Part shown: piece after piece, positions 1 through 50,976 of the stretch
How positions within the stretch are numbered: position 1 is the first letter of the stretch
Layout: every line of letters starts with the position of its first letter
Origin: Micavibrio sp.
GTDB lineage: Bacteria; Patescibacteriota; Minisyncoccia; Moranbacterales; GCA-2747515
Assembly: GCA_020718085.1 (NCBI GenBank)
Contig: DYDB01000004.1
Location: 35,930-86,905 of the forward strand
Length of the DNA stretch: 50,976 nucleotides
Direction: 5' to 3'
Notes under the pieces: model-generated
Database searches by the model: none
What the model saw: the letters and a program-made list of their open reading frames with translations, nothing else
What the model was told of the DNA's origin: nothing
Translations under genes and position numbers: made by a program

Positions 1-17
1 TCCTGGAGGATAAGAAA

Positions 18-557
18 ATGGCAAAAGAAATCACTCGTATCAAAAAGTCCCACACTATCGTGCCACGTACCATCGCTCAAGCAAATATACTGCTCGGTGA
101 ATTGGGAAGCACGCAGGACGAGATCACCGTGATCGAAAAAGAGTTGAAAGAAAAGATCGCTTTGCTGAAATCGGAAGCAGAAAAGAAATTGCAACCACTT
201 ACGGTGAAACGTGATGTGCAGATCAATGCGATGTTCGCGTTCGCCGATCCGCGTAAAGCGATTTTGACGAAGGAGACGCGGTCGATCACTTTGAGTTCCG
301 GTGTATTCGGTTGGCGTATGACCACGCCACGTGTTGAAACGGATCGTAGTGATGAAGAGGTCATCGCTTTGCTCAAGCGCACAAAGAATGCTGAATTTGT
401 ACGGATCATCGAAGAGGTTGATCGTCAGGCATTGCTCGCGAAGCGACCTGTGATCGCTGGTATCACGTATGTACAAGATGATGAATTCTTTGTCGTCCCG
501 AATCAGAAATGCAAGAAGAAAAAAACCTTCACGCATGCGATCGATCGCGTTAAATGA
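18..557 (+). CDS. Mu Gam-like host-nuclease inhibitor family protein
   Basis: 179-aa ORF with a coiled-coil N-terminus (ELGSTQDEITVIEKELKEKIALLKSEAEKKLQPL) followed by the Gam-like core (SGVFGWRMTTPRVE...EEVIALLKR). GGAGG lies just upstream. Confidence 0.75.
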   Translation: MAKEITRIKKSHTIVPRTIAQANILLGELGSTQDEITVIEKELKEKIALLKSEAEKKLQPLTVKRDVQINAMFAFADPRKAILTKETRSITLSSGVFGWRMTTPRVETDRSDEEVIALLKRTKNAEFVRIIEEVDRQALLAKRPVIAGITYVQDDEFFVVPNQKCKKKKTFTHAIDRVK

Positions 558-573
558 GGTAAGAAGAAAAATA

Positions 574-608
574 TAAGCGGTGAGGCTAATAGTCAATATC
601 CGCTTTTG
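574..608 (+). terminator. Weak candidate terminator after the Gam-like gene
   Basis: AAGCGG...CCGCTTTT inverted repeat with a short stem and long loop. Confidence 0.3.
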
Positions 609-805
609 AATTTTGTAAAACAAAATGGTGGTGCTTGGATTTTATGACACAATGAGTCTTTTTGGTTTAATATATTTTTTCCTTTACAAACAAAAAATAT
701 ATTGGTAGTATTGTCCATTGGTTATTTTATAAAAAAATAATATTATACGAAGCTAAAGAATGTGGATGAGATCATACTGATCTGAAAATTCAGGAGGAAG
801 ACATT

Positions 806-1684
806 ATGTTAGCGCAACGTTGTGGACTGAATGGGCATGTTGTTGGAATAATTTTGAAAGAGCTTGTAAGAAGGGCGATCGTCATAGCTCGCAGACAAAG
901 ATCCACATTTGAGGTGGGCAAAAAAATGGGTTATGGCGGAGATATGAATGATGTGTTTACGTCAGCCGATATGCAAGCGCAGGAATCATATGTAAAATTA
1001 CTCCAAGAATGTTTTCCGGGTATTGGGATAATCGGTGAGGAAGATTCACTGGTGATCTCATATAATGGTGATATTGTGGCATATTTCACAATTGATCCCA
1101 TTGATGGAACTAAAGCGTATATCAGACGCCAATCTCATGGAGTCGGCTCAATGATCGCACTCGTTATAAATAACGTTGTTGAATCTGCTTATATCGGTGA
1201 TGTGAATAGTCAAGAAATATTTGGTTTTAGGCCGGGATCTTCCAGCGTTTGGCGGATCACTGATCTGGAAGTATTTGAAAAACTTGATGCTGATCCTCCA
1301 GCTATTGGAATTGATCATTTGTATTTGCTCTTGCGAGAACGAGAAAATATTTACTGTGAAGTTTCACGTCAAGTTATGGACCAATTTAAATCAGTGTCTG
1401 TTGATGGTGGAAGTATCGGTATATGGGCAGCGCGTCTTTGGAAAAAAGAAGTTGGTGGACTCCTACTCAGTCCATCCTGGGAAACACCATGGGATTCAAG
1501 TCCAGTCATCGGCATTTCCAAAAAGCTGGGGTATGTATTTCTCAGACCGTGTGAGAATACATGGAAAATATATGATCCTATCATCAGCGCGCAGAAATAT
1601 AGACGTGATCATGATACATTGATCATTCATGGCAACCATGTGCAGAAGCTTCAAGATTGCATACGCGCACCTTTGATTGTTTAA
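806..1684 (+). CDS. Inositol monophosphatase / 3'(2'),5'-bisphosphate nucleotidase (CysQ-like) family protein
   Basis: IMPase metal motifs: GEEDS and DPIDGTKAYIRR, plus a C-terminal WDSSPVIGISKKLG. GGAGGA upstream. Confidence 0.75.
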   Translation: MLAQRCGLNGHVVGIILKELVRRAIVIARRQRSTFEVGKKMGYGGDMNDVFTSADMQAQESYVKLLQECFPGIGIIGEEDSLVISYNGDIVAYFTIDPIDGTKAYIRRQSHGVGSMIALVINNVVESAYIGDVNSQEIFGFRPGSSSVWRITDLEVFEKLDADPPAIGIDHLYLLLRERENIYCEVSRQVMDQFKSVSVDGGSIGIWAARLWKKEVGGLLLSPSWETPWDSSPVIGISKKLGYVFLRPCENTWKIYDPIISAQKYRRDHDTLIIHGNHVQKLQDCIRAPLIV

Positions 1685-1720
1685 AGATAAGATTTTTTTA
1701 GCAAAGATTTAGGACAAAAT

Positions 1721-1755
1721 AAAGACTGGAACTGTAATAGGCTCCAGTCTTTTTA
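1721..1755 (+). terminator. Intrinsic terminator
   Basis: AAAGACTGGA-ACTGTAATAGGC-TCCAGTCTTTTT. Confidence 0.8.
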
Positions 1756-1920
1756 AAAGTTTAAGAATACATTTTCTATTCAGAATCTTCATTTATTGCA
1801 TATTTATCCATTCTTGTTATGATAAGAGACTGCATTTTTGGGCAGTGTTCGTAGCTTTAACAATGTGATGGCGACAATCGTCGATGTGGGTCAAACTTCA
1901 AAAGTGGAGGGTTATATACG

Positions 1921-3201
1921 ATGAAAGTGCTGGTGATCGGTGGTGGTGGGAGAGAACATGCTTTGGTATGGATGATCGAGCAATCATTTTTTGTCCGGAC
2001 AGTATTTTGTGCGCCGGGTAATGCTGGCACGAATCAGATTGCGACAAATGTGGACATCGATCCAAACGATTTTGACGCATTGGTCGATCTTGTAAAAAAT
2101 GAAAATATTGATTTGACCATTGTGGGTCCGGAGGAGCCACTTACGCGTGGGATTGTCGATGTATTCAGGAAAAATGGTCTGATGATCTTTGGGCCGAACG
2201 CCAAAGCTGCTATGCTCGAAGGGTCAAAGTCTTTTACGAAGAATTTGTTGAAGAAGTACAAAATTCCTTCGGCAAAATATCAGATTTTTACTGATCCTGA
2301 TTTTGCAGAGCAATATGTGCGTGATCAAAACGATTTTCCAATTGTCATCAAAGCAGATGGTCTTGCTGCGGGGAAGGGCGTTTTCATCTGCGCGGATCTC
2401 AATGAATCGATTGTGGCAATCAAAGAAATCATGAAGGATCGTAAATTTGGTGTTGCCGGTGCAAGTATTGTGATCGAGGAATTTTTGCAAGGTGAAGAAG
2501 CATCATATATTGTGATGGTGGATTATAATGGCAATGTTTTACCACTTGCATCATCGCAAGATCACAAGCGAGTTGGTAATGGTGACACCGGTCTGAATAC
2601 TGGCGGCATGGGTGCATATTCACCTGCACCGGCAGTAACGCCAGAAATGGAGAAACGAATTCTCAATGAGATCATCTATCCAACTGTGGCGGCTATGGAG
2701 AAAGAAGAATGCCCGTTCACAGGATTTTTGTACGCGGGTATAATGATCGACCCCAGTGGCAATCCGTATGTGCTTGAGTTCAATGTCCGCTTGGGTGATC
2801 CTGAAACGCAACCTATATTGGCGCGCATGAAGACTGATTTGATCACTCTCATGACATTTGCATCAAGGGGTGCTTTGAATGAGTGTGAGATCAAATGGGA
2901 TCCGCAACCAGCAGTATGTGTCGTGATGGCTACAGAAGGTTATCCGGGGTCTTATGAAAAAGGACTCCCAATTGATGGTATTAAGCGGGCAGAAGAAACC
3001 GGCGCAATCGTCTTCCATGCGGGGACTACCTTGGATAAAAATTGTGCTCTTGTTTCTTCGGGCGGTCGCGTACTTGGTGTGACTGCGTTGGGCAGAGATT
3101 TTGTCACAGCGCAGAAAAATGCGTATCAGGCGGTCGAAGAAATTACAAGTACTGGGTTATTTTATAGAAACGATATCGCAGATCGTGCAATTGGACGATA
3201 A
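1921..3201 (+). CDS. purD: Phosphoribosylamine--glycine ligase
   Basis: MKVLVIGGGGREHALVW start, KADGLAAGKGVFI, LNTGGMGAYSPAP and EFNVRLGDPETQ are hallmark PurD ATP-grasp motifs. Confidence 0.97.
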   Translation: MKVLVIGGGGREHALVWMIEQSFFVRTVFCAPGNAGTNQIATNVDIDPNDFDALVDLVKNENIDLTIVGPEEPLTRGIVDVFRKNGLMIFGPNAKAAMLEGSKSFTKNLLKKYKIPSAKYQIFTDPDFAEQYVRDQNDFPIVIKADGLAAGKGVFICADLNESIVAIKEIMKDRKFGVAGASIVIEEFLQGEEASYIVMVDYNGNVLPLASSQDHKRVGNGDTGLNTGGMGAYSPAPAVTPEMEKRILNEIIYPTVAAMEKEECPFTGFLYAGIMIDPSGNPYVLEFNVRLGDPETQPILARMKTDLITLMTFASRGALNECEIKWDPQPAVCVVMATEGYPGSYEKGLPIDGIKRAEETGAIVFHAGTTLDKNCALVSSGGRVLGVTALGRDFVTAQKNAYQAVEEITSTGLFYRNDIADRAIGR

Positions 3202-3233
3202 TACATCTCAACACCTAACAGGTGCGGTGAGAT

Positions 3234-3268
3234 AAAAAGGAATTTTTTGAAATGAAAAATTCCTTTTT
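3234..3268 (+). terminator. Intrinsic terminator after purD
   Basis: AAAAAGGAATTTTT-TGAAATG-AAAAATTCCTTTTT. Confidence 0.8.
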
Positions 3269-3296
3269 AATTTTGAGGTAGGGATATGCATAACAA

Positions 3297-3325
3297 TTGA
3301 CATTCATTAATATTTACGTTATAAT
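3297..3325 (+). promoter_or_regulatory. Sigma70-type promoter for the LemA/TPM cluster
   Basis: TTGACA (3297-3302), 17-bp spacer, TATAAT (3320-3325): both consensus hexamers with ideal spacing. Confidence 0.8.
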
Positions 3326-3410
3326 GTCGGATTGCGCTAAGTTTGTTTAGATGCAATGTGTTCTTATTATTTATGGAGTTTAAACCGAAAAAATCAATGA
3401 GGGAGATGCC

Positions 3411-4001
3411 ATGAAGGGAATGAAATTATTTGGTCTGGTAGCGTTGTTTCTGACGATTTTGAATATCAATGGATGTGGATATAATTCCATGCAAAGCAAT
3501 GAGGAAGCGGTTATAGCTGCATGGGGTGATGTGGAAGCAACGTATCAACGTCGTGCGGATTTGATCCCAAATCTCGTGAACGTCGTGAAAGGATATGCTG
3601 CACATGAAAAAGATACATTGACAGCAGTTACGGAGGCTCGAGCAAAAGTCGGGCAGATCAAGCTCGATGATAAAATGCTCAATGATCCGCAGGCCATTGC
3701 AAATTTTCAAGCAGCGCAAGGCGGGTTAACGAGCGCCTTGTCCAGGCTTATGGTAGTTGTTGAAAAATATCCAGATATCAAAGCAAATCAAAATTTTCTT
3801 GACCTCCAACATCAATTGGAAGGAACGGAAAATCGGATCAATACAGCGAGAACACGGTATAATAAAGCCGTTGAGGTTTTCAATAGTTCGATCCGAGCTT
3901 TCCCGAACAGTCTGACGAATAGTTTGTTACTTCATTTGGAGCGTCGGACACCTTTCAAGGCAGATGAGGGCGCGTCTACTGCACCAGCGGTAAAATTCTG
4001 A
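3411..4001 (+). CDS. lemA: LemA family lipoprotein
   Basis: Lipobox-like LNINGCGYN; EEAVIAAWGDVEATYQRRADLIPNLVNVVKGYAAHE is the LemA signature. Confidence 0.92.
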   Translation: MKGMKLFGLVALFLTILNINGCGYNSMQSNEEAVIAAWGDVEATYQRRADLIPNLVNVVKGYAAHEKDTLTAVTEARAKVGQIKLDDKMLNDPQAIANFQAAQGGLTSALSRLMVVVEKYPDIKANQNFLDLQHQLEGTENRINTARTRYNKAVEVFNSSIRAFPNSLTNSLLLHLERRTPFKADEGASTAPAVKF

Positions 4002-4020
4002 TATATAAGGAGTACGGACG

Positions 4021-4863
4021 ATGATGAAAAGAATATTTCTCATTTTTTCGATCCTTCTCTTTTATGCAGGATCAGCTTTTGCGTTAGATGTTCCCAATCA
4101 CAAGGGGCGTGTTACAGATCTTGCCGGCATGCTCAAATCTGATCAAACTGCACAGCTTGTGAAAAAGCTTGAGCAGTATGAGCAAGAAACTTCGACGCAA
4201 ATTGCAATTCTGACCATTTCTTCACTTGATGGTGATGATCTGGAAGGATTTTCAATGCGAGTGGCGGAAAAATGGAAGGTTGGTCAGAAAGGAAAGGATA
4301 ACGGTATTTTGATCTTGGTCGTCCTCAATGATCGCAAAATGCGCATTGAAGTTGGACGAGGTTTGGAAGGCGTTGTCACTGATCTGATCGCCGGTCGTAT
4401 TGTGGATGGTGTCATGAAGCCTGCATTTAAAGAAAAGGCATATTACAAAGGATTGGATGATGCGATCAACGCTCTTGCTCTTGCTGCCAAAGGAGAGTTC
4501 ACCGCAGATGTGGTAAAAAAGGGGAAAAGTTCTGATGAAGAATTTTTCTTTTTGCTGATCTATGGTGTTATCTTTTTTATTGCCGGCGTTGCAGGATTTC
4601 TTCACTTTATAGTCGGAGGAGCGGTTGGCGGTATCGGTGCATATGTGGCCACCTCATGGTTATTCCATCCAAGTCTTGGGTTTCTTGTGATCAGTGCTGT
4701 TGTAGGATTTTTGATAGGAATGATCGCAAAATTTGTTCTGGAAGTAGCCTTGGACATGTCTGGTACTGGCAGTTTTGGATCAAGTAGCGGATCAAGTAGC
4801 GGGTCATCCTTTGATTTCGGAGGTGGAGGATTCAGCGGGGGCGGTGCGTCTGGAAGTTGGTAA
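4021..4863 (+). CDS. TPM-domain (YgcG-like) membrane protein with Gly-rich C-terminal tail
   Basis: Signal peptide, TPM fold motifs (DLAGMLKSDQTAQLVKKLEQYEQETSTQIAILT; GILILVVLNDRKMRIEVGRGLEGVVTD), TM helices, tail FGGGGFSGGGASGSW. Confidence 0.9.
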   Translation: MMKRIFLIFSILLFYAGSAFALDVPNHKGRVTDLAGMLKSDQTAQLVKKLEQYEQETSTQIAILTISSLDGDDLEGFSMRVAEKWKVGQKGKDNGILILVVLNDRKMRIEVGRGLEGVVTDLIAGRIVDGVMKPAFKEKAYYKGLDDAINALALAAKGEFTADVVKKGKSSDEEFFFLLIYGVIFFIAGVAGFLHFIVGGAVGGIGAYVATSWLFHPSLGFLVISAVVGFLIGMIAKFVLEVALDMSGTGSFGSSSGSSSGSSFDFGGGGFSGGGASGSW

Positions 4864-4880
4864 GATCTCCATATAACAAA

Positions 4881-4924
4881 GAGTGACACCGGACGAAAAA
4901 GTCTGGTGTCACTCGTATTTTAAT
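4881..4924 (+). terminator. Intrinsic terminator
   Basis: GAGTGACACCGGAC-GAAAAA-GTCTGGTGTCACTC, then a T-rich tract. Confidence 0.8.
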
Positions 4925-5059
4925 TTTTATAATTCAGCTCATTCCAGTGAATTGAATTGTGGAAGTTAAGTTCGATAACTAAATTTCCAGGAACGTTAAA
5001 AAGTGAATAGTGAATGAACTCGGTGTTTCTTTTAATTTTTTGTGGAGGAGGAATTGTAG

Positions 5060-7027
5060 ATGAAGATGATAAAATTGTTTTTTGTCATAATGCTTGTCGT
5101 TTCTAGTTTTTTTGTTGGTGAATCATTTGCCGTTGTGTATCAAAGGCCGGTGGGTTTCGTAAATGATTTTGCGAACAAGATCGATGATACATCCGAAAGA
5201 AAAATCGAACAACAACTTTCAAACTACGAAAAAGCTACAAGTATTGAAATGACTATTGTGTTACCAAAAACGCTCGACGGTCATGAGATCGAGGAGTGGA
5301 CGATGGGTCTTGCAGAACAATGGAAAGTTGGTAAAAAGGGCAAGGACAATGGATTGATCATTGTCATTGCTACAAAGGAAAGGAAATGGCGAATTGAAGT
5401 TGGGCGCGGACTGGAAGGAGATATAACAGATCTTGTTGCTGGTCGCTTGGGTGATAATGTTCTCGTACCATTTTTAAAAAAGGAGAATTATGTCGATGGA
5501 GTCTCAGCTTTGGTAGACGCCACTATTAAGATCCTTGGTCAATACTCTGCTGCAGATCGAGCATTGATGATGCAAGAGAAAGCGGAGGCAGAAAGAATCG
5601 CCAAAGAAAAGACAAAAGAAAATGTTATTATAGTCGTCTTGATTTTGGTGGTGCTGACAGCCTTGTTTTTCTTTGTGATTTTCATTCGATCATTGATCAA
5701 AAAAATCAGAGAGCGAGGGAGAATTGAAACGTTAAAGAATCATCTGCAAGAACAAGCTCTGCAACTTGAAAGTGTTCTTCATGAAAAAGAAAAAACTTTA
5801 CAGGAGATCAAAATTGATCGGGCATCTTTGCCAGTGTGGAGTGAGGAAAAATGTAAAACTTTAAGTGAGGTGGTCTCACGCAAGATCTCTCAGGGGAAAA
5901 AAGAGCTGGCAGATATTGAGGGGATGATCACTTCCAATCCGGACATGACGAAGGAATTGTTGGATAACATAAGAGCTACACTTGATCAAATAGATGATAA
6001 TACTGAAAAAGTGCGATTTTTGCCACAGGAGGTTGAACAAGTAAACAAAGACGCTCATGTTTCTGTAAAAAATCTCACGAGATCACTGACAAATGCCATA
6101 AAAGAAGTCGAAGAGGTTTGTCAGAGTGGTATTGAAGTGGATTCTTCTAGAGCACAATTGCAAGAATTGCAGAAAAGATGGAATGTGCTGCATGCAACAT
6201 ATCAGAAGAATGGCATTGGGCGAGATGATCTAAGTTTGGAGATTGACCTTGGTGCCAAAGAAATTGCGACAGAGGTACAAAAGGTCATTCAAACAGTTTC
6301 CAGTTTATCAGAAAAAAGAGAGAAAGTAAGGATGTTTCTCACACAGTCGTCTGAAAAAGTCCAGTCTCTTAGATCGGGTATTTTAGTGCATCAGAACATG
6401 TTGCAAAAAATGCAGGAGATGTATCCGGAAAAAGTTTGGAAGGAAGTTGCAGAAGAATATACACGATCAGAAAGTCTAATCGCCAATCTCTCGAAGTTGA
6501 TCTTAATGGTTACTGGCATTCTTCTTGTTAAAGAGAGTGATATTCTTTCTGCTACCGCAAAGATCACTGAGGCAGAGGAGTTGTGTGAAACGATCGCATC
6601 TTTACAATCTAATGTTTTTTCTCTTAATGATAAGATCAAGAATGCTCAATCTGAAGTTGAGAAAAACATGATCTCTGCAGTTGAAAAAGTTTCTGAAGCT
6701 GAGCACTTTATCAGCGAAAGCGATGTCGGTGCAAATGCAAAGTCGATAATAAGAGAAGCTGCCGACGGATTGCGTTCTGCTCAAGCGCATGTTGAACAAA
6801 AAATGGTAGATTGGATCGCCTTGGCAATCATTGTGCAAACAGTTATTTTAACTGCGGAAGAAGCAGTTAAAAAAGCAAAAGAAGATATTAACTCTGCAGA
6901 AAATGCAGCACAAAAGGCACAAAGCAATAATTCATCAAGCGGTGTAACAAATATTAGTTCTGATACGAACTTCAACGGTTTCGGCGGCGGCAATTTCGGC
7001 GGCGGCGGCGCATCTGGAAGTTGGTAA
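5060..7027 (+). CDS. TPM-domain protein with a long coiled-coil insertion and Gly-rich tail
   Basis: Signal peptide, TPM domain (GLIIVIATKERKWRIEVGRGLEGDITDLVAGR), TM helix (VIIVVLILVVLTALFFFVIF), about 430 aa of charged helical sequence, tail FGGGNFGGGGASGSW. Confidence 0.88.
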   Translation: MKMIKLFFVIMLVVSSFFVGESFAVVYQRPVGFVNDFANKIDDTSERKIEQQLSNYEKATSIEMTIVLPKTLDGHEIEEWTMGLAEQWKVGKKGKDNGLIIVIATKERKWRIEVGRGLEGDITDLVAGRLGDNVLVPFLKKENYVDGVSALVDATIKILGQYSAADRALMMQEKAEAERIAKEKTKENVIIVVLILVVLTALFFFVIFIRSLIKKIRERGRIETLKNHLQEQALQLESVLHEKEKTLQEIKIDRASLPVWSEEKCKTLSEVVSRKISQGKKELADIEGMITSNPDMTKELLDNIRATLDQIDDNTEKVRFLPQEVEQVNKDAHVSVKNLTRSLTNAIKEVEEVCQSGIEVDSSRAQLQELQKRWNVLHATYQKNGIGRDDLSLEIDLGAKEIATEVQKVIQTVSSLSEKREKVRMFLTQSSEKVQSLRSGILVHQNMLQKMQEMYPEKVWKEVAEEYTRSESLIANLSKLILMVTGILLVKESDILSATAKITEAEELCETIASLQSNVFSLNDKIKNAQSEVEKNMISAVEKVSEAEHFISESDVGANAKSIIREAADGLRSAQAHVEQKMVDWIALAIIVQTVILTAEEAVKKAKEDINSAENAAQKAQSNNSSSGVTNISSDTNFNGFGGGNFGGGGASGSW

Positions 7028-7054
7028 ATATCAAACAATGGCAAGGAGACCATA

Positions 7055-7516
7055 ATGAAATTAAAAGGATTCTTAGATCGTGCTGGTATTCAAGCAGTGA
7101 ATGATGCAGTGACTGAAGCTGAAAAAAAGACTGCAGGTGAGATTAAAGTTCTTGTCGTACAAAATTCATCAAATTTTGCTGGTGGGTCTGTGGAAGAAAG
7201 AACTAAATTGCGGGCCAACCACGAATTTTTTGAACTGGGATTGGATCATACGCAAGGCAATACCGGAATACTCATCATGATCTCGCTTGATGAACGTCGA
7301 GTGGAAGTTCGTGCAGGACAAGCCATTGATGAGTTTTACGATCAAGCGATGTGGCAGATCATTGTCGATACAATAACATCGGGAATCAAATTTGGTAATG
7401 CTGCGCAAGGAATTTGCAATGCCGTTTCACTATCCGGGGATATTCTTTCCGAACATTTTCCCATTCAGCCGGATGATGCCAATGAGATCTCGAATGAAAT
7501 TGTTTTTAAAGAGTAA
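7055..7516 (+). CDS. Short TPM-domain protein without signal peptide or TM segment
   Basis: EAEKKTAGEIKVLVVQNSS...GILIMISLDERRVEVRAGQAIDE is TPM-like; no N-terminal hydrophobic segment. Confidence 0.75.
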   Translation: MKLKGFLDRAGIQAVNDAVTEAEKKTAGEIKVLVVQNSSNFAGGSVEERTKLRANHEFFELGLDHTQGNTGILIMISLDERRVEVRAGQAIDEFYDQAMWQIIVDTITSGIKFGNAAQGICNAVSLSGDILSEHFPIQPDDANEISNEIVFKE

Positions 7517-7537
7517 ATATTCACAAAAGTAGGAACG

Positions 7538-7577
7538 ATACAGCGGACAGGAATAATTTCCTGGACGCTGTATTTTT
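7538..7577 (+). terminator. Intrinsic terminator
   Basis: ATACAGCG-GACAGGAATAATTTCCTGGA-CGCTGTATTTTTATT; an inner CAGGAA/TTCCTG pairing is also present. Confidence 0.75.
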
Positions 7578-7587
7578 ATTTATTTTA

Positions 7588-7615
7588 TTGCATAAATATG
7601 AAAAAATGCTATGAT
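7588..7615 (+). promoter_or_regulatory. Candidate promoter upstream of purE
   Basis: TTGCAT, 16-bp spacer, TATGAT preceded by TGC (extended -10 context). Confidence 0.45.
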
Positions 7616-7719
7616 GGAAAACCATACTTTTTGTAGAACGTAGTTTAAAAATTGTAAATCGGTGTATTTGGGCGATCAAAAAAGATCGTGTATTTGTCAA
7701 AATTTATAAGGAGAAACAG

Positions 7720-8241
7720 ATGAGTGACGAAAACAAAAGTCCAATTTTGGTGGGTGTTGTTATGGGCAGTGATTCCGATACCGTAACAATGAGCAAGGTG
7801 AGGGGTATTCTTGATAAATTTGGCATACCTTATGCCGGAATGATCTGTTCTGCGCATCGTACACCGGAAGATGTTCCTGCAACTATTCAATCTTGGGTAG
7901 CGCGTGGGTGCAAAGTATTCATCGCCGGCGCAGGGTGGGCGGCACATCTTGCCGGTGCATTCGCTGCCAATACGACATTGCCGGTTATTGGAGTGCCATT
8001 GGCCAGCTCCAAGCTCAGCGGATTGGATGCGCTGTTGGCGACAGTGCAAATGCCAGCAGGTATTCCTGTAGCGACGATTGCCATCGACTGTCCTGAGAAT
8101 GCTGCATATTTTGCAATACAGATCCTTGCTACAAGCGACGCTGATCTGAGTGCAAAATTGGTAGAACATCGTGTCACGATGGCAGAAGGCGTGAGGGAAA
8201 AATCACGGAAGTTGATCGAACTTCAAGGTTGGCCTGGTTGA
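7720..8241 (+). CDS. purE: 5-(carboxyamino)imidazole ribonucleotide mutase
   Basis: [49 protein letters not shown] motifs. Confidence 0.96.
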
Positions 8242-8259
8242 GCATCTGTTTTTACGCAA

Positions 8260-8300
8260 AAAACGCTTGCAGTGCAACACACTGCAAGCGTTTTCTTATT
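8260..8300 (+). terminator. Intrinsic terminator after purE
   Basis: AAAACGCTTGCAGTG-CAACA-CACTGCAAGCGTTTT perfect stem. Confidence 0.9.
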
Positions 8301-8356
8301 TTTCATTTACACTTATGTGTTATGATAAAAATAAGAATTAATTGTAAATTTATTTT

Positions 8357-9013
8357 ATGATAAAAGCGGCGATATTTGACATGGATGGGCTTCTGATCGA
8401 TTCGGAACCGTTGTGGCATGAGGCAGAGGTGAAAGTATTTCACGAAGTTGGCATGTTAATTACGTCTGAAATGTGCACGCACACACAAGGCATGCGCATT
8501 GATCAGGTGGTGCATTATTGGAAAGAAAGATTTCCGGAATGTACTACGAGTGCGGACAAGATCGTGAAAGATATCATGCATTGCGTCATATCACTTGTAC
8601 AGGAAAAAGGTAAACCAAAAGACGGTATGTATGACATATTGAATTTCATGAGATCAAAAGAGATGAAACTGGCAATTGCCTCGTCTTCATATATGACGCT
8701 TATAAACGCCGTTGTAGAGAAGCTTAGTATTGCAACATATTTTGATGTGATTCATTCGGCGGAATCAGAAGAATATGGGAAGCCGCATCCCGGTGTGTAT
8801 ATCAATGCGGCGAGAAAGTTGAATGTAGATCCGGAACACTGCATGGCATTTGAAGATTCTTTAAATGGTGTGTTGGCCGCAAAGTCTGCGCGCATGACGT
8901 GTGTGTGCGTGCCAGACATTGCAATTAAAGGAAGTGCAAAATTGGCAATTGCGGATATTATACTTGAATCTCTTGAAAATTTTGGAGAGGATGTGTGGGA
9001 GTGTGTGAGGTGA
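8357..9013 (+). CDS. HAD-superfamily hydrolase (beta-phosphoglucomutase / sugar-phosphatase-like)
   Basis: AAIFDMDGLLIDSEPLWHEAE (motif I), AIASSS (motif II), GKPHPGVYINAARKL...AFEDSLNGVLAAKSA (motifs III/IV). Confidence 0.9.
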   Translation: MIKAAIFDMDGLLIDSEPLWHEAEVKVFHEVGMLITSEMCTHTQGMRIDQVVHYWKERFPECTTSADKIVKDIMHCVISLVQEKGKPKDGMYDILNFMRSKEMKLAIASSSYMTLINAVVEKLSIATYFDVIHSAESEEYGKPHPGVYINAARKLNVDPEHCMAFEDSLNGVLAAKSARMTCVCVPDIAIKGSAKLAIADIILESLENFGEDVWECVR

Positions 9014-9091
9014 TCATATAAAAATGTGATATGATCTAGAAAAGCGCATGATTATTGTCCATGATAAAATAATTTTTTACGTGTAAATATT

Positions 9092-9532
9092 ATGACGGTC
9101 ATAGAAGAATTAAAAAAGATCGTTGCAGATATTCCATCTGTGATCAATGAGAAGGATGAAAAATACTCTTTTGAGATCTTGATTGCGGAAAGAAAAGCTT
9201 TTTTGTCCAAGAAAAAACTGATCTATTGTGCACAATTTCATGTACATGAACAGGAAAAAGAGGTGAAATTTACGGAAATGCTAAAAGAATCCGGCGTCGG
9301 CATGAATTCCGGCATAGGAGATGATGGTATTGGCACGGGCTTTGGATTTAAAACGGAGTCATATAATACGCTTTCCGGAGCAAGGGAAGGAAACATTGAA
9401 GAACAGTCAGATCTTTTTGGTAAAAAATACAATTACAATTTTGACTTTGGTAAGATTCGTAAGAGTTTTGAGAAAAAAACGGAAGAACTGGGATACAAGT
9501 TCTCTTATCAGATCACAAGTATGGGACTGTGA
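9092..9532 (+). CDS. Hypothetical protein
   Basis: 146-aa ORF in an otherwise coding-dense + strand; no family recognised. Confidence 0.55.
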   Translation: MTVIEELKKIVADIPSVINEKDEKYSFEILIAERKAFLSKKKLIYCAQFHVHEQEKEVKFTEMLKESGVGMNSGIGDDGIGTGFGFKTESYNTLSGAREGNIEEQSDLFGKKYNYNFDFGKIRKSFEKKTEELGYKFSYQITSMGL

Positions 9533-9654
9533 AATTCTTGTCTAGTGTATTGACTATTTATGTATGTATATTACAATAGATGACCGCATGACTTTCATAA
9601 AACGTGTCGTAACGGTCATTCTATAAGTGTGGGGATATCATTTGAAACAAGCAA

Positions 9655-10590
9655 ATGAACACGCAAAATATCCAACAACAACCCATCACAAACCTTCTCG
9701 GAAACTTTTTTGATATTCGATTACATAAAGGTGGCTCTCAGCGAGAGGGCATTCTTAAAAGATATATGAAATTTGTAAATGATCCGGCGGCACATCTTGC
9801 CGCACTTGTGCAAGAGCCACTGAAAATAACAAAAAATGAAAATGCGATCAAGAGATTTTTTGGTGAAGATGTTCATGATCACATCGCAATATTGAATCGC
9901 ATTACCTCTGAAGATAGAAAAATTCTATATAACGCAAGTGCTTATCAAGATATGATCATGTTGTATTTGATCAACTTTGAACATGTGATATTTCACATGG
10001 ACTTGACCATGGCAGAAAAAAGTAAAAAATTAAAGAAAAAAATATATTTTGCAAATAAAACATTGCGTCTGTGCACAGCAGGCAGTATTGTATCAAATCT
10101 TGAAGATGAGTTTTTTGCGATCATGTATCCACGTCTTTTTGAAAAATATAGCGTTCTTTTTGATTCAAAACGTGAAGTATATTGTGACATAGAAAAAAGA
10201 GCAAAAAAAACATTGGGAAAATTGTTGTGTGAAGATCATGTGATCGCACGTGTGCAATCTCGCACAAAATCAATTGCCAGTATTCACAATAAGATCAAAA
10301 AGAAAAACATATTGCCATCCCAAGTGCTTGATCTTATCGGATTGCGAGTCCTTGTGCGCACAAAAGAAGATTGTTATCGTGCATTAGAAGTCATCCTTTC
10401 ACATTGGTCGACACATCATGCTCGCATAAAAGATTACATTGCAATCCCCAAAGAGAATGGGTATCAAAGCATTCATGTGACAGGTGAATTTGATGGAAAG
10501 TACGTAGAAATTCAAATACGAACTCATAACATGCATCACAAAGCGCAATATGGACAAGCGTCACATCGTGTTTACAAACGTAGCAGATAG
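9655..10590 (+). CDS. RelA/SpoT-type (p)ppGpp synthetase domain protein without TGS/ACT domains
   Basis: RTKSIASIHNKIKKKN, DLIGLRVLVRTKEDCYRAL, KDYIAIPKENGYQSIHVTG, VEIQIRTHNMHHKAQYGQASHRVYK are synthetase motifs; the protein ends straight after them. Confidence 0.88.
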   Translation: MNTQNIQQQPITNLLGNFFDIRLHKGGSQREGILKRYMKFVNDPAAHLAALVQEPLKITKNENAIKRFFGEDVHDHIAILNRITSEDRKILYNASAYQDMIMLYLINFEHVIFHMDLTMAEKSKKLKKKIYFANKTLRLCTAGSIVSNLEDEFFAIMYPRLFEKYSVLFDSKREVYCDIEKRAKKTLGKLLCEDHVIARVQSRTKSIASIHNKIKKKNILPSQVLDLIGLRVLVRTKEDCYRALEVILSHWSTHHARIKDYIAIPKENGYQSIHVTGEFDGKYVEIQIRTHNMHHKAQYGQASHRVYKRSR

Positions 10591-13303
10591 CAAGCATAAA
10601 AAATATAGCTATTTTACGGAGGATTTCATACATTCGGACCTGACAACGAATCACTTTCTTTCTTTGGCTGAGGCTATACGTGCCTCGGTTTGTTGTTGGT
10701 TGCCGGATACGACACTCACATTTGTCAATAAAAATTATGCAGAGCATCTTCATATACCAGCGCATGATCTTCTTGGTCGTGCATGGATCAATTTGATACC
10801 GGCACAGGAGAAAAAAAGAGTTAAAGAAATGCATCGAAAAATTTTGAATGATCCAAAAATTCATATACACGAACGTAAATACATTGATGCAAAAAACAAC
10901 GTGTGTCATATTGAATGGACGGATTATCCGGTAGTCGATAAGAAAGGAATAGTTATTGAATTTATGTCAATTGGCCGAGATGTGACAGAGCAAAAGAACA
11001 ATAAGGAGGCTCTTGTGGATAGCGAGAACCGCAACACGCAGATCATATCATCCATGCAAGAAGGTATGATCATGCAAGATGCACAAGGTATTATCACATA
11101 TGCAAATGACAGTTTTTTACATATATTCGGATGTGACAGGGAAAAAATTATTGGCAAATCAGTATATGAATCGTTGGATATTCACAAGAGTATTATCGAC
11201 ATGTTGATAAATCAAGCACAGCGACAGAAAAAAACACAGGGAAGATCACAAGAAGTTGTTCTACACAAAAAAAGTGGAATTACGCATGTACATGCATCCA
11301 TTGTGCCAATTATCGATCAAGGTGGTTCCTATAAGGGCGGGTTTGTGATCATTTCCGATATTTCTCAACAAAAAAAGACGGAAGAACGACTTAAAAAGAT
11401 CAATGAATGTTTGTTGAATCTCAGTGAAAATGCATCAAAAAATATTCAATATCTCACACGACTTTTTGGAGAGGTGATGAATTCAACTTGCGCACTTTAT
11501 AATCATCTTGATGAAGACGTTTTGTATTCATATGGCCAATGGCAAACACCACAAAACTATGTGGATAAGGATCGTGCCGAGGGACATATCTGTTACGATG
11601 TGATCAAAAAAGGAAGCGACCAACCGTATGTTGTTCGAAATCTTTCACAAACAGATTATTATCGTACAGATCCAAATGTTGCAAAATATAATTTGCAAAC
11701 ATATGTCGGACAAACTGTGAGATCGGGGTCCGTATCAGTTGGGGTATTATGTGCTGTTTTTCAAGAAGATTATGAGCCATCGCACGATGATCTAAAGGTG
11801 ATGGGAATTATTGCATCAGCAATCGGCAGTGAGGTGGAACGAAAAGAATCACAAAAAATGATCAAGAATAAAATGAAATTGCAAAACACAATTGCTCTTA
11901 TCTCATCGCGTTTTGTAGGAAATGTGGATTTTGATACTGCGGTAAATGTATCTTTGGCAGATATGGGCATGTTGAGTGGTGCGCGTCGGGCATACGTATT
12001 TCTTTTGAAAGATGAAAAACATATGTCAAATACACATGATTGGCGAGCGTCAAATGTTAAGTCGCGCAAACATATATTACAAAATCTACCAATAGAAAAA
12101 TTTCCGTGGTGGATGGGAAAGCTTAACGCGGGAGAGGTGATTGATATTAAAGATATTGCAGAACTTCGAGTCCCCGCCCCTTCGGAATATGAGCTTATTT
12201 CCAAAATAGGTGTTAAATCTTTACTTGCGTTTCCCATATTTGTAAATGGTCGCGTGGAAGGCTTTATGGGATTTGATAATGTTACTTCTGAGGGAAAGTG
12301 GAACGAAACTGACCTTTTGCTTTTGCGTGTGTGTGCAGAAATATTTGGTAATGCACTTGAAATTAAAAAGGCTTTGGAAAAAGTGCGCATTACGAAGAGA
12401 GAATGGGAGATCACCGTTGATTCTTTGCCACATATTGTGTGCTTGATCGATACACATGGAAAAATTGTGCGTGTAAACAAACCAATGGAGGATTGGGGTG
12501 TGAGCAATTTGCATGATGCGCATGGACAGGGGTTGCATGATGTTTTTCATCCACAATGCACGCAAAAAAAGTGTGATCTTGCGCATGAGATCGATCTTGT
12601 GTGGCACAAGGCATTAAATGGAACGCAAAGTGAACTTGTTCATAAAAGTGATTGGTTGCAAAAAACAATTTGTATAAAAATGTATCCGCATACAGATCAA
12701 TCATCTGAAAAAACAGAATATGCTGCAGTTGCGGTTGCATATGATATTACGGAGAAAATAAAGGCAAATCAAAAAATATTTGATATGTTCAAATATTTGG
12801 GACTCATCAATAGGAAAGTCTCAATCCTTCTCAATATGAGAAAAGGTGGTGCAAAAAAAGATGCACAAAATATTTATACACATGTCATACAATCCTCAAT
12901 GCAAATTGCAAATGCACATTTCTCACTGTTGTATGAATATGATCAGAAAGAACGGTCATTCGATCTTTTATCCTATGGGGGCATGCTCTCTCGTAGTGAT
13001 CAGAGACGTCTTGCGAAAATTAAATCGGATACCTACGGATTTATGCGGAAAATGATGCGCACGAAAAAAAGGGTGCAAGGAATCGCGTCAGATGATGCAT
13101 TTCGTGCATTTGTTCTTCACAACAAATTTAAAAAAACAACCCATGCACTTTTGGCGGTGCCTGTATTGTGTCAAGATTCCTTGAGAGGCATGTTGATCTT
13201 GGGATTCGGTAAAGAGCACGATCTGTCTACCCAGGAATTGGAGTTTTATGATCTTTTTGCGCTGCAAACATGTTTGATCATGATGAATATGGGGAAAAAA
13301 TAG
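10550..13303 (+). CDS. Multi-domain PAS/GAF sensor protein lacking a recognisable output domain
   Basis: Two N-terminal PAS modules (FMSIGRDVTEQ; GFVIISDISQQKKTEE), GAF-like modules (VGQTVRSGSVSVGVLCAVF; LLAFPIFVNGRVEGFMGFDNV; LLAVPVLCQDSLRGMLILGFG), a third PAS (LPHIVCLIDTHGKIVRVN...AVAVAYDITEK). Overlaps the previous ORF by 41 nt in another frame. Confidence 0.82.
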   Translation: MDKRHIVFTNVADSKHKKYSYFTEDFIHSDLTTNHFLSLAEAIRASVCCWLPDTTLTFVNKNYAEHLHIPAHDLLGRAWINLIPAQEKKRVKEMHRKILNDPKIHIHERKYIDAKNNVCHIEWTDYPVVDKKGIVIEFMSIGRDVTEQKNNKEALVDSENRNTQIISSMQEGMIMQDAQGIITYANDSFLHIFGCDREKIIGKSVYESLDIHKSIIDMLINQAQRQKKTQGRSQEVVLHKKSGITHVHASIVPIIDQGGSYKGGFVIISDISQQKKTEERLKKINECLLNLSENASKNIQYLTRLFGEVMNSTCALYNHLDEDVLYSYGQWQTPQNYVDKDRAEGHICYDVIKKGSDQPYVVRNLSQTDYYRTDPNVAKYNLQTYVGQTVRSGSVSVGVLCAVFQEDYEPSHDDLKVMGIIASAIGSEVERKESQKMIKNKMKLQNTIALISSRFVGNVDFDTAVNVSLADMGMLSGARRAYVFLLKDEKHMSNTHDWRASNVKSRKHILQNLPIEKFPWWMGKLNAGEVIDIKDIAELRVPAPSEYELISKIGVKSLLAFPIFVNGRVEGFMGFDNVTSEGKWNETDLLLLRVCAEIFGNALEIKKALEKVRITKREWEITVDSLPHIVCLIDTHGKIVRVNKPMEDWGVSNLHDAHGQGLHDVFHPQCTQKKCDLAHEIDLVWHKALNGTQSELVHKSDWLQKTICIKMYPHTDQSSEKTEYAAVAVAYDITEKIKANQKIFDMFKYLGLINRKVSILLNMRKGGAKKDAQNIYTHVIQSSMQIANAHFSLLYEYDQKERSFDLLSYGGMLSRSDQRRLAKIKSDTYGFMRKMMRTKKRVQGIASDDAFRAFVLHNKFKKTTHALLAVPVLCQDSLRGMLILGFGKEHDLSTQELEFYDLFALQTCLIMMNMGKK

Positions 13304-13622
13304 CAAGTGGTAAAACAGTTATTCTATATTTCTTCAAAAACATGAATTGTGTATCGTGAACAAAAAACTCAATACATTAAAACATGAATCATTTCGGGAA
13401 TCTGTGCAAGCTATTTTACTCGACTAAATCGTCTTTTTTGAGGAAGATGTGATGATTTTTTTGATGTAATGGCAAATGGATTTTTACTTCTCTGCGTATG
13501 ATGTAAAAAATCGTTTTGTGGAGCGTGTTTCTTAGCAGATTCTTTTTTTTGCGTCATATTTTTTGATCAATTATGAATTATAAAAATAGCAATAAGTTTT
13601 TTTGTATGGGAATCGTCATGGG

Positions 13623-14528
13623 TCAGGAGAAGATGTTCTTGAAGAATTTTTTTGATGTAGAGGAATAGATATGAGAAGCAAGAAATGTATAAGCACCTTG
13701 CACCTCATGTGATTTTGCTGTGATGCCTGGAAATCGGTTAACTTCAAGAATGTATGGCAATCCAGTATTCTTATCTATGATAATATCTGTACGTGACCAT
13801 GATAATCCAAGAAGGTCACTTGCCGTAACCGCCATTTTTTTGATCTCTTCTGGTATATCGGCTATATCCACAAAACATTCTTGCGCGCCATTACATGCAT
13901 TATTTCTGAATTCTCCGCCGGCTGGATAACTTTTCTCTCCGGCAACAACCGTACCATTGGCCACCATAATACCCCAATCGTATTCATTGGGAATAAAACG
14001 TTGGAAAAGAAATCTTTTGCTTTTTGGAAGAAGTGTCATTTGCTCCAGAAGCTCTGTTTCAGATGAGACAAATGCAGAATGTTTGCCTTGACATCCCATG
14101 ACATCTTTGATGATCAGGGGAAAGCCGCATATTTCTTTTATGAGAGGCATTCTCTCTTCAATTTTTGCACGGTTGACAAAAACGGTATCCGGTGTTGGAA
14201 GTCCGTGGAGTGCAAATACTGTGTAATCAGTCACTTTTGAGGAGTTTTTTTCAACATATGAATGAGGCATTTTTGTATGATTGAGATAGAGGTTGACTGC
14301 GTATGCCAGATCTCGTTGACTCCACCCGGAACTTAACCATACAAAAGAAAATGAATTTACATCAATATCTTTATGTAGAATTTGCATAATTCCATTGTGT
14401 ATAGAGATGGCAATGTTCTTGTAATTTCCCTTGGTGAGTGTGATCGGAAAAGGAAATTTTTTTATTACCTGCTGAGTGTTTGGAACAGTCGGAAGACTGA
14501 GGAGTGTAAAAGGTTTTTTGGGCGTCAT
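13623..14528 (-). CDS. RimK-like ATP-grasp domain protein
   Basis: GFPLIIKDVMGCQGKHSAFV, FLFQRFIPNEYDWGIMVANG, LPYILEVNRFPGI: ATP-grasp core motifs. Confidence 0.8.
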   Translation of the reverse strand: MTPKKPFTLLSLPTVPNTQQVIKKFPFPITLTKGNYKNIAISIHNGIMQILHKDIDVNSFSFVWLSSGWSQRDLAYAVNLYLNHTKMPHSYVEKNSSKVTDYTVFALHGLPTPDTVFVNRAKIEERMPLIKEICGFPLIIKDVMGCQGKHSAFVSSETELLEQMTLLPKSKRFLFQRFIPNEYDWGIMVANGTVVAGEKSYPAGGEFRNNACNGAQECFVDIADIPEEIKKMAVTASDLLGLSWSRTDIIIDKNTGLPYILEVNRFPGITAKSHEVQGAYTFLASHIYSSTSKKFFKNIFS

Positions 14529-14692
14529 GTGTGTTGAGAGATCAAAAATTAGAAGACTTCTCGTTCATGAGCCTTTGAGATGTGCAATTGTTTGCGCACA
14601 GGAGAAAGGAAGGCATTAAGGGCCTACGGTGAAGAAATCAATTGATTATAACATGATTCATGCGATTTGTACAGAGTGTTGCCATCCCACGT

Positions 14693-15763
14693 TTAATGAG
14701 AGTGCTCTTTTGGTGTGTAAGCCAGCTGCTCTTCTGATACGTGAAATGTCTCAGAGATCAAATTTTTATATTGCATGATGTCCTCACCCATGAACACAAC
14801 GCGTGAACTGAGATCCTGATGATCGGGAATATGTGTGAATGTTGTTGAGCCAAATGCGTAGTTGATCACAAATGATGCTGTGCTGGAAATTTTTAGGATA
14901 CCCTTGATGCGATAGAAATTTTTCTTTGGAAATTTTTTTAGATCTTCTGCAATTTTCTGTTGGTTGAATGTGCCAGATGGCGTAATTTCGATGAGATCAA
15001 CCTCCATATCTTGATGATTATGCAAAAAATGAGCCTCTTCCTCAGTGACACTTTCTTGTGTGAGAAATAGTGTGCTATCCAAGCCAAAAACGATGTTTGG
15101 ATCAATGAATCCGCGATCCGTTTTGATCTTGGGTGTATCAAGATTGATCTCATATAGATCGTCGAGATGTGCATCAAGTGTATGTTCATCCATATCTTCG
15201 TGCTTGTTGATGAGGATGAGATCTGTATATTTTGCCTGCATTTTGAGTGCGTAGCTTTTGTTCACGTATCCATTGAAGTTGATTGCGTCAATAATGGTTA
15301 TTACGCCGTCAACCAACAGATGTGGATTTTTGCGGATCTCCCATACAATCGGTGCAGGTGCGGCAGAGCCGGATGTTTCGATCACAATACGATCTGGGCA
15401 AGAAAGAAGAATTTCTTCCAATGCGGCGTTGAGACTGCCAATCATATAATGACACAAACATCCTTTGAGAATTTCTTTTACAGTGGCAACATTTGTTTGG
15501 CGGGCCAGTTCAGAATCAACGGCGGTGTTACCAATCTCATTTTTGAGCCAAGCGATCTTGTAATTTTTGGGAACACTCTTGATGAGATTGGTGATGACAG
15601 TCGTTTTTCCCGCGCCAAGATAACCTGTAAAAAGTGTAACAGGGACAATTTTTCCTGTGTAGGAGGAAAGCACGGCTTCGGATGGGGGTGTGACAATAGA
15701 TTTTTTTTGAGCAAGTGCTGAAAGGGGAGCATCTTGGTCAAAAAATGGTGATGATGTGTTCAT
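14693..15763 (-). CDS. CobW/G3E family GTPase with variant CxCH motif
   Basis: VTLFTGYLGAGKTTVITNLI (Walker A), KNEIGNTAVDSEL, KGCLCHYMIGSL, IETSGSAAPAPI, LINKHEDM. Start placed at the internal Met (MNTSSPFF), which removes the overlap with the ABC permease. Confidence 0.87.
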   Translation of the reverse strand: MNTSSPFFDQDAPLSALAQKKSIVTPPSEAVLSSYTGKIVPVTLFTGYLGAGKTTVITNLIKSVPKNYKIAWLKNEIGNTAVDSELARQTNVATVKEILKGCLCHYMIGSLNAALEEILLSCPDRIVIETSGSAAPAPIVWEIRKNPHLLVDGVITIIDAINFNGYVNKSYALKMQAKYTDLILINKHEDMDEHTLDAHLDDLYEINLDTPKIKTDRGFIDPNIVFGLDSTLFLTQESVTEEEAHFLHNHQDMEVDLIEITPSGTFNQQKIAEDLKKFPKKNFYRIKGILKISSTASFVINYAFGSTTFTHIPDHQDLSSRVVFMGEDIMQYKNLISETFHVSEEQLAYTPKEHSH

Positions 15764-15785
15764 ATAAAAAATGTAAAAAAATGAT

Positions 15786-16553
15786 TTATGCCTCGATCTT
15801 TGTAAAGAGGTGTGTGCCAACTAAAAGTATGATACTTACGAAGATGCAGAGGACCAAAAGGTCTGTGCCAAGTCCAAAATGTGTGACATGTGTCAATATG
15901 CCACGAATACCATCAACGCCATAAGACAGTGGATTTATAAAAGTTATTACTTGAATTGAATGAGGAAGATTATCTAGAGGAAAAAGTGCGCCAGAAAGAA
16001 AAAAGAGGGGCATGATCAAAAAATTGATTATCAAAGGAAATGCTTGCATATCCTCCATGCGTGAGGCGATTGCTGTGCCAAAAGCAGTAAATAATAATGC
16101 GATCATGATCATGAAAACAATGGCCAGTGGGGCAGTTATAAAATTTTCTGGCCTGAATCCTACAATGAGAGAAATGAAAAAAACTACGACACCTTGCAAT
16201 GTGGAAACTGTCGCACCACCAAGTGTTCTGCCAACCATGATCACCCAGCGTGGCACGGGTGCAACAAGTGTTTCTTTGAGAAAACCAAATTGTTTGTCAT
16301 AAATAACTTCAATACCTGTGAACATTGCTGTAAAGATGATGCTCATGGAAATAATGCCTGGGGCAATAAATTGAATATAATTTTCTCCACTTGCTTTTTG
16401 ATAGATGGGACCAAAACCAAATCCCAGTGCTACAAGAAATAATATCGGCTGTGCCAGTGATCCGATCATTCTTGCACGAGATCGGGAATATTTTTTTATT
16501 TGTCTGAGCCAGAGGATGTACATGACTCGCAGATATTTTTTTATTTTTTCCAT
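15786..16553 (-). CDS. ABC-2 type transporter permease (DrrB-like)
   Basis: Six-TM profile; RARMIGSLAQPILFLVALGFGFGP and LSGALFPLDNLPHSIQVITFINPLSYGVDGIRG are typical of ABC-2 permeases. Confidence 0.9.
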   Translation of the reverse strand: MEKIKKYLRVMYILWLRQIKKYSRSRARMIGSLAQPILFLVALGFGFGPIYQKASGENYIQFIAPGIISMSIIFTAMFTGIEVIYDKQFGFLKETLVAPVPRWVIMVGRTLGGATVSTLQGVVVFFISLIVGFRPENFITAPLAIVFMIMIALLFTAFGTAIASRMEDMQAFPLIINFLIMPLFFLSGALFPLDNLPHSIQVITFINPLSYGVDGIRGILTHVTHFGLGTDLLVLCIFVSIILLVGTHLFTKIEA

Positions 16554-17332
16554 ACACGTCGCATATTTCTTAAATGATCAATACCTGTAGCACTTTCTTC
16601 ACGCATATCTTTGCCAGTAAGAGCTAAGAATGCTTCTTCCAATGAATGCGAAGAGGTTTGATCTTTCAGTTCTTTTGGTGTGCCATCAGCAACGATCGTG
16701 CCATGATCAATGATCGCAATACGATCTGCCATACGATCTGCCTCTTCCATATAGTGTGTGCTAAAAAACACAGTAACACCTTCTTTCTGGTTCATGCTCT
16801 TGATATAGTCCCATAAATGATTACGTGTCTGGGGGTCAAGTCCCAAAGTGGGCTCGTCGAGAAAAATAATCGTGGGGTGATGGAGAAGTCCGCGAGCAAT
16901 TTCAAGACGCCTTTTCATACCACCTGAAAATTCTTTGACGAGGTCATTACGTCGCGACTCAAGTTCAACAATTTTAAGTAACTCATTGATCCTTTCGCGT
17001 CGCGTGTCTTTTGGTATGTCATAAAGTACGCCATGAAATTCCAAATTTTCATATGCAGTGAGATCATCGTCAGTACTGGGATCTTGAAAAATGATGCCAA
17101 AGGAGCGACGTACATCATGAGGTTGCGTTGTAGGATCAAATCCATTGATACGGATCGTGCCGTCAGTTGGCTGTAGAAGCGTGGTAAACATTTTGATAGT
17201 CGTTGTTTTACCAGCCCCATTTGGTCCGAGAAAGGCAAAAATCTCTCCCTTGTTCACATGAAAGGAAATATGATCAACAGCTGTGATATCGTCAAATTTT
17301 TTTACAAGCCCTCTTGCTTCAATGATTTTCAT
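16541..17332 (-). CDS. ABC transporter ATP-binding protein (DrrA-like)
   Basis: GPNGAGKTTTIKM, FSGGMKRRLEIARGLLHHPTIIFLDEPTLGLDPQTR; overlaps the permease by 13 nt. Confidence 0.95.
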   Translation of the reverse strand: MKIIEARGLVKKFDDITAVDHISFHVNKGEIFAFLGPNGAGKTTTIKMFTTLLQPTDGTIRINGFDPTTQPHDVRRSFGIIFQDPSTDDDLTAYENLEFHGVLYDIPKDTRRERINELLKIVELESRRNDLVKEFSGGMKRRLEIARGLLHHPTIIFLDEPTLGLDPQTRNHLWDYIKSMNQKEGVTVFFSTHYMEEADRMADRIAIIDHGTIVADGTPKELKDQTSSHSLEEAFLALTGKDMREESATGIDHLRNMRRVWKK

Positions 17333-17474
17333 ATATCATGTATTAAAGCATGTTTTGAGATGTCATTCAACTAAGATATAAATCTCTGCGTCTCCAATAT
17401 GTACATATACAAGAGCTTCTATTTTATATTTTTCTTTGCTATAATCTCGATAGTGATATTTAACGATAATACAT

Positions 17475-18056
17475 ATGGTTTCATTTGAAGAAAAAATGAC
17501 AGCGGAAGATCTCGCGAGTGCAAAAGAACAGCTTGTAGTGGGGTTTGAATTGCCAAATGATCCTGAACAACTGAATGAAAGCTATAATGAATTATTTGAA
17601 GGGATTGATTCAACCACTTTGGAGGAATTCAAGCGTGTTTTTGAAAGTATGCCAGAAGATGTAAAAATAGAGATGCAAAAAGGGAATATTGAGCCAGTAA
17701 CAAATTATGCGACAGAGGTTTTAAAATGGGGGAAAAAGAAAGTGGCACAATTGGTTGTTGGCATATTGATCACAGTTGCGGCAGCTCCAGCTTTTGCAGC
17801 AGGCAAAAATATGGACAACATGGTGATTCCCGAGGGTGGTATTGGCGCAATGATGGAAGTTCCCAAGGGAGGCGTGGGAGAACAAATGACACTAAAGAGA
17901 TTTAGTGGTGTTGAACAAATGGAACAGGATATGAAAGATCATAAAAAGATCCAAAAGAGCATTCATGGTACAGATATTGCACAGGATGATGTGGAGGATG
18001 ATCGGGGTAATGTTAGAGCAACGGGCAGAATTGTGATCGGTGATCACCGGTCGTAA
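17475..18056 (+). CDS. Hypothetical protein with one hydrophobic segment
   Basis: ORF with hydrophobic VAQLVVGILITVAAAPAFAAG in mid-protein followed by Gly-rich GGIGAMMEVPKGGVGEQM. Confidence 0.6.
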   Translation: MVSFEEKMTAEDLASAKEQLVVGFELPNDPEQLNESYNELFEGIDSTTLEEFKRVFESMPEDVKIEMQKGNIEPVTNYATEVLKWGKKKVAQLVVGILITVAAAPAFAAGKNMDNMVIPEGGIGAMMEVPKGGVGEQMTLKRFSGVEQMEQDMKDHKKIQKSIHGTDIAQDDVEDDRGNVRATGRIVIGDHRS

Positions 18057-18117
18057 TATATGGTCGAATGGTTTTTTGTGGTATAATGTAAAATATATAA
18101 GTAATAAATAAAAAAAT

Positions 18118-18405
18118 ATGATGCAGTCTAATAAGATCGTCACAATTGCAGTCGTAGCTCTTTTTTGCGTAGCTGGCTTTGGTTGCGCAGCAGGTAATGG
18201 TGGATCAACTAGTGTAAAGGTTGGACCAAATGGTACAGATGTTACTGCGGGTGGAGTGAAAGTTCAAACAAATGATAATGGTGTCAATGTAGATATGGGC
18301 ACAAAAGACGGTACAAAAGTAGAGACGAATGACAGTGGTGTGCGTGTTAATACGGGAAATGTGGATGTAACTACCGGAAAAGACGGGGTGGAAGTTGATA
18401 TGTAA
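18118..18405 (+). CDS. Small repeat-containing putative lipoprotein
   Basis: N-terminal hydrophobic segment with VAGFGC lipobox-like site; GVxVxTxxxGVxVD repeats shared with the downstream vWA protein. Confidence 0.7.
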   Translation: MMQSNKIVTIAVVALFCVAGFGCAAGNGGSTSVKVGPNGTDVTAGGVKVQTNDNGVNVDMGTKDGTKVETNDSGVRVNTGNVDVTTGKDGVEVDM

Positions 18406-18443
18406 TTTTTAGTATTATTATAAATAAACATTAAATAAAACAA

Positions 18444-19535
18444 ATGAAAAACAAAAAAGGCGTCGTGCAAGCCGGCGTAGTCGTTGTCATTATTGCCATA
18501 CTTGGCTTGACAGCAGTGGGCGCTGGCTATATGGTGTACAAAAAAAATGTGCCTAGTGTGGAAGTTGGCTCAGATGGCGTAGAGGTGAATGCAGATGGTG
18601 TAAAAGTGAAAACAGGAGCAAATGGTGTCAATGTAGATATGGATGGTGTAAATGTTGACACAACTGATGGCGTTAACGTGGATACGGATGGTGTGAGCGT
18701 TGATATCAATGGTGGTGGAGTAAATGTTCAGACAAAGGGCTCTGCAACAGCAACTGAGGGAGGCGCTTCTATTCCTGATGTTAATTCAGTTCTGATCTTT
18801 GATGCATCCGGCAGTATGGCGGCAAAAGTTGGAGGCACGCCGCTCATTCAACTTGCTAAGAATGCAGTTGCTGATTATGTTGGCAGTTTGGAGGGAGATG
18901 TAAATTTGAGCGTTGTTGCATATGGACATAAAGGTAATAATACGCAAGCAGGAAAGCAAGAATCATGTAATGGCATCGAAGAGATCTATTATATGGGACC
19001 GGTCAATGCTTCTGTAGTTACATCAAAGGTCAATGCGCTCAATCCAAATGGTTGGACGCCGATCGCAAATTCATTACAACGAGCAGCTGATATTTTGCAA
19101 AAAAGTGGTGAAGCTAATAAAAAACACATCTTTCTTTTGAGCGATGGTGAAGAAACCTGCGGTGGTGATCCTGTGGCATTGGCATGTAAATTGAAAGAAT
19201 CAGGCATTGTGGTTGATGTAGCTGGATTGAATGTCACTGGCGCTGTCGCAAAGCAATTAGAAGCGATCTCTCAGTGTGGTGGTGGGGAATATTTCTCGGT
19301 AAACAATGCAAGTGACTTCAGCGTGGTAATTGATGGCATGGGTGTGAAAGTGAATACTGGCGATGTGTTTGTGGATGTTTCTGGTGATGGTACAAAAGTC
19401 AATACGGGAAATTTGGATGTTGATGCTACAAGCTCTGGCACAAAGGTTGATGCGGGGAATGTAAAAGTTGATACGACTACGGGAGGGATGCCTAAAGTAA
19501 AGGTTCCAAGCGGTACATCTATCCCATCATATTGA
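18444..19535 (+). CDS. Membrane-anchored von Willebrand factor A domain protein flanked by GVxVD repeats
   Basis: N-terminal TM; MIDAS residues DASGSM, GWTPIAN, LLSDGEE; GVNVD-type repeats on both sides of the vWA domain. Confidence 0.85.
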   Translation: MKNKKGVVQAGVVVVIIAILGLTAVGAGYMVYKKNVPSVEVGSDGVEVNADGVKVKTGANGVNVDMDGVNVDTTDGVNVDTDGVSVDINGGGVNVQTKGSATATEGGASIPDVNSVLIFDASGSMAAKVGGTPLIQLAKNAVADYVGSLEGDVNLSVVAYGHKGNNTQAGKQESCNGIEEIYYMGPVNASVVTSKVNALNPNGWTPIANSLQRAADILQKSGEANKKHIFLLSDGEETCGGDPVALACKLKESGIVVDVAGLNVTGAVAKQLEAISQCGGGEYFSVNNASDFSVVIDGMGVKVNTGDVFVDVSGDGTKVNTGNLDVDATSSGTKVDAGNVKVDTTTGGMPKVKVPSGTSIPSY

Positions 19536-19558
19536 TAAAGATGGATTTATAGCACAAC

Positions 19559-19590
19559 AAACCGGCGCGAATGTATTCGCGCCGGTTTTG
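19559..19590 (+). terminator. Intrinsic terminator
   Basis: AAACCGGCGCGAA-TGTA-TTCGCGCCGGTTTT. Confidence 0.9.
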
Positions 19591-19639
19591 TATTTTTGTA
19601 GTATAATGAATGTATAATAATTTTTTTAGATGTGTAGAT

Positions 19640-20011
19640 ATGGTAAAAAAAATATTGATCATTGAAGATGAAGCGCCATTGCGTATGGCTCTGGAAGAAA
19701 AGTTTGGCAATGAAGGTTTTGACGTAGTAACTGCGGATAACGGAGAAGATGGTCTCATGCTCGCACAAGAACAAATGCCGGATCTGATACTTTTGGACAT
19801 TATTTTGCCAAAAATGAATGGGTTTGATGTACTTAACCATTTGTCAAAAAATGATACAACAAAAGAAATCGATGTGATTGTCCTGACAAATTTAAGTGAA
19901 ACTGGTAAGGTGGGAGACGTTGTGCGTAAGGGTGTGTCAGAATACCTTGTAAAGGCAGATTGGACATTGGAAGAACTTTTGGAAAAGGTAAAAAACAAGT
20001 TGAATGTCTGA
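19640..20011 (+). CDS. Stand-alone response regulator receiver protein
   Basis: KKILIIEDEAPLR, LILLDIILPKMNGFDVL, VIVLTNLSE, YLVKADWTLEELL: CheY-like fold with no output domain. Start at internal Met. Confidence 0.9.
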   Translation: MVKKILIIEDEAPLRMALEEKFGNEGFDVVTADNGEDGLMLAQEQMPDLILLDIILPKMNGFDVLNHLSKNDTTKEIDVIVLTNLSETGKVGDVVRKGVSEYLVKADWTLEELLEKVKNKLNV

Positions 20012-20030
20012 TTCGATTTTTTTGTATAAA

Positions 20031-20058
20031 TGAAAAACGTGATATTTTAGTCACGTTT
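20031..20058. terminator. Bidirectional intrinsic terminator between convergent genes
   Basis: AAAAACGTGA-TATTTTAG-TCACGTTTTT, between the + strand response regulator and the - strand kinase. Confidence 0.8.
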
Positions 20059-22308
20059 TTCATTTTTTATGGGTAATGTAAACCATATCGTGGTGCCATG
20101 ATTTATTTGTGAATAAAAACCGATGGTGCCATCACACATGGTGATGATCATTTTTGCGATGAAAAGTCCTAAGCCGGTTCCTTCGGAATATTGTGTATGT
20201 GTATTTGATGCACGATAGAAACGTTCAAAAATGCGTCCCTGTTCCTGTGGAGGGATGCCAATGCCTGTATCTGTGATCGTAATACGAACACGATCATAAA
20301 GATTTTCAACGCCAAAAGATATGATGCCTTTTTCTCCGGTATATTTGATCGCATTTGAGAAAATATTGAGAATTACTTGTCGTATCAAGATTGGATCCGT
20401 GTCAAAAAGAGGAATATTTTCATCATATTGTGTTGTGATCAAAAGATCTTTATCTTTGTAGTGAGGCTCCATCTCTTTTATTGTTTCTGTGAGGAGCTTT
20501 ATAATGTCTGTTGGTTTTTTTGTGATAATGTGCCTGCTCATTTCAATGCGATTGATACTTAAAATGTCGCTAATTAAAAGTGCGAGTCTTTTGGTGGATG
20601 CATACGCTTCATCAAGAAATTTTTTTTGTTTTTCGTTCAGCGAACCAATCTTAGGATCGTTGAGAAGTTCCAGAATCCATTTGATGGATGTGAGGGGGGT
20701 GCGTAATTGGTGTGATACGAGTGACACGAAGTTATCTTTGGCATTTTCTATTTCTTTTTCTTGCGTAACATCTTTGCCAATACCTACAAAAAATATTACA
20801 TTATGGAATTCATTGAATATGGGTGCGATGGAAATTGCAGCATAATATTCTTTGCCAAAAACGGTTTTATTTTTTACATTACCAACGTACGTTTCTTTTT
20901 TTGTTTTGATGGTATGCCAAATGTCATGATATTGTTTCTCATTTGTTCTGCCGCCCCAAAAGTGAACAGTAGCTTTGGAAAGAGAAAAAATATCATCATG
21001 GGATAATCCACTGATCTCTTCTGCCGCGGTGTTTGCGTAGATCATTTTGCCAAAAATGTCTGTAATAATGATAAAATCAGATGTGCTGTCCGCAGCACGT
21101 TTGAATTTCTCGAGATCATGTGCCAGCGCATCGGATAGTGCGCGAGCTTTGTCTTTTTCTTTCATTGCGAGTGCGGTTTCATGAGCACTTTTTGCAAGTT
21201 TGTATGTCATGGTATTAAAGAGAGTTGCAAGTTCACCGATCTCATCTTTTGAAGTGTGTGTAATTCTTTGCGTAAAATCTCCAGAAGCGATCAAAGTGGA
21301 TGTAAATGTCAATTCTTTTACAGGTCGAATAACGAAGCGGTAAAGAAGAATATAAAAAATGAACACAAAAAGCATGAACATGCCAAGAATGGTCACGATC
21401 TCGATCATAAATGCACGATGATTTAGTGTGAGTATGGGAGTAATGTCATGTGCAGCAATGACTGTTGCGATCAAGAGACCATCTTCATTTTGAATGGGAA
21501 AACTAGTGCAGAGAAATGTCTTTTTATCAATAGATAACTCTTTGCGAAATGAATGATCAGGCGCAAGTAAAGTGGTATCAACGTCGGTAACGCACTGTGT
21601 CGCTATGATATTTTGTGTTGTTGCCAAAAGTACGTCATTGGTGCGTGCATCCCATAGATCCTCCTGATTTTTTCGTGACATACTTTCGATAAAATCGTCA
21701 CGGTTCAATTGTGATTTTACACCGTATATGGCAAAATCATCATTCGTCTCATGAGAAAGCGTATTGAGAAAATTGGTAATGTCGCGTCCCAATTCAATAT
21801 ATCCGATTAGTGTATCATTATTATAATAGGGCGATACAATACGCAGTGCAAAGGAGTTTTTACCGAGTTCCAGGCTGCTTTCAATTTTTTTCGATGTAAC
21901 AGAGCGTAAAAATGAGCGTCTTTGAATTGTGTCACCAAAGGTTGTCGGGTCTTGTAAGCGTAAAAAAATTGTGCCATCCGGCAGAATGAAATTAAAATGT
22001 GTGACATTGTATGTGGTGCGAATTTCTGAAAAAGTTGGTTCTAAAGCATGCAGTAATGCATCACGGTCCTGTGCGAGAAAAAGGTCTTTAAAATCTTGGT
22101 TGGTTGTAAATAATTGTGCGCTGAGGGAAAGCATATGCACGTCTTGCGCGCGCAGATCATCAAGTTTTTTTTGTGTGGATATGGCATATGCGGCAATTTG
22201 TTCTTGAGTGAGCGTGCGAATATTAATTGTGCTGACATAATACACAACACACCCGATACCAATCGCAAGAAAAAATAATACGTATAAAAATTTTGTTTTG
22301 AGTTTCAT
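20047..22308 (-). CDS. Sensor histidine kinase (sensor, HAMP, PAS, HisKA, HATPase_c)
   Basis: TM segments; HAMP-like RPVKELTFTSTLIASGDFTQRI; PAS; FVSLVSHQLRTPLTSIKWILE H-box; NIFSNAIKYT, DTGIGIPPQEQGRIFERFYR, GTGLGLFIAKMI. Confidence 0.95.
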   Translation of the reverse strand: MKLKTKFLYVLFFLAIGIGCVVYYVSTINIRTLTQEQIAAYAISTQKKLDDLRAQDVHMLSLSAQLFTTNQDFKDLFLAQDRDALLHALEPTFSEIRTTYNVTHFNFILPDGTIFLRLQDPTTFGDTIQRRSFLRSVTSKKIESSLELGKNSFALRIVSPYYNNDTLIGYIELGRDITNFLNTLSHETNDDFAIYGVKSQLNRDDFIESMSRKNQEDLWDARTNDVLLATTQNIIATQCVTDVDTTLLAPDHSFRKELSIDKKTFLCTSFPIQNEDGLLIATVIAAHDITPILTLNHRAFMIEIVTILGMFMLFVFIFYILLYRFVIRPVKELTFTSTLIASGDFTQRITHTSKDEIGELATLFNTMTYKLAKSAHETALAMKEKDKARALSDALAHDLEKFKRAADSTSDFIIITDIFGKMIYANTAAEEISGLSHDDIFSLSKATVHFWGGRTNEKQYHDIWHTIKTKKETYVGNVKNKTVFGKEYYAAISIAPIFNEFHNVIFFVGIGKDVTQEKEIENAKDNFVSLVSHQLRTPLTSIKWILELLNDPKIGSLNEKQKKFLDEAYASTKRLALLISDILSINRIEMSRHIITKKPTDIIKLLTETIKEMEPHYKDKDLLITTQYDENIPLFDTDPILIRQVILNIFSNAIKYTGEKGIISFGVENLYDRVRITITDTGIGIPPQEQGRIFERFYRASNTHTQYSEGTGLGLFIAKMIITMCDGTIGFYSQINHGTTIWFTLPIKNEKRD

Positions 22309-22353
22309 TGCCTTTATTATAGAACAGACAACGTCTTCTTTCAATAAAAAAAT

Positions 22354-22393
22354 AAAGACCATGTTGCATCGTTAGATGTCACATGGTCTTTTT
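22354..22393 (-). terminator. Intrinsic terminator
   Basis: AAAGACCATGT-TGCATCGTTAGATGTC-ACATGGTCTTTTT; may serve the - strand gene at 22413-22739. Confidence 0.65.
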
Positions 22394-22412
22394 GAGTGGT
22401 TGAGATCGTTAC

Positions 22413-22739
22413 TTAATGTCGTCTGCAGCCACTTTTTCGTTGTGCATGGAGATAGCCTTCCGTGTAGGCATGGGTGATTTCAGGGCAACAAACGTGCTGT
22501 TTCGGAGGAAATCCCCGATAAAAATCATTTTCTCCCTTTACGAAATACTTTGCCAGCGTTGCCTTATGGTGCTTATGCGGACGCATATCTTCTTGATATT
22601 GCGCTGGATGTGTGGTGCCAACGTCGGCTCCAATAATCACCTCGCGAATCTGCTCTTGGCGGGTGTTATCCTCTGCACGAGCTGTGTTCAAGGTGATTAG
22701 CAGGGTGAGAGCAATGATGATAGATAAGGCTGTTTTCAC
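22413..22739 (-). CDS. Small secreted hypothetical protein
   Basis: Signal peptide MKTALSIIIALTLLITLNTARA-ED; downstream hairpin terminator; GGAG sequence ahead of the start. Confidence 0.6.
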   Translation of the reverse strand: MKTALSIIIALTLLITLNTARAEDNTRQEQIREVIIGADVGTTHPAQYQEDMRPHKHHKATLAKYFVKGENDFYRGFPPKQHVCCPEITHAYTEGYLHAQRKSGCRRH

Positions 22740-23018
22740 GGTAGTTCTCCTTTCCGCCTTTTTTGCGGATTTTTGGGTGGTTGGTAAACAACAATTTTAT
22801 AGTACCCCCCATTATACAACTTTTTAGACAATTTGTCAATATCGCAAAACACGAATAAAAAAACACATAATAAGCCTTTTATGATTTTTTGGGTCGGGAT
22901 AAGATGGATCTTGTGTATTTTTTGTGCAAGAGTTTGATATATGCGTGCGTAGTAAGGAGTGATGTAATGTGCTATAATGCATTTCTGGTAAGTTAAGCAT
23001 GCAAAAAAATATACCAAC

Positions 23019-24299
23019 ATGACACTAGAATATAAATATCATCGCAGTATGACACCGCGCGCACGACGCGGCACATGGAAAAGTAAAATATTTTTTATTG
23101 TTGTTTTGGGTATGATCGTTTTTTTTGTATGTAAGAAATTCGTTTTTTCTCCAGAAAATATACAACAAGAATCTATGCAAGATGTTGTGCAAGAACAAGA
23201 GGACATAAAAGTTGAGGAAACTAAGGATGAAAGTATTGCGCGATGCACAATTGCAGAGGGTGATATTCCTGCGGAAATTTTCAGCGCACATGGTCACTAT
23301 GATGCCAATGATACGGCGGCGTTGATCACTGCAGCAGAAGATGTGTTCGATCTCACACATCTCAAAATTGGACAGCCTATGAGATTTTATTTTTCAGATG
23401 ATGGAGAAAAAGCAGTGCGCATGGAGTACGATTGTAATACAGAAAAAATGATCATTGCCGAGCGGGATGGAGACACATTTCATGTACGTGAGGAAAAAAT
23501 TCAGTATGATGTGACAAAAGAAACGGCAAAAGGGGTGATCGATAATTTCTTTTATGCAGATGCATTGGAGGCTGGTCTTTCAGAGCCTACTGTTTTGGAG
23601 GTTGGTGATATTTTTTCTTTTAGTATTGATTTTACAACGGAGATCCGTGAGGGAGATGAATTCGTATTTGTTTATGAAAAAAGAAAGCGTGATGGTTCTG
23701 ATGCGCCGGATGGACGGATCTTAGCTGCAAAATTCATCAATGATGGCACAGCACATTATGCATATTATTTCGATAATGATGGTCAGGGCGGATATTATGA
23801 TGGCGAAGGACATGTTCTGGAGAGACAGTTTCTCAAAGCACCACTTAGTTATCGAGCGATCACATCCGGGTTTACCGGAGCGCGCATGCATCCAATTACT
23901 CGCAAGGTGTCGGCACATTACCAAATTGATTATGCGGCACCAACCGGTACGCCTGTTGTTGCATCTGCACGAGGCACTGTGGCAAGTGCCGGATGGGAAG
24001 GTGGATGGGGTAATATGATACGCATGACACATGATAACGGATACACGACACATTACGGACACTTAAGTGGTTTTGCCAAAGGTGTGCGGTCAGGTACACA
24101 AGTGGCACAAGGACAGGTGATCGGATATGTGGGGTCAACAGGATGGTCAACGGGTCCCCATCTAGATTATGGCATGAAACTTAATGGTACACCGATCAAC
24201 CCCGTTACACTTGTGCAACCGAAGGGCGCGCCACTTACAGATGATAAGATGGGATCGTTTAATGTGATGAAGGAAGAATATGGAGATATTTTACAATAA
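23019..24299 (+). CDS. M23 family metallopeptidase (LytM/MepM-like), membrane anchored
   Basis: N-terminal TM; ITSGFTGARMHPITRKVSAHYQIDYAAPTGTPVVASARGTV and GWGNMIRMTHDNGYTTHYGHLS...VGSTGWSTGPHLDYGM contain M23 motifs. Confidence 0.93.
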   Translation: MTLEYKYHRSMTPRARRGTWKSKIFFIVVLGMIVFFVCKKFVFSPENIQQESMQDVVQEQEDIKVEETKDESIARCTIAEGDIPAEIFSAHGHYDANDTAALITAAEDVFDLTHLKIGQPMRFYFSDDGEKAVRMEYDCNTEKMIIAERDGDTFHVREEKIQYDVTKETAKGVIDNFFYADALEAGLSEPTVLEVGDIFSFSIDFTTEIREGDEFVFVYEKRKRDGSDAPDGRILAAKFINDGTAHYAYYFDNDGQGGYYDGEGHVLERQFLKAPLSYRAITSGFTGARMHPITRKVSAHYQIDYAAPTGTPVVASARGTVASAGWEGGWGNMIRMTHDNGYTTHYGHLSGFAKGVRSGTQVAQGQVIGYVGSTGWSTGPHLDYGMKLNGTPINPVTLVQPKGAPLTDDKMGSFNVMKEEYGDILQ

Positions 24300-24365
24300 A
24301 AAATATACCTTTCCTTTTTGTAAAAAATGGTGATAGTATATGTGTATATTATATAAAAAAACTCC

Positions 24366-24989
24366 ATGAAAAAAGAAAAATGCGTTATGATCCTCTTGGG
24401 ATCCTATGTTGCTTTATGTGCTATTTTGGCAGTTCATCCATATGATCGTGCAACATGGTTTGCGGAAAATTTGACTGTATGGATCATTGTGGGAACACTT
24501 GGTGCACTATGGATCAATCATATTCGGTTTTCATGCACGGCATATATTTTGATGAGCGTGCTCATTTATTTGCATACGATCGGAGGACATTATACGTTTG
24601 CTCTCGTGCCTTTTGACTGGGTGACAGATCTCTTTGGATTTTCACGTAATCATTTCGATCGCATCGCACATTTTTCCGTGGGATTTTATGCGCTTGCCAT
24701 TGCAGAATGGTTGTGGGACAAAAAGCTTGTGGCCAATAAATTTCTTCTTTTTACATATCCCGTGTTTGTCATTGCAACAATCGCAATGAGCTATGAGCTG
24801 ATCGAATGGATCTATGCGGCGAATGCGGATCCTGCAGCAGGCGGTGCATATCTGGGCAGTCAAGGAGATGAGTGGGATGCACAAAAAGACATGATGGCAG
24901 ATACACTTGGTGCAATTTTGGCTGTCATGTTATTTTTTGGTATACATAAACCATTTTTTCACAAAAACAAAAGAGAAAAAAATGTGTAA
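24366..24989 (+). CDS. DUF2238 / YjdF-like membrane protein
   Basis: Multi-TM; DRIAHFSVGFYALAIAEWL and MSYELIEW...GSQGDEWDAQKDMMADTLGAILA match the YjdF/DUF2238 pattern. Confidence 0.8.
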   Translation: MKKEKCVMILLGSYVALCAILAVHPYDRATWFAENLTVWIIVGTLGALWINHIRFSCTAYILMSVLIYLHTIGGHYTFALVPFDWVTDLFGFSRNHFDRIAHFSVGFYALAIAEWLWDKKLVANKFLLFTYPVFVIATIAMSYELIEWIYAANADPAAGGAYLGSQGDEWDAQKDMMADTLGAILAVMLFFGIHKPFFHKNKREKNV

Positions 24990-25055
24990 TAATGAAAGAA
25001 ATTGTGTGGGAGAACGTATAATAGACCTGAAGTGTTAAATAATTTTGGTATTTTT

Positions 25056-25394
25056 ATGAAGCAAAAAAAGAATGGTTTTGGGGCGTTTTTTCTGGGGTGC
25101 GTTGCAATACAAGCATTAAGCGGCTGTGCAGATGCTACAACAAATGAAAAAGTAGTAACACAATCTGTTTCAACACAAGCTGATGATGCAGTTGTAGAAA
25201 TTAGTAAAAATGACAATTTGGCAATTGATGCAAAAAAATGTATCGGGTGTGGAAAATGCGCACGTACTGCGCCAAAGAACTTTGTGATGAACAATGATAC
25301 GCGTAAAGCGGAAGTTTCCTCACATGAGATCGCATCGCAAACAGCAATTGATCGCGCAGTAAGTAATTGTCCTACGAAAGCTATTATTCAATAA
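25056..25394 (+). CDS. Putative lipoprotein carrying a single [4Fe-4S] ferredoxin domain
   Basis: From internal Met: MKQKKNGFGAFFLGCVAIQALSGC (signal plus lipobox), then IDAKKCIGCGKCARTAPKNF...AVSNCPTKAI (four cluster ligands, CxxCxxC...CP). Confidence 0.75.
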   Translation: MKQKKNGFGAFFLGCVAIQALSGCADATTNEKVVTQSVSTQADDAVVEISKNDNLAIDAKKCIGCGKCARTAPKNFVMNNDTRKAEVSSHEIASQTAIDRAVSNCPTKAIIQ

Positions 25395-25409
25395 ACGATC
25401 AATGTATAT

Positions 25410-25889
25410 ATGCACATTCTTTTTGCTAAACTTAGTTGGTACCTCTTAGTTGTCATTCTTTATATTCGACCACTTGCGGAAGTGACTGGGTCCAGAGAAA
25501 TTCGTCAACTCATGTCAATGCGGAAATACATGGGAATTGCCTGTGGTTTTGCTGCAATTTTACATGTCACACTCTATATGATCGAAAGTGAAATGCTCAT
25601 CACATATTTTACAGATGTGACATTTTGGAGTTTTGCAAATCTTTTTGGCTGGGGGAATATTGCATTTGTTGCACTGATGATCCCATTTTTGACGTCCAAC
25701 AGTGCATCGCAAAAATATTTCACGTTACGATGGAAAAAATTACAGCAGGTTTCATACCTTGCGTTTATTTTTGGCGGTGTGCATGTATCACTTGCCACAC
25801 ATTCCATTTTTACTGGTGTAATACCTGTGGTTATATGGGCGATCATATGGGGTATCGCACAATACAAGCGACAATGCAAGAAAAAGTAA
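25410..25889 (+). CDS. Ferric-reductase-like transmembrane domain protein (MsrQ/YedZ-like)
   Basis: MRKYMGIACGFAAILHVTLYM and LRWKKLQQVSYLAFIFGGVHVSLATH: TM segments with conserved His spacing typical of heme-binding Ferric_reduct domains. Confidence 0.72.
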   Translation: MHILFAKLSWYLLVVILYIRPLAEVTGSREIRQLMSMRKYMGIACGFAAILHVTLYMIESEMLITYFTDVTFWSFANLFGWGNIAFVALMIPFLTSNSASQKYFTLRWKKLQQVSYLAFIFGGVHVSLATHSIFTGVIPVVIWAIIWGIAQYKRQCKKK

Positions 25890-25907
25890 AGCACTAACGT
25901 ATAATTT

Positions 25908-25935
25908 TAAAGAGGTATAGATCACCTCTTTTTTA
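25908..25935 (+). terminator. Intrinsic terminator
   Basis: AAAGAGGT-ATAGATC-ACCTCTTTTTT. Confidence 0.75.
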
Positions 25936-25964
25936 TATGAATAATAATCTTTTATATTAGGGAA

Positions 25965-27101
25965 ATGAGCATAATTTTACAGAAAATGATGGCGCATAAA
26001 TGGATGATCGTTACTCTGATCATTTTTGTATGTTGTGGCGTATATTATTACTACATGACACAGAAAGAAAACACAATTGCGCAAAATGTGGCACCAACAA
26101 CTACGACGACAAAAGTTGGGGATATCGAAGTTCTTGTGAGTGGTACTGGTCAAGTATATGCCGCAAGTCAAGTAGATCTCAAGCCACAAGTGGCAGGAGA
26201 TGGTCTTGATATCGAAAGTATTGCTGTAAAAAATGATCAAGCAGTAAAAAATGGTGATCTCATCGCAACTTTGGATACAACGGAAATTCAAAAGACAATT
26301 CGTGATGCAAAACTTGCTGTTGAAAATGCAGAACTAAAAGTAAAACAATCAGAAAGACAATATGACACGAAGACCGTTGATGACAAATATGCGCGACAAT
26401 TACAAAAAAATGAACTAATACAAGCGCAGAATGCATTAAGCAATGCTTATGATGATCTTGAAGATTATTATATTCGAGCACCTTTTGATGGTATCGTGAC
26501 TGCACTTGATTTTTCTGCCGGCGATTCGATTTCGCGTGATGAGGTTTTGGCATCTGTGATCACAGAAAATGTATTAGTGAAAATATCGCTTAATGAGGTT
26601 GATGCGGCAAAAGTAAAAGAAAATAATTTAGTAAAATTGTCCTTTGATGCATTGGATAATGTAACAGCACAGGGGAAAGTATCAAAAGTGGATACGATTG
26701 GTGTGGTCGATTCTGGTGTGGTGACATACGACGTGGAGATCACGTTCACGTCACCAAGCGATCTTCTCAAACCTGGTATGAGTGCGTCAGCGGACATTGA
26801 GATCGAAAAAACGGAAAATGTGTTAGTTGTACCGGCGGAAGCGATTAAAAAAGATACATCTGGAGAAGAGTATGTACAAGTGCAGAATACCGCAGGAATG
26901 TTGCAGCGTAAGACAGTTGTAACTGGTGCAACGGATGATGTGATGGTTGAGGTCATTAGCGGACTTGGTGAGGGCGAAGAAATTGTCATAATGAACAGTG
27001 ATAACACAACATCATCTACAGATACAAAAGAAAATACTTCAAGCACATCATCTTCGATTTTGCCGATGGGCCCAGGTTCTGGTAGTGGACCGCGCAATTA
27101 A
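25965..27101 (+). CDS. MacA/HlyD-like periplasmic-adaptor-type protein
   Basis: N-terminal TM; VLVSGTGQVYAASQVDLKPQVAG, coiled coil, YYIRAPFDGIVTALDFSAGDSI, KPGMSASADIEIEKTENVLVVPAEAI. Confidence 0.9.
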   Translation: MSIILQKMMAHKWMIVTLIIFVCCGVYYYYMTQKENTIAQNVAPTTTTTKVGDIEVLVSGTGQVYAASQVDLKPQVAGDGLDIESIAVKNDQAVKNGDLIATLDTTEIQKTIRDAKLAVENAELKVKQSERQYDTKTVDDKYARQLQKNELIQAQNALSNAYDDLEDYYIRAPFDGIVTALDFSAGDSISRDEVLASVITENVLVKISLNEVDAAKVKENNLVKLSFDALDNVTAQGKVSKVDTIGVVDSGVVTYDVEITFTSPSDLLKPGMSASADIEIEKTENVLVVPAEAIKKDTSGEEYVQVQNTAGMLQRKTVVTGATDDVMVEVISGLGEGEEIVIMNSDNTTSSTDTKENTSSTSSSILPMGPGSGSGPRN

Positions 27102-27122
27102 TCAATGTATAAGTTACAATGT

Positions 27123-27833
27123 ATGATCGTATGTAAAAGTATTTCAAAAGTTTATGGAAGTGGTGACAATCAGACTGTTGCGCTTGATAACGTATCATTT
27201 GTGATCAAAGAAGGTGAATTTGTTGCCATTATGGGACCATCGGGCAGTGGTAAATCAACGCTAATGCATATTCTTGGCGCATTGGATAATCCAACCAGCG
27301 GATCTTATTATCTTGATGGCCACGATGTTTCCATACTTTCTGAAGATGAACTATCAGTGATCCGTAAGGAAAAGATCGGATTTGTTTTTCAAGCATTTAA
27401 TTTGTTGCCACGGGCAACGGTTCTGCGCAATGTGATGTTGCCGTTGATATACGGCGAAGTGCCAAAAGATCAACGAAAAAAGATCGCAGAGGAAGCTTTG
27501 CGCGCGGTGCAACTCACAGAAGATCGATGGGACCATTACTCAAATGAGATCTCTGGTGGACAAATGCAGCGCGTTGCAATCGCACGCGCTCTGGTCAATG
27601 ATCCATCATTAATCCTTGCGGATGAGCCAACAGGTAATTTGGATACAAAAACAGGTGATTTCGTATTAGATACATTTCGTCGATTAAATCGTGAAAAAGG
27701 CCATACGATCGTTCTGATCACACATGAGGATGAGGTTGCTGCTTTTGCAGATCGTACAATCGTGATCCGTGACGGTCACTTGGTTGAAGATCGTCAAAAT
27801 CGCAAAGAAGAAGTAAAAAAAGTAATTCAATGA
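27123..27833 (+). CDS. MacB-type ABC transporter ATP-binding protein
   Basis: MGPSGSGKSTLMHILGALDNPTSG, FVFQAFNLLPRATVLRNV, EISGGQMQRVAIARALVNDPSLILADEPTGNLDTKT. Confidence 0.95.
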   Translation: MIVCKSISKVYGSGDNQTVALDNVSFVIKEGEFVAIMGPSGSGKSTLMHILGALDNPTSGSYYLDGHDVSILSEDELSVIRKEKIGFVFQAFNLLPRATVLRNVMLPLIYGEVPKDQRKKIAEEALRAVQLTEDRWDHYSNEISGGQMQRVAIARALVNDPSLILADEPTGNLDTKTGDFVLDTFRRLNREKGHTIVLITHEDEVAAFADRTIVIRDGHLVEDRQNRKEEVKKVIQ

Positions 27834-27845
27834 TCTTCCAAACAT

Positions 27846-29069
27846 ATGTTAATGTCTGATTTGGTGGCAGAGATCCACATGGCAATCACATCAAATAAAG
27901 TACGCACAGGACTTACGGTTTTGGGTATTGTGATCGGTATTGCGTCTGTGATCGTGATGATCGCTATCGGTAATGGATCTCAAAAGGCCATTCAGGAAAG
28001 TATTCAATCGATAGGTTCAAACTTGCTTACTATTCAACCGGGAAAGCAACGTTCTTTTGGTGGTGGACCGCAACAAGGCATGGGATCTGCAGAGTCATTG
28101 ACACGTGATGATGCAACTGCAATCGCGCAAGGAGTTGGCGGTATTACTGCAGTTGCGCCGACAGCATCGGGTAACCAGCAAATTATTGCAGAGGGGAATA
28201 ATGCACAGTCATCTGTAACCGGTGTAACGGCTGCGTACGCGCAAGTGAACAATATTACAATAGATGTCGGCTCATTTATTAGTGATGTTCAAGAAAGTAA
28301 GCGCTCCAAGGTTGTAGTGATCGGTCCGGATATTCGTGATGATTTATATGGAGAAAATGTAGATGTCGTGGGACAAAAGATGCGCATTGGAGGATTAAGT
28401 TTTACGATCGTTGGCGTAACAAAATCAAAGGGCGGAACAGGATTTGGCAGTAGTGATGAAGTGGTTTACATGCCCTTATCCACCTATCAACAATATTTTT
28501 CCGGTAGTGAATATCTATCATCTATCAGTGTAAGTGTAACGGAACAGGATCAGATGACACAAGCAGAAGAAGACATTGAAGCATTGTTACTGAAACGTCA
28601 TAAAATTTCCAGTGTAGATGATGCTGATTTTAATATCCGAAATCAAGCGGATATTATTGAAATGACGTCATCAATCACGGGGACACTCACAATGCTTTTG
28701 GGGGCGGTTGCCGGAATTTCGCTCGTGGTTGGTGGCATTGGTATTATGAACATGATGCTTACAACTGTTACCGAGCGTACAAGAGAGATTGGTTTGCGCA
28801 AGGCAATCGGTGCAAATCAAAAAGATATTCGTCAGCAATTTCTTTTTGAATCGGCAACATTGACATTTATGGGCGGCGTAATTGGGATCACCCTGGGCAT
28901 TTTTATTGCATTTGTTTTGGATCATTTTGCCATCACAACAACACAGGTCTCAGGTTTTTCAGTTATTCTTTCTTTTAGCGTATCAGCTGCAATTGGTATT
29001 ATATTTGGATATTATCCCGCGCGTCGTGCTGCAAGACTCAATCCAATTCAAGCGCTGCGCTATGAATAA
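27846..29069 (+). CDS. MacB-type ABC transporter permease
   Basis: KVRTGLTVLGIVIGIASVIVMIAIGNGSQ, GGIGIMNMMLTTVTERTREIGLRKAIGANQKDI, GYYPARRAARLNPIQALRYE. Confidence 0.95.
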   Translation: MLMSDLVAEIHMAITSNKVRTGLTVLGIVIGIASVIVMIAIGNGSQKAIQESIQSIGSNLLTIQPGKQRSFGGGPQQGMGSAESLTRDDATAIAQGVGGITAVAPTASGNQQIIAEGNNAQSSVTGVTAAYAQVNNITIDVGSFISDVQESKRSKVVVIGPDIRDDLYGENVDVVGQKMRIGGLSFTIVGVTKSKGGTGFGSSDEVVYMPLSTYQQYFSGSEYLSSISVSVTEQDQMTQAEEDIEALLLKRHKISSVDDADFNIRNQADIIEMTSSITGTLTMLLGAVAGISLVVGGIGIMNMMLTTVTERTREIGLRKAIGANQKDIRQQFLFESATLTFMGGVIGITLGIFIAFVLDHFAITTTQVSGFSVILSFSVSAAIGIIFGYYPARRAARLNPIQALRYE

Positions 29070-29185
29070 TCTTTGTAACCATGTCAATATTATATAATAT
29101 TGACGAAGCATATGTTTTTGGTATATGATGAAATATCGTTTTTTGTTCGTTTTTTATCAATCATATTTTGAGAGAGGGCTGAGCC

Positions 29186-29401
29186 ATGTATGAATCAGGT
29201 AGTAAGACTTGTCCGTGGTGCGGAGAAGGTGAGGTTTTTCTTGCATATATTTTTGATGTAATTGAGGCATATGATCTCGGATATAGCAGTGTGCGCGTTG
29301 ATTTGGAACATGTTCCCACTGACAGTGAGGGTAAGTCAATGCATGCACAATATCATGTTTTTGTGAGCGAGGTTGAGTGGCTCGAAAAAAATCCGAAATA
29401 A
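29186..29401 (+). CDS. Small hypothetical protein with one CPWCG knuckle
   Basis: 71-aa ORF with KTCPWCGEGE and a strong terminator directly downstream. Confidence 0.55.
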   Translation: MYESGSKTCPWCGEGEVFLAYIFDVIEAYDLGYSSVRVDLEHVPTDSEGKSMHAQYHVFVSEVEWLEKNPK

Positions 29402-29419
29402 TATGATGGTTTATGGGGG

Positions 29420-29458
29420 ATTCCACTAGCGAGTATGATCGCTAGTGGAATATTTTTT
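29420..29458 (+). terminator. Intrinsic terminator
   Basis: ATTCCACTAGCGA-GTATGA-TCGCTAGTGGAATATTTTTTT. Confidence 0.88.
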
Positions 29459-29533
29459 TGATAGAATTTTTTGCATGAAATGAGATCTTGGTTATAATGA
29501 AAATGAAAACACATACTAAATACACATGTAAAA

Positions 29534-30019
29534 ATGAAGGGGGAAAAAATTACCAAAATTATAACGGATATGGGAACGGTCATTGCGGTAATGACATTCT
29601 TTGGAAGTGCGATATATTTACTTTTTGATCTTCATGCAGTTTTGCTTGACGGCTGGATGGGTGTCGCTTTGCGTGTTGTAGGCATTGCGATGGCGATATA
29701 TATTGGATATGTTCCATATTGGGTCATGTCCGTTTTTTTTCGGCGCATGAATTACGTATTTTTTGGACTTGGCGCAAGTGTTGGTTTTATGGTTGGTGAT
29801 TTTGCAGCACGTATATCCATACTTGTTTTGGGCATGTTCGACAAGGGTGGCTATATATTTTATGGGGGAATTATTTGTATTTTTTTCGTGATCTTTTTCG
29901 TGACAATTTTTTGTGACAAAGGTATTGCGTGGTTTGTAGCGCATCGCATTCAGTTAAAAGAAAGTCTAATGGTAGTCAGGCAAGAGATCTGCGCTTTTGT
30001 CAATCGAAGGATCTTGTAA
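29534..30019 (+). CDS. Hypothetical multi-TM membrane protein
   Basis: Four to five hydrophobic helices; GGGGG just upstream of the start. Confidence 0.6.
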   Translation: MKGEKITKIITDMGTVIAVMTFFGSAIYLLFDLHAVLLDGWMGVALRVVGIAMAIYIGYVPYWVMSVFFRRMNYVFFGLGASVGFMVGDFAARISILVLGMFDKGGYIFYGGIICIFFVIFFVTIFCDKGIAWFVAHRIQLKESLMVVRQEICAFVNRRIL

Positions 30020-30026
30020 AAATAAA

Positions 30027-30062
30027 AAACAACCCCTCGTAAATACAAAGGGGTTGTTTTTT
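30027..30062. terminator. Bidirectional terminator between convergent genes
   Basis: AAAACAACCCCT-CGTAAATACAA-AGGGGTTGTTTT. Confidence 0.88.
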
Positions 30063-30066
30063 GAAA

Positions 30067-33000
30067 CTATTTCTTTTCTTTGACAAATGTAAGAAAAAGT
30101 ACCGGAACCAAGAACAACGTGAGAAATGATGAGAACATGAGACCAAAGATTACGGCACTTCCAAGCGCACGCCACATCTCGTTGGAGAGGGTGATTGGAA
30201 TGATGCCGAAAATTGTACAAATTGATGTTACGAATATTGCTTCCAGACGAGATTTTCCCGCATCGATGACGGCATTATAAAATGGAATGCCACTCGTGAT
30301 ATTGAGATTGATCTTGTCAATGAGAATGATCGCATTTTTTACAACAATGCCGAATAGTGCGAGTACCCCGATGAGTCCAGGGAAGCTCAAACTAATGCCA
30401 AAAATTGCAAGTCCAATAAATGTGCCAATAAGTGCAAGTGGAAGTGTGACAAGAACGATTAAAGCTTGCTTGAACGAATTGAATTGAATGATCATTGTGG
30501 AAAAAATAAGGAGTGCAGCAATGATCATTGCACGCAAGATGGATTGTACAGATTCGGTATTTTGTTCATTCTCGCCACCATAAGTGATCTCATATCCATC
30601 TGGAAGTGTGTAGTTTTGCGCAAGGGTGGATGTGAATTGTTTGAGAATTTCAGGGGAACTGGTAGTCGCCTGTGCATCAGCTGTGAGGAGAACAGTGCGT
30701 TTTTGATCAATACGCTCAATGGATTCAACGGAAGGCGTTAACGCAATACGTGCAACATCCTTGATGTAGACAGGTTGTTTGACAGCGTTGATGATCTGAA
30801 GATTTTGAATAGAATCAAGTGATGGAATTTTTTGCGTATCAAATTTTGCAACAACGTCAATGTCCTTGTTCCCATCTATTATTGTGGTTATGGTTGTGCC
30901 AGAGATCGCAGTGCGAAGTGTAGATCCAACGAGTGTTGCATTGAGATTATAGAGCTCCATTTTTGCCGCATCAAGTGCAAATGTGTATTCTGCAGGAGCG
31001 TCTTTGAGAGAAATGTCGCTATTGATCACGCCGGGGATCGTATCGAGAATTGGTTTGAGATCTCGGGCGATCTTATCAAGGGCTTGAAGATCGTTACCCA
31101 TGATCTGTGCTTGAAAAGCGGCGCCAGATGGAGGTCCGCCTGCAGGACTGGAAACTGTGATCGTTGCACCTTGAATATCTGCAATATCTTTACGGATATT
31201 GTCTGCAACCTCATAAGACCTCACATCACGTTTTTTTGTGGGAGTGAGCTTGATGGTGATCGATGCTGTATTTGCCGTGCTTTGCGTGATGCCGATATTG
31301 TCACCACCTGTGCCTGGGTTACCAACAAGTGTGGAAAAATTGAGGATCTCCGGATATTTATAGAGACGTTCCTCGACCTGCTGGATGATCTTGTCCGATT
31401 GTTCCAATGTGAGACCTGATGGTGCGCGCATGCTGATGTAAATTTCTTCTGCATCAGATGCCGGAAAAAATTCCATCTTCACGATCCCTAGTATGGGAAG
31501 TGACATAGCAAAAATGAACAGTGCAATGATCGCGCCAATAAATATACGTCGAGCCTTTTTTGTTTCAGTTATCATGCGAAGATATTTCTCATAGAGGGGC
31601 AATGCACGATCGAAATGAATGATGCCATGGATCAGTCGATCTGTGAATGATGCGGAAGCGCGTTCGCCCTGTGCACGTAATTTTTGTTTGATGAGTTCGT
31701 CATCTCGCCATTCATTATCAACGAGATCTTTGTTTTGACGCAATGTGTTCGTGCCATTGCCAAAATACCATGAGAGAAGCCATATCGTGATACCAAATAA
31801 GATCGCTGCAACAATAAATCCAATGATGTGATGCGACGCAATGCCAAAAAGTCCACCGCCAAGAAGAAAAGTGATCACTGTGAAAAACACGCCTTTTGTT
31901 AAACGAATGCGTTCCAAAACAGCCGCAAGCGGATGATTGATCATGAGTGCAATGAGAAGGGATGAGCCAAGCGTTACAGAGACAGTGATAGGGATGGATT
32001 TGATATATTCACCCATAATGCCCGTTGACATAAGAAGGGGAAGAAATGCCCACATGGTAGCAAGTGTTGTGGTAGTGAGGACAATTTTGAAATCATTGAG
32101 AACCAATAGCACTGCTTCTTCGGGTGTGAATTTACCGGTCTTCATGTATTGTTTGGTGGCACTTACGACAACGATCGCATCATCAACGAGAAGCCCCAAT
32201 GCAAGCAAAAGAGAGAAAATCGAAAGAAAGTTGAGTGATGTGCCAGTGGCATGCATGACGCCAAAGGTAAAGAAAAAAACCAATGGGATCGCAATGCCCG
32301 CAACAAATGCTTCTTTGAGTCCAACAACGAGAAATAGTACAGTGACAACAAGAACAAGTGTGATCATGAAGTCGTGAAACAATTGATCAAAATCCTGCTC
32401 GATATAATCTGCCATGTCGATGGTTGTGACATAGGACATGCTTGCGGGAAATGTTGCAAGCTGTTCATCCATTATTTTTTTTGCCTCATCAACAGTTTCA
32501 ATGATCGAACTACCTGTGCGCTTGATAATTTGGATACTCACGGCATTTTGTGGCGTGGCTCCATTTTGTGAAAAACGAGAAATAATGGTTTTTTCAATTG
32601 CAGTTTCCTCAACACGTGCAACATCACGCACATAAACGATCGCACCATTAGATGTGTGGATGATGGGAATATTGCCAAGCGAGGTTGCGTCATAAAATCT
32701 TCCATCAGTACGCACAGGATAAGAATATTCCACGCTATCAAAATTTCCTGCGGGAATTGCGCGATTTGTTGCTGCGATTGCCTGATTGGCTTGATCAATG
32801 CCAATGCCGTAAAATGACAATTTTTGTGGATCGTAGTTCACATCAAATTCTTTTTCATCACCACCGGAAATTTTCACTTCTCGAATGCCGGAAATCTTTT
32901 CTAACTCATCTTGGATTTTTTCTGCATATTCACGAAGTGTAAACCCATCATAAGGACCAGTTAATTCGAATGTGACGATTGGTGTGTCGTCAAGCGATAT

Positions 33001-33492
33001 TTCCATCACTTCCGGATCATTCGCATCTTCCGGGATATCTGCGCGGATCGTTGATAATTTATCACGTAATTTTCGCACAGAATTATCAATGTCCTCATCT
33101 GCTTCAAATTCAACAGTAACCGAAGAAAAAGAGTTTGTGGAACTGGATGTGATCTGATCAATGCCTGAGATCCCGGAGATATTCGTTTCAATTTTTTTTG
33201 TCACAAGTTCCTCCATGTCTGCGGGGGATGCTCCAGGATATGAGGCAGTGATCACAGCAATCGGGATCTTTACTTCTGGGTCGGATTCACGAGGAAGATT
33301 GATATAGGAATAGATGCCCCAACCAGATAGAAGGAGAATAAGTAAGATGACAACGCGAAAGTTTTGCACAAAGAAATTCAACCAACTTTTTGTGAGAATG
33401 GGATCGAATTCCAGTCGATCTAAATATGCAAGGTCGCTGGATGTGAATTTTTCCTTATGTTCACTTTTTTGTTCTACGGATATTTTTTTCAT
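30067..33492 (-). CDS. RND family efflux transporter (AcrB/MdtB-type)
   Basis: 1141 aa; YINLPRESDPEVKIPIAVITASYPGASPADMEELVTKKIE, LLLALGLLVDDAIVVV, GIVVKNAIILIDKIN, RLEAIFVTSICTIFGIIPI. Confidence 0.96.
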   Translation of the reverse strand: MKKISVEQKSEHKEKFTSSDLAYLDRLEFDPILTKSWLNFFVQNFRVVILLILLLSGWGIYSYINLPRESDPEVKIPIAVITASYPGASPADMEELVTKKIETNISGISGIDQITSSSTNSFSSVTVEFEADEDIDNSVRKLRDKLSTIRADIPEDANDPEVMEISLDDTPIVTFELTGPYDGFTLREYAEKIQDELEKISGIREVKISGGDEKEFDVNYDPQKLSFYGIGIDQANQAIAATNRAIPAGNFDSVEYSYPVRTDGRFYDATSLGNIPIIHTSNGAIVYVRDVARVEETAIEKTIISRFSQNGATPQNAVSIQIIKRTGSSIIETVDEAKKIMDEQLATFPASMSYVTTIDMADYIEQDFDQLFHDFMITLVLVVTVLFLVVGLKEAFVAGIAIPLVFFFTFGVMHATGTSLNFLSIFSLLLALGLLVDDAIVVVSATKQYMKTGKFTPEEAVLLVLNDFKIVLTTTTLATMWAFLPLLMSTGIMGEYIKSIPITVSVTLGSSLLIALMINHPLAAVLERIRLTKGVFFTVITFLLGGGLFGIASHHIIGFIVAAILFGITIWLLSWYFGNGTNTLRQNKDLVDNEWRDDELIKQKLRAQGERASASFTDRLIHGIIHFDRALPLYEKYLRMITETKKARRIFIGAIIALFIFAMSLPILGIVKMEFFPASDAEEIYISMRAPSGLTLEQSDKIIQQVEERLYKYPEILNFSTLVGNPGTGGDNIGITQSTANTASITIKLTPTKKRDVRSYEVADNIRKDIADIQGATITVSSPAGGPPSGAAFQAQIMGNDLQALDKIARDLKPILDTIPGVINSDISLKDAPAEYTFALDAAKMELYNLNATLVGSTLRTAISGTTITTIIDGNKDIDVVAKFDTQKIPSLDSIQNLQIINAVKQPVYIKDVARIALTPSVESIERIDQKRTVLLTADAQATTSSPEILKQFTSTLAQNYTLPDGYEITYGGENEQNTESVQSILRAMIIAALLIFSTMIIQFNSFKQALIVLVTLPLALIGTFIGLAIFGISLSFPGLIGVLALFGIVVKNAIILIDKINLNITSGIPFYNAVIDAGKSRLEAIFVTSICTIFGIIPITLSNEMWRALGSAVIFGLMFSSFLTLFLVPVLFLTFVKEKK

Positions 33493-33528
33493 TGCTAAGC
33501 ATGCTAAGGGTAAGATATATATGAAAGG

Positions 33529-34614
33529 TTATTGTGCGATCGTAATTGGGTCGCCATCATGTACTAGCTTGCTTCCGTTAAAAATGATCTTTGTCTGCGA
33601 CGTGATGTCTGATGAAGAAATTTCTGCTGTTTCGCCCGAGATCGTATGCACGGTAATGATCATTTTTTTAGCAGTGCCATTTTGATCGGCAAAGAGATAT
33701 GCTTCGTTTTGTCCAATCGTAATAACAGACAATGGTACAATAAGCCGATCTTTTTCTGATGCTGTGCGAGTGATATCAAATGAGACAGACGCAACAGATC
33801 CGATAGTGAGTGCTACGCCATTGGCTGGTTTGGCTTCAATGAGAAATCTTTTAGTTGTAGGATCCGCTTGCGGAGAGATAATATCGATCGTACCAGCAAC
33901 CTCTTTTTGATCAATGGTGATCATGAGAGGATCGCCAATCTTCATAGATGAAAGTTCATCACTGCTTACATAAAATTGTACTTTTGTTAAACCTGTTTTT
34001 GAAACAGTTGCGATAGACTGTCCCATGGACACAGAGTCTCCCAAGGAAACGGAACGCTCGATCACCGTTCCTGTAATTGGGGCTGTTACAAATTGGTTAT
34101 CCAAGGCACTTTGTAGTGTTGCTTTGGCAGAATCAACGGAAATTTCAGCGATCTCCTTGTCTTTTTTGTTTGCGTACGTATCATCTTCCTTGTAGGCATC
34201 CTTTGCACGTTTGTAAGATTCCTCTGCGGATTCAACAGCGAGTTCTAGTGTGCGAATTTGGCCACTTTTGAGACCATTTGTGCCAGGCGCTGATGCTGCT
34301 CCGGTAAGATCAATTGTCGCTAAGCGTTGTCCTTGTCTAACATTTGTCCCAAGATCAAAATTAAGAGTTGTAATCGTCCCGCTTGTGCCAGAGGTGATCG
34401 TAATTTGTTGGTCGCCAGCAATGATCGCCGGGTATGTTGAACGTTGTGTGAATTGCGTGTTGTCGCTTGCCAATCGAGTAGTTACAATTTGCGGATCCTG
34501 TGACTGAGTGTCTTGTACGAGAGTTTTATTTTGCGTTGCGCGGTATACAAGAACTATAAGAATGAGAATAAGCACAATGGAAAATATGAGTTTCTTTTTC
34601 ATAAAAATGATCAA
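33529..34614 (-). CDS. RND/HlyD-family efflux adaptor subunit
   Basis: N-terminal TM; ITSGTSGTITTLNFDLGTNVRQGQRLATID, coiled coil, QFVTAPITGTVIERSVSLGDSVSMGQ. Confidence 0.9.
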   Translation of the reverse strand: MIIFMKKKLIFSIVLILILIVLVYRATQNKTLVQDTQSQDPQIVTTRLASDNTQFTQRSTYPAIIAGDQQITITSGTSGTITTLNFDLGTNVRQGQRLATIDLTGAASAPGTNGLKSGQIRTLELAVESAEESYKRAKDAYKEDDTYANKKDKEIAEISVDSAKATLQSALDNQFVTAPITGTVIERSVSLGDSVSMGQSIATVSKTGLTKVQFYVSSDELSSMKIGDPLMITIDQKEVAGTIDIISPQADPTTKRFLIEAKPANGVALTIGSVASVSFDITRTASEKDRLIVPLSVITIGQNEAYLFADQNGTAKKMIITVHTISGETAEISSSDITSQTKIIFNGSKLVHDGDPITIAQ

Positions 34615-34622
34615 TAATGAAA

Positions 34623-35072
34623 TTAATGGAGAAAGTTTTTAATACCTTGTTTTTCTGCAGTGTCAAGAGTTGCATGAAGTTTTTTGCAAAAGGCAAAATG
34701 TTGGGCAATTTCCTCTTTCGTGAATTGTTTTTCGATGCAAACATTGCCCTTTTTGAGCCATTTTTTTATATCAGTGATCTTTTGCTTTCCGAGAGGAGTG
34801 AGGCTAAGAGAAATTTTTCGCTTGTCAGTTGTGCTGTGAATGCGTGTGATGAAGCCGTTTTTTTCCAAATATGTAATACGCTGGCTGATGTTTGACATAG
34901 TCCCACCAAGCGCATCATGAATATCAGACGGAGAAATGTGACGGTGCATATTGATTACGAAGAGGATTTTGGCGCTCACGGATGACAGATCGGCTTGTGC
35001 GAAGATATGTTTTTGTCCTAATCGCTCAAATCGATGTGCAATACACATAATTGATTCGGATATTGTATGCAT
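34623..35072 (-). CDS. MarR family transcriptional regulator
   Basis: HISPSDIHDALGGTMSNISQRITYLEKNGFITRIHSTTDKRKISLSLTPLGKQ: winged HTH with the DKRK wing. Confidence 0.87.
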   Translation of the reverse strand: MHTISESIMCIAHRFERLGQKHIFAQADLSSVSAKILFVINMHRHISPSDIHDALGGTMSNISQRITYLEKNGFITRIHSTTDKRKISLSLTPLGKQKITDIKKWLKKGNVCIEKQFTKEEIAQHFAFCKKLHATLDTAEKQGIKNFLH

Positions 35073-35224
35073 AATGAATTATTTTGTTAATACATAAATA
35101 GTTTACACATTAATAAAAAGAAGTCAATAGTTTGTAATTTACTGGATTATTTTACTTCATTTAGTAGGAGCATAATAAAAGTTGTGATATAATAGCATTT
35201 ATTAAACATGAGCATTAAAAATAT

Positions 35225-36619
35225 ATGACAAAAAAGAAAATGGTACAGATGATGATCGTTTTTCTGGCGGTGTTTTCATTCGGTGTAGTTTCTTATTTTG
35301 TTTTTATGGATAATGCTAATGATAAAAAACCAGTAGATAAAAAAAAATTGTGCAATCTTGCAGATGATCAAGCATACTTTGAGATCGCTATTGTTAATGG
35401 TGATAGGGATCAGTGTCAATGCATGAAAGACACAAATACGATGCAGACTTGTGTAGCGTCGACAGAGCAAGCAATTCTGTATCGAGAGGCTATAACACAG
35501 GTGGATGAGCGTATTTGTGAAGGTCTTGTGGCAGATGTCCAGCGAGAAGCTTGCCTTAGCGTTGTGAAAGCAAAGACAGAGTATTTGCAAAAGGAGAATA
35601 AAGAACAACTTTCTCAAACATATCTCTATAATCATAATGATGAAAAAGCAATTGCGGTTTTAAATGATATGCTTATTAAGGATCAGAATGATGTGGCGAG
35701 TCTGATCAGTATTTCATTTGCGTATGCAAATCAAGTAATTTATGGTTCACTCGATGAAAAGCAAATAAATGACAATAACAACAAAGCGCTTTCAAGTGCA
35801 AAAAAGGCACAAAAATTAGATCCAAAAAATCCAGAAGCATATAGAGCAGAAGGGTTTGCGCTTGAAGCCGCAGGCGAATTAGAAAAAGCGCTGGACGTAT
35901 ACGTTCTTGCATTAGAAGAATTTCCACAAGACGTCCTTCTGTTGAATGGTCGCGGTCATGTAGAAAGTATGTTGGGGTATGTGAGGAGCGCAATCGAAAC
36001 ATTTGAGTTAGCTGTCAGCATTGATGCAGATGTGCAGTATTCTGCGCCATTGATGAATCTGTGTCGACTGCAAGCAGGGGATTCGTCTTTATTTGACAAT
36101 GCTGTGAGAAATTGTCAAAAATTAGTTGATGCGAATAATTCTAGCTCAAATGAAAAATCAGAAGCATTACAGATAATGGCTCAGATATTATTAATGCAAA
36201 AAAAGACGGATCAGGCATTGGACAAATTACAATATGCACGCACATTAGCGCCGATGAATGATAATGTTTATGTTACTTTGGCAGGTGCATATAATCAAAA
36301 AGAAAATGGCATAATGGCGGAAGAAATGGCCAATAAGGCATTGACTATTAACGATATAAAAACTGTCGCATATTATGAATTGGCTCATGCGCGCTTTCAA
36401 CAGAAAAAAAATAGTGAAGCGATTATTGCGGCTGAAAATGGATTGCGCGTGGTAGACGAAGATGTGTCATTATTATTACCAAACAAGCCGCGAGTGAAGA
36501 TGGATCTCTATTATTTATTAGCAGATATATACAGTACGCAGAACGATCAAGAATCAATGCAACGTTACAAGTTGCTTGGTGATGAAAATGCGAGTATTTT
36601 AAATCTAAATTCTAAATAA
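35225..36619 (+). CDS. Membrane-anchored TPR-repeat protein
   Basis: N-terminal TM; multiple TPR-like units (AQKLDPKNPEAYRAEGFALEAAGELEKALDVYVLALEEFP; ALDKLQYARTLAPMNDNVYVTLAGAYNQKENGIMAEEMANKAL). Confidence 0.85.
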   Translation: MTKKKMVQMMIVFLAVFSFGVVSYFVFMDNANDKKPVDKKKLCNLADDQAYFEIAIVNGDRDQCQCMKDTNTMQTCVASTEQAILYREAITQVDERICEGLVADVQREACLSVVKAKTEYLQKENKEQLSQTYLYNHNDEKAIAVLNDMLIKDQNDVASLISISFAYANQVIYGSLDEKQINDNNNKALSSAKKAQKLDPKNPEAYRAEGFALEAAGELEKALDVYVLALEEFPQDVLLLNGRGHVESMLGYVRSAIETFELAVSIDADVQYSAPLMNLCRLQAGDSSLFDNAVRNCQKLVDANNSSSNEKSEALQIMAQILLMQKKTDQALDKLQYARTLAPMNDNVYVTLAGAYNQKENGIMAEEMANKALTINDIKTVAYYELAHARFQQKKNSEAIIAAENGLRVVDEDVSLLLPNKPRVKMDLYYLLADIYSTQNDQESMQRYKLLGDENASILNLNSK

Positions 36620-36624
36620 TATAT

Positions 36625-37797
36625 ATGATTAAGGTAATAAAATACAGTTTCATTTTCTTATTTATAGTTCTTCTTCTACCACAAGATGTATTTGCAGCAA
36701 GTACGTCCGTTTATTGTGAATATACTTGTAGTACATCGTACATATGCATGAACAAAGATAATAAAAATGATAAGAAATGGCCAGATCACGTAAATGGGCG
36801 TCTCAAAAGTAATTGCAATGGAGGATGCAGCGATCCGTATGAGTGTAAAAAATATTATCAGTCTTGCACAAGCCCTTGTAGCTGGGGATATATTTGTACA
36901 AATAACAGTGTGGTTCCACCGCCGGTTTATACATGTAGTTATATTACCTCATATGGATCGTGGACTGAGTGCATAAATGGTTTTCGAACAGGTTTGGATC
37001 CAGTTTTTGGTACAAAGAATATCACAAATGTTTCTGAATGCGTTGATCCGCCGCCAATCCCATGTACATTACCAGCCTGTGGAACAAGTAACGGTGGAAC
37101 ATTTGCAACTTTTCCAACAACCAATCTATGTTCCGCAGGAACTGTGGGCCATCAAGCCGAAAACGGATGGAGTTATTCATGGTCTTGTACAAGTGATGGG
37201 TCTCAAGTATGGTGTAGTGCCAATAAGCCTGTGCCAGCAGCATGTGGAACAAGTAACGGTGGAACATTTGCAACTTTTCCAACAACCAATCTATGTTCCG
37301 CAGGAACTGTGGGTCATCAAGCCGAAAACGGATGGAGTTATTCATGGTCTTGTACAAGTGGCGCATCTCAAGTGTGGTGTAATGCCAATAAACCATCAGC
37401 ACCAACATATTCTTGTCTTCCTCCACTTCCGCCAAGTGATGCACAATGGTGTAATGATGATAATGTAAACCTAACGTCAAATATTTCATGGATAAGTGTA
37501 GGAACATCACAGACTGGTTGTACTGGGCGCAAGTGTGAGTATTATGAATTGCCCACGCAAGATTACGTGTGTCAAAACAAGAATGTCAGTTGTCCACAAG
37601 GCACATCGATATGCGCAGGTGATACAAATGAAAGATGCACTAATCCTAATACGTCATGGATAAACGTCGGAGCGTCAGCATCACTATGTACTGCCCGAGA
37701 ATGTGAATGCTATACGAACTCACCAGGAACATCGACAACGGGTACAAATGGTGATGGCGATGGTGCAGATGGGCGCATGATTGAAACGCGACCATAA
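36625..37797 (+). CDS. Secreted Cys-rich repeat protein
   Basis: Signal peptide ending VFAA; many Cys; two near-identical 55-aa units (CGTSNGGTFATFPTTNLCSAGTVGHQAENGWSYSWSCTS.....WC.ANKP). Confidence 0.8.
   Translation: MIKVIKYSFIFLFIVLLLPQDVFAASTSVYCEYTCSTSYICMNKDNKNDKKWPDHVNGRLKSNCNGGCSDPYECKKYYQSCTSPCSWGYICTNNSVVPPPVYTCSYITSYGSWTECINGFRTGLDPVFGTKNITNVSECVDPPPIPCTLPACGTSNGGTFATFPTTNLCSAGTVGHQAENGWSYSWSCTSDGSQVWCSANKPVPAACGTSNGGTFATFPTTNLCSAGTVGHQAENGWSYSWSCTSGASQVWCNANKPSAPTYSCLPPLPPSDAQWCNDDNVNLTSNISWISVGTSQTGCTGRKCEYYELPTQDYVCQNKNVSCPQGTSICAGDTNERCTNPNTSWINVGASASLCTARECECYTNSPGTSTTGTNGDGDGADGRMIETRP
37075..37404 (+). repeat. Two tandem near-identical 165-bp units
   Basis: Unit 1 37075-37239 and unit 2 37240-37404; long exact stretches such as GGAACAAGTAACGGTGGAACATTTGCAACTTTTCCAACAACCAATCTATGTTCCGCAGGAACTGTGGG. 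Confidence 0.95.
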
Positions 37798-37842
37798 AAA
37801 AATACGCAGTATAAGATTCACAAGAAATCTATAGTCGAAACA

Positions 37843-37885
37843 AAATAACCGTGATCTCTGAGTAATGGATCACGATTATTTTTTG
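37843..37885 (+). terminator. Intrinsic terminator
   Basis: AATAACCGTGATC-TCTGAGTAATG-GATCACGATTATTTTTT. Confidence 0.8.
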
Positions 37886-38129
37886 TCAATCATAAAGGAT
37901 TTCGATTTTAAATTATGGAAATATCTTCATTCAAATCAAATAATTCATAACTTATTTAGTAGAGAAATAAAAAAATAGTATTAGTCAGACATTTTTAATT
38001 GTAAATAGTTGTTCGTTCATTGTTAAAAAACACGATGCGATTTATAACAAAACGTAGATGAAACTAAGAGTTTGTTTTTTTGGTGAAATGGCCTTATAAT
38101 GTGAATATATATATTGATTGTGAGAGAAA

Positions 38130-39980
38130 ATGGAAAACAAAAAGCACATGCAAGGTCTCGGGTCTGCACGTATTGACAAGAGATCGTACTTATTTTTATG
38201 TGGGGAGGAAGATCTGGCGCACGGTACGTTTACTGTGCGTGAAAGTGAGGATGGGATCAATTTTACTGCACTCACACAAAACGCAAAAGTTGTGAATATC
38301 AACGGACCAGCTGATGAATTTGATCAGTGTGGTTTTTTAAGTGCATCAAAAGATGGAAAGATGTACTATTTGACATACCAAATATGTGATGAGGAACGAC
38401 TGTCTGTTGCGCGATCGCGCAATTTGATCGATTGGGAAAAAGTAACAGATGTGGAAGGTATAAAAGGCAATGGTAAAATCGTGTCGGATTATTGGTATGC
38501 CGGGCGCAATGTGATGTTCACTGGCGGAGATGCAATTCGTGCACACGTTTCCTCCGACATGCAGAGATGGACGCGTGCCAAAAAAGATCTCATTGCGATC
38601 AATTTGAACGAATTTCAAATGGAACTTTTCGTATTGGATGTGCAGATCGTGGATGATGGTGTATTTGTAATGTATGCAGCAAAGACAAATGAAAGATGTG
38701 TCATACAATATAAGATCTATGGGGCATTATTTGAATATGGTGATCCAACAAAGATGATCTGGTGCTCTCAAGAGCCAATTTATGAAACACAAAATACAAA
38801 AAATAATTGCTCAACACTTTTTGGTGCGGTGGTTTTTGACGAATATTTCATCTCCTATTGGATGAATGATGCCGGAGAGATGTTCTTGTTGCGACATTTT
38901 TATCATCATAAAGAGGATGAAATTGCACGAGAAAATATTGCAGATGAATCTGTGACACAGGAAACAAATCGTCCGTTTCTTGTATTGGAGCGTGTAGAGT
39001 CAAATCCAATTTTAGAACCACAACATTTCTGTGCATGGGAGTCAAAAGCAACATATAATCCGACAGCTTTTGAACATGATGGGGTCATCCATATTATATA
39101 TAGAGCAGAGGGTCATGACATGATCTCCGTTCTCGGTTATGCTGCAACTACGGACGGCGTGACGATCGAAGATCGATTGCCATACTGTATTTATCGCAGG
39201 ATCATCAAGCCGGCAAACACAAATTTTCCAAGAGTGCCGTATACGTCCGGAGGTAATAATTACGGCGGCTGCGAAGACCCTCGTGCTGTATTGATCGACG
39301 GTGTGGTATATATTACGTACACAGCTTTTGACGGATGGGGTTCTGTGCGTGTGGCACTTACCTCAATTGACCTTGAAGATTTGAAAAATAAAATATGGAG
39401 TTGGAAAAAAACAGTTCTTATATCACCGCCTGGAGAAATGAATAAAAATTGGGTGATATTTCCGGAGAAAATCGATGGAAAATTTGCGATCATGCACAGC
39501 TTTTATCCAAAAATTCTCATTGATTATTTTGATGATCTGGATGAATTGGATGGTAGTAAACGATTTATAAAGAGTAATAATACGCGACCGATCGACCCGA
39601 CGCGTACGTGGGACAGTTGGTTTCGTGGGGTTGGTCCAGCGCCACTTCGCACGGAAGATGGATGGCTTGTTTTTTATCATGCGATGAACTGTAAAAATCC
39701 TGACAGATATAAAGTTGGCGCATTGCTTTTGGACATCAATGATCCAACAAAGGTTTTGTATCGGTCATCCGCACCGATCTTGGAACCGCAGGAAACATAT
39801 GAAAACGATGGACATAAATGGGGCGTGGTGTATTGTTGCGGTGCGGTGATCAAAGATGAGCAGGTGCTCGTGTATTATGGCGGTTCAGACAAATTTGTAT
39901 GCGTGGCCACAGCACCTTTGCGGGAATTTTTGGATGATCTCAAGCGTACAGGTGAAGTAAAAATGCATACTAAACATTAA
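38130..39980 (+). CDS. Bimodular beta-propeller protein with C-terminal GH130-type (mannoside phosphorylase-like) domain
   Basis: C-terminal half: RVESNPILEPQHFCAWESKATYNPTAFEHDGVIHIIYRAEG, GGCEDPRAVLIDGVVYITYTAFDGWGSVRVALTS, GPAPLRTEDGWLVFYHA, YYGGSDKFVCVATAPL. N-terminal half propeller-like but lacking CEDPR. Confidence 0.82.
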   Translation: MENKKHMQGLGSARIDKRSYLFLCGEEDLAHGTFTVRESEDGINFTALTQNAKVVNINGPADEFDQCGFLSASKDGKMYYLTYQICDEERLSVARSRNLIDWEKVTDVEGIKGNGKIVSDYWYAGRNVMFTGGDAIRAHVSSDMQRWTRAKKDLIAINLNEFQMELFVLDVQIVDDGVFVMYAAKTNERCVIQYKIYGALFEYGDPTKMIWCSQEPIYETQNTKNNCSTLFGAVVFDEYFISYWMNDAGEMFLLRHFYHHKEDEIARENIADESVTQETNRPFLVLERVESNPILEPQHFCAWESKATYNPTAFEHDGVIHIIYRAEGHDMISVLGYAATTDGVTIEDRLPYCIYRRIIKPANTNFPRVPYTSGGNNYGGCEDPRAVLIDGVVYITYTAFDGWGSVRVALTSIDLEDLKNKIWSWKKTVLISPPGEMNKNWVIFPEKIDGKFAIMHSFYPKILIDYFDDLDELDGSKRFIKSNNTRPIDPTRTWDSWFRGVGPAPLRTEDGWLVFYHAMNCKNPDRYKVGALLLDINDPTKVLYRSSAPILEPQETYENDGHKWGVVYCCGAVIKDEQVLVYYGGSDKFVCVATAPLREFLDDLKRTGEVKMHTKH

Positions 39981-40004
39981 GGCAATATATTTTAAAATAC
40001 GCAT

Positions 40005-41960
40005 ATGAAAAAAATTCATGTTAAACGTTATCCAAATAATCCAATTTTGGGTCCGGATCGCACGAGCTCGTGGGAAGCACAAGCTGTTTTCAATGGATGT
40101 CCGATCAGAGATGAAAAAGGATATCACTTATTGTATCGTGCACAATCATTTGAGCAGAAATACAAGCAGAACATGATGGAATTATCAACGATCGGGTATA
40201 CATTTAGTGAGGATGGATTGAGCTTTACCGGAGAGCGACGACCGCTTATTGTGCCTGAAAAAGAGTGGGAACAATATGGCTGTGAAGATCCGCGCGTTAC
40301 AAAAATTGACGATACATATTATATTACATACACAGCACTTTCTGATTACCCACACACACCAAAGGGAATTACGATCGGCGTGGCAACGACCAAGGATTTC
40401 AAAACGATTGATGCAAAACATCAAGTGACGAATTTTAATTCTAAGGCGATGGCCTTTTTTCCGGAGCGGATCAATGGAAAGATTGTAGCGATATTTACTA
40501 TGAATACTGACATACCGCCAGTACGCATTATGTTGGTGGAATTTGATACGCCAGAACAAATTTGGGATCGTAAATTCTGGAAGGACTGGGCAGAAGATCT
40601 GGATGCACATACATTGCATTTTCAGCGATCTTTGAACGACCATATTGAAATTGGCGCACCACCAGTAAAAACTGCAGAAGGATGGCTTCTCGTGTATTCA
40701 TATATCAGACAATATCGTACGGAAAATAAAATTTTTGGTATTGAGACAGCGCTCCTTGAATTGGAAAATCCTGTGCATGTTGTGGGACGTAGTGTTGACC
40801 CGCTTATCAAACCGGAAGAAATTTATGAACGTTATGGTGCAGTGCCAAATATTGCATTTCCTTCAGGTGTGACGTTGGACGGTGATGAGATGCGTTTGTA
40901 TTATGGCGCGGCAGATACGGCATGTGCAGTGGCGATGATCTCACTAAGTGAGTTGTTGGATTTTATCAGATTGAAGGATTGTGAAGAATATGTGATGGAC
41001 AATACCGTGCCAGTTGCATTGGAACGCTTTGAAGGTAATCCGATTCTTGAGCCGACACATGATGGTGGATGGGAGTCAAAATATGTGCTCAATCCGACAG
41101 CGATCTATGATGACGGGCTCATTCACATTCTTTATCGTGGACAAGATGAAAACGACACATCTTATGTGGGGCATATGACCACGGAAGATGGATTTCATAT
41201 TGTGAAGAAATACGATCAACCAATTTATGTACCGCGCATTCCTGAAGAGGTGCGAGAAGAGCCGGGAAACTCCGGATGTGAAGATGCGCGTATCACGCGT
41301 GTTGAGGATCGTTTTTACATGTGTTATACGGCGTACAATGGACACGGTCCGGCGCGTGTCGCGTTTACATCAATCGATGTGGATGATTTTCGCAGACAAA
41401 AATGGGATCGTTGGACTATACCGATCTTGATCTCACCGGATGGTATGGATGATAAAAATTCTTGTCTGGTTTCTGAAAAAGTGAATGGAAGATACGTGTT
41501 CTTTCATCGATTAAAACATACAATCTGGTTGGACTATGTAGATGATCTCAATTTTGAAAATGGGCGAACATTGGGTGGACGCAGTGTCATGTGCTCACGT
41601 CCAGACTCATGGGATAGTGAAAAAGTGGGTATTGCGGGACCGCCGTTCAAAGTGGGTAATGAATGGTTGCTTGTATATCATGCACTCTCTAAACATGATG
41701 GACAGTATAGACTTGGTGCGGCAATGTTCGATCTGGAAAAAGGTGCGGTAACAGCACGATTGGATTATCCGATCCTTGAACCACGTGCAGATTATGAAAA
41801 TAAAGGTTTGCGACCCGGCACGGTGTTTTCTTGCGGAGCAGTTCTCCTCAATGACAATCTCTTTGTGTATTATGGAGGTGCAGATGAGGTGGTCTGTGTG
41901 GCAACGATTGAATTTAAAAGTCTTGTGAATGCACTTGAAGAGCAAAAGGCACGACAATAA
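40005..41960 (+). CDS. Tandem two-domain GH130-type protein
   Basis: Two copies of the GH130 pattern: NPILGPDRTSSWEAQAVFN...GCEDPRVTKIDDTYYITYTAL...YYGAADTACAVA, then NPILEPTHDGGWESKYVLNPTAIYDDGLIHILYRG...GCEDARITRVEDRFYMCYTAY...YYGGADEVVCVA. Confidence 0.87.
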   Translation: MKKIHVKRYPNNPILGPDRTSSWEAQAVFNGCPIRDEKGYHLLYRAQSFEQKYKQNMMELSTIGYTFSEDGLSFTGERRPLIVPEKEWEQYGCEDPRVTKIDDTYYITYTALSDYPHTPKGITIGVATTKDFKTIDAKHQVTNFNSKAMAFFPERINGKIVAIFTMNTDIPPVRIMLVEFDTPEQIWDRKFWKDWAEDLDAHTLHFQRSLNDHIEIGAPPVKTAEGWLLVYSYIRQYRTENKIFGIETALLELENPVHVVGRSVDPLIKPEEIYERYGAVPNIAFPSGVTLDGDEMRLYYGAADTACAVAMISLSELLDFIRLKDCEEYVMDNTVPVALERFEGNPILEPTHDGGWESKYVLNPTAIYDDGLIHILYRGQDENDTSYVGHMTTEDGFHIVKKYDQPIYVPRIPEEVREEPGNSGCEDARITRVEDRFYMCYTAYNGHGPARVAFTSIDVDDFRRQKWDRWTIPILISPDGMDDKNSCLVSEKVNGRYVFFHRLKHTIWLDYVDDLNFENGRTLGGRSVMCSRPDSWDSEKVGIAGPPFKVGNEWLLVYHALSKHDGQYRLGAAMFDLEKGAVTARLDYPILEPRADYENKGLRPGTVFSCGAVLLNDNLFVYYGGADEVVCVATIEFKSLVNALEEQKARQ

Positions 41961-41982
41961 ACATTTTTAAAAAAATTATTTA

Positions 41983-42016
41983 CAAAGAGGTATTTCCAGA
42001 AGAAATGCCTCTTTCA
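41983..42016 (+). terminator. Intrinsic terminator after the GH130 pair
   Basis: AAAGAGGTATTTCC-AGA-AGAAATGCCTCTTT with minor mismatches. Confidence 0.65.
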
Positions 42017-42027
42017 TGTTTCATTTC

Positions 42028-42056
42028 TTGACGAATGGGAGTTTTTTCTGTATAAT
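42028..42056 (+). promoter_or_regulatory. Sigma70-type promoter for typA
   Basis: TTGACG (42028-42033), 17-bp spacer, TATAAT (42051-42056). Confidence 0.8.
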
Positions 42057-42067
42057 GGGTAAACGGT

Positions 42068-42126
42068 TGCGCTTTTGCGCAGGTTTTCCGCTTAAGGCGG
42101 AACCAGCCTCTGGCTGGCTTTTTAGT
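42068..42126 (+). promoter_or_regulatory. Three consecutive hairpins in the presumed typA 5' leader
   Basis: TGCGC-TTTT-GCGCA; TTCCGC-TTAAG-GCGGAA; CCAGCC-TCT-GGCTGG followed by CTTTTTAG. Confidence 0.65.
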
Positions 42127-42159
42127 TTAAAAGACATTTGTAAAAACACGTAAACACTT

Positions 42160-43950
42160 TTGAATGTAGTTATGGATATACGCAATATCGCCATTATCGC
42201 ACACGTTGATCATGGCAAAACAACGATCACAGATGCAATTATGCAACAAACAGGCGCATCGAGCGATGGGAGCATGGATAGTGATTCGATTGAAAAGGAG
42301 CGCGGGATCACAATTTATGCCAAAAATACATCTGTGATGTATAAAGATACGAAGATCAATATTGTGGATACACCGGGACATGCTGATTTTGGTTCTGAGG
42401 TGGAGCGTGTTTTGCGTTCCATCGATTCTGTGGTGCTTGTAGTGGATGCACAAGAAGGTCCGATGCCACAAACACGTTTTGTGCTCAAAAAATCTTTAGA
42501 AATCGGACATAAGCCTCTCGTTGTGATCAATAAGATCGATAAACCTGCTGCACGGCTTGGTGAAGTGGAAGAGGAGATCTATGAGCTCTTTCTTGATCTT
42601 GGAGCAAGTGATGAACAACTGGATTTCAAAACAGTGTATGCAATTGCGCGTGAAGGACGTGCGATGATCTCACCGACAGATGATAGTAAAGACATGTCCC
42701 CACTACTTGATGCAGTTTTGCAATATGTTGCTCCGGCAAAGAGCGATACAGATGCACCTTTTCGTTTACAATCATTCTCTCTTGCGTATGATGATTTTTT
42801 GGGACGTATGGCTGTTGCGCGTATCTATGAAGGTGTAGTGAAAAATGGTCCGGTGTTTGTAAAATCACTGGATGGTGCTGTGCGGAAAGCAAAAATTATC
42901 AAACTCTTTACATTTGAGGGAATCAATAAGAAAGTTGTGGAAGAAGCAACAGCTGGAGACATCGTCATGATCGCGGGTATTGAGAATATCGATATTGGAG
43001 AAACAATTTGTATGAATGAAGATGCAGAGGTTTTGCCGGCGATCACTGTGGATGAGCCGACGATCTCTCTTGAATTTCTCGTGAATGATTCACCGTTTGC
43101 AGGTAAGGAAGGACAGTTTGTGACGCGTGAACAGATTCGGGAACGTTTGAAGAAGGAGCTTGAAGTAAATGTGGGTCTTAAAGTGGATTTTTCGGGAGAA
43201 AATTTTACAGTTTCCGGTCGTGGAGAATTACATGTTGCCGTTTTTTTGGAAAATATGCGACGTGAAGGATTTGAAGTTGCCGTATCACAGCCGCGTGTGA
43301 TCATCAAGCATATTGATGGTGTAAAACAAGAGCCGTTTGAAGAAGTTACGGTAACAGTTCCAGAACAATATTCCGGAACAGTGATTGAAAAATTGGGCAA
43401 ACGTAAAGGTACGATGACCGATATGAAACATGGACATGATGGTGTGCGCATGCTTTTTGATGTGCCGACGCGTGGACTATTGGGTTATCGCAATGAGTTT
43501 ATTGTAGATACAAAAGGAGAAGGGATCATCTCCAGTCGTTTTTTGGAATTTCGACCGCATGTTGGTGAGATCAGAAGGCGTGCAGTTGGTTCAATGATCT
43601 CTGGTGAAACAGGAAAAGCTTTAGGTTTTTCTCTTGCAAATTTACAACAACGCGGAGCACTATACGTAGGTGCGAGTACGGAAGTATATGAGGGACAGGT
43701 GATTGGTAATACGGCAAAGGGAGATGAAATGACTGTTAATCCGATCAAGGGGAAGCAACTTACCAATATGCGCGCAAGTGGTACGGATGATGCGATTAAT
43801 CTGACGCCGCCAATCTTGATCACAATTGAAAAAGGTATGGAAGTAATGGCGAGTGATGAATACCTCGAGATCACACCACAAAGTGTGCGATTGCGGAAAA
43901 AATTTCTTACCGAAAATGATCGTATCAAAGCAAAGCGCAAAGGCGCATAG
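42160..43950 (+). CDS. typA: Translational GTPase TypA/BipA
   Basis: [67 protein letters not shown]-terminal [19 protein letters not shown]. The true start may be the Met at 42172. Confidence 0.96.
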
Positions 43951-43982
43951 GCGTCTATAATTTTGGAGAAATTTAACACAGG

Positions 43983-44016
43983 AAAGCTCACATGATTTTT
44001 TCAGAGTGAGCTTTTT
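43983..44016 (+). terminator. Intrinsic terminator after typA
   Basis: AAGCTCAC-ATGATTTTTTCAGA-GTGAGCTTTTTT. Confidence 0.82.
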
Positions 44017-44049
44017 TGTTTGACTTTTTTCTAATAAAATATAAAACTA

Positions 44050-44058
44050 TGCTATAAT
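44050..44058 (+). promoter_or_regulatory. Extended -10 promoter element of the giant surface protein gene
   Basis: TGC-TATAAT within ATAAAACTATGCTATAATATCCACAG; the same block recurs at about 50895-50920. Confidence 0.6.
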
Positions 44059-44090
44059 ATCCACAGATAAAACAAAATAACCCCCAAAGA

Positions 44091-47000
44091 ATGTTTTCCC
44101 AAAAAACAGACAAAAAAACTGTAAAAAGATCTTTTGTGTTAGCAGGAGGGGTTTTTGCTTTCCTTTTATTTACTTTTAACTTTACAGACTTTCTACTTTC
44201 TCCTGTATTGGCCGCTCCAGATCAAGAACTCACATATCACGGCAAACTCACTGATATTTTGGGACTTTCTGTCGCTGACGGAAATTATGACTTTACACTT
44301 ACAATTTACGACAGTGCAACAGGAGGCGCGTGTCTCTGGACTGCCAGAGGAAATTGTACAACGCCCACAAGTAAATCCATTGCTGTAAGTAAAGGTATTT
44401 TCTCCACAACTTTGGGAGAATCTGGAGATAATCCTCTTAATATCGCATTTGATGCAAACTATTACCTCGAAGTAAAGATCGGATCCAATTCACCCATGTC
44501 TCCTAGAAGAAAGATCACACCAACAGGATTCGCACTTAACACGCAAAGACTCAATGGACTGACAGCGGATAATTATATTGACACATCAGCAACAAGTCAG
44601 ACAAAATCCGGTGCACTTGCAGTCAATGGAAATTTCACAGTCAATACAGATGATTTTTTTGTAGATACGTCTAATGGGAATGTGGGGATTGGCACAATTT
44701 CTCCTTCAGCTAAACTTCACGCAATCAGTACTGCGGAACAGCTTCGCATTGGCTACGACACCTCCAATTATTTCTCCACTACGGTCAACTCTACGGGCAT
44801 GGTTACTTTTAATGCGTCTGGTACTGGTCAAGGATTTACTTTTTCTGACCTTATTACTACTACTCTTGGACTCATTTCTACTGGCTCTCTTACTTTTAAT
44901 GGAGTGACAAATGACATCATTACTGGTACTAATGAGCATTTTTCCATCATGCCTAATGGGACAGGAAATGTTGGTATTGGTACTATCACGCCTACATACA
45001 AGTTGGATATCGCTGGTGCTACCAACACTCGTGATCTTATTACACAAAACCTCATTTTCTCCGGCAACTCTTCAAGCATTCTCAATGCTTACTATGGCTA
45101 CAACGGCTACACCAATTTCTCCGGAGGTATCGGTACCGGAGGCATTGATAGGATAACGAACGCTCAAAGGATCACTAGCACAGGAAATCTCACCAATATC
45201 GGTTCTGTCCAAGCGGGAGAAATAAATTTGACCAGAGGGGGGACTTTTGCAACAAAAGTTGATTATCCCACAGATGCTAATTCCAGAAGTTTGGCTACGG
45301 GAGATCTCAACGGAGATGGCAGATCGGATTTAGCCGTTTTGAACTTGGGGGGCAGTAACGTTTCAGTCCTTATGAACAACGGTGATGGAACCTATATGGC
45401 TAAAGTGGATTATGGCACAGGGATGAATCCCTATGCGGTAGCTCTAGGAGATTTCAATGGCGACAGCAAGCTTGATATGGCAGTTACCAATCTAAGTGAA
45501 AATACTGTATCCATTTTCATCAACAATGGCAACGGCACTTTTGTGGCTGGAGTGACTTATGCTGCTGGATCGGCTCCATACAATATAGCAGTAGGTGATT
45601 TGAATGGCGACGGCAAAGCTGATCTGGTAGTGGGAGCTAATGCTGGAACCACTATCTCGGTATTATTAAACAGTGGCACAGGGACATTTTCTACAAGAAC
45701 AGCCTACACTACGGCCACTGCTCCGAGACACGTTGCTATCGGAGATATTAATGGTGATAGTCGTGCTGATATCGTAGCTTCTAACTACAGCTCCACGTCC
45801 GTTTCAGTTCTGCGAAATAACGGCAATGGCACTTTTGCGGCCAAGACGGATTATGCTACTGGAACCAATCCTTTCGGTGTCGCTATTGGGGATCTCAATG
45901 GTGATGACAAAGCCGATTTGGTTGTGACCAATCTGACAGCTACTTCAGTCTCTGTTCTCCTTAATAGTGGTACCGGCACTTTTCCTTCCAAGACGGATCT
46001 AACCACTGCCACCAATCCGTATAGTGTCGCCATGGGAGACTTTACCGGTGATGGAAAAACTGATCTGGCTGTAACTAATTCCGGATCGGCTTCAGTTTCT
46101 GTTTTTACGAACAATGGTAATGGAACTTTCGGAACTAAAGTGGACTATACAACGGGATTAACTCCTTATTCGGTGGTGAGTCGAGATCTTAACAGCGATG
46201 GAAAAACGGATCTGGCGGTAGCTAACTCTGGTTCTAGTTCAGTTTCTGTTCTTCTCAATCAGCCTCAATCCATGCTCTATGCTCAAGTGTCGACCGGAAA
46301 TGTAGGAATTGGCGCAACACTGCTCTCAGAAAAACTTACAGTGAATGGTGCGATCAATATTGGTAACACATCAAATGCATATGCGGGAACAATGCGTTGG
46401 AACGGATCAGACTTCGAAGGATATGATGGATCGCAGTGGCTTTCACTTACAGGCGGATTAGGTACGGTACAAGCGTTATGGGATGCAAACAATGATACAG
46501 GTATTCAGGTTGAGGAATCCGCAAATGAAGATATGATTCGTTTTGATATTGCTGGCACGGAGCGCATGACTCTAGGAACAACAGGTGATCTAACACTTAG
46601 CGGAAATTTCCTTCCGAATGCAGATGATACATACACGATTGGCGATAATGCACACAGGTGGCAAGATTTGTATTTAGGACCAAATTCATTGCATATTGGT
46701 ACGAGTACATCCGATGAGGGTGTCATCTCGTATGATACGACAAGTAATGTTCTCAATATTGGTACGGATGCTGTGACCAATGGTGATATTGCTTTTAATA
46801 CCGACCAGCTATTTATTGATAGCGTATCGGGTAATGTTGGTATCGGTACAACAATTACAAATGAAAAATTAACCGTGGATGGTTTAATTAGCCTGGCAGA
46901 GCAAACAACTGCACCAAGCGTGGATGCAGGATATGGAAAATTGTATGCAGGGGATGATGGAAAATTGTATTATCAGAATGGTGAAGGAGAAGAGGAAAAC

Positions 47001-50000
47001 ATTAGCCAAGTTAAAAAATTGGTGGAGGATTTTGTGGTTGATGAAGGTTCGTCAGTTAATGCTGGAGATGTGGTGGCGTTTGTAAATGAAACAGTGAAGA
47101 AAGGAGTAAATGTGACCAGCTTTGACAATGCTAGTTATTTTAACAAAGAATTTTATGGTCAATCACAATATATTTCTAATGTAAGGTTGGATAACACTCA
47201 TTTTGTCTTAGTTTATAGTAATAGTGAAAATTCAAATTATGGAACAGCTGTTGTCGGGACAATTTCTGGCACAACTATTACCTACGGTGAGGAATACATT
47301 TTTAATACTGCTTCAACCACATACATTTCAATTGCTTCATTAGACGCAAATCATTTTGTGGTGGCGTATCAAGATGGGGGTAATACTAATTATGGAACAG
47401 CAATTGTTGGTTCAGTGGTTGATTCTTCAATCTCATTTGGAGTAGAATATGTCTTTAACACGGCTTCAACGCCGTATATTGGTGGGGCAACAGCTCTCAA
47501 TACATCGTCTTTTGTAGTGGCATATTCTGATGGAGGCAACTCTTACTATGGTACGGCCATCGTTGGTTCAGTTTCTGGTGCTGTTATTACGTTTGGAGCT
47601 GAAAATGTTTTTAACGCGGCGTCTACACATGACATGTCAATAGCAGCTCTCAATACATCGTCTTTTGTAGTGGCATATTCTGATATAGGCAACTCTTATT
47701 ATGGTACAGCTAGGGTAGGATTAATTTCTGGAATTGATATTTCTTCTTATAGCGCAGAAAGTGTTTTTTCTGCAGCGAGCACTTCAGATGTATCAATTAT
47801 AATCATGGATTCAACACATTTTGTTGTTGGGTATGCGGCCGGTGTCAGCGGATCTTCCATAGTTGGTTTGATCTCTGGAAATACTATTCAGTCTTATGGC
47901 GCTTCGGCCAATTTTGGTTCTGGTGTACAGGATCTATCGCTCTCCACTATTGATGCCACGCATTTTCTCGTGGCAAGCGATAACGGATATGCTAGAATAG
48001 GCGTGCTATCCGGAGTGGCAGTTGCTTTTGGTGCTACAAATTCATTTGTAGGAGCTTCAGATATTTCTTCAGGTGATCCATATATATCAGTTTCAACTAT
48101 TGATTCGAGTCACTTTGTTGTTAATTACAGTAAATATGGTAGTACAACAGGTGTGGGAAGTGTTGTTGTAGGAGAGTTTTCTGGAAACGCTATATCTTCT
48201 TTTGGGGTGGAAACATATATCAATGCGGGAGAATACGGATCTGCAATAAATGATGAAATTTCTATCGCTGTTTTAGACATCTCGCACTTCGTAGTTGTTT
48301 ATGCCGATGATGGGGGTTTGCTGGGACGTACCGCGGGTATAGCTGTTATAGGCACTATATCTAATGGCATTGTTTCGTATGGTGAAGAGTACGATTTTGT
48401 CACATTCTATTCGACCATAGGAGATGTTTCTGTTGCGGCATTAGATTCCACACATTTTGTTATTGGATGGCAGGATAACTATGGAGCTGCAATAGTGGGT
48501 TCAATTTCTGGTACAGCCATTACTTTTGGCGTGGCAAATAATTATAATGTCACTGCGGGTGATACAGGAATGACAAAAATAGAAGTGTTAGACTCCGCGC
48601 ATTTTGTCGTATTATATCGCGATTTGTCGTCGGGATATGCTGTTGCCAGAGTTGGGGTGGTATCCGGAACAACTATTTCATCATATGGCACAGCTGTAAA
48701 TATCAGCGCTGTGGATACAGACCCTGGGAACATACAAAAACTTGATTCCACACATTTTGTTACAACCTATATTATAAATAGCACAGGATTCGGTGTTGCA
48801 AGAGTCAGTTCTGTTTCCGGAACGACCATAACAAATGGAACAGCAAGTAATTTTAATGCAGCTGTCACCACTGGGCGACCGTCGGTTTCTGCTTTAGATT
48901 CAACCCATTTTATTGTCGGATATGTAGATTATGGAGCATCATCTTATGGAACTGCCAGAGCTGCATCAGTGTCTGGCACAACGATCACTTATGGAGCAGA
49001 AAGTGTTTTTAATACAGCGATAACCTCGTATATCTCGGTCTCTGCTTTAGATTCAAATCATTTTGTTGTATCTTATCAGGATGGAGGAAATGCAAATCGT
49101 GGAACTGCACTCAATGGAGTGACATCCGGTACAACTATTGCATCGTATGGGTCGGAAGCTGTTTTCAATCTAAATGATACAAATTATGCAGATATTGCAA
49201 ACCTAGATGACACCCACTTTGTTGTGGCATATAACGATGAGAATGATCCTAATTATGCTACAACTAAAATTGGTGAGACTTCTGACAGATATCTCGGTAT
49301 AGCGCAAGAATCTTGCGCTGCAAATGAATCATGTCCAGTGGCAATTGATGGCATTTCCAATGCACATACCGGACTTACAACAGGTGCAGTTTATTATGTC
49401 ACAGAAGCTGGTGATCTCACTACCACAGACACAGGTTACAAAGTTGGTATGGCAATTTCATCTACAGAGATTGTTATTCAGTCTCAAGGAAGCACAAATC
49501 AAGGGGATATGTATTTTGGTGACATGATCTTTGCCAATGATTTTCGTATTACAGAACAATTGGGCAGTCCACTGGGGCTGATATTCAAAAATCATCTGGA
49601 TCAAGAGATTATGACGCTTGATGAATTGGGCAACATGAGAATTACCGGACAGATCAGTGCAAAAACTATGAACATTGGAGATCATTTTTTTGTGGATACT
49701 GTGGGCAATGTTGGCATTGGCACAGCCATGCCGACACAACCCCTCACTGTTTTTAATGGTACGACAACGGGGACATATACCACAGAAGGTTGGTCACATT
49801 CGTCGGATGCGCGATTAAAAACAAATGTCACACCGATTGATGGTTCGTTGCAAAAAGTTATGGCACTCAATGATGTATATTTTAATTGGATCAATGATCC
49901 ACAGGGTAATCGTCAAGTGGGATTTGTTGCTCAAGAAGTAATGAATGTTTTGCCTGAGGTGGTCACAGGCAATGAGAAAGACGGGTATGGTATTGCATAT

Positions 50001-50795
50001 GGAAATCTTACGGCGATCCTGGTTGGAGCCATGCAAGAACAGCAGAACATCATCACAAACGATGGTTTTCGCATTGATCAAAATGCATTGTCTGTGGTGA
50101 CATTTCACAATGATACAGTGAACAATCTTGCTGATGTTGATGCTGCATTGGGTGATATAAAAGAAGATCAAAACATATTACGTAGTGATTTTGATGATCT
50201 ATATGAGACGAATGCAAACATGCAAGCGGATATTTTGGAAGAAGTGGACTTGCGTATCATTGAGCGTATGCAAAATCTCGATGAAAGTTTGAAGGCTGTC
50301 ATTCAATTTGCAAAAGCGATTGATAATGATCTTTTGATTAATGCAGATCATTTAGTATTCACAGATGATGAGGGTAACGTGACAATTAATGGTATTTTGG
50401 CAATTGATCGTGTAGAAACAGAAGAAGTTGTCACGCAAAAAATAATTGTAAGAGAAATTGCGGAGGACGAATCAATTGCAGGTACTGCTACAATTATTGC
50501 TGGCACATATGATGTGTTTGTGCCTACGCGCACAGTGACGTCACGCAGTCGTATTTTTGTTACACCGCGAGGACTTGTCGAGAAAACATTGGGTGTGACG
50601 AGTGTGGATGATCGCTCTGGTTTTCATGTTTCAATCGTTGGATCTGCTAGTGAAAATATTACTTTTGATTGGTTCATCGTGGAAAAAGACGGTGAGGATG
50701 ATGCGGAAGAGTTTGCGGTGGATAATTCTCAAGATGAGATAAATGTAGATGATGATGCGAGCCAAGCTCTTGATGAAGGTGATGATGTGAAATAA
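44091..50795 (+). CDS. Giant secreted mosaic surface protein: signal peptide, NVGIGT fibre motifs, seven FG-GAP/VCBS-like repeats, about 14 repeats of a ~50-aa unit, peptidase S74 chaperone domain, C-terminal extension
   Basis: 2234 aa; signal sequence ending SPVLAA; GDLNGDGRSDLAV-type repeats x7; LDSTHFVVAYxDGGNxxYGTAxVG repeats; SDARLKTNV...GFVAQEVMNVLPEVV...GNLTAILVGAMQEQQ (S74 chaperone of endosialidase). Confidence 0.92.
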   Translation: MFSQKTDKKTVKRSFVLAGGVFAFLLFTFNFTDFLLSPVLAAPDQELTYHGKLTDILGLSVADGNYDFTLTIYDSATGGACLWTARGNCTTPTSKSIAVSKGIFSTTLGESGDNPLNIAFDANYYLEVKIGSNSPMSPRRKITPTGFALNTQRLNGLTADNYIDTSATSQTKSGALAVNGNFTVNTDDFFVDTSNGNVGIGTISPSAKLHAISTAEQLRIGYDTSNYFSTTVNSTGMVTFNASGTGQGFTFSDLITTTLGLISTGSLTFNGVTNDIITGTNEHFSIMPNGTGNVGIGTITPTYKLDIAGATNTRDLITQNLIFSGNSSSILNAYYGYNGYTNFSGGIGTGGIDRITNAQRITSTGNLTNIGSVQAGEINLTRGGTFATKVDYPTDANSRSLATGDLNGDGRSDLAVLNLGGSNVSVLMNNGDGTYMAKVDYGTGMNPYAVALGDFNGDSKLDMAVTNLSENTVSIFINNGNGTFVAGVTYAAGSAPYNIAVGDLNGDGKADLVVGANAGTTISVLLNSGTGTFSTRTAYTTATAPRHVAIGDINGDSRADIVASNYSSTSVSVLRNNGNGTFAAKTDYATGTNPFGVAIGDLNGDDKADLVVTNLTATSVSVLLNSGTGTFPSKTDLTTATNPYSVAMGDFTGDGKTDLAVTNSGSASVSVFTNNGNGTFGTKVDYTTGLTPYSVVSRDLNSDGKTDLAVANSGSSSVSVLLNQPQSMLYAQVSTGNVGIGATLLSEKLTVNGAINIGNTSNAYAGTMRWNGSDFEGYDGSQWLSLTGGLGTVQALWDANNDTGIQVEESANEDMIRFDIAGTERMTLGTTGDLTLSGNFLPNADDTYTIGDNAHRWQDLYLGPNSLHIGTSTSDEGVISYDTTSNVLNIGTDAVTNGDIAFNTDQLFIDSVSGNVGIGTTITNEKLTVDGLISLAEQTTAPSVDAGYGKLYAGDDGKLYYQNGEGEEENISQVKKLVEDFVVDEGSSVNAGDVVAFVNETVKKGVNVTSFDNASYFNKEFYGQSQYISNVRLDNTHFVLVYSNSENSNYGTAVVGTISGTTITYGEEYIFNTASTTYISIASLDANHFVVAYQDGGNTNYGTAIVGSVVDSSISFGVEYVFNTASTPYIGGATALNTSSFVVAYSDGGNSYYGTAIVGSVSGAVITFGAENVFNAASTHDMSIAALNTSSFVVAYSDIGNSYYGTARVGLISGIDISSYSAESVFSAASTSDVSIIIMDSTHFVVGYAAGVSGSSIVGLISGNTIQSYGASANFGSGVQDLSLSTIDATHFLVASDNGYARIGVLSGVAVAFGATNSFVGASDISSGDPYISVSTIDSSHFVVNYSKYGSTTGVGSVVVGEFSGNAISSFGVETYINAGEYGSAINDEISIAVLDISHFVVVYADDGGLLGRTAGIAVIGTISNGIVSYGEEYDFVTFYSTIGDVSVAALDSTHFVIGWQDNYGAAIVGSISGTAITFGVANNYNVTAGDTGMTKIEVLDSAHFVVLYRDLSSGYAVARVGVVSGTTISSYGTAVNISAVDTDPGNIQKLDSTHFVTTYIINSTGFGVARVSSVSGTTITNGTASNFNAAVTTGRPSVSALDSTHFIVGYVDYGASSYGTARAASVSGTTITYGAESVFNTAITSYISVSALDSNHFVVSYQDGGNANRGTALNGVTSGTTIASYGSEAVFNLNDTNYADIANLDDTHFVVAYNDENDPNYATTKIGETSDRYLGIAQESCAANESCPVAIDGISNAHTGLTTGAVYYVTEAGDLTTTDTGYKVGMAISSTEIVIQSQGSTNQGDMYFGDMIFANDFRITEQLGSPLGLIFKNHLDQEIMTLDELGNMRITGQISAKTMNIGDHFFVDTVGNVGIGTAMPTQPLTVFNGTTTGTYTTEGWSHSSDARLKTNVTPIDGSLQKVMALNDVYFNWINDPQGNRQVGFVAQEVMNVLPEVVTGNEKDGYGIAYGNLTAILVGAMQEQQNIITNDGFRIDQNALSVVTFHNDTVNNLADVDAALGDIKEDQNILRSDFDDLYETNANMQADILEEVDLRIIERMQNLDESLKAVIQFAKAIDNDLLINADHLVFTDDEGNVTINGILAIDRVETEEVVTQKIIVREIAEDESIAGTATIIAGTYDVFVPTRTVTSRSRIFVTPRGLVEKTLGVTSVDDRSGFHVSIVGSASENITFDWFIVEKDGEDDAEEFAVDNSQDEINVDDDASQALDEGDDVK
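45244..46265 (+). repeat. Seven FG-GAP/VCBS-like repeats within the giant protein
   Basis: GDLNGDGRSD, GDFNGDSKLD, GDLNGDGKAD, GDINGDSRAD, GDLNGDDKAD, GDFTGDGKTD, RDLNSDGKTD, each about 49 aa apart with NNGNGTF-like turns. Confidence 0.9.
47178..49275 (+). repeat. About 14 repeats of a ~50-aa unit within the giant protein
   Basis: Consensus by eye: xLDSxHFVVxYxDxGNxxYGTAxVGxxSGTxIxxGxExVFNxAxTxxISxx. Confidence 0.9.
49785..50055 (+). other. Peptidase S74 / intramolecular chaperone domain
   Basis: HSSDARLKTNVTPIDGSLQKVMALNDVYFNW...RQVGFVAQEVMNVLPEVV...AYGNLTAILVGAMQEQQ; Ser (49803-49805) and Lys (49818-49820) five residues apart. Confidence 0.88.
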
Positions 50796-50903
50796 GAAGG
50801 CCTTCGAAAAATTGAAGAATTATGATCTTATTGAGAAATTCTAGTTTTCATAGAAAACATGATATTTTTTTGACCTTTGCAAGGTGAATTTTATATAAAA
50901 CTA

Positions 50904-50912
50904 TGGTATAAT
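50904..50912 (+). promoter_or_regulatory. Extended -10 element of the second, truncated paralogue
   Basis: TGG-TATAAT in TATAAAACTATGGTATAATATTCACAG, near-identical to the block upstream of 44091. Confidence 0.55.
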
Positions 50913-50942
50913 ATTCACAGACAAAAAAATAAACCCCAAAGA

Positions 50943-50976
50943 ATGTTTTTCCAAAAAAAACACAAAAAAACTGTAA
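50943..50976 (+). CDS. N-terminus of a second paralogue of the giant surface protein, cut by the window edge
   Basis: CCCCAAAGA-ATG TTT TTC CAA AAA AAA CAC AAA AAA ACT GTA = MFFQKKHKKTV, versus MFSQKTDKKTV at 44091 with the same upstream CCCCCAAAGA. Confidence 0.7.
   Translation, partial: MFFQKKHKKTV

Follow-up and report, generated by a model that had tools for sequence, protein, structure and literature searches.

The MAT fibers of Bdellovibrio bacteriovorus combine a signal peptide, a β-rich N-terminal domain of ~130 aa, a trimeric fiber, an S74 domain with an SDxxxK motif, and swapped tips (PMC10769870). They are displayed on the surface, and single members are self-cleaving, at the serine of the SDxxxK motif, or glycan binding (PMC10769870). 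The S74 fold with its SDxxxK motif also occurs in phage spikes and fibers, such as the endosialidases, the T5 L-shaped fiber, and the Pam1 tailspike. In the eukaryotic MYRF, an S74-type self-cleaving trimerization domain (PDB 7dc3) likewise has more protein behind it. Giant surface proteins with adhesion domains are known from an epibiotic patescibacterium (PMC13059738); no report of S74 in Patescibacteria was found in our literature search, which was less than full.

When analyzing a window of 50,976 nucleotides of a patescibacterial genome (1.29 Mb), we examined its last gene, which is also the last gene on the contig (contig end at 86905). The gene (44091..50795) is a single open frame without internal stop and encodes a modular, predicted S74 surface-fiber protein of 2234 aa; the gene, its features described below, and its upstream neighbor lie on the + strand, and positions are those of the window. 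A first-pass annotation had described it as one ORF with a mosaic architecture, and both points held: the frame is open throughout, and an S74 domain, seven FG-GAP repeats, and 14 repeats of ~51 aa were all verified. The protein resembles MAT fibers in its probable signal peptide, in the position and size of the N-terminal domain (~130 aa versus aa 42 to 165), in a predicted β-fiber, in an S74 domain with SDxxxK, and in having many paralogs with swapped modules. Unlike MAT fibers, it is about twice as long, has three predicted β-propellers in the middle of the fiber, comes from a different phylum, and is known from sequence alone; moreover, its S74 domain is not terminal but is followed by a probable coiled coil and a lectin-like tip. 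It differs from the phage S74 spikes in its signal peptide, cellular N-terminal domain, propeller payload, and long conserved module behind S74, and from MYRF in that the latter is a membrane-tethered transcription factor without adhesive modules. By analogy, the protein most likely works like the MAT fibers; formal membership is not claimed.

Probable export signal, fiber motifs, and S74 region

The first 41 residues (44091..44213) form a probable signal peptide, as the first-pass annotation had also proposed, with a basic start and a hydrophobic core ending in a VLA/AP site (judged by eye); the same pattern precedes the conserved domain in relatives. Directly behind it lies a conserved N-terminal domain of ~125 aa (ELTYHGKLTD...SPRRKITPTGFALN, aa 42 to 165, 44214..44585), which shows 45 to 65% identity in genomes of the same genus and the same family and weakly matches a protein from Phycisphaerae (E value of 7e-5). 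A motif scan located NVGIGT fiber motifs at 44679..44696, 44967..44984, and 46833..46850, an NVGIGA variant at 46299..46316, and a fifth motif, NVGIGT, at 49707..49724, shortly upstream of S74. All five had been listed in the first-pass annotation, although the second starts at 44967 and not at 44958. By eye, VGIGTxxPxxxL resembles the MAT capping motif V-G-(G/N)-pi-x-x-P-x-x-x-L but is one residue longer. No cell wall anchor was recognized in the 2234-aa protein.

The intramolecular chaperone domain Peptidase_S74 (PF13884; aa 1905 to 1958, 49803..49964) was identified with an E value of 6.1e-15 and a score of 55.7 bits, compared with a curated cutoff of 22, within the interval in which it had been expected (49785 to 50055). 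The region matches phage fibers, phage S74 models, and the MYRF self-cleaving structure (sequence match with an E value of 3e-8), and the matches to phage fiber and spike models and structures support the earlier tie to phage-fiber assembly logic. The Ser-Asp-x-x-x-Lys catalytic motif is intact (SDARLK, aa 1905 to 1910); SDxxxK is conserved in 25 of the 27 aligned relatives, while one has SSxxxK and one does not include the start of the region. Self-cleavage is predicted directly before Ser1905.

S74 had been taken for the C-terminal domain. However, about 275 further residues follow the S74 match, comprising a long helix and a β-sandwich. The helix, a single one of ~108 residues in the AlphaFold model (49998..50321), is a probable coiled coil, with heptad periodicity in most family members and only modest periodicity in the 2234-aa protein itself (41 of 1,000 shuffles were equally good). 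Model, structure, and profile comparisons point to a K1-lyase_C or lectin-like β-sandwich tip (50463..50690), followed by an acidic tail (50691..50792) that is present in a subset of relatives only. The C-terminal AlphaFold model is weak overall (pLDDT of 67, pTM of 0.30), with local values of about 80 to 93 for S74 and the tip. K1-lyase_C (PF24146) scored 19.2 bits on the protein, under the cutoff of 27, and 17 of 23 aligned members match it at E values of up to 1 (best, 3e-6). In fold, the tip resembles the C-terminal domain of Klebsiella K1 lyase, the R2-pyocin and AP22 tips, and H-type lectins, and sugar binding is only putative. In R-pyocin and AP22 fibers, such a lectin-like fold has been suggested to bind lipopolysaccharide (PMC13082707). 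The tip closes 27 of the 29 S74 proteins of the phylum that we read, a fraction biased upward because many loci were retrieved via matches to the C terminus, and some proteins have the tip without S74. The predicted helix and phage-type, lectin-like tip after S74 are conserved across the family.

Predicted β-propellers and their host domain

Pfam FG-GAP_3 matched seven stretches (E value of 1.1e-57) at 45243..46295, in agreement with the seven FG-GAP-like repeats noted at first pass. Their seven DxNGD-like, Ca-loop-like motifs are spaced exactly 49 aa apart, and the region shows a weak match to integrin alpha-V (E value of 0.003). From family membership, the repeats would fold into one seven-bladed integrin-type β-propeller.

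The second array, previously described as about 14 copies of a ~50-aa repeat, contains exactly 14 copies with a unit of ~51 aa, which were independently recovered as 14 profile hits (E values of 6e-14 to 4e-24). AlphaFold, Foldseek, and the blade register identify it as β-propellers and not as fiber. In keeping with the earlier expectation of folded repeat domains, AlphaFold predicted the first half of the array (aa 1005 to 1372) as a confident propeller (pLDDT of 90.8, pTM of 0.91), and Foldseek retrieved G-beta, Sec12, NUP43, and sialidase propellers for the model at 7 to 12% identity. According to this model of the first half, the 14 repeats are two tandem seven-bladed β-propellers whose units are four-stranded blades: propeller A (47112..48200), with split (velcro) closure, and propeller B (48201..49289), assigned to the same repeat family by the repeat profile and by alignment in the seven-blade register of A.

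The propeller family gave no PDB sequence match and no Pfam model covering or convincingly matching it; Agenet and Clathrin_propel were rejected as its identity, the Pfam hits in members being few and inconsistent. Querying genome contigs with the native repeat found no relatives, and the consensus repeat found 16 loci, in several patescibacterial groups (including a 3610-aa frame of Candidatus Gracilibacteria), Sumerlaeota, Candidatus Celaenobacter, Chlorobiota, Phycisphaerae, Maricaulis, and two archaea. Proteins of this family without a Pfam model, from several bacterial phyla and archaea, are often secreted looking (loci L085 to L100). Many of the sister arrays start with a short piece and end with a truncated unit, with six complete units in between, a pattern that indicates split-blade closure of a seven-bladed propeller. 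Nine of them align in one seven-blade register with both halves of the 14-repeat array; an alignment over all 14 repeats was set aside because it smeared the seven-blade rows across both halves. Among 131 genomes of the order, the family is present in this genome only, and in the phylum sample it is found in 6 of 380 genomes. Searches of viral, phage, and plasmid sequences with the propeller found nothing. The GC content shows no sharp difference across the array, and therefore no recent transfer is claimed on composition.

The array is bordered by the two halves of a small β-domain, the N-terminal half (VKKLVEDFVVDEGSSVNAGDVVAFVNETVKKG) at 47010..47108 and the C-terminal half (YLGIAQES...GYKVGMAISSTEIVIQ) at 49290..49484. 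The same flanks, ...SVNAGDVVAFVNETVKKG and YLGIAQES...GLTTGAVYYVTEAGDLTTT...VGMAISSTEIVIQ, also border the propeller in one protein each of Phycisphaerae (E value of 4e-24) and Sumerlaeota (E value of 9e-20), as found in a small local sequence set. A likely uninterrupted copy of this host domain is found in another S74 protein (locus L114, genome G319), with 39% identity over the second half and the N-terminal half recognized by eye. Because the flanks are split in other phyla and the L114 copy appears uninterrupted, the most plausible interpretation is that the propeller array has been inserted into a loop of the small host domain. In the L114 protein, the terminal tip looks like the intact host domain, replacing the lectin-like tip. 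Behind the host domain, a fiber stretch (GDMYFGDMIFANDFRITE...LIFKN, 49488..49640) has colinear counterparts in two proteins, the S74 protein L096 of Kaiserbacteria and the 3402-aa protein L098: both have GDMIFANDFRITE after the propeller, with the same continuation as in the 2234-aa protein, and in L096 VGIG motifs and then S74 follow.

Paralogs, relatives, and the typA site

Five S74 proteins are encoded in the genome, on five contigs, with frames of 843 to 4025 aa. S74 was found in 31 of 57 genomes of the order, with up to 10 copies each, and in 92 of the 380 genomes of the phylum sample, with frames of up to 8840 aa. Ahead of S74, the paralogs carry kelch, F5/8-C, End_tail_spike, or FG-GAP modules. 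In the 4025-aa paralog (L026, 766 to 12840; contig C12 of genome G000), S74 is combined with F5/8-C domains, numerous kelch repeats, and a match to an endosialidase-spike profile (PF12219); the FG-GAP repeats are in a different paralog.

Directly upstream of the fiber ORF, a gene at 42160..43950, which we take to encode a typA/bipA-like GTPase, has conserved matches in relatives and served as a marker of the site. In a genome of the same genus (G005), the typA-linked gene encodes an 809-aa S74 protein. Of the architecture that was to be sought in relatives, both ends are kept there and neither repeat array is present, so that fixed ends with swapped middles are directly seen. In three other genomes (G001, G003, and G004), other surface-type proteins lie downstream of typA, and in the other genera sampled no such gene was found beside typA. 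Across species of the genus, the site (42160 to 50795; L040, L051, L052, and L053) thus holds differing giant surface-type proteins with an S74 fiber, BspA-like repeats, or other repeats, which suggests a variable surface-gene site. Elsewhere in the window, we observed a secreted-looking, Cys-rich 390-aa protein without a Pfam match, whose gene (36625 to 37797) contains a near-perfect tandem duplication of 165 bp (37073 to 37391), and two neighboring GH130-type mannoside phosphorylase genes (38130 to 41960), the second with two GH130 stretches.

Proposed function and alternative explanations

As proposed at first pass, the protein is best interpreted as a trimeric adhesin of the cell surface, in line with the experimentally studied MAT fibers of Bdellovibrio. 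We consider it likely that the gene encodes a secreted, chromosomally encoded trimeric surface fiber of MAT-like type in a small patescibacterium that probably depends on a partner. The signal peptide would export the chain, and the conserved N-terminal domain would remain at the cell surface. Trimer assembly is expected by homology: S74 would nucleate trimer folding, the β-rich NVGIGT segments would form a three-chain stalk, and after correct folding S74 would probably cut itself off before Ser1905. Three seven-bladed propellers per chain, one FG-GAP and two without a Pfam model, and hence up to nine per trimer, would be side-mounted binding modules. The C-terminal piece of ~330 residues (S74, helix, and lectin-like tip) would either cap the fiber end noncovalently or be shed. 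The fiber would most likely bind glycans or proteins, either on partner cells or on surfaces; its cleavage, surface location, and ligand are putative.

The phage-type S74 and tip domains could also point to a prophage or a recently captured phage tail-fiber gene whose product acts on the virion and not on the cell. We regard this as very unlikely, as the protein has a signal peptide, the identified neighbors are cellular (GH130, typA-like, AcrB-type, and histidine kinases), and S74 proteins are present as five paralogs on five contigs and multicopy in relatives; moreover, the 351 phage records with a match cover the S74 stretch alone (best coverage of about 30%), and none of the phage records searched matches the N-terminal domain or the 51-aa-repeat propeller. 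It is extremely improbable that two or three distinct repeat genes were fused into this ORF during assembly, as could be suspected for a repeat-rich gene near a contig end, because the frame is single and open, both of its ends match S74 paralogs or relatives, and the propeller, the GDMIFANDFRITE stretch, the VGIG motifs, and S74 are colinear in the Kaiserbacteria protein.

Another explanation is that the propellers are enzymes, e.g., glycosidases, and the fiber merely their carrier. Phage S74 spikes often bear depolymerases, sialidases are among the Foldseek matches, and one paralog has the endosialidase-spike match. However, the likeness to sialidases is at the fold level only, the propellers match no enzyme family, and FG-GAP propellers classically act as binding modules; we therefore judge an enzymatic role unlikely. 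Within the reading as a MAT-like fiber, we tentatively raise a further, rather doubtful possibility, namely that S74 acts as an internal splitter by which one gene would give two trimeric products, a surface-anchored propeller fiber and a separate coiled-coil lectin-like trimer, the latter capping the fiber reversibly or being released toward the partner cell.

Partner recognition and attachment in Patescibacteria are still poorly understood, and multicopy, phage-like, probably self-processing fibers with exchangeable propellers offer a testable candidate system. With S74 in about a quarter of the phylum genomes sampled, the MAT idea would be extended from a predator to this phylum. In addition, the analysis points to a β-propeller family that lacks a Pfam model, is common to bacterial phyla and archaea, and shows signs of insertion into host domains.

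Follow-up and report, generated by a model that had tools for sequence, protein, structure and literature searches.

The giant S74 gene and the repeat behind it

The window (the whole stretch of DNA analysed, 50,976 nucleotides, G000:C6:35930-86905) runs to the last base of contig C6, which is 86905 bases long, so that the window edge is also the contig edge. Its right-hand part carries typA/bipA, a gene for a giant, predicted secreted protein and the beginning of a second gene with the same kind of start. The features considered here, all on the forward strand, are as follows.

42160-43950, + strand: typA/bipA, left flank of the predicted giant-gene island (TIGR01394 TypA_BipA, 805 bits over a cut-off of 757).
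44039-44090, + strand: upstream block of copy 1, an extended -10 element (TATGCTATAATA) and untranslated leader; the block is unique to two genomic sites.
44091-50795, + strand: first paralogue, a giant, predicted secreted S74 surface-fibre gene of 2234 aa (open reading frame, translation, seven Pfam FG-GAP_3 matches and Peptidase_S74 above cut-off).
44091-44216, + strand: probable signal peptide, aa 1-42, read from the sequence by eye (basic start, hydrophobic stretch, ...VLAAP).
44217-44585, + strand: conserved N-terminal beta-rich domain (N-domain), aa 43-165, about 125 aa (alignments, AlphaFold model).
45250-46280, + strand: FG-GAP repeat region of the variable middle, limits approximate (PF13517/PF01839; direct repeats at 147-nt spacing).
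47167-49240, + strand: second repeat region of about 150-nt period with ...HFVV.Y.D... units (direct-repeat families D1, D2, D4, D5 and D10-D12).
49803-49967, + strand: Peptidase_S74, predicted intramolecular chaperone/autoprotease (PF13884, 6e-15), with an SDARLK motif at aa 1905.
50893-50942, + strand: upstream block of copy 2, extended -10 (TATGGTATAATA) and leader, 89.5% identical to copy 1.
50943-50976, + strand: first 11 codons of the second paralogue (MFFQKKHKKTV), cut by the contig end; its probable body lies on contig C12, from synteny.

Two adjacent genes further to the left (38130-39980 and 40005-41960) resemble beta-1,2-mannobiose phosphorylase (NF052550), both below the curated cut-off. 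No Rfam family and no tRNA was found in the window.

The N-domain of the first paralogue matched no Pfam family. Its AlphaFold model (mean pLDDT 87.9) is all-beta with seven strands, and structure searches with this model gave no confident match in the PDB or among viral models; weak matches to Ig/FN3-like sandwiches (best E of 0.06 in the PDB and 0.0016 among viral models) were not interpreted. The second repeat region likewise had no Pfam match. The Peptidase_S74 domain scored 55.7 bits against a cut-off of 22, and matches to the S74 tail include solved S74 domains from phage tail fibres as well as myelin regulatory factor. The catalytic SDxxxK motif is intact in this protein, for which self-cleavage and trimer assembly are predicted.

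The repeated block occupies the last 84 bases of the window (50893-50976), its match reaching the final contig base, and aligns with 44039-44124 at 89.5% identity over 86 columns; the alignment has a single 2-nt indel, located in the leader. It comprises the promoter, the leader and the first 11 codons of the giant gene, so each of the two visible copies is preceded by its own upstream block. The local alignment score of 126 compares with a mean of 31.3 and a maximum of 40 for dinucleotide-preserving shuffles (n = 60) run against both strands of the remaining window. Allowing three mismatches, the block pattern occurs at exactly two sites genome-wide, none of them at other genes, and a reversed control pattern had no occurrence in the whole genome. 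A sigma-70 -35/-10 pair with 16-18 nt spacing was not found in the upstream block of copy 1.

A sequence-only reading of this DNA had claimed that a second copy of the giant gene begins at the window edge, the promoter block and first codons recurring 6852 bp downstream. Both points are borne out: the start codons at 44091 and 50943 are separated by that distance, the encoded starts are MFSQKTDKKTV and MFFQKKHKKTV, and the alignment score and the two genomic sites set the block apart from chance matches. The beginning of the block, placed at 50850 in that reading, has to be moved to 50893. The visible part of the second gene amounts to 11 codons and one base, a paralogous 5' end located 148 bp behind the first gene; the window shows this stub alone because its end coincides with an assembly break at the end of C6.

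Two other accounts of the block were weighed. That it is merely the common promoter and leader of unrelated secreted-protein genes is extremely improbable: N-domain genes of relatives do have ATGnTATAAT-like extended -10 sites upstream, and no more than 11 codons can be seen, but the 86-column match spans leader and coding sequence and is found at two genomic places only, not at other genes. An assembly artefact, in which a second (strain) version of the start of the first gene was wrongly appended to the contig, is also very unlikely. The position of the repeat, right at a contig edge, would suit an artefact, as would the frequency with which contigs break within such genes. Against this, about 10% of positions differ between the copies and three amino acids are changed, the sequence directly before the block (50796-50892) differs from the typA tail that precedes copy 1, and the exact sharing at the edge, 15 bases, is too short for a typical k-mer collapse. 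We read the stub as the start of a genuine second gene.

The typA-dnaJ island and the probable body of the second gene

The host genome (1.29 Mb in 18 contigs, 98.6% complete) would belong to an uncultured ultra-small bacterium of the Moranbacteria group (Patescibacteria), and public relatives of the N-domain gene carry the name Candidatus Moraniibacteriota. Five S74 genes, all above the PF13884 cut-off, are present on contigs C6 (the first paralogue), C12, C10, C2 and C18. A contig edge cuts four of the five, the first paralogue alone being uncut. Starts of N-domain genes without bodies were found at two contig ends, the right ends of C6 and C1, and the whole assembly lacks the middle part of the cut copies' N-domain. 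C12 is the sole contig that starts inside an N-domain, at about aa 133; its first 75 bases are 89.5% identical to copy 1, and it carries a giant gene of about 4300 codons (F5/8-type and Kelch repeats, S74) followed by dnaJ as 3' neighbour.

Gene order in same-genus genomes was used to pair these fragments. On G002:C13 and G003:C100 the genes found at the right edge of C2 lie beside those found at the right edge of C1, with at most one small ORF between them, so the C1 stub and the C2 body are most simply one inserted giant gene. Since the C1 stub pairs with C2, the N-domain tail on C12 is left for the C6 stub. The C1 stub as the start of the C12 gene had also been considered, and was rejected by the gene order in G002 and G003.

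Orthologues of typA in the same-genus genomes G001-G005 are 83-87% identical. In G005, the typA contig carries typA, an S74 gene of 803 aa and, at its edge, the start of a DUF285-type gene, and the dnaJ contig opens with the last part of a DUF285 gene; the start on the typA contig is only 76 codons long and was typed by the sequence ADDFxITVKTDNTGxSSNTQFTIPTT, which recurs in the DUF285 fragment of the dnaJ contig. In G004, one kind of DUF5122 repeat array is found both at the end of the typA contig and at the beginning of the dnaJ contig, each of the two breaking within it. A giant S74 gene and a gene of about 400 aa precede dnaJ in G001, G003 and G004. This gene order indicates, independently of the pairing of C1 with C2, a common island of giant surface genes bounded by typA and dnaJ. 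The order is not universal in the genus, because dnaJ of G002 has a different neighbourhood.

Across G001, G003, G004, G005 and this genome, the slot behind typA was seen to hold giant genes of the S74, DUF285 or DUF5122 families, depending on the genus member, and assemblies break there.

It follows from this synteny that the C6 stub most likely continues into C12 just before dnaJ, a join that we infer and that would leave about 120 codons missing between the stub and the C12 start. A search for exact overlaps of contig ends found no continuation of C6, and no contig spans C6 to C12. GC skew allows the C6-C12 orientation and does not discriminate: every giant gene is on the G-rich, presumably leading strand, and all candidate joins fit equally. 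A YrdC-like neighbour of dnaJ on C12 had no same-genus match and so was of no use for synteny.

The stub could be real and yet run into the body on C18 or C10, or belong to a short gene or a pseudogene. The giant S74 genes of C18 and C10 are truncated by contig edges and lack their N-termini; the G005 gene adjoining typA has a C-terminal half that is closest to C18 (47% over 555 aa), not to C6 or C12, which means that bodies move between loci and that position by itself does not amount to proof; and on G004:C31 (L111:13326-14643) an N-domain/S74 gene is broken by stops or a frameshift and is probably decaying, which shows that decayed copies exist in the genus. We nevertheless hold this unlikely, because the other neighbours of C18 form a separate conserved block (G002:C118, G003:C13, G005:C4), and C12 is unique on two counts: it opens within an N-domain, and it carries dnaJ, a gene linked to typA in G004 and G005. 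The reading that we prefer, and regard as likely, is that the stub is the 5' end of a second giant S74-type fibre gene, arranged head to tail 148 bp behind the first in the typA-dnaJ island, its body most probably being the gene of about 4300 codons on C12. Of the second copy itself 11 codons are visible; the body assigned to it on C12 does have an S74 domain.

The earlier suggestion of a tandem array is thus probably right as to tandem order: the paralogous 5' end 148 bp behind the first gene, the synteny to C12 and the tandems in seven public contigs described below all argue for head-to-tail paralogues. The word array goes too far, as two genes are indicated and genus neighbours have DUF285 or DUF5122 genes in the slot.

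Shared ends, variable middles and possible exchange

The Ser, Asp and Lys of the SDxxxK motif are invariant in all five S74 paralogues, whose conserved C-terminus ends in DWF. Their middles differ: FG-GAP repeats in C6 and C10, F5/8-type and Kelch-type repeats in C12, unassigned sequence in C2 and C18. Together with the relatives, these alignments give good support to conserved ends with variable middles, as the sequence-only reading had anticipated. Mosaicism at the protein level is visible as well, in the likeness of the typA-side gene of G005 to C18 and in a module from G002 and G004 that is 70% identical and stands at different positions in the two proteins.

Several repeats were observed within or near these genes. 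The C12 gene (L070:1-2000) has a gap of 110 Ns with copies of one F5/8-type repeat on either side; the gap accounts for an apparent frame break at base 985, and a further 390-bp repeat of 99.5% identity lies near the gap. The S74 gene at the right end of C2 (L078) contains exact 216-bp tandem units (459 bp at 100% identity), which suggests recent internal expansion or assembly repetition. The left end of C8 and the right ends of C10 and C15 have one exact sequence in common (...CCAACTCACAACAACACAAGGAAACTACACTT), one more repeated protein module at which the assembly breaks.

At least one S74 gene is found in 46 of 109 genomes of the order, with five in this genome and ten in G002. Among 78 public loci with the N-domain, six have N-domain genes head to tail, two or three in number, and on a seventh contig, RA.bin9 (L123, L127), a 323-aa ORF separates two such genes of the same strand; the count of tandems is a lower bound, since contigs often end just downstream of the N-domain. 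A contig edge within 2 kb was found downstream of the N-domain at 29 of the 78 loci and upstream at 11 (discordant loci 27 vs 9, p 0.004), an asymmetry that may come partly from repeats inside the genes, which are long and lie downstream of their own start. Because such genes break short-read assemblies, catalogues of giant S74 genes are probably incomplete. Neighbouring tandem copies are 46-70% identical at the amino-acid level in the N-domain, and their bodies are mostly unrelated.

The same reading had proposed that the paralogues diversify by recombination between their shared ends. In the sequence compared, no long near-identical tract was found between different paralogues of this genome, so recent exchange between neighbouring copies, the mark of an antigenic-variation cassette, is not seen here. 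For the family the idea is plausible from the pair in RA.bin9 (Patescibacteria, JAKLIP010000001.1; L123/L127), where two genes with otherwise different bodies share about 900 bp at 98.8% identity near their 3' ends. The edges of this tract are sharp, identity falling to about 50% outside, and it looks like a recent exchange or conversion.

Possible role and comparison with known systems

A mechanism modelled on the mosaic adhesive trimer (MAT) of Bdellovibrio (PMC10769870) can be proposed. Each giant protein would be exported via its signal peptide, the shared N-domain would hold it at the cell, and a different repeat/propeller or lectin-like module would be carried outward as binding region. 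Fibre assembly would be the task of the C-terminal S74 domain, an intramolecular chaperone that would afterwards release itself by self-cleavage. With several genes alike at the ends and unlike in the middle, the cell would have several binding specificities, and middles and tips may be exchanged over evolutionary time. It is a tentative and rather improbable extension of this scheme that the typA-dnaJ island is a locus of diversification, its tandem S74 fibre genes exchanging binding modules through recombination, helped by their shared ends, so that a host-dependent ultra-small bacterium could change the partner cells to which it can attach.

Little is known so far about the way in which Patescibacteria recognise the cells that they live on, and a genus-wide typA-dnaJ island of giant modular S74-terminated surface proteins is a candidate for attachment specificity. 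The layout of shared ends and variable middles makes the recombination idea testable with long reads. None of the papers covered by our literature search combines Patescibacteria with S74. We regard the locus as a good lead rather than a surprise, because multi-copy S74 mosaic fibres are known in another bacterium living on bacteria.

Phage tail fibres and tailspikes share the S74 domain (PF13884), as seen in sequence matches to PDB 8jov (4.7e-10) and 6f45 (1.7e-7) and in an S74 match to the PHROG long tail fibre distal subunit (3.2e-9). Unlike phage fibres, the proteins described here have a signal peptide and a chromosomal setting between typA and dnaJ, and their N-domain was not found in 2.9 million viral contigs nor, with confidence, among PDB structures or viral models. 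A Peribacteria genome of the CPR encodes large signal-peptide-bearing proteins, some annotated with FG-GAP (PMC4736985), which are alike in large size, signal peptide, FG-GAP and ultra-small CPR host; the passages on them make no mention of S74, a shared N-domain or tandem arrangement.

Bdellovibrio bacteriovorus has 21 MATs, 13 of them with S74 (Caulton et al. 2024, PMC10769870). The layout is the same: a signal peptide, a conserved beta-rich domain of about 130 aa and a long variable body, with, in the S74 subgroup, an S74 chaperone/protease with SDxxxK at the end, as in the first paralogue. MATs likewise occur as many paralogues per genome with diverse adhesive modules, to be compared with five S74 paralogues here that have one conserved end and diversified middles. 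In contrast to MATs, the proteins are much longer (2234 and about 4300 aa, against about 1000), carry beta-propeller-type repeats (FG-GAP, Kelch) in the middle and have, behind S74, one more conserved C-terminal domain that ends in DWF. A look for the MAT capping-loop motif V-G-G/N-pi-X-X-P-X-X-X-L showed five NVGIG-type motifs, three of them with P...L, whose spacing and third residue depart from that published consensus. We do not claim membership of the MAT superfamily, and the N-domains are likened by description; with the trimer and the surface location as predictions, the MAT fibres of Bdellovibrio appear to be the closest known kind.
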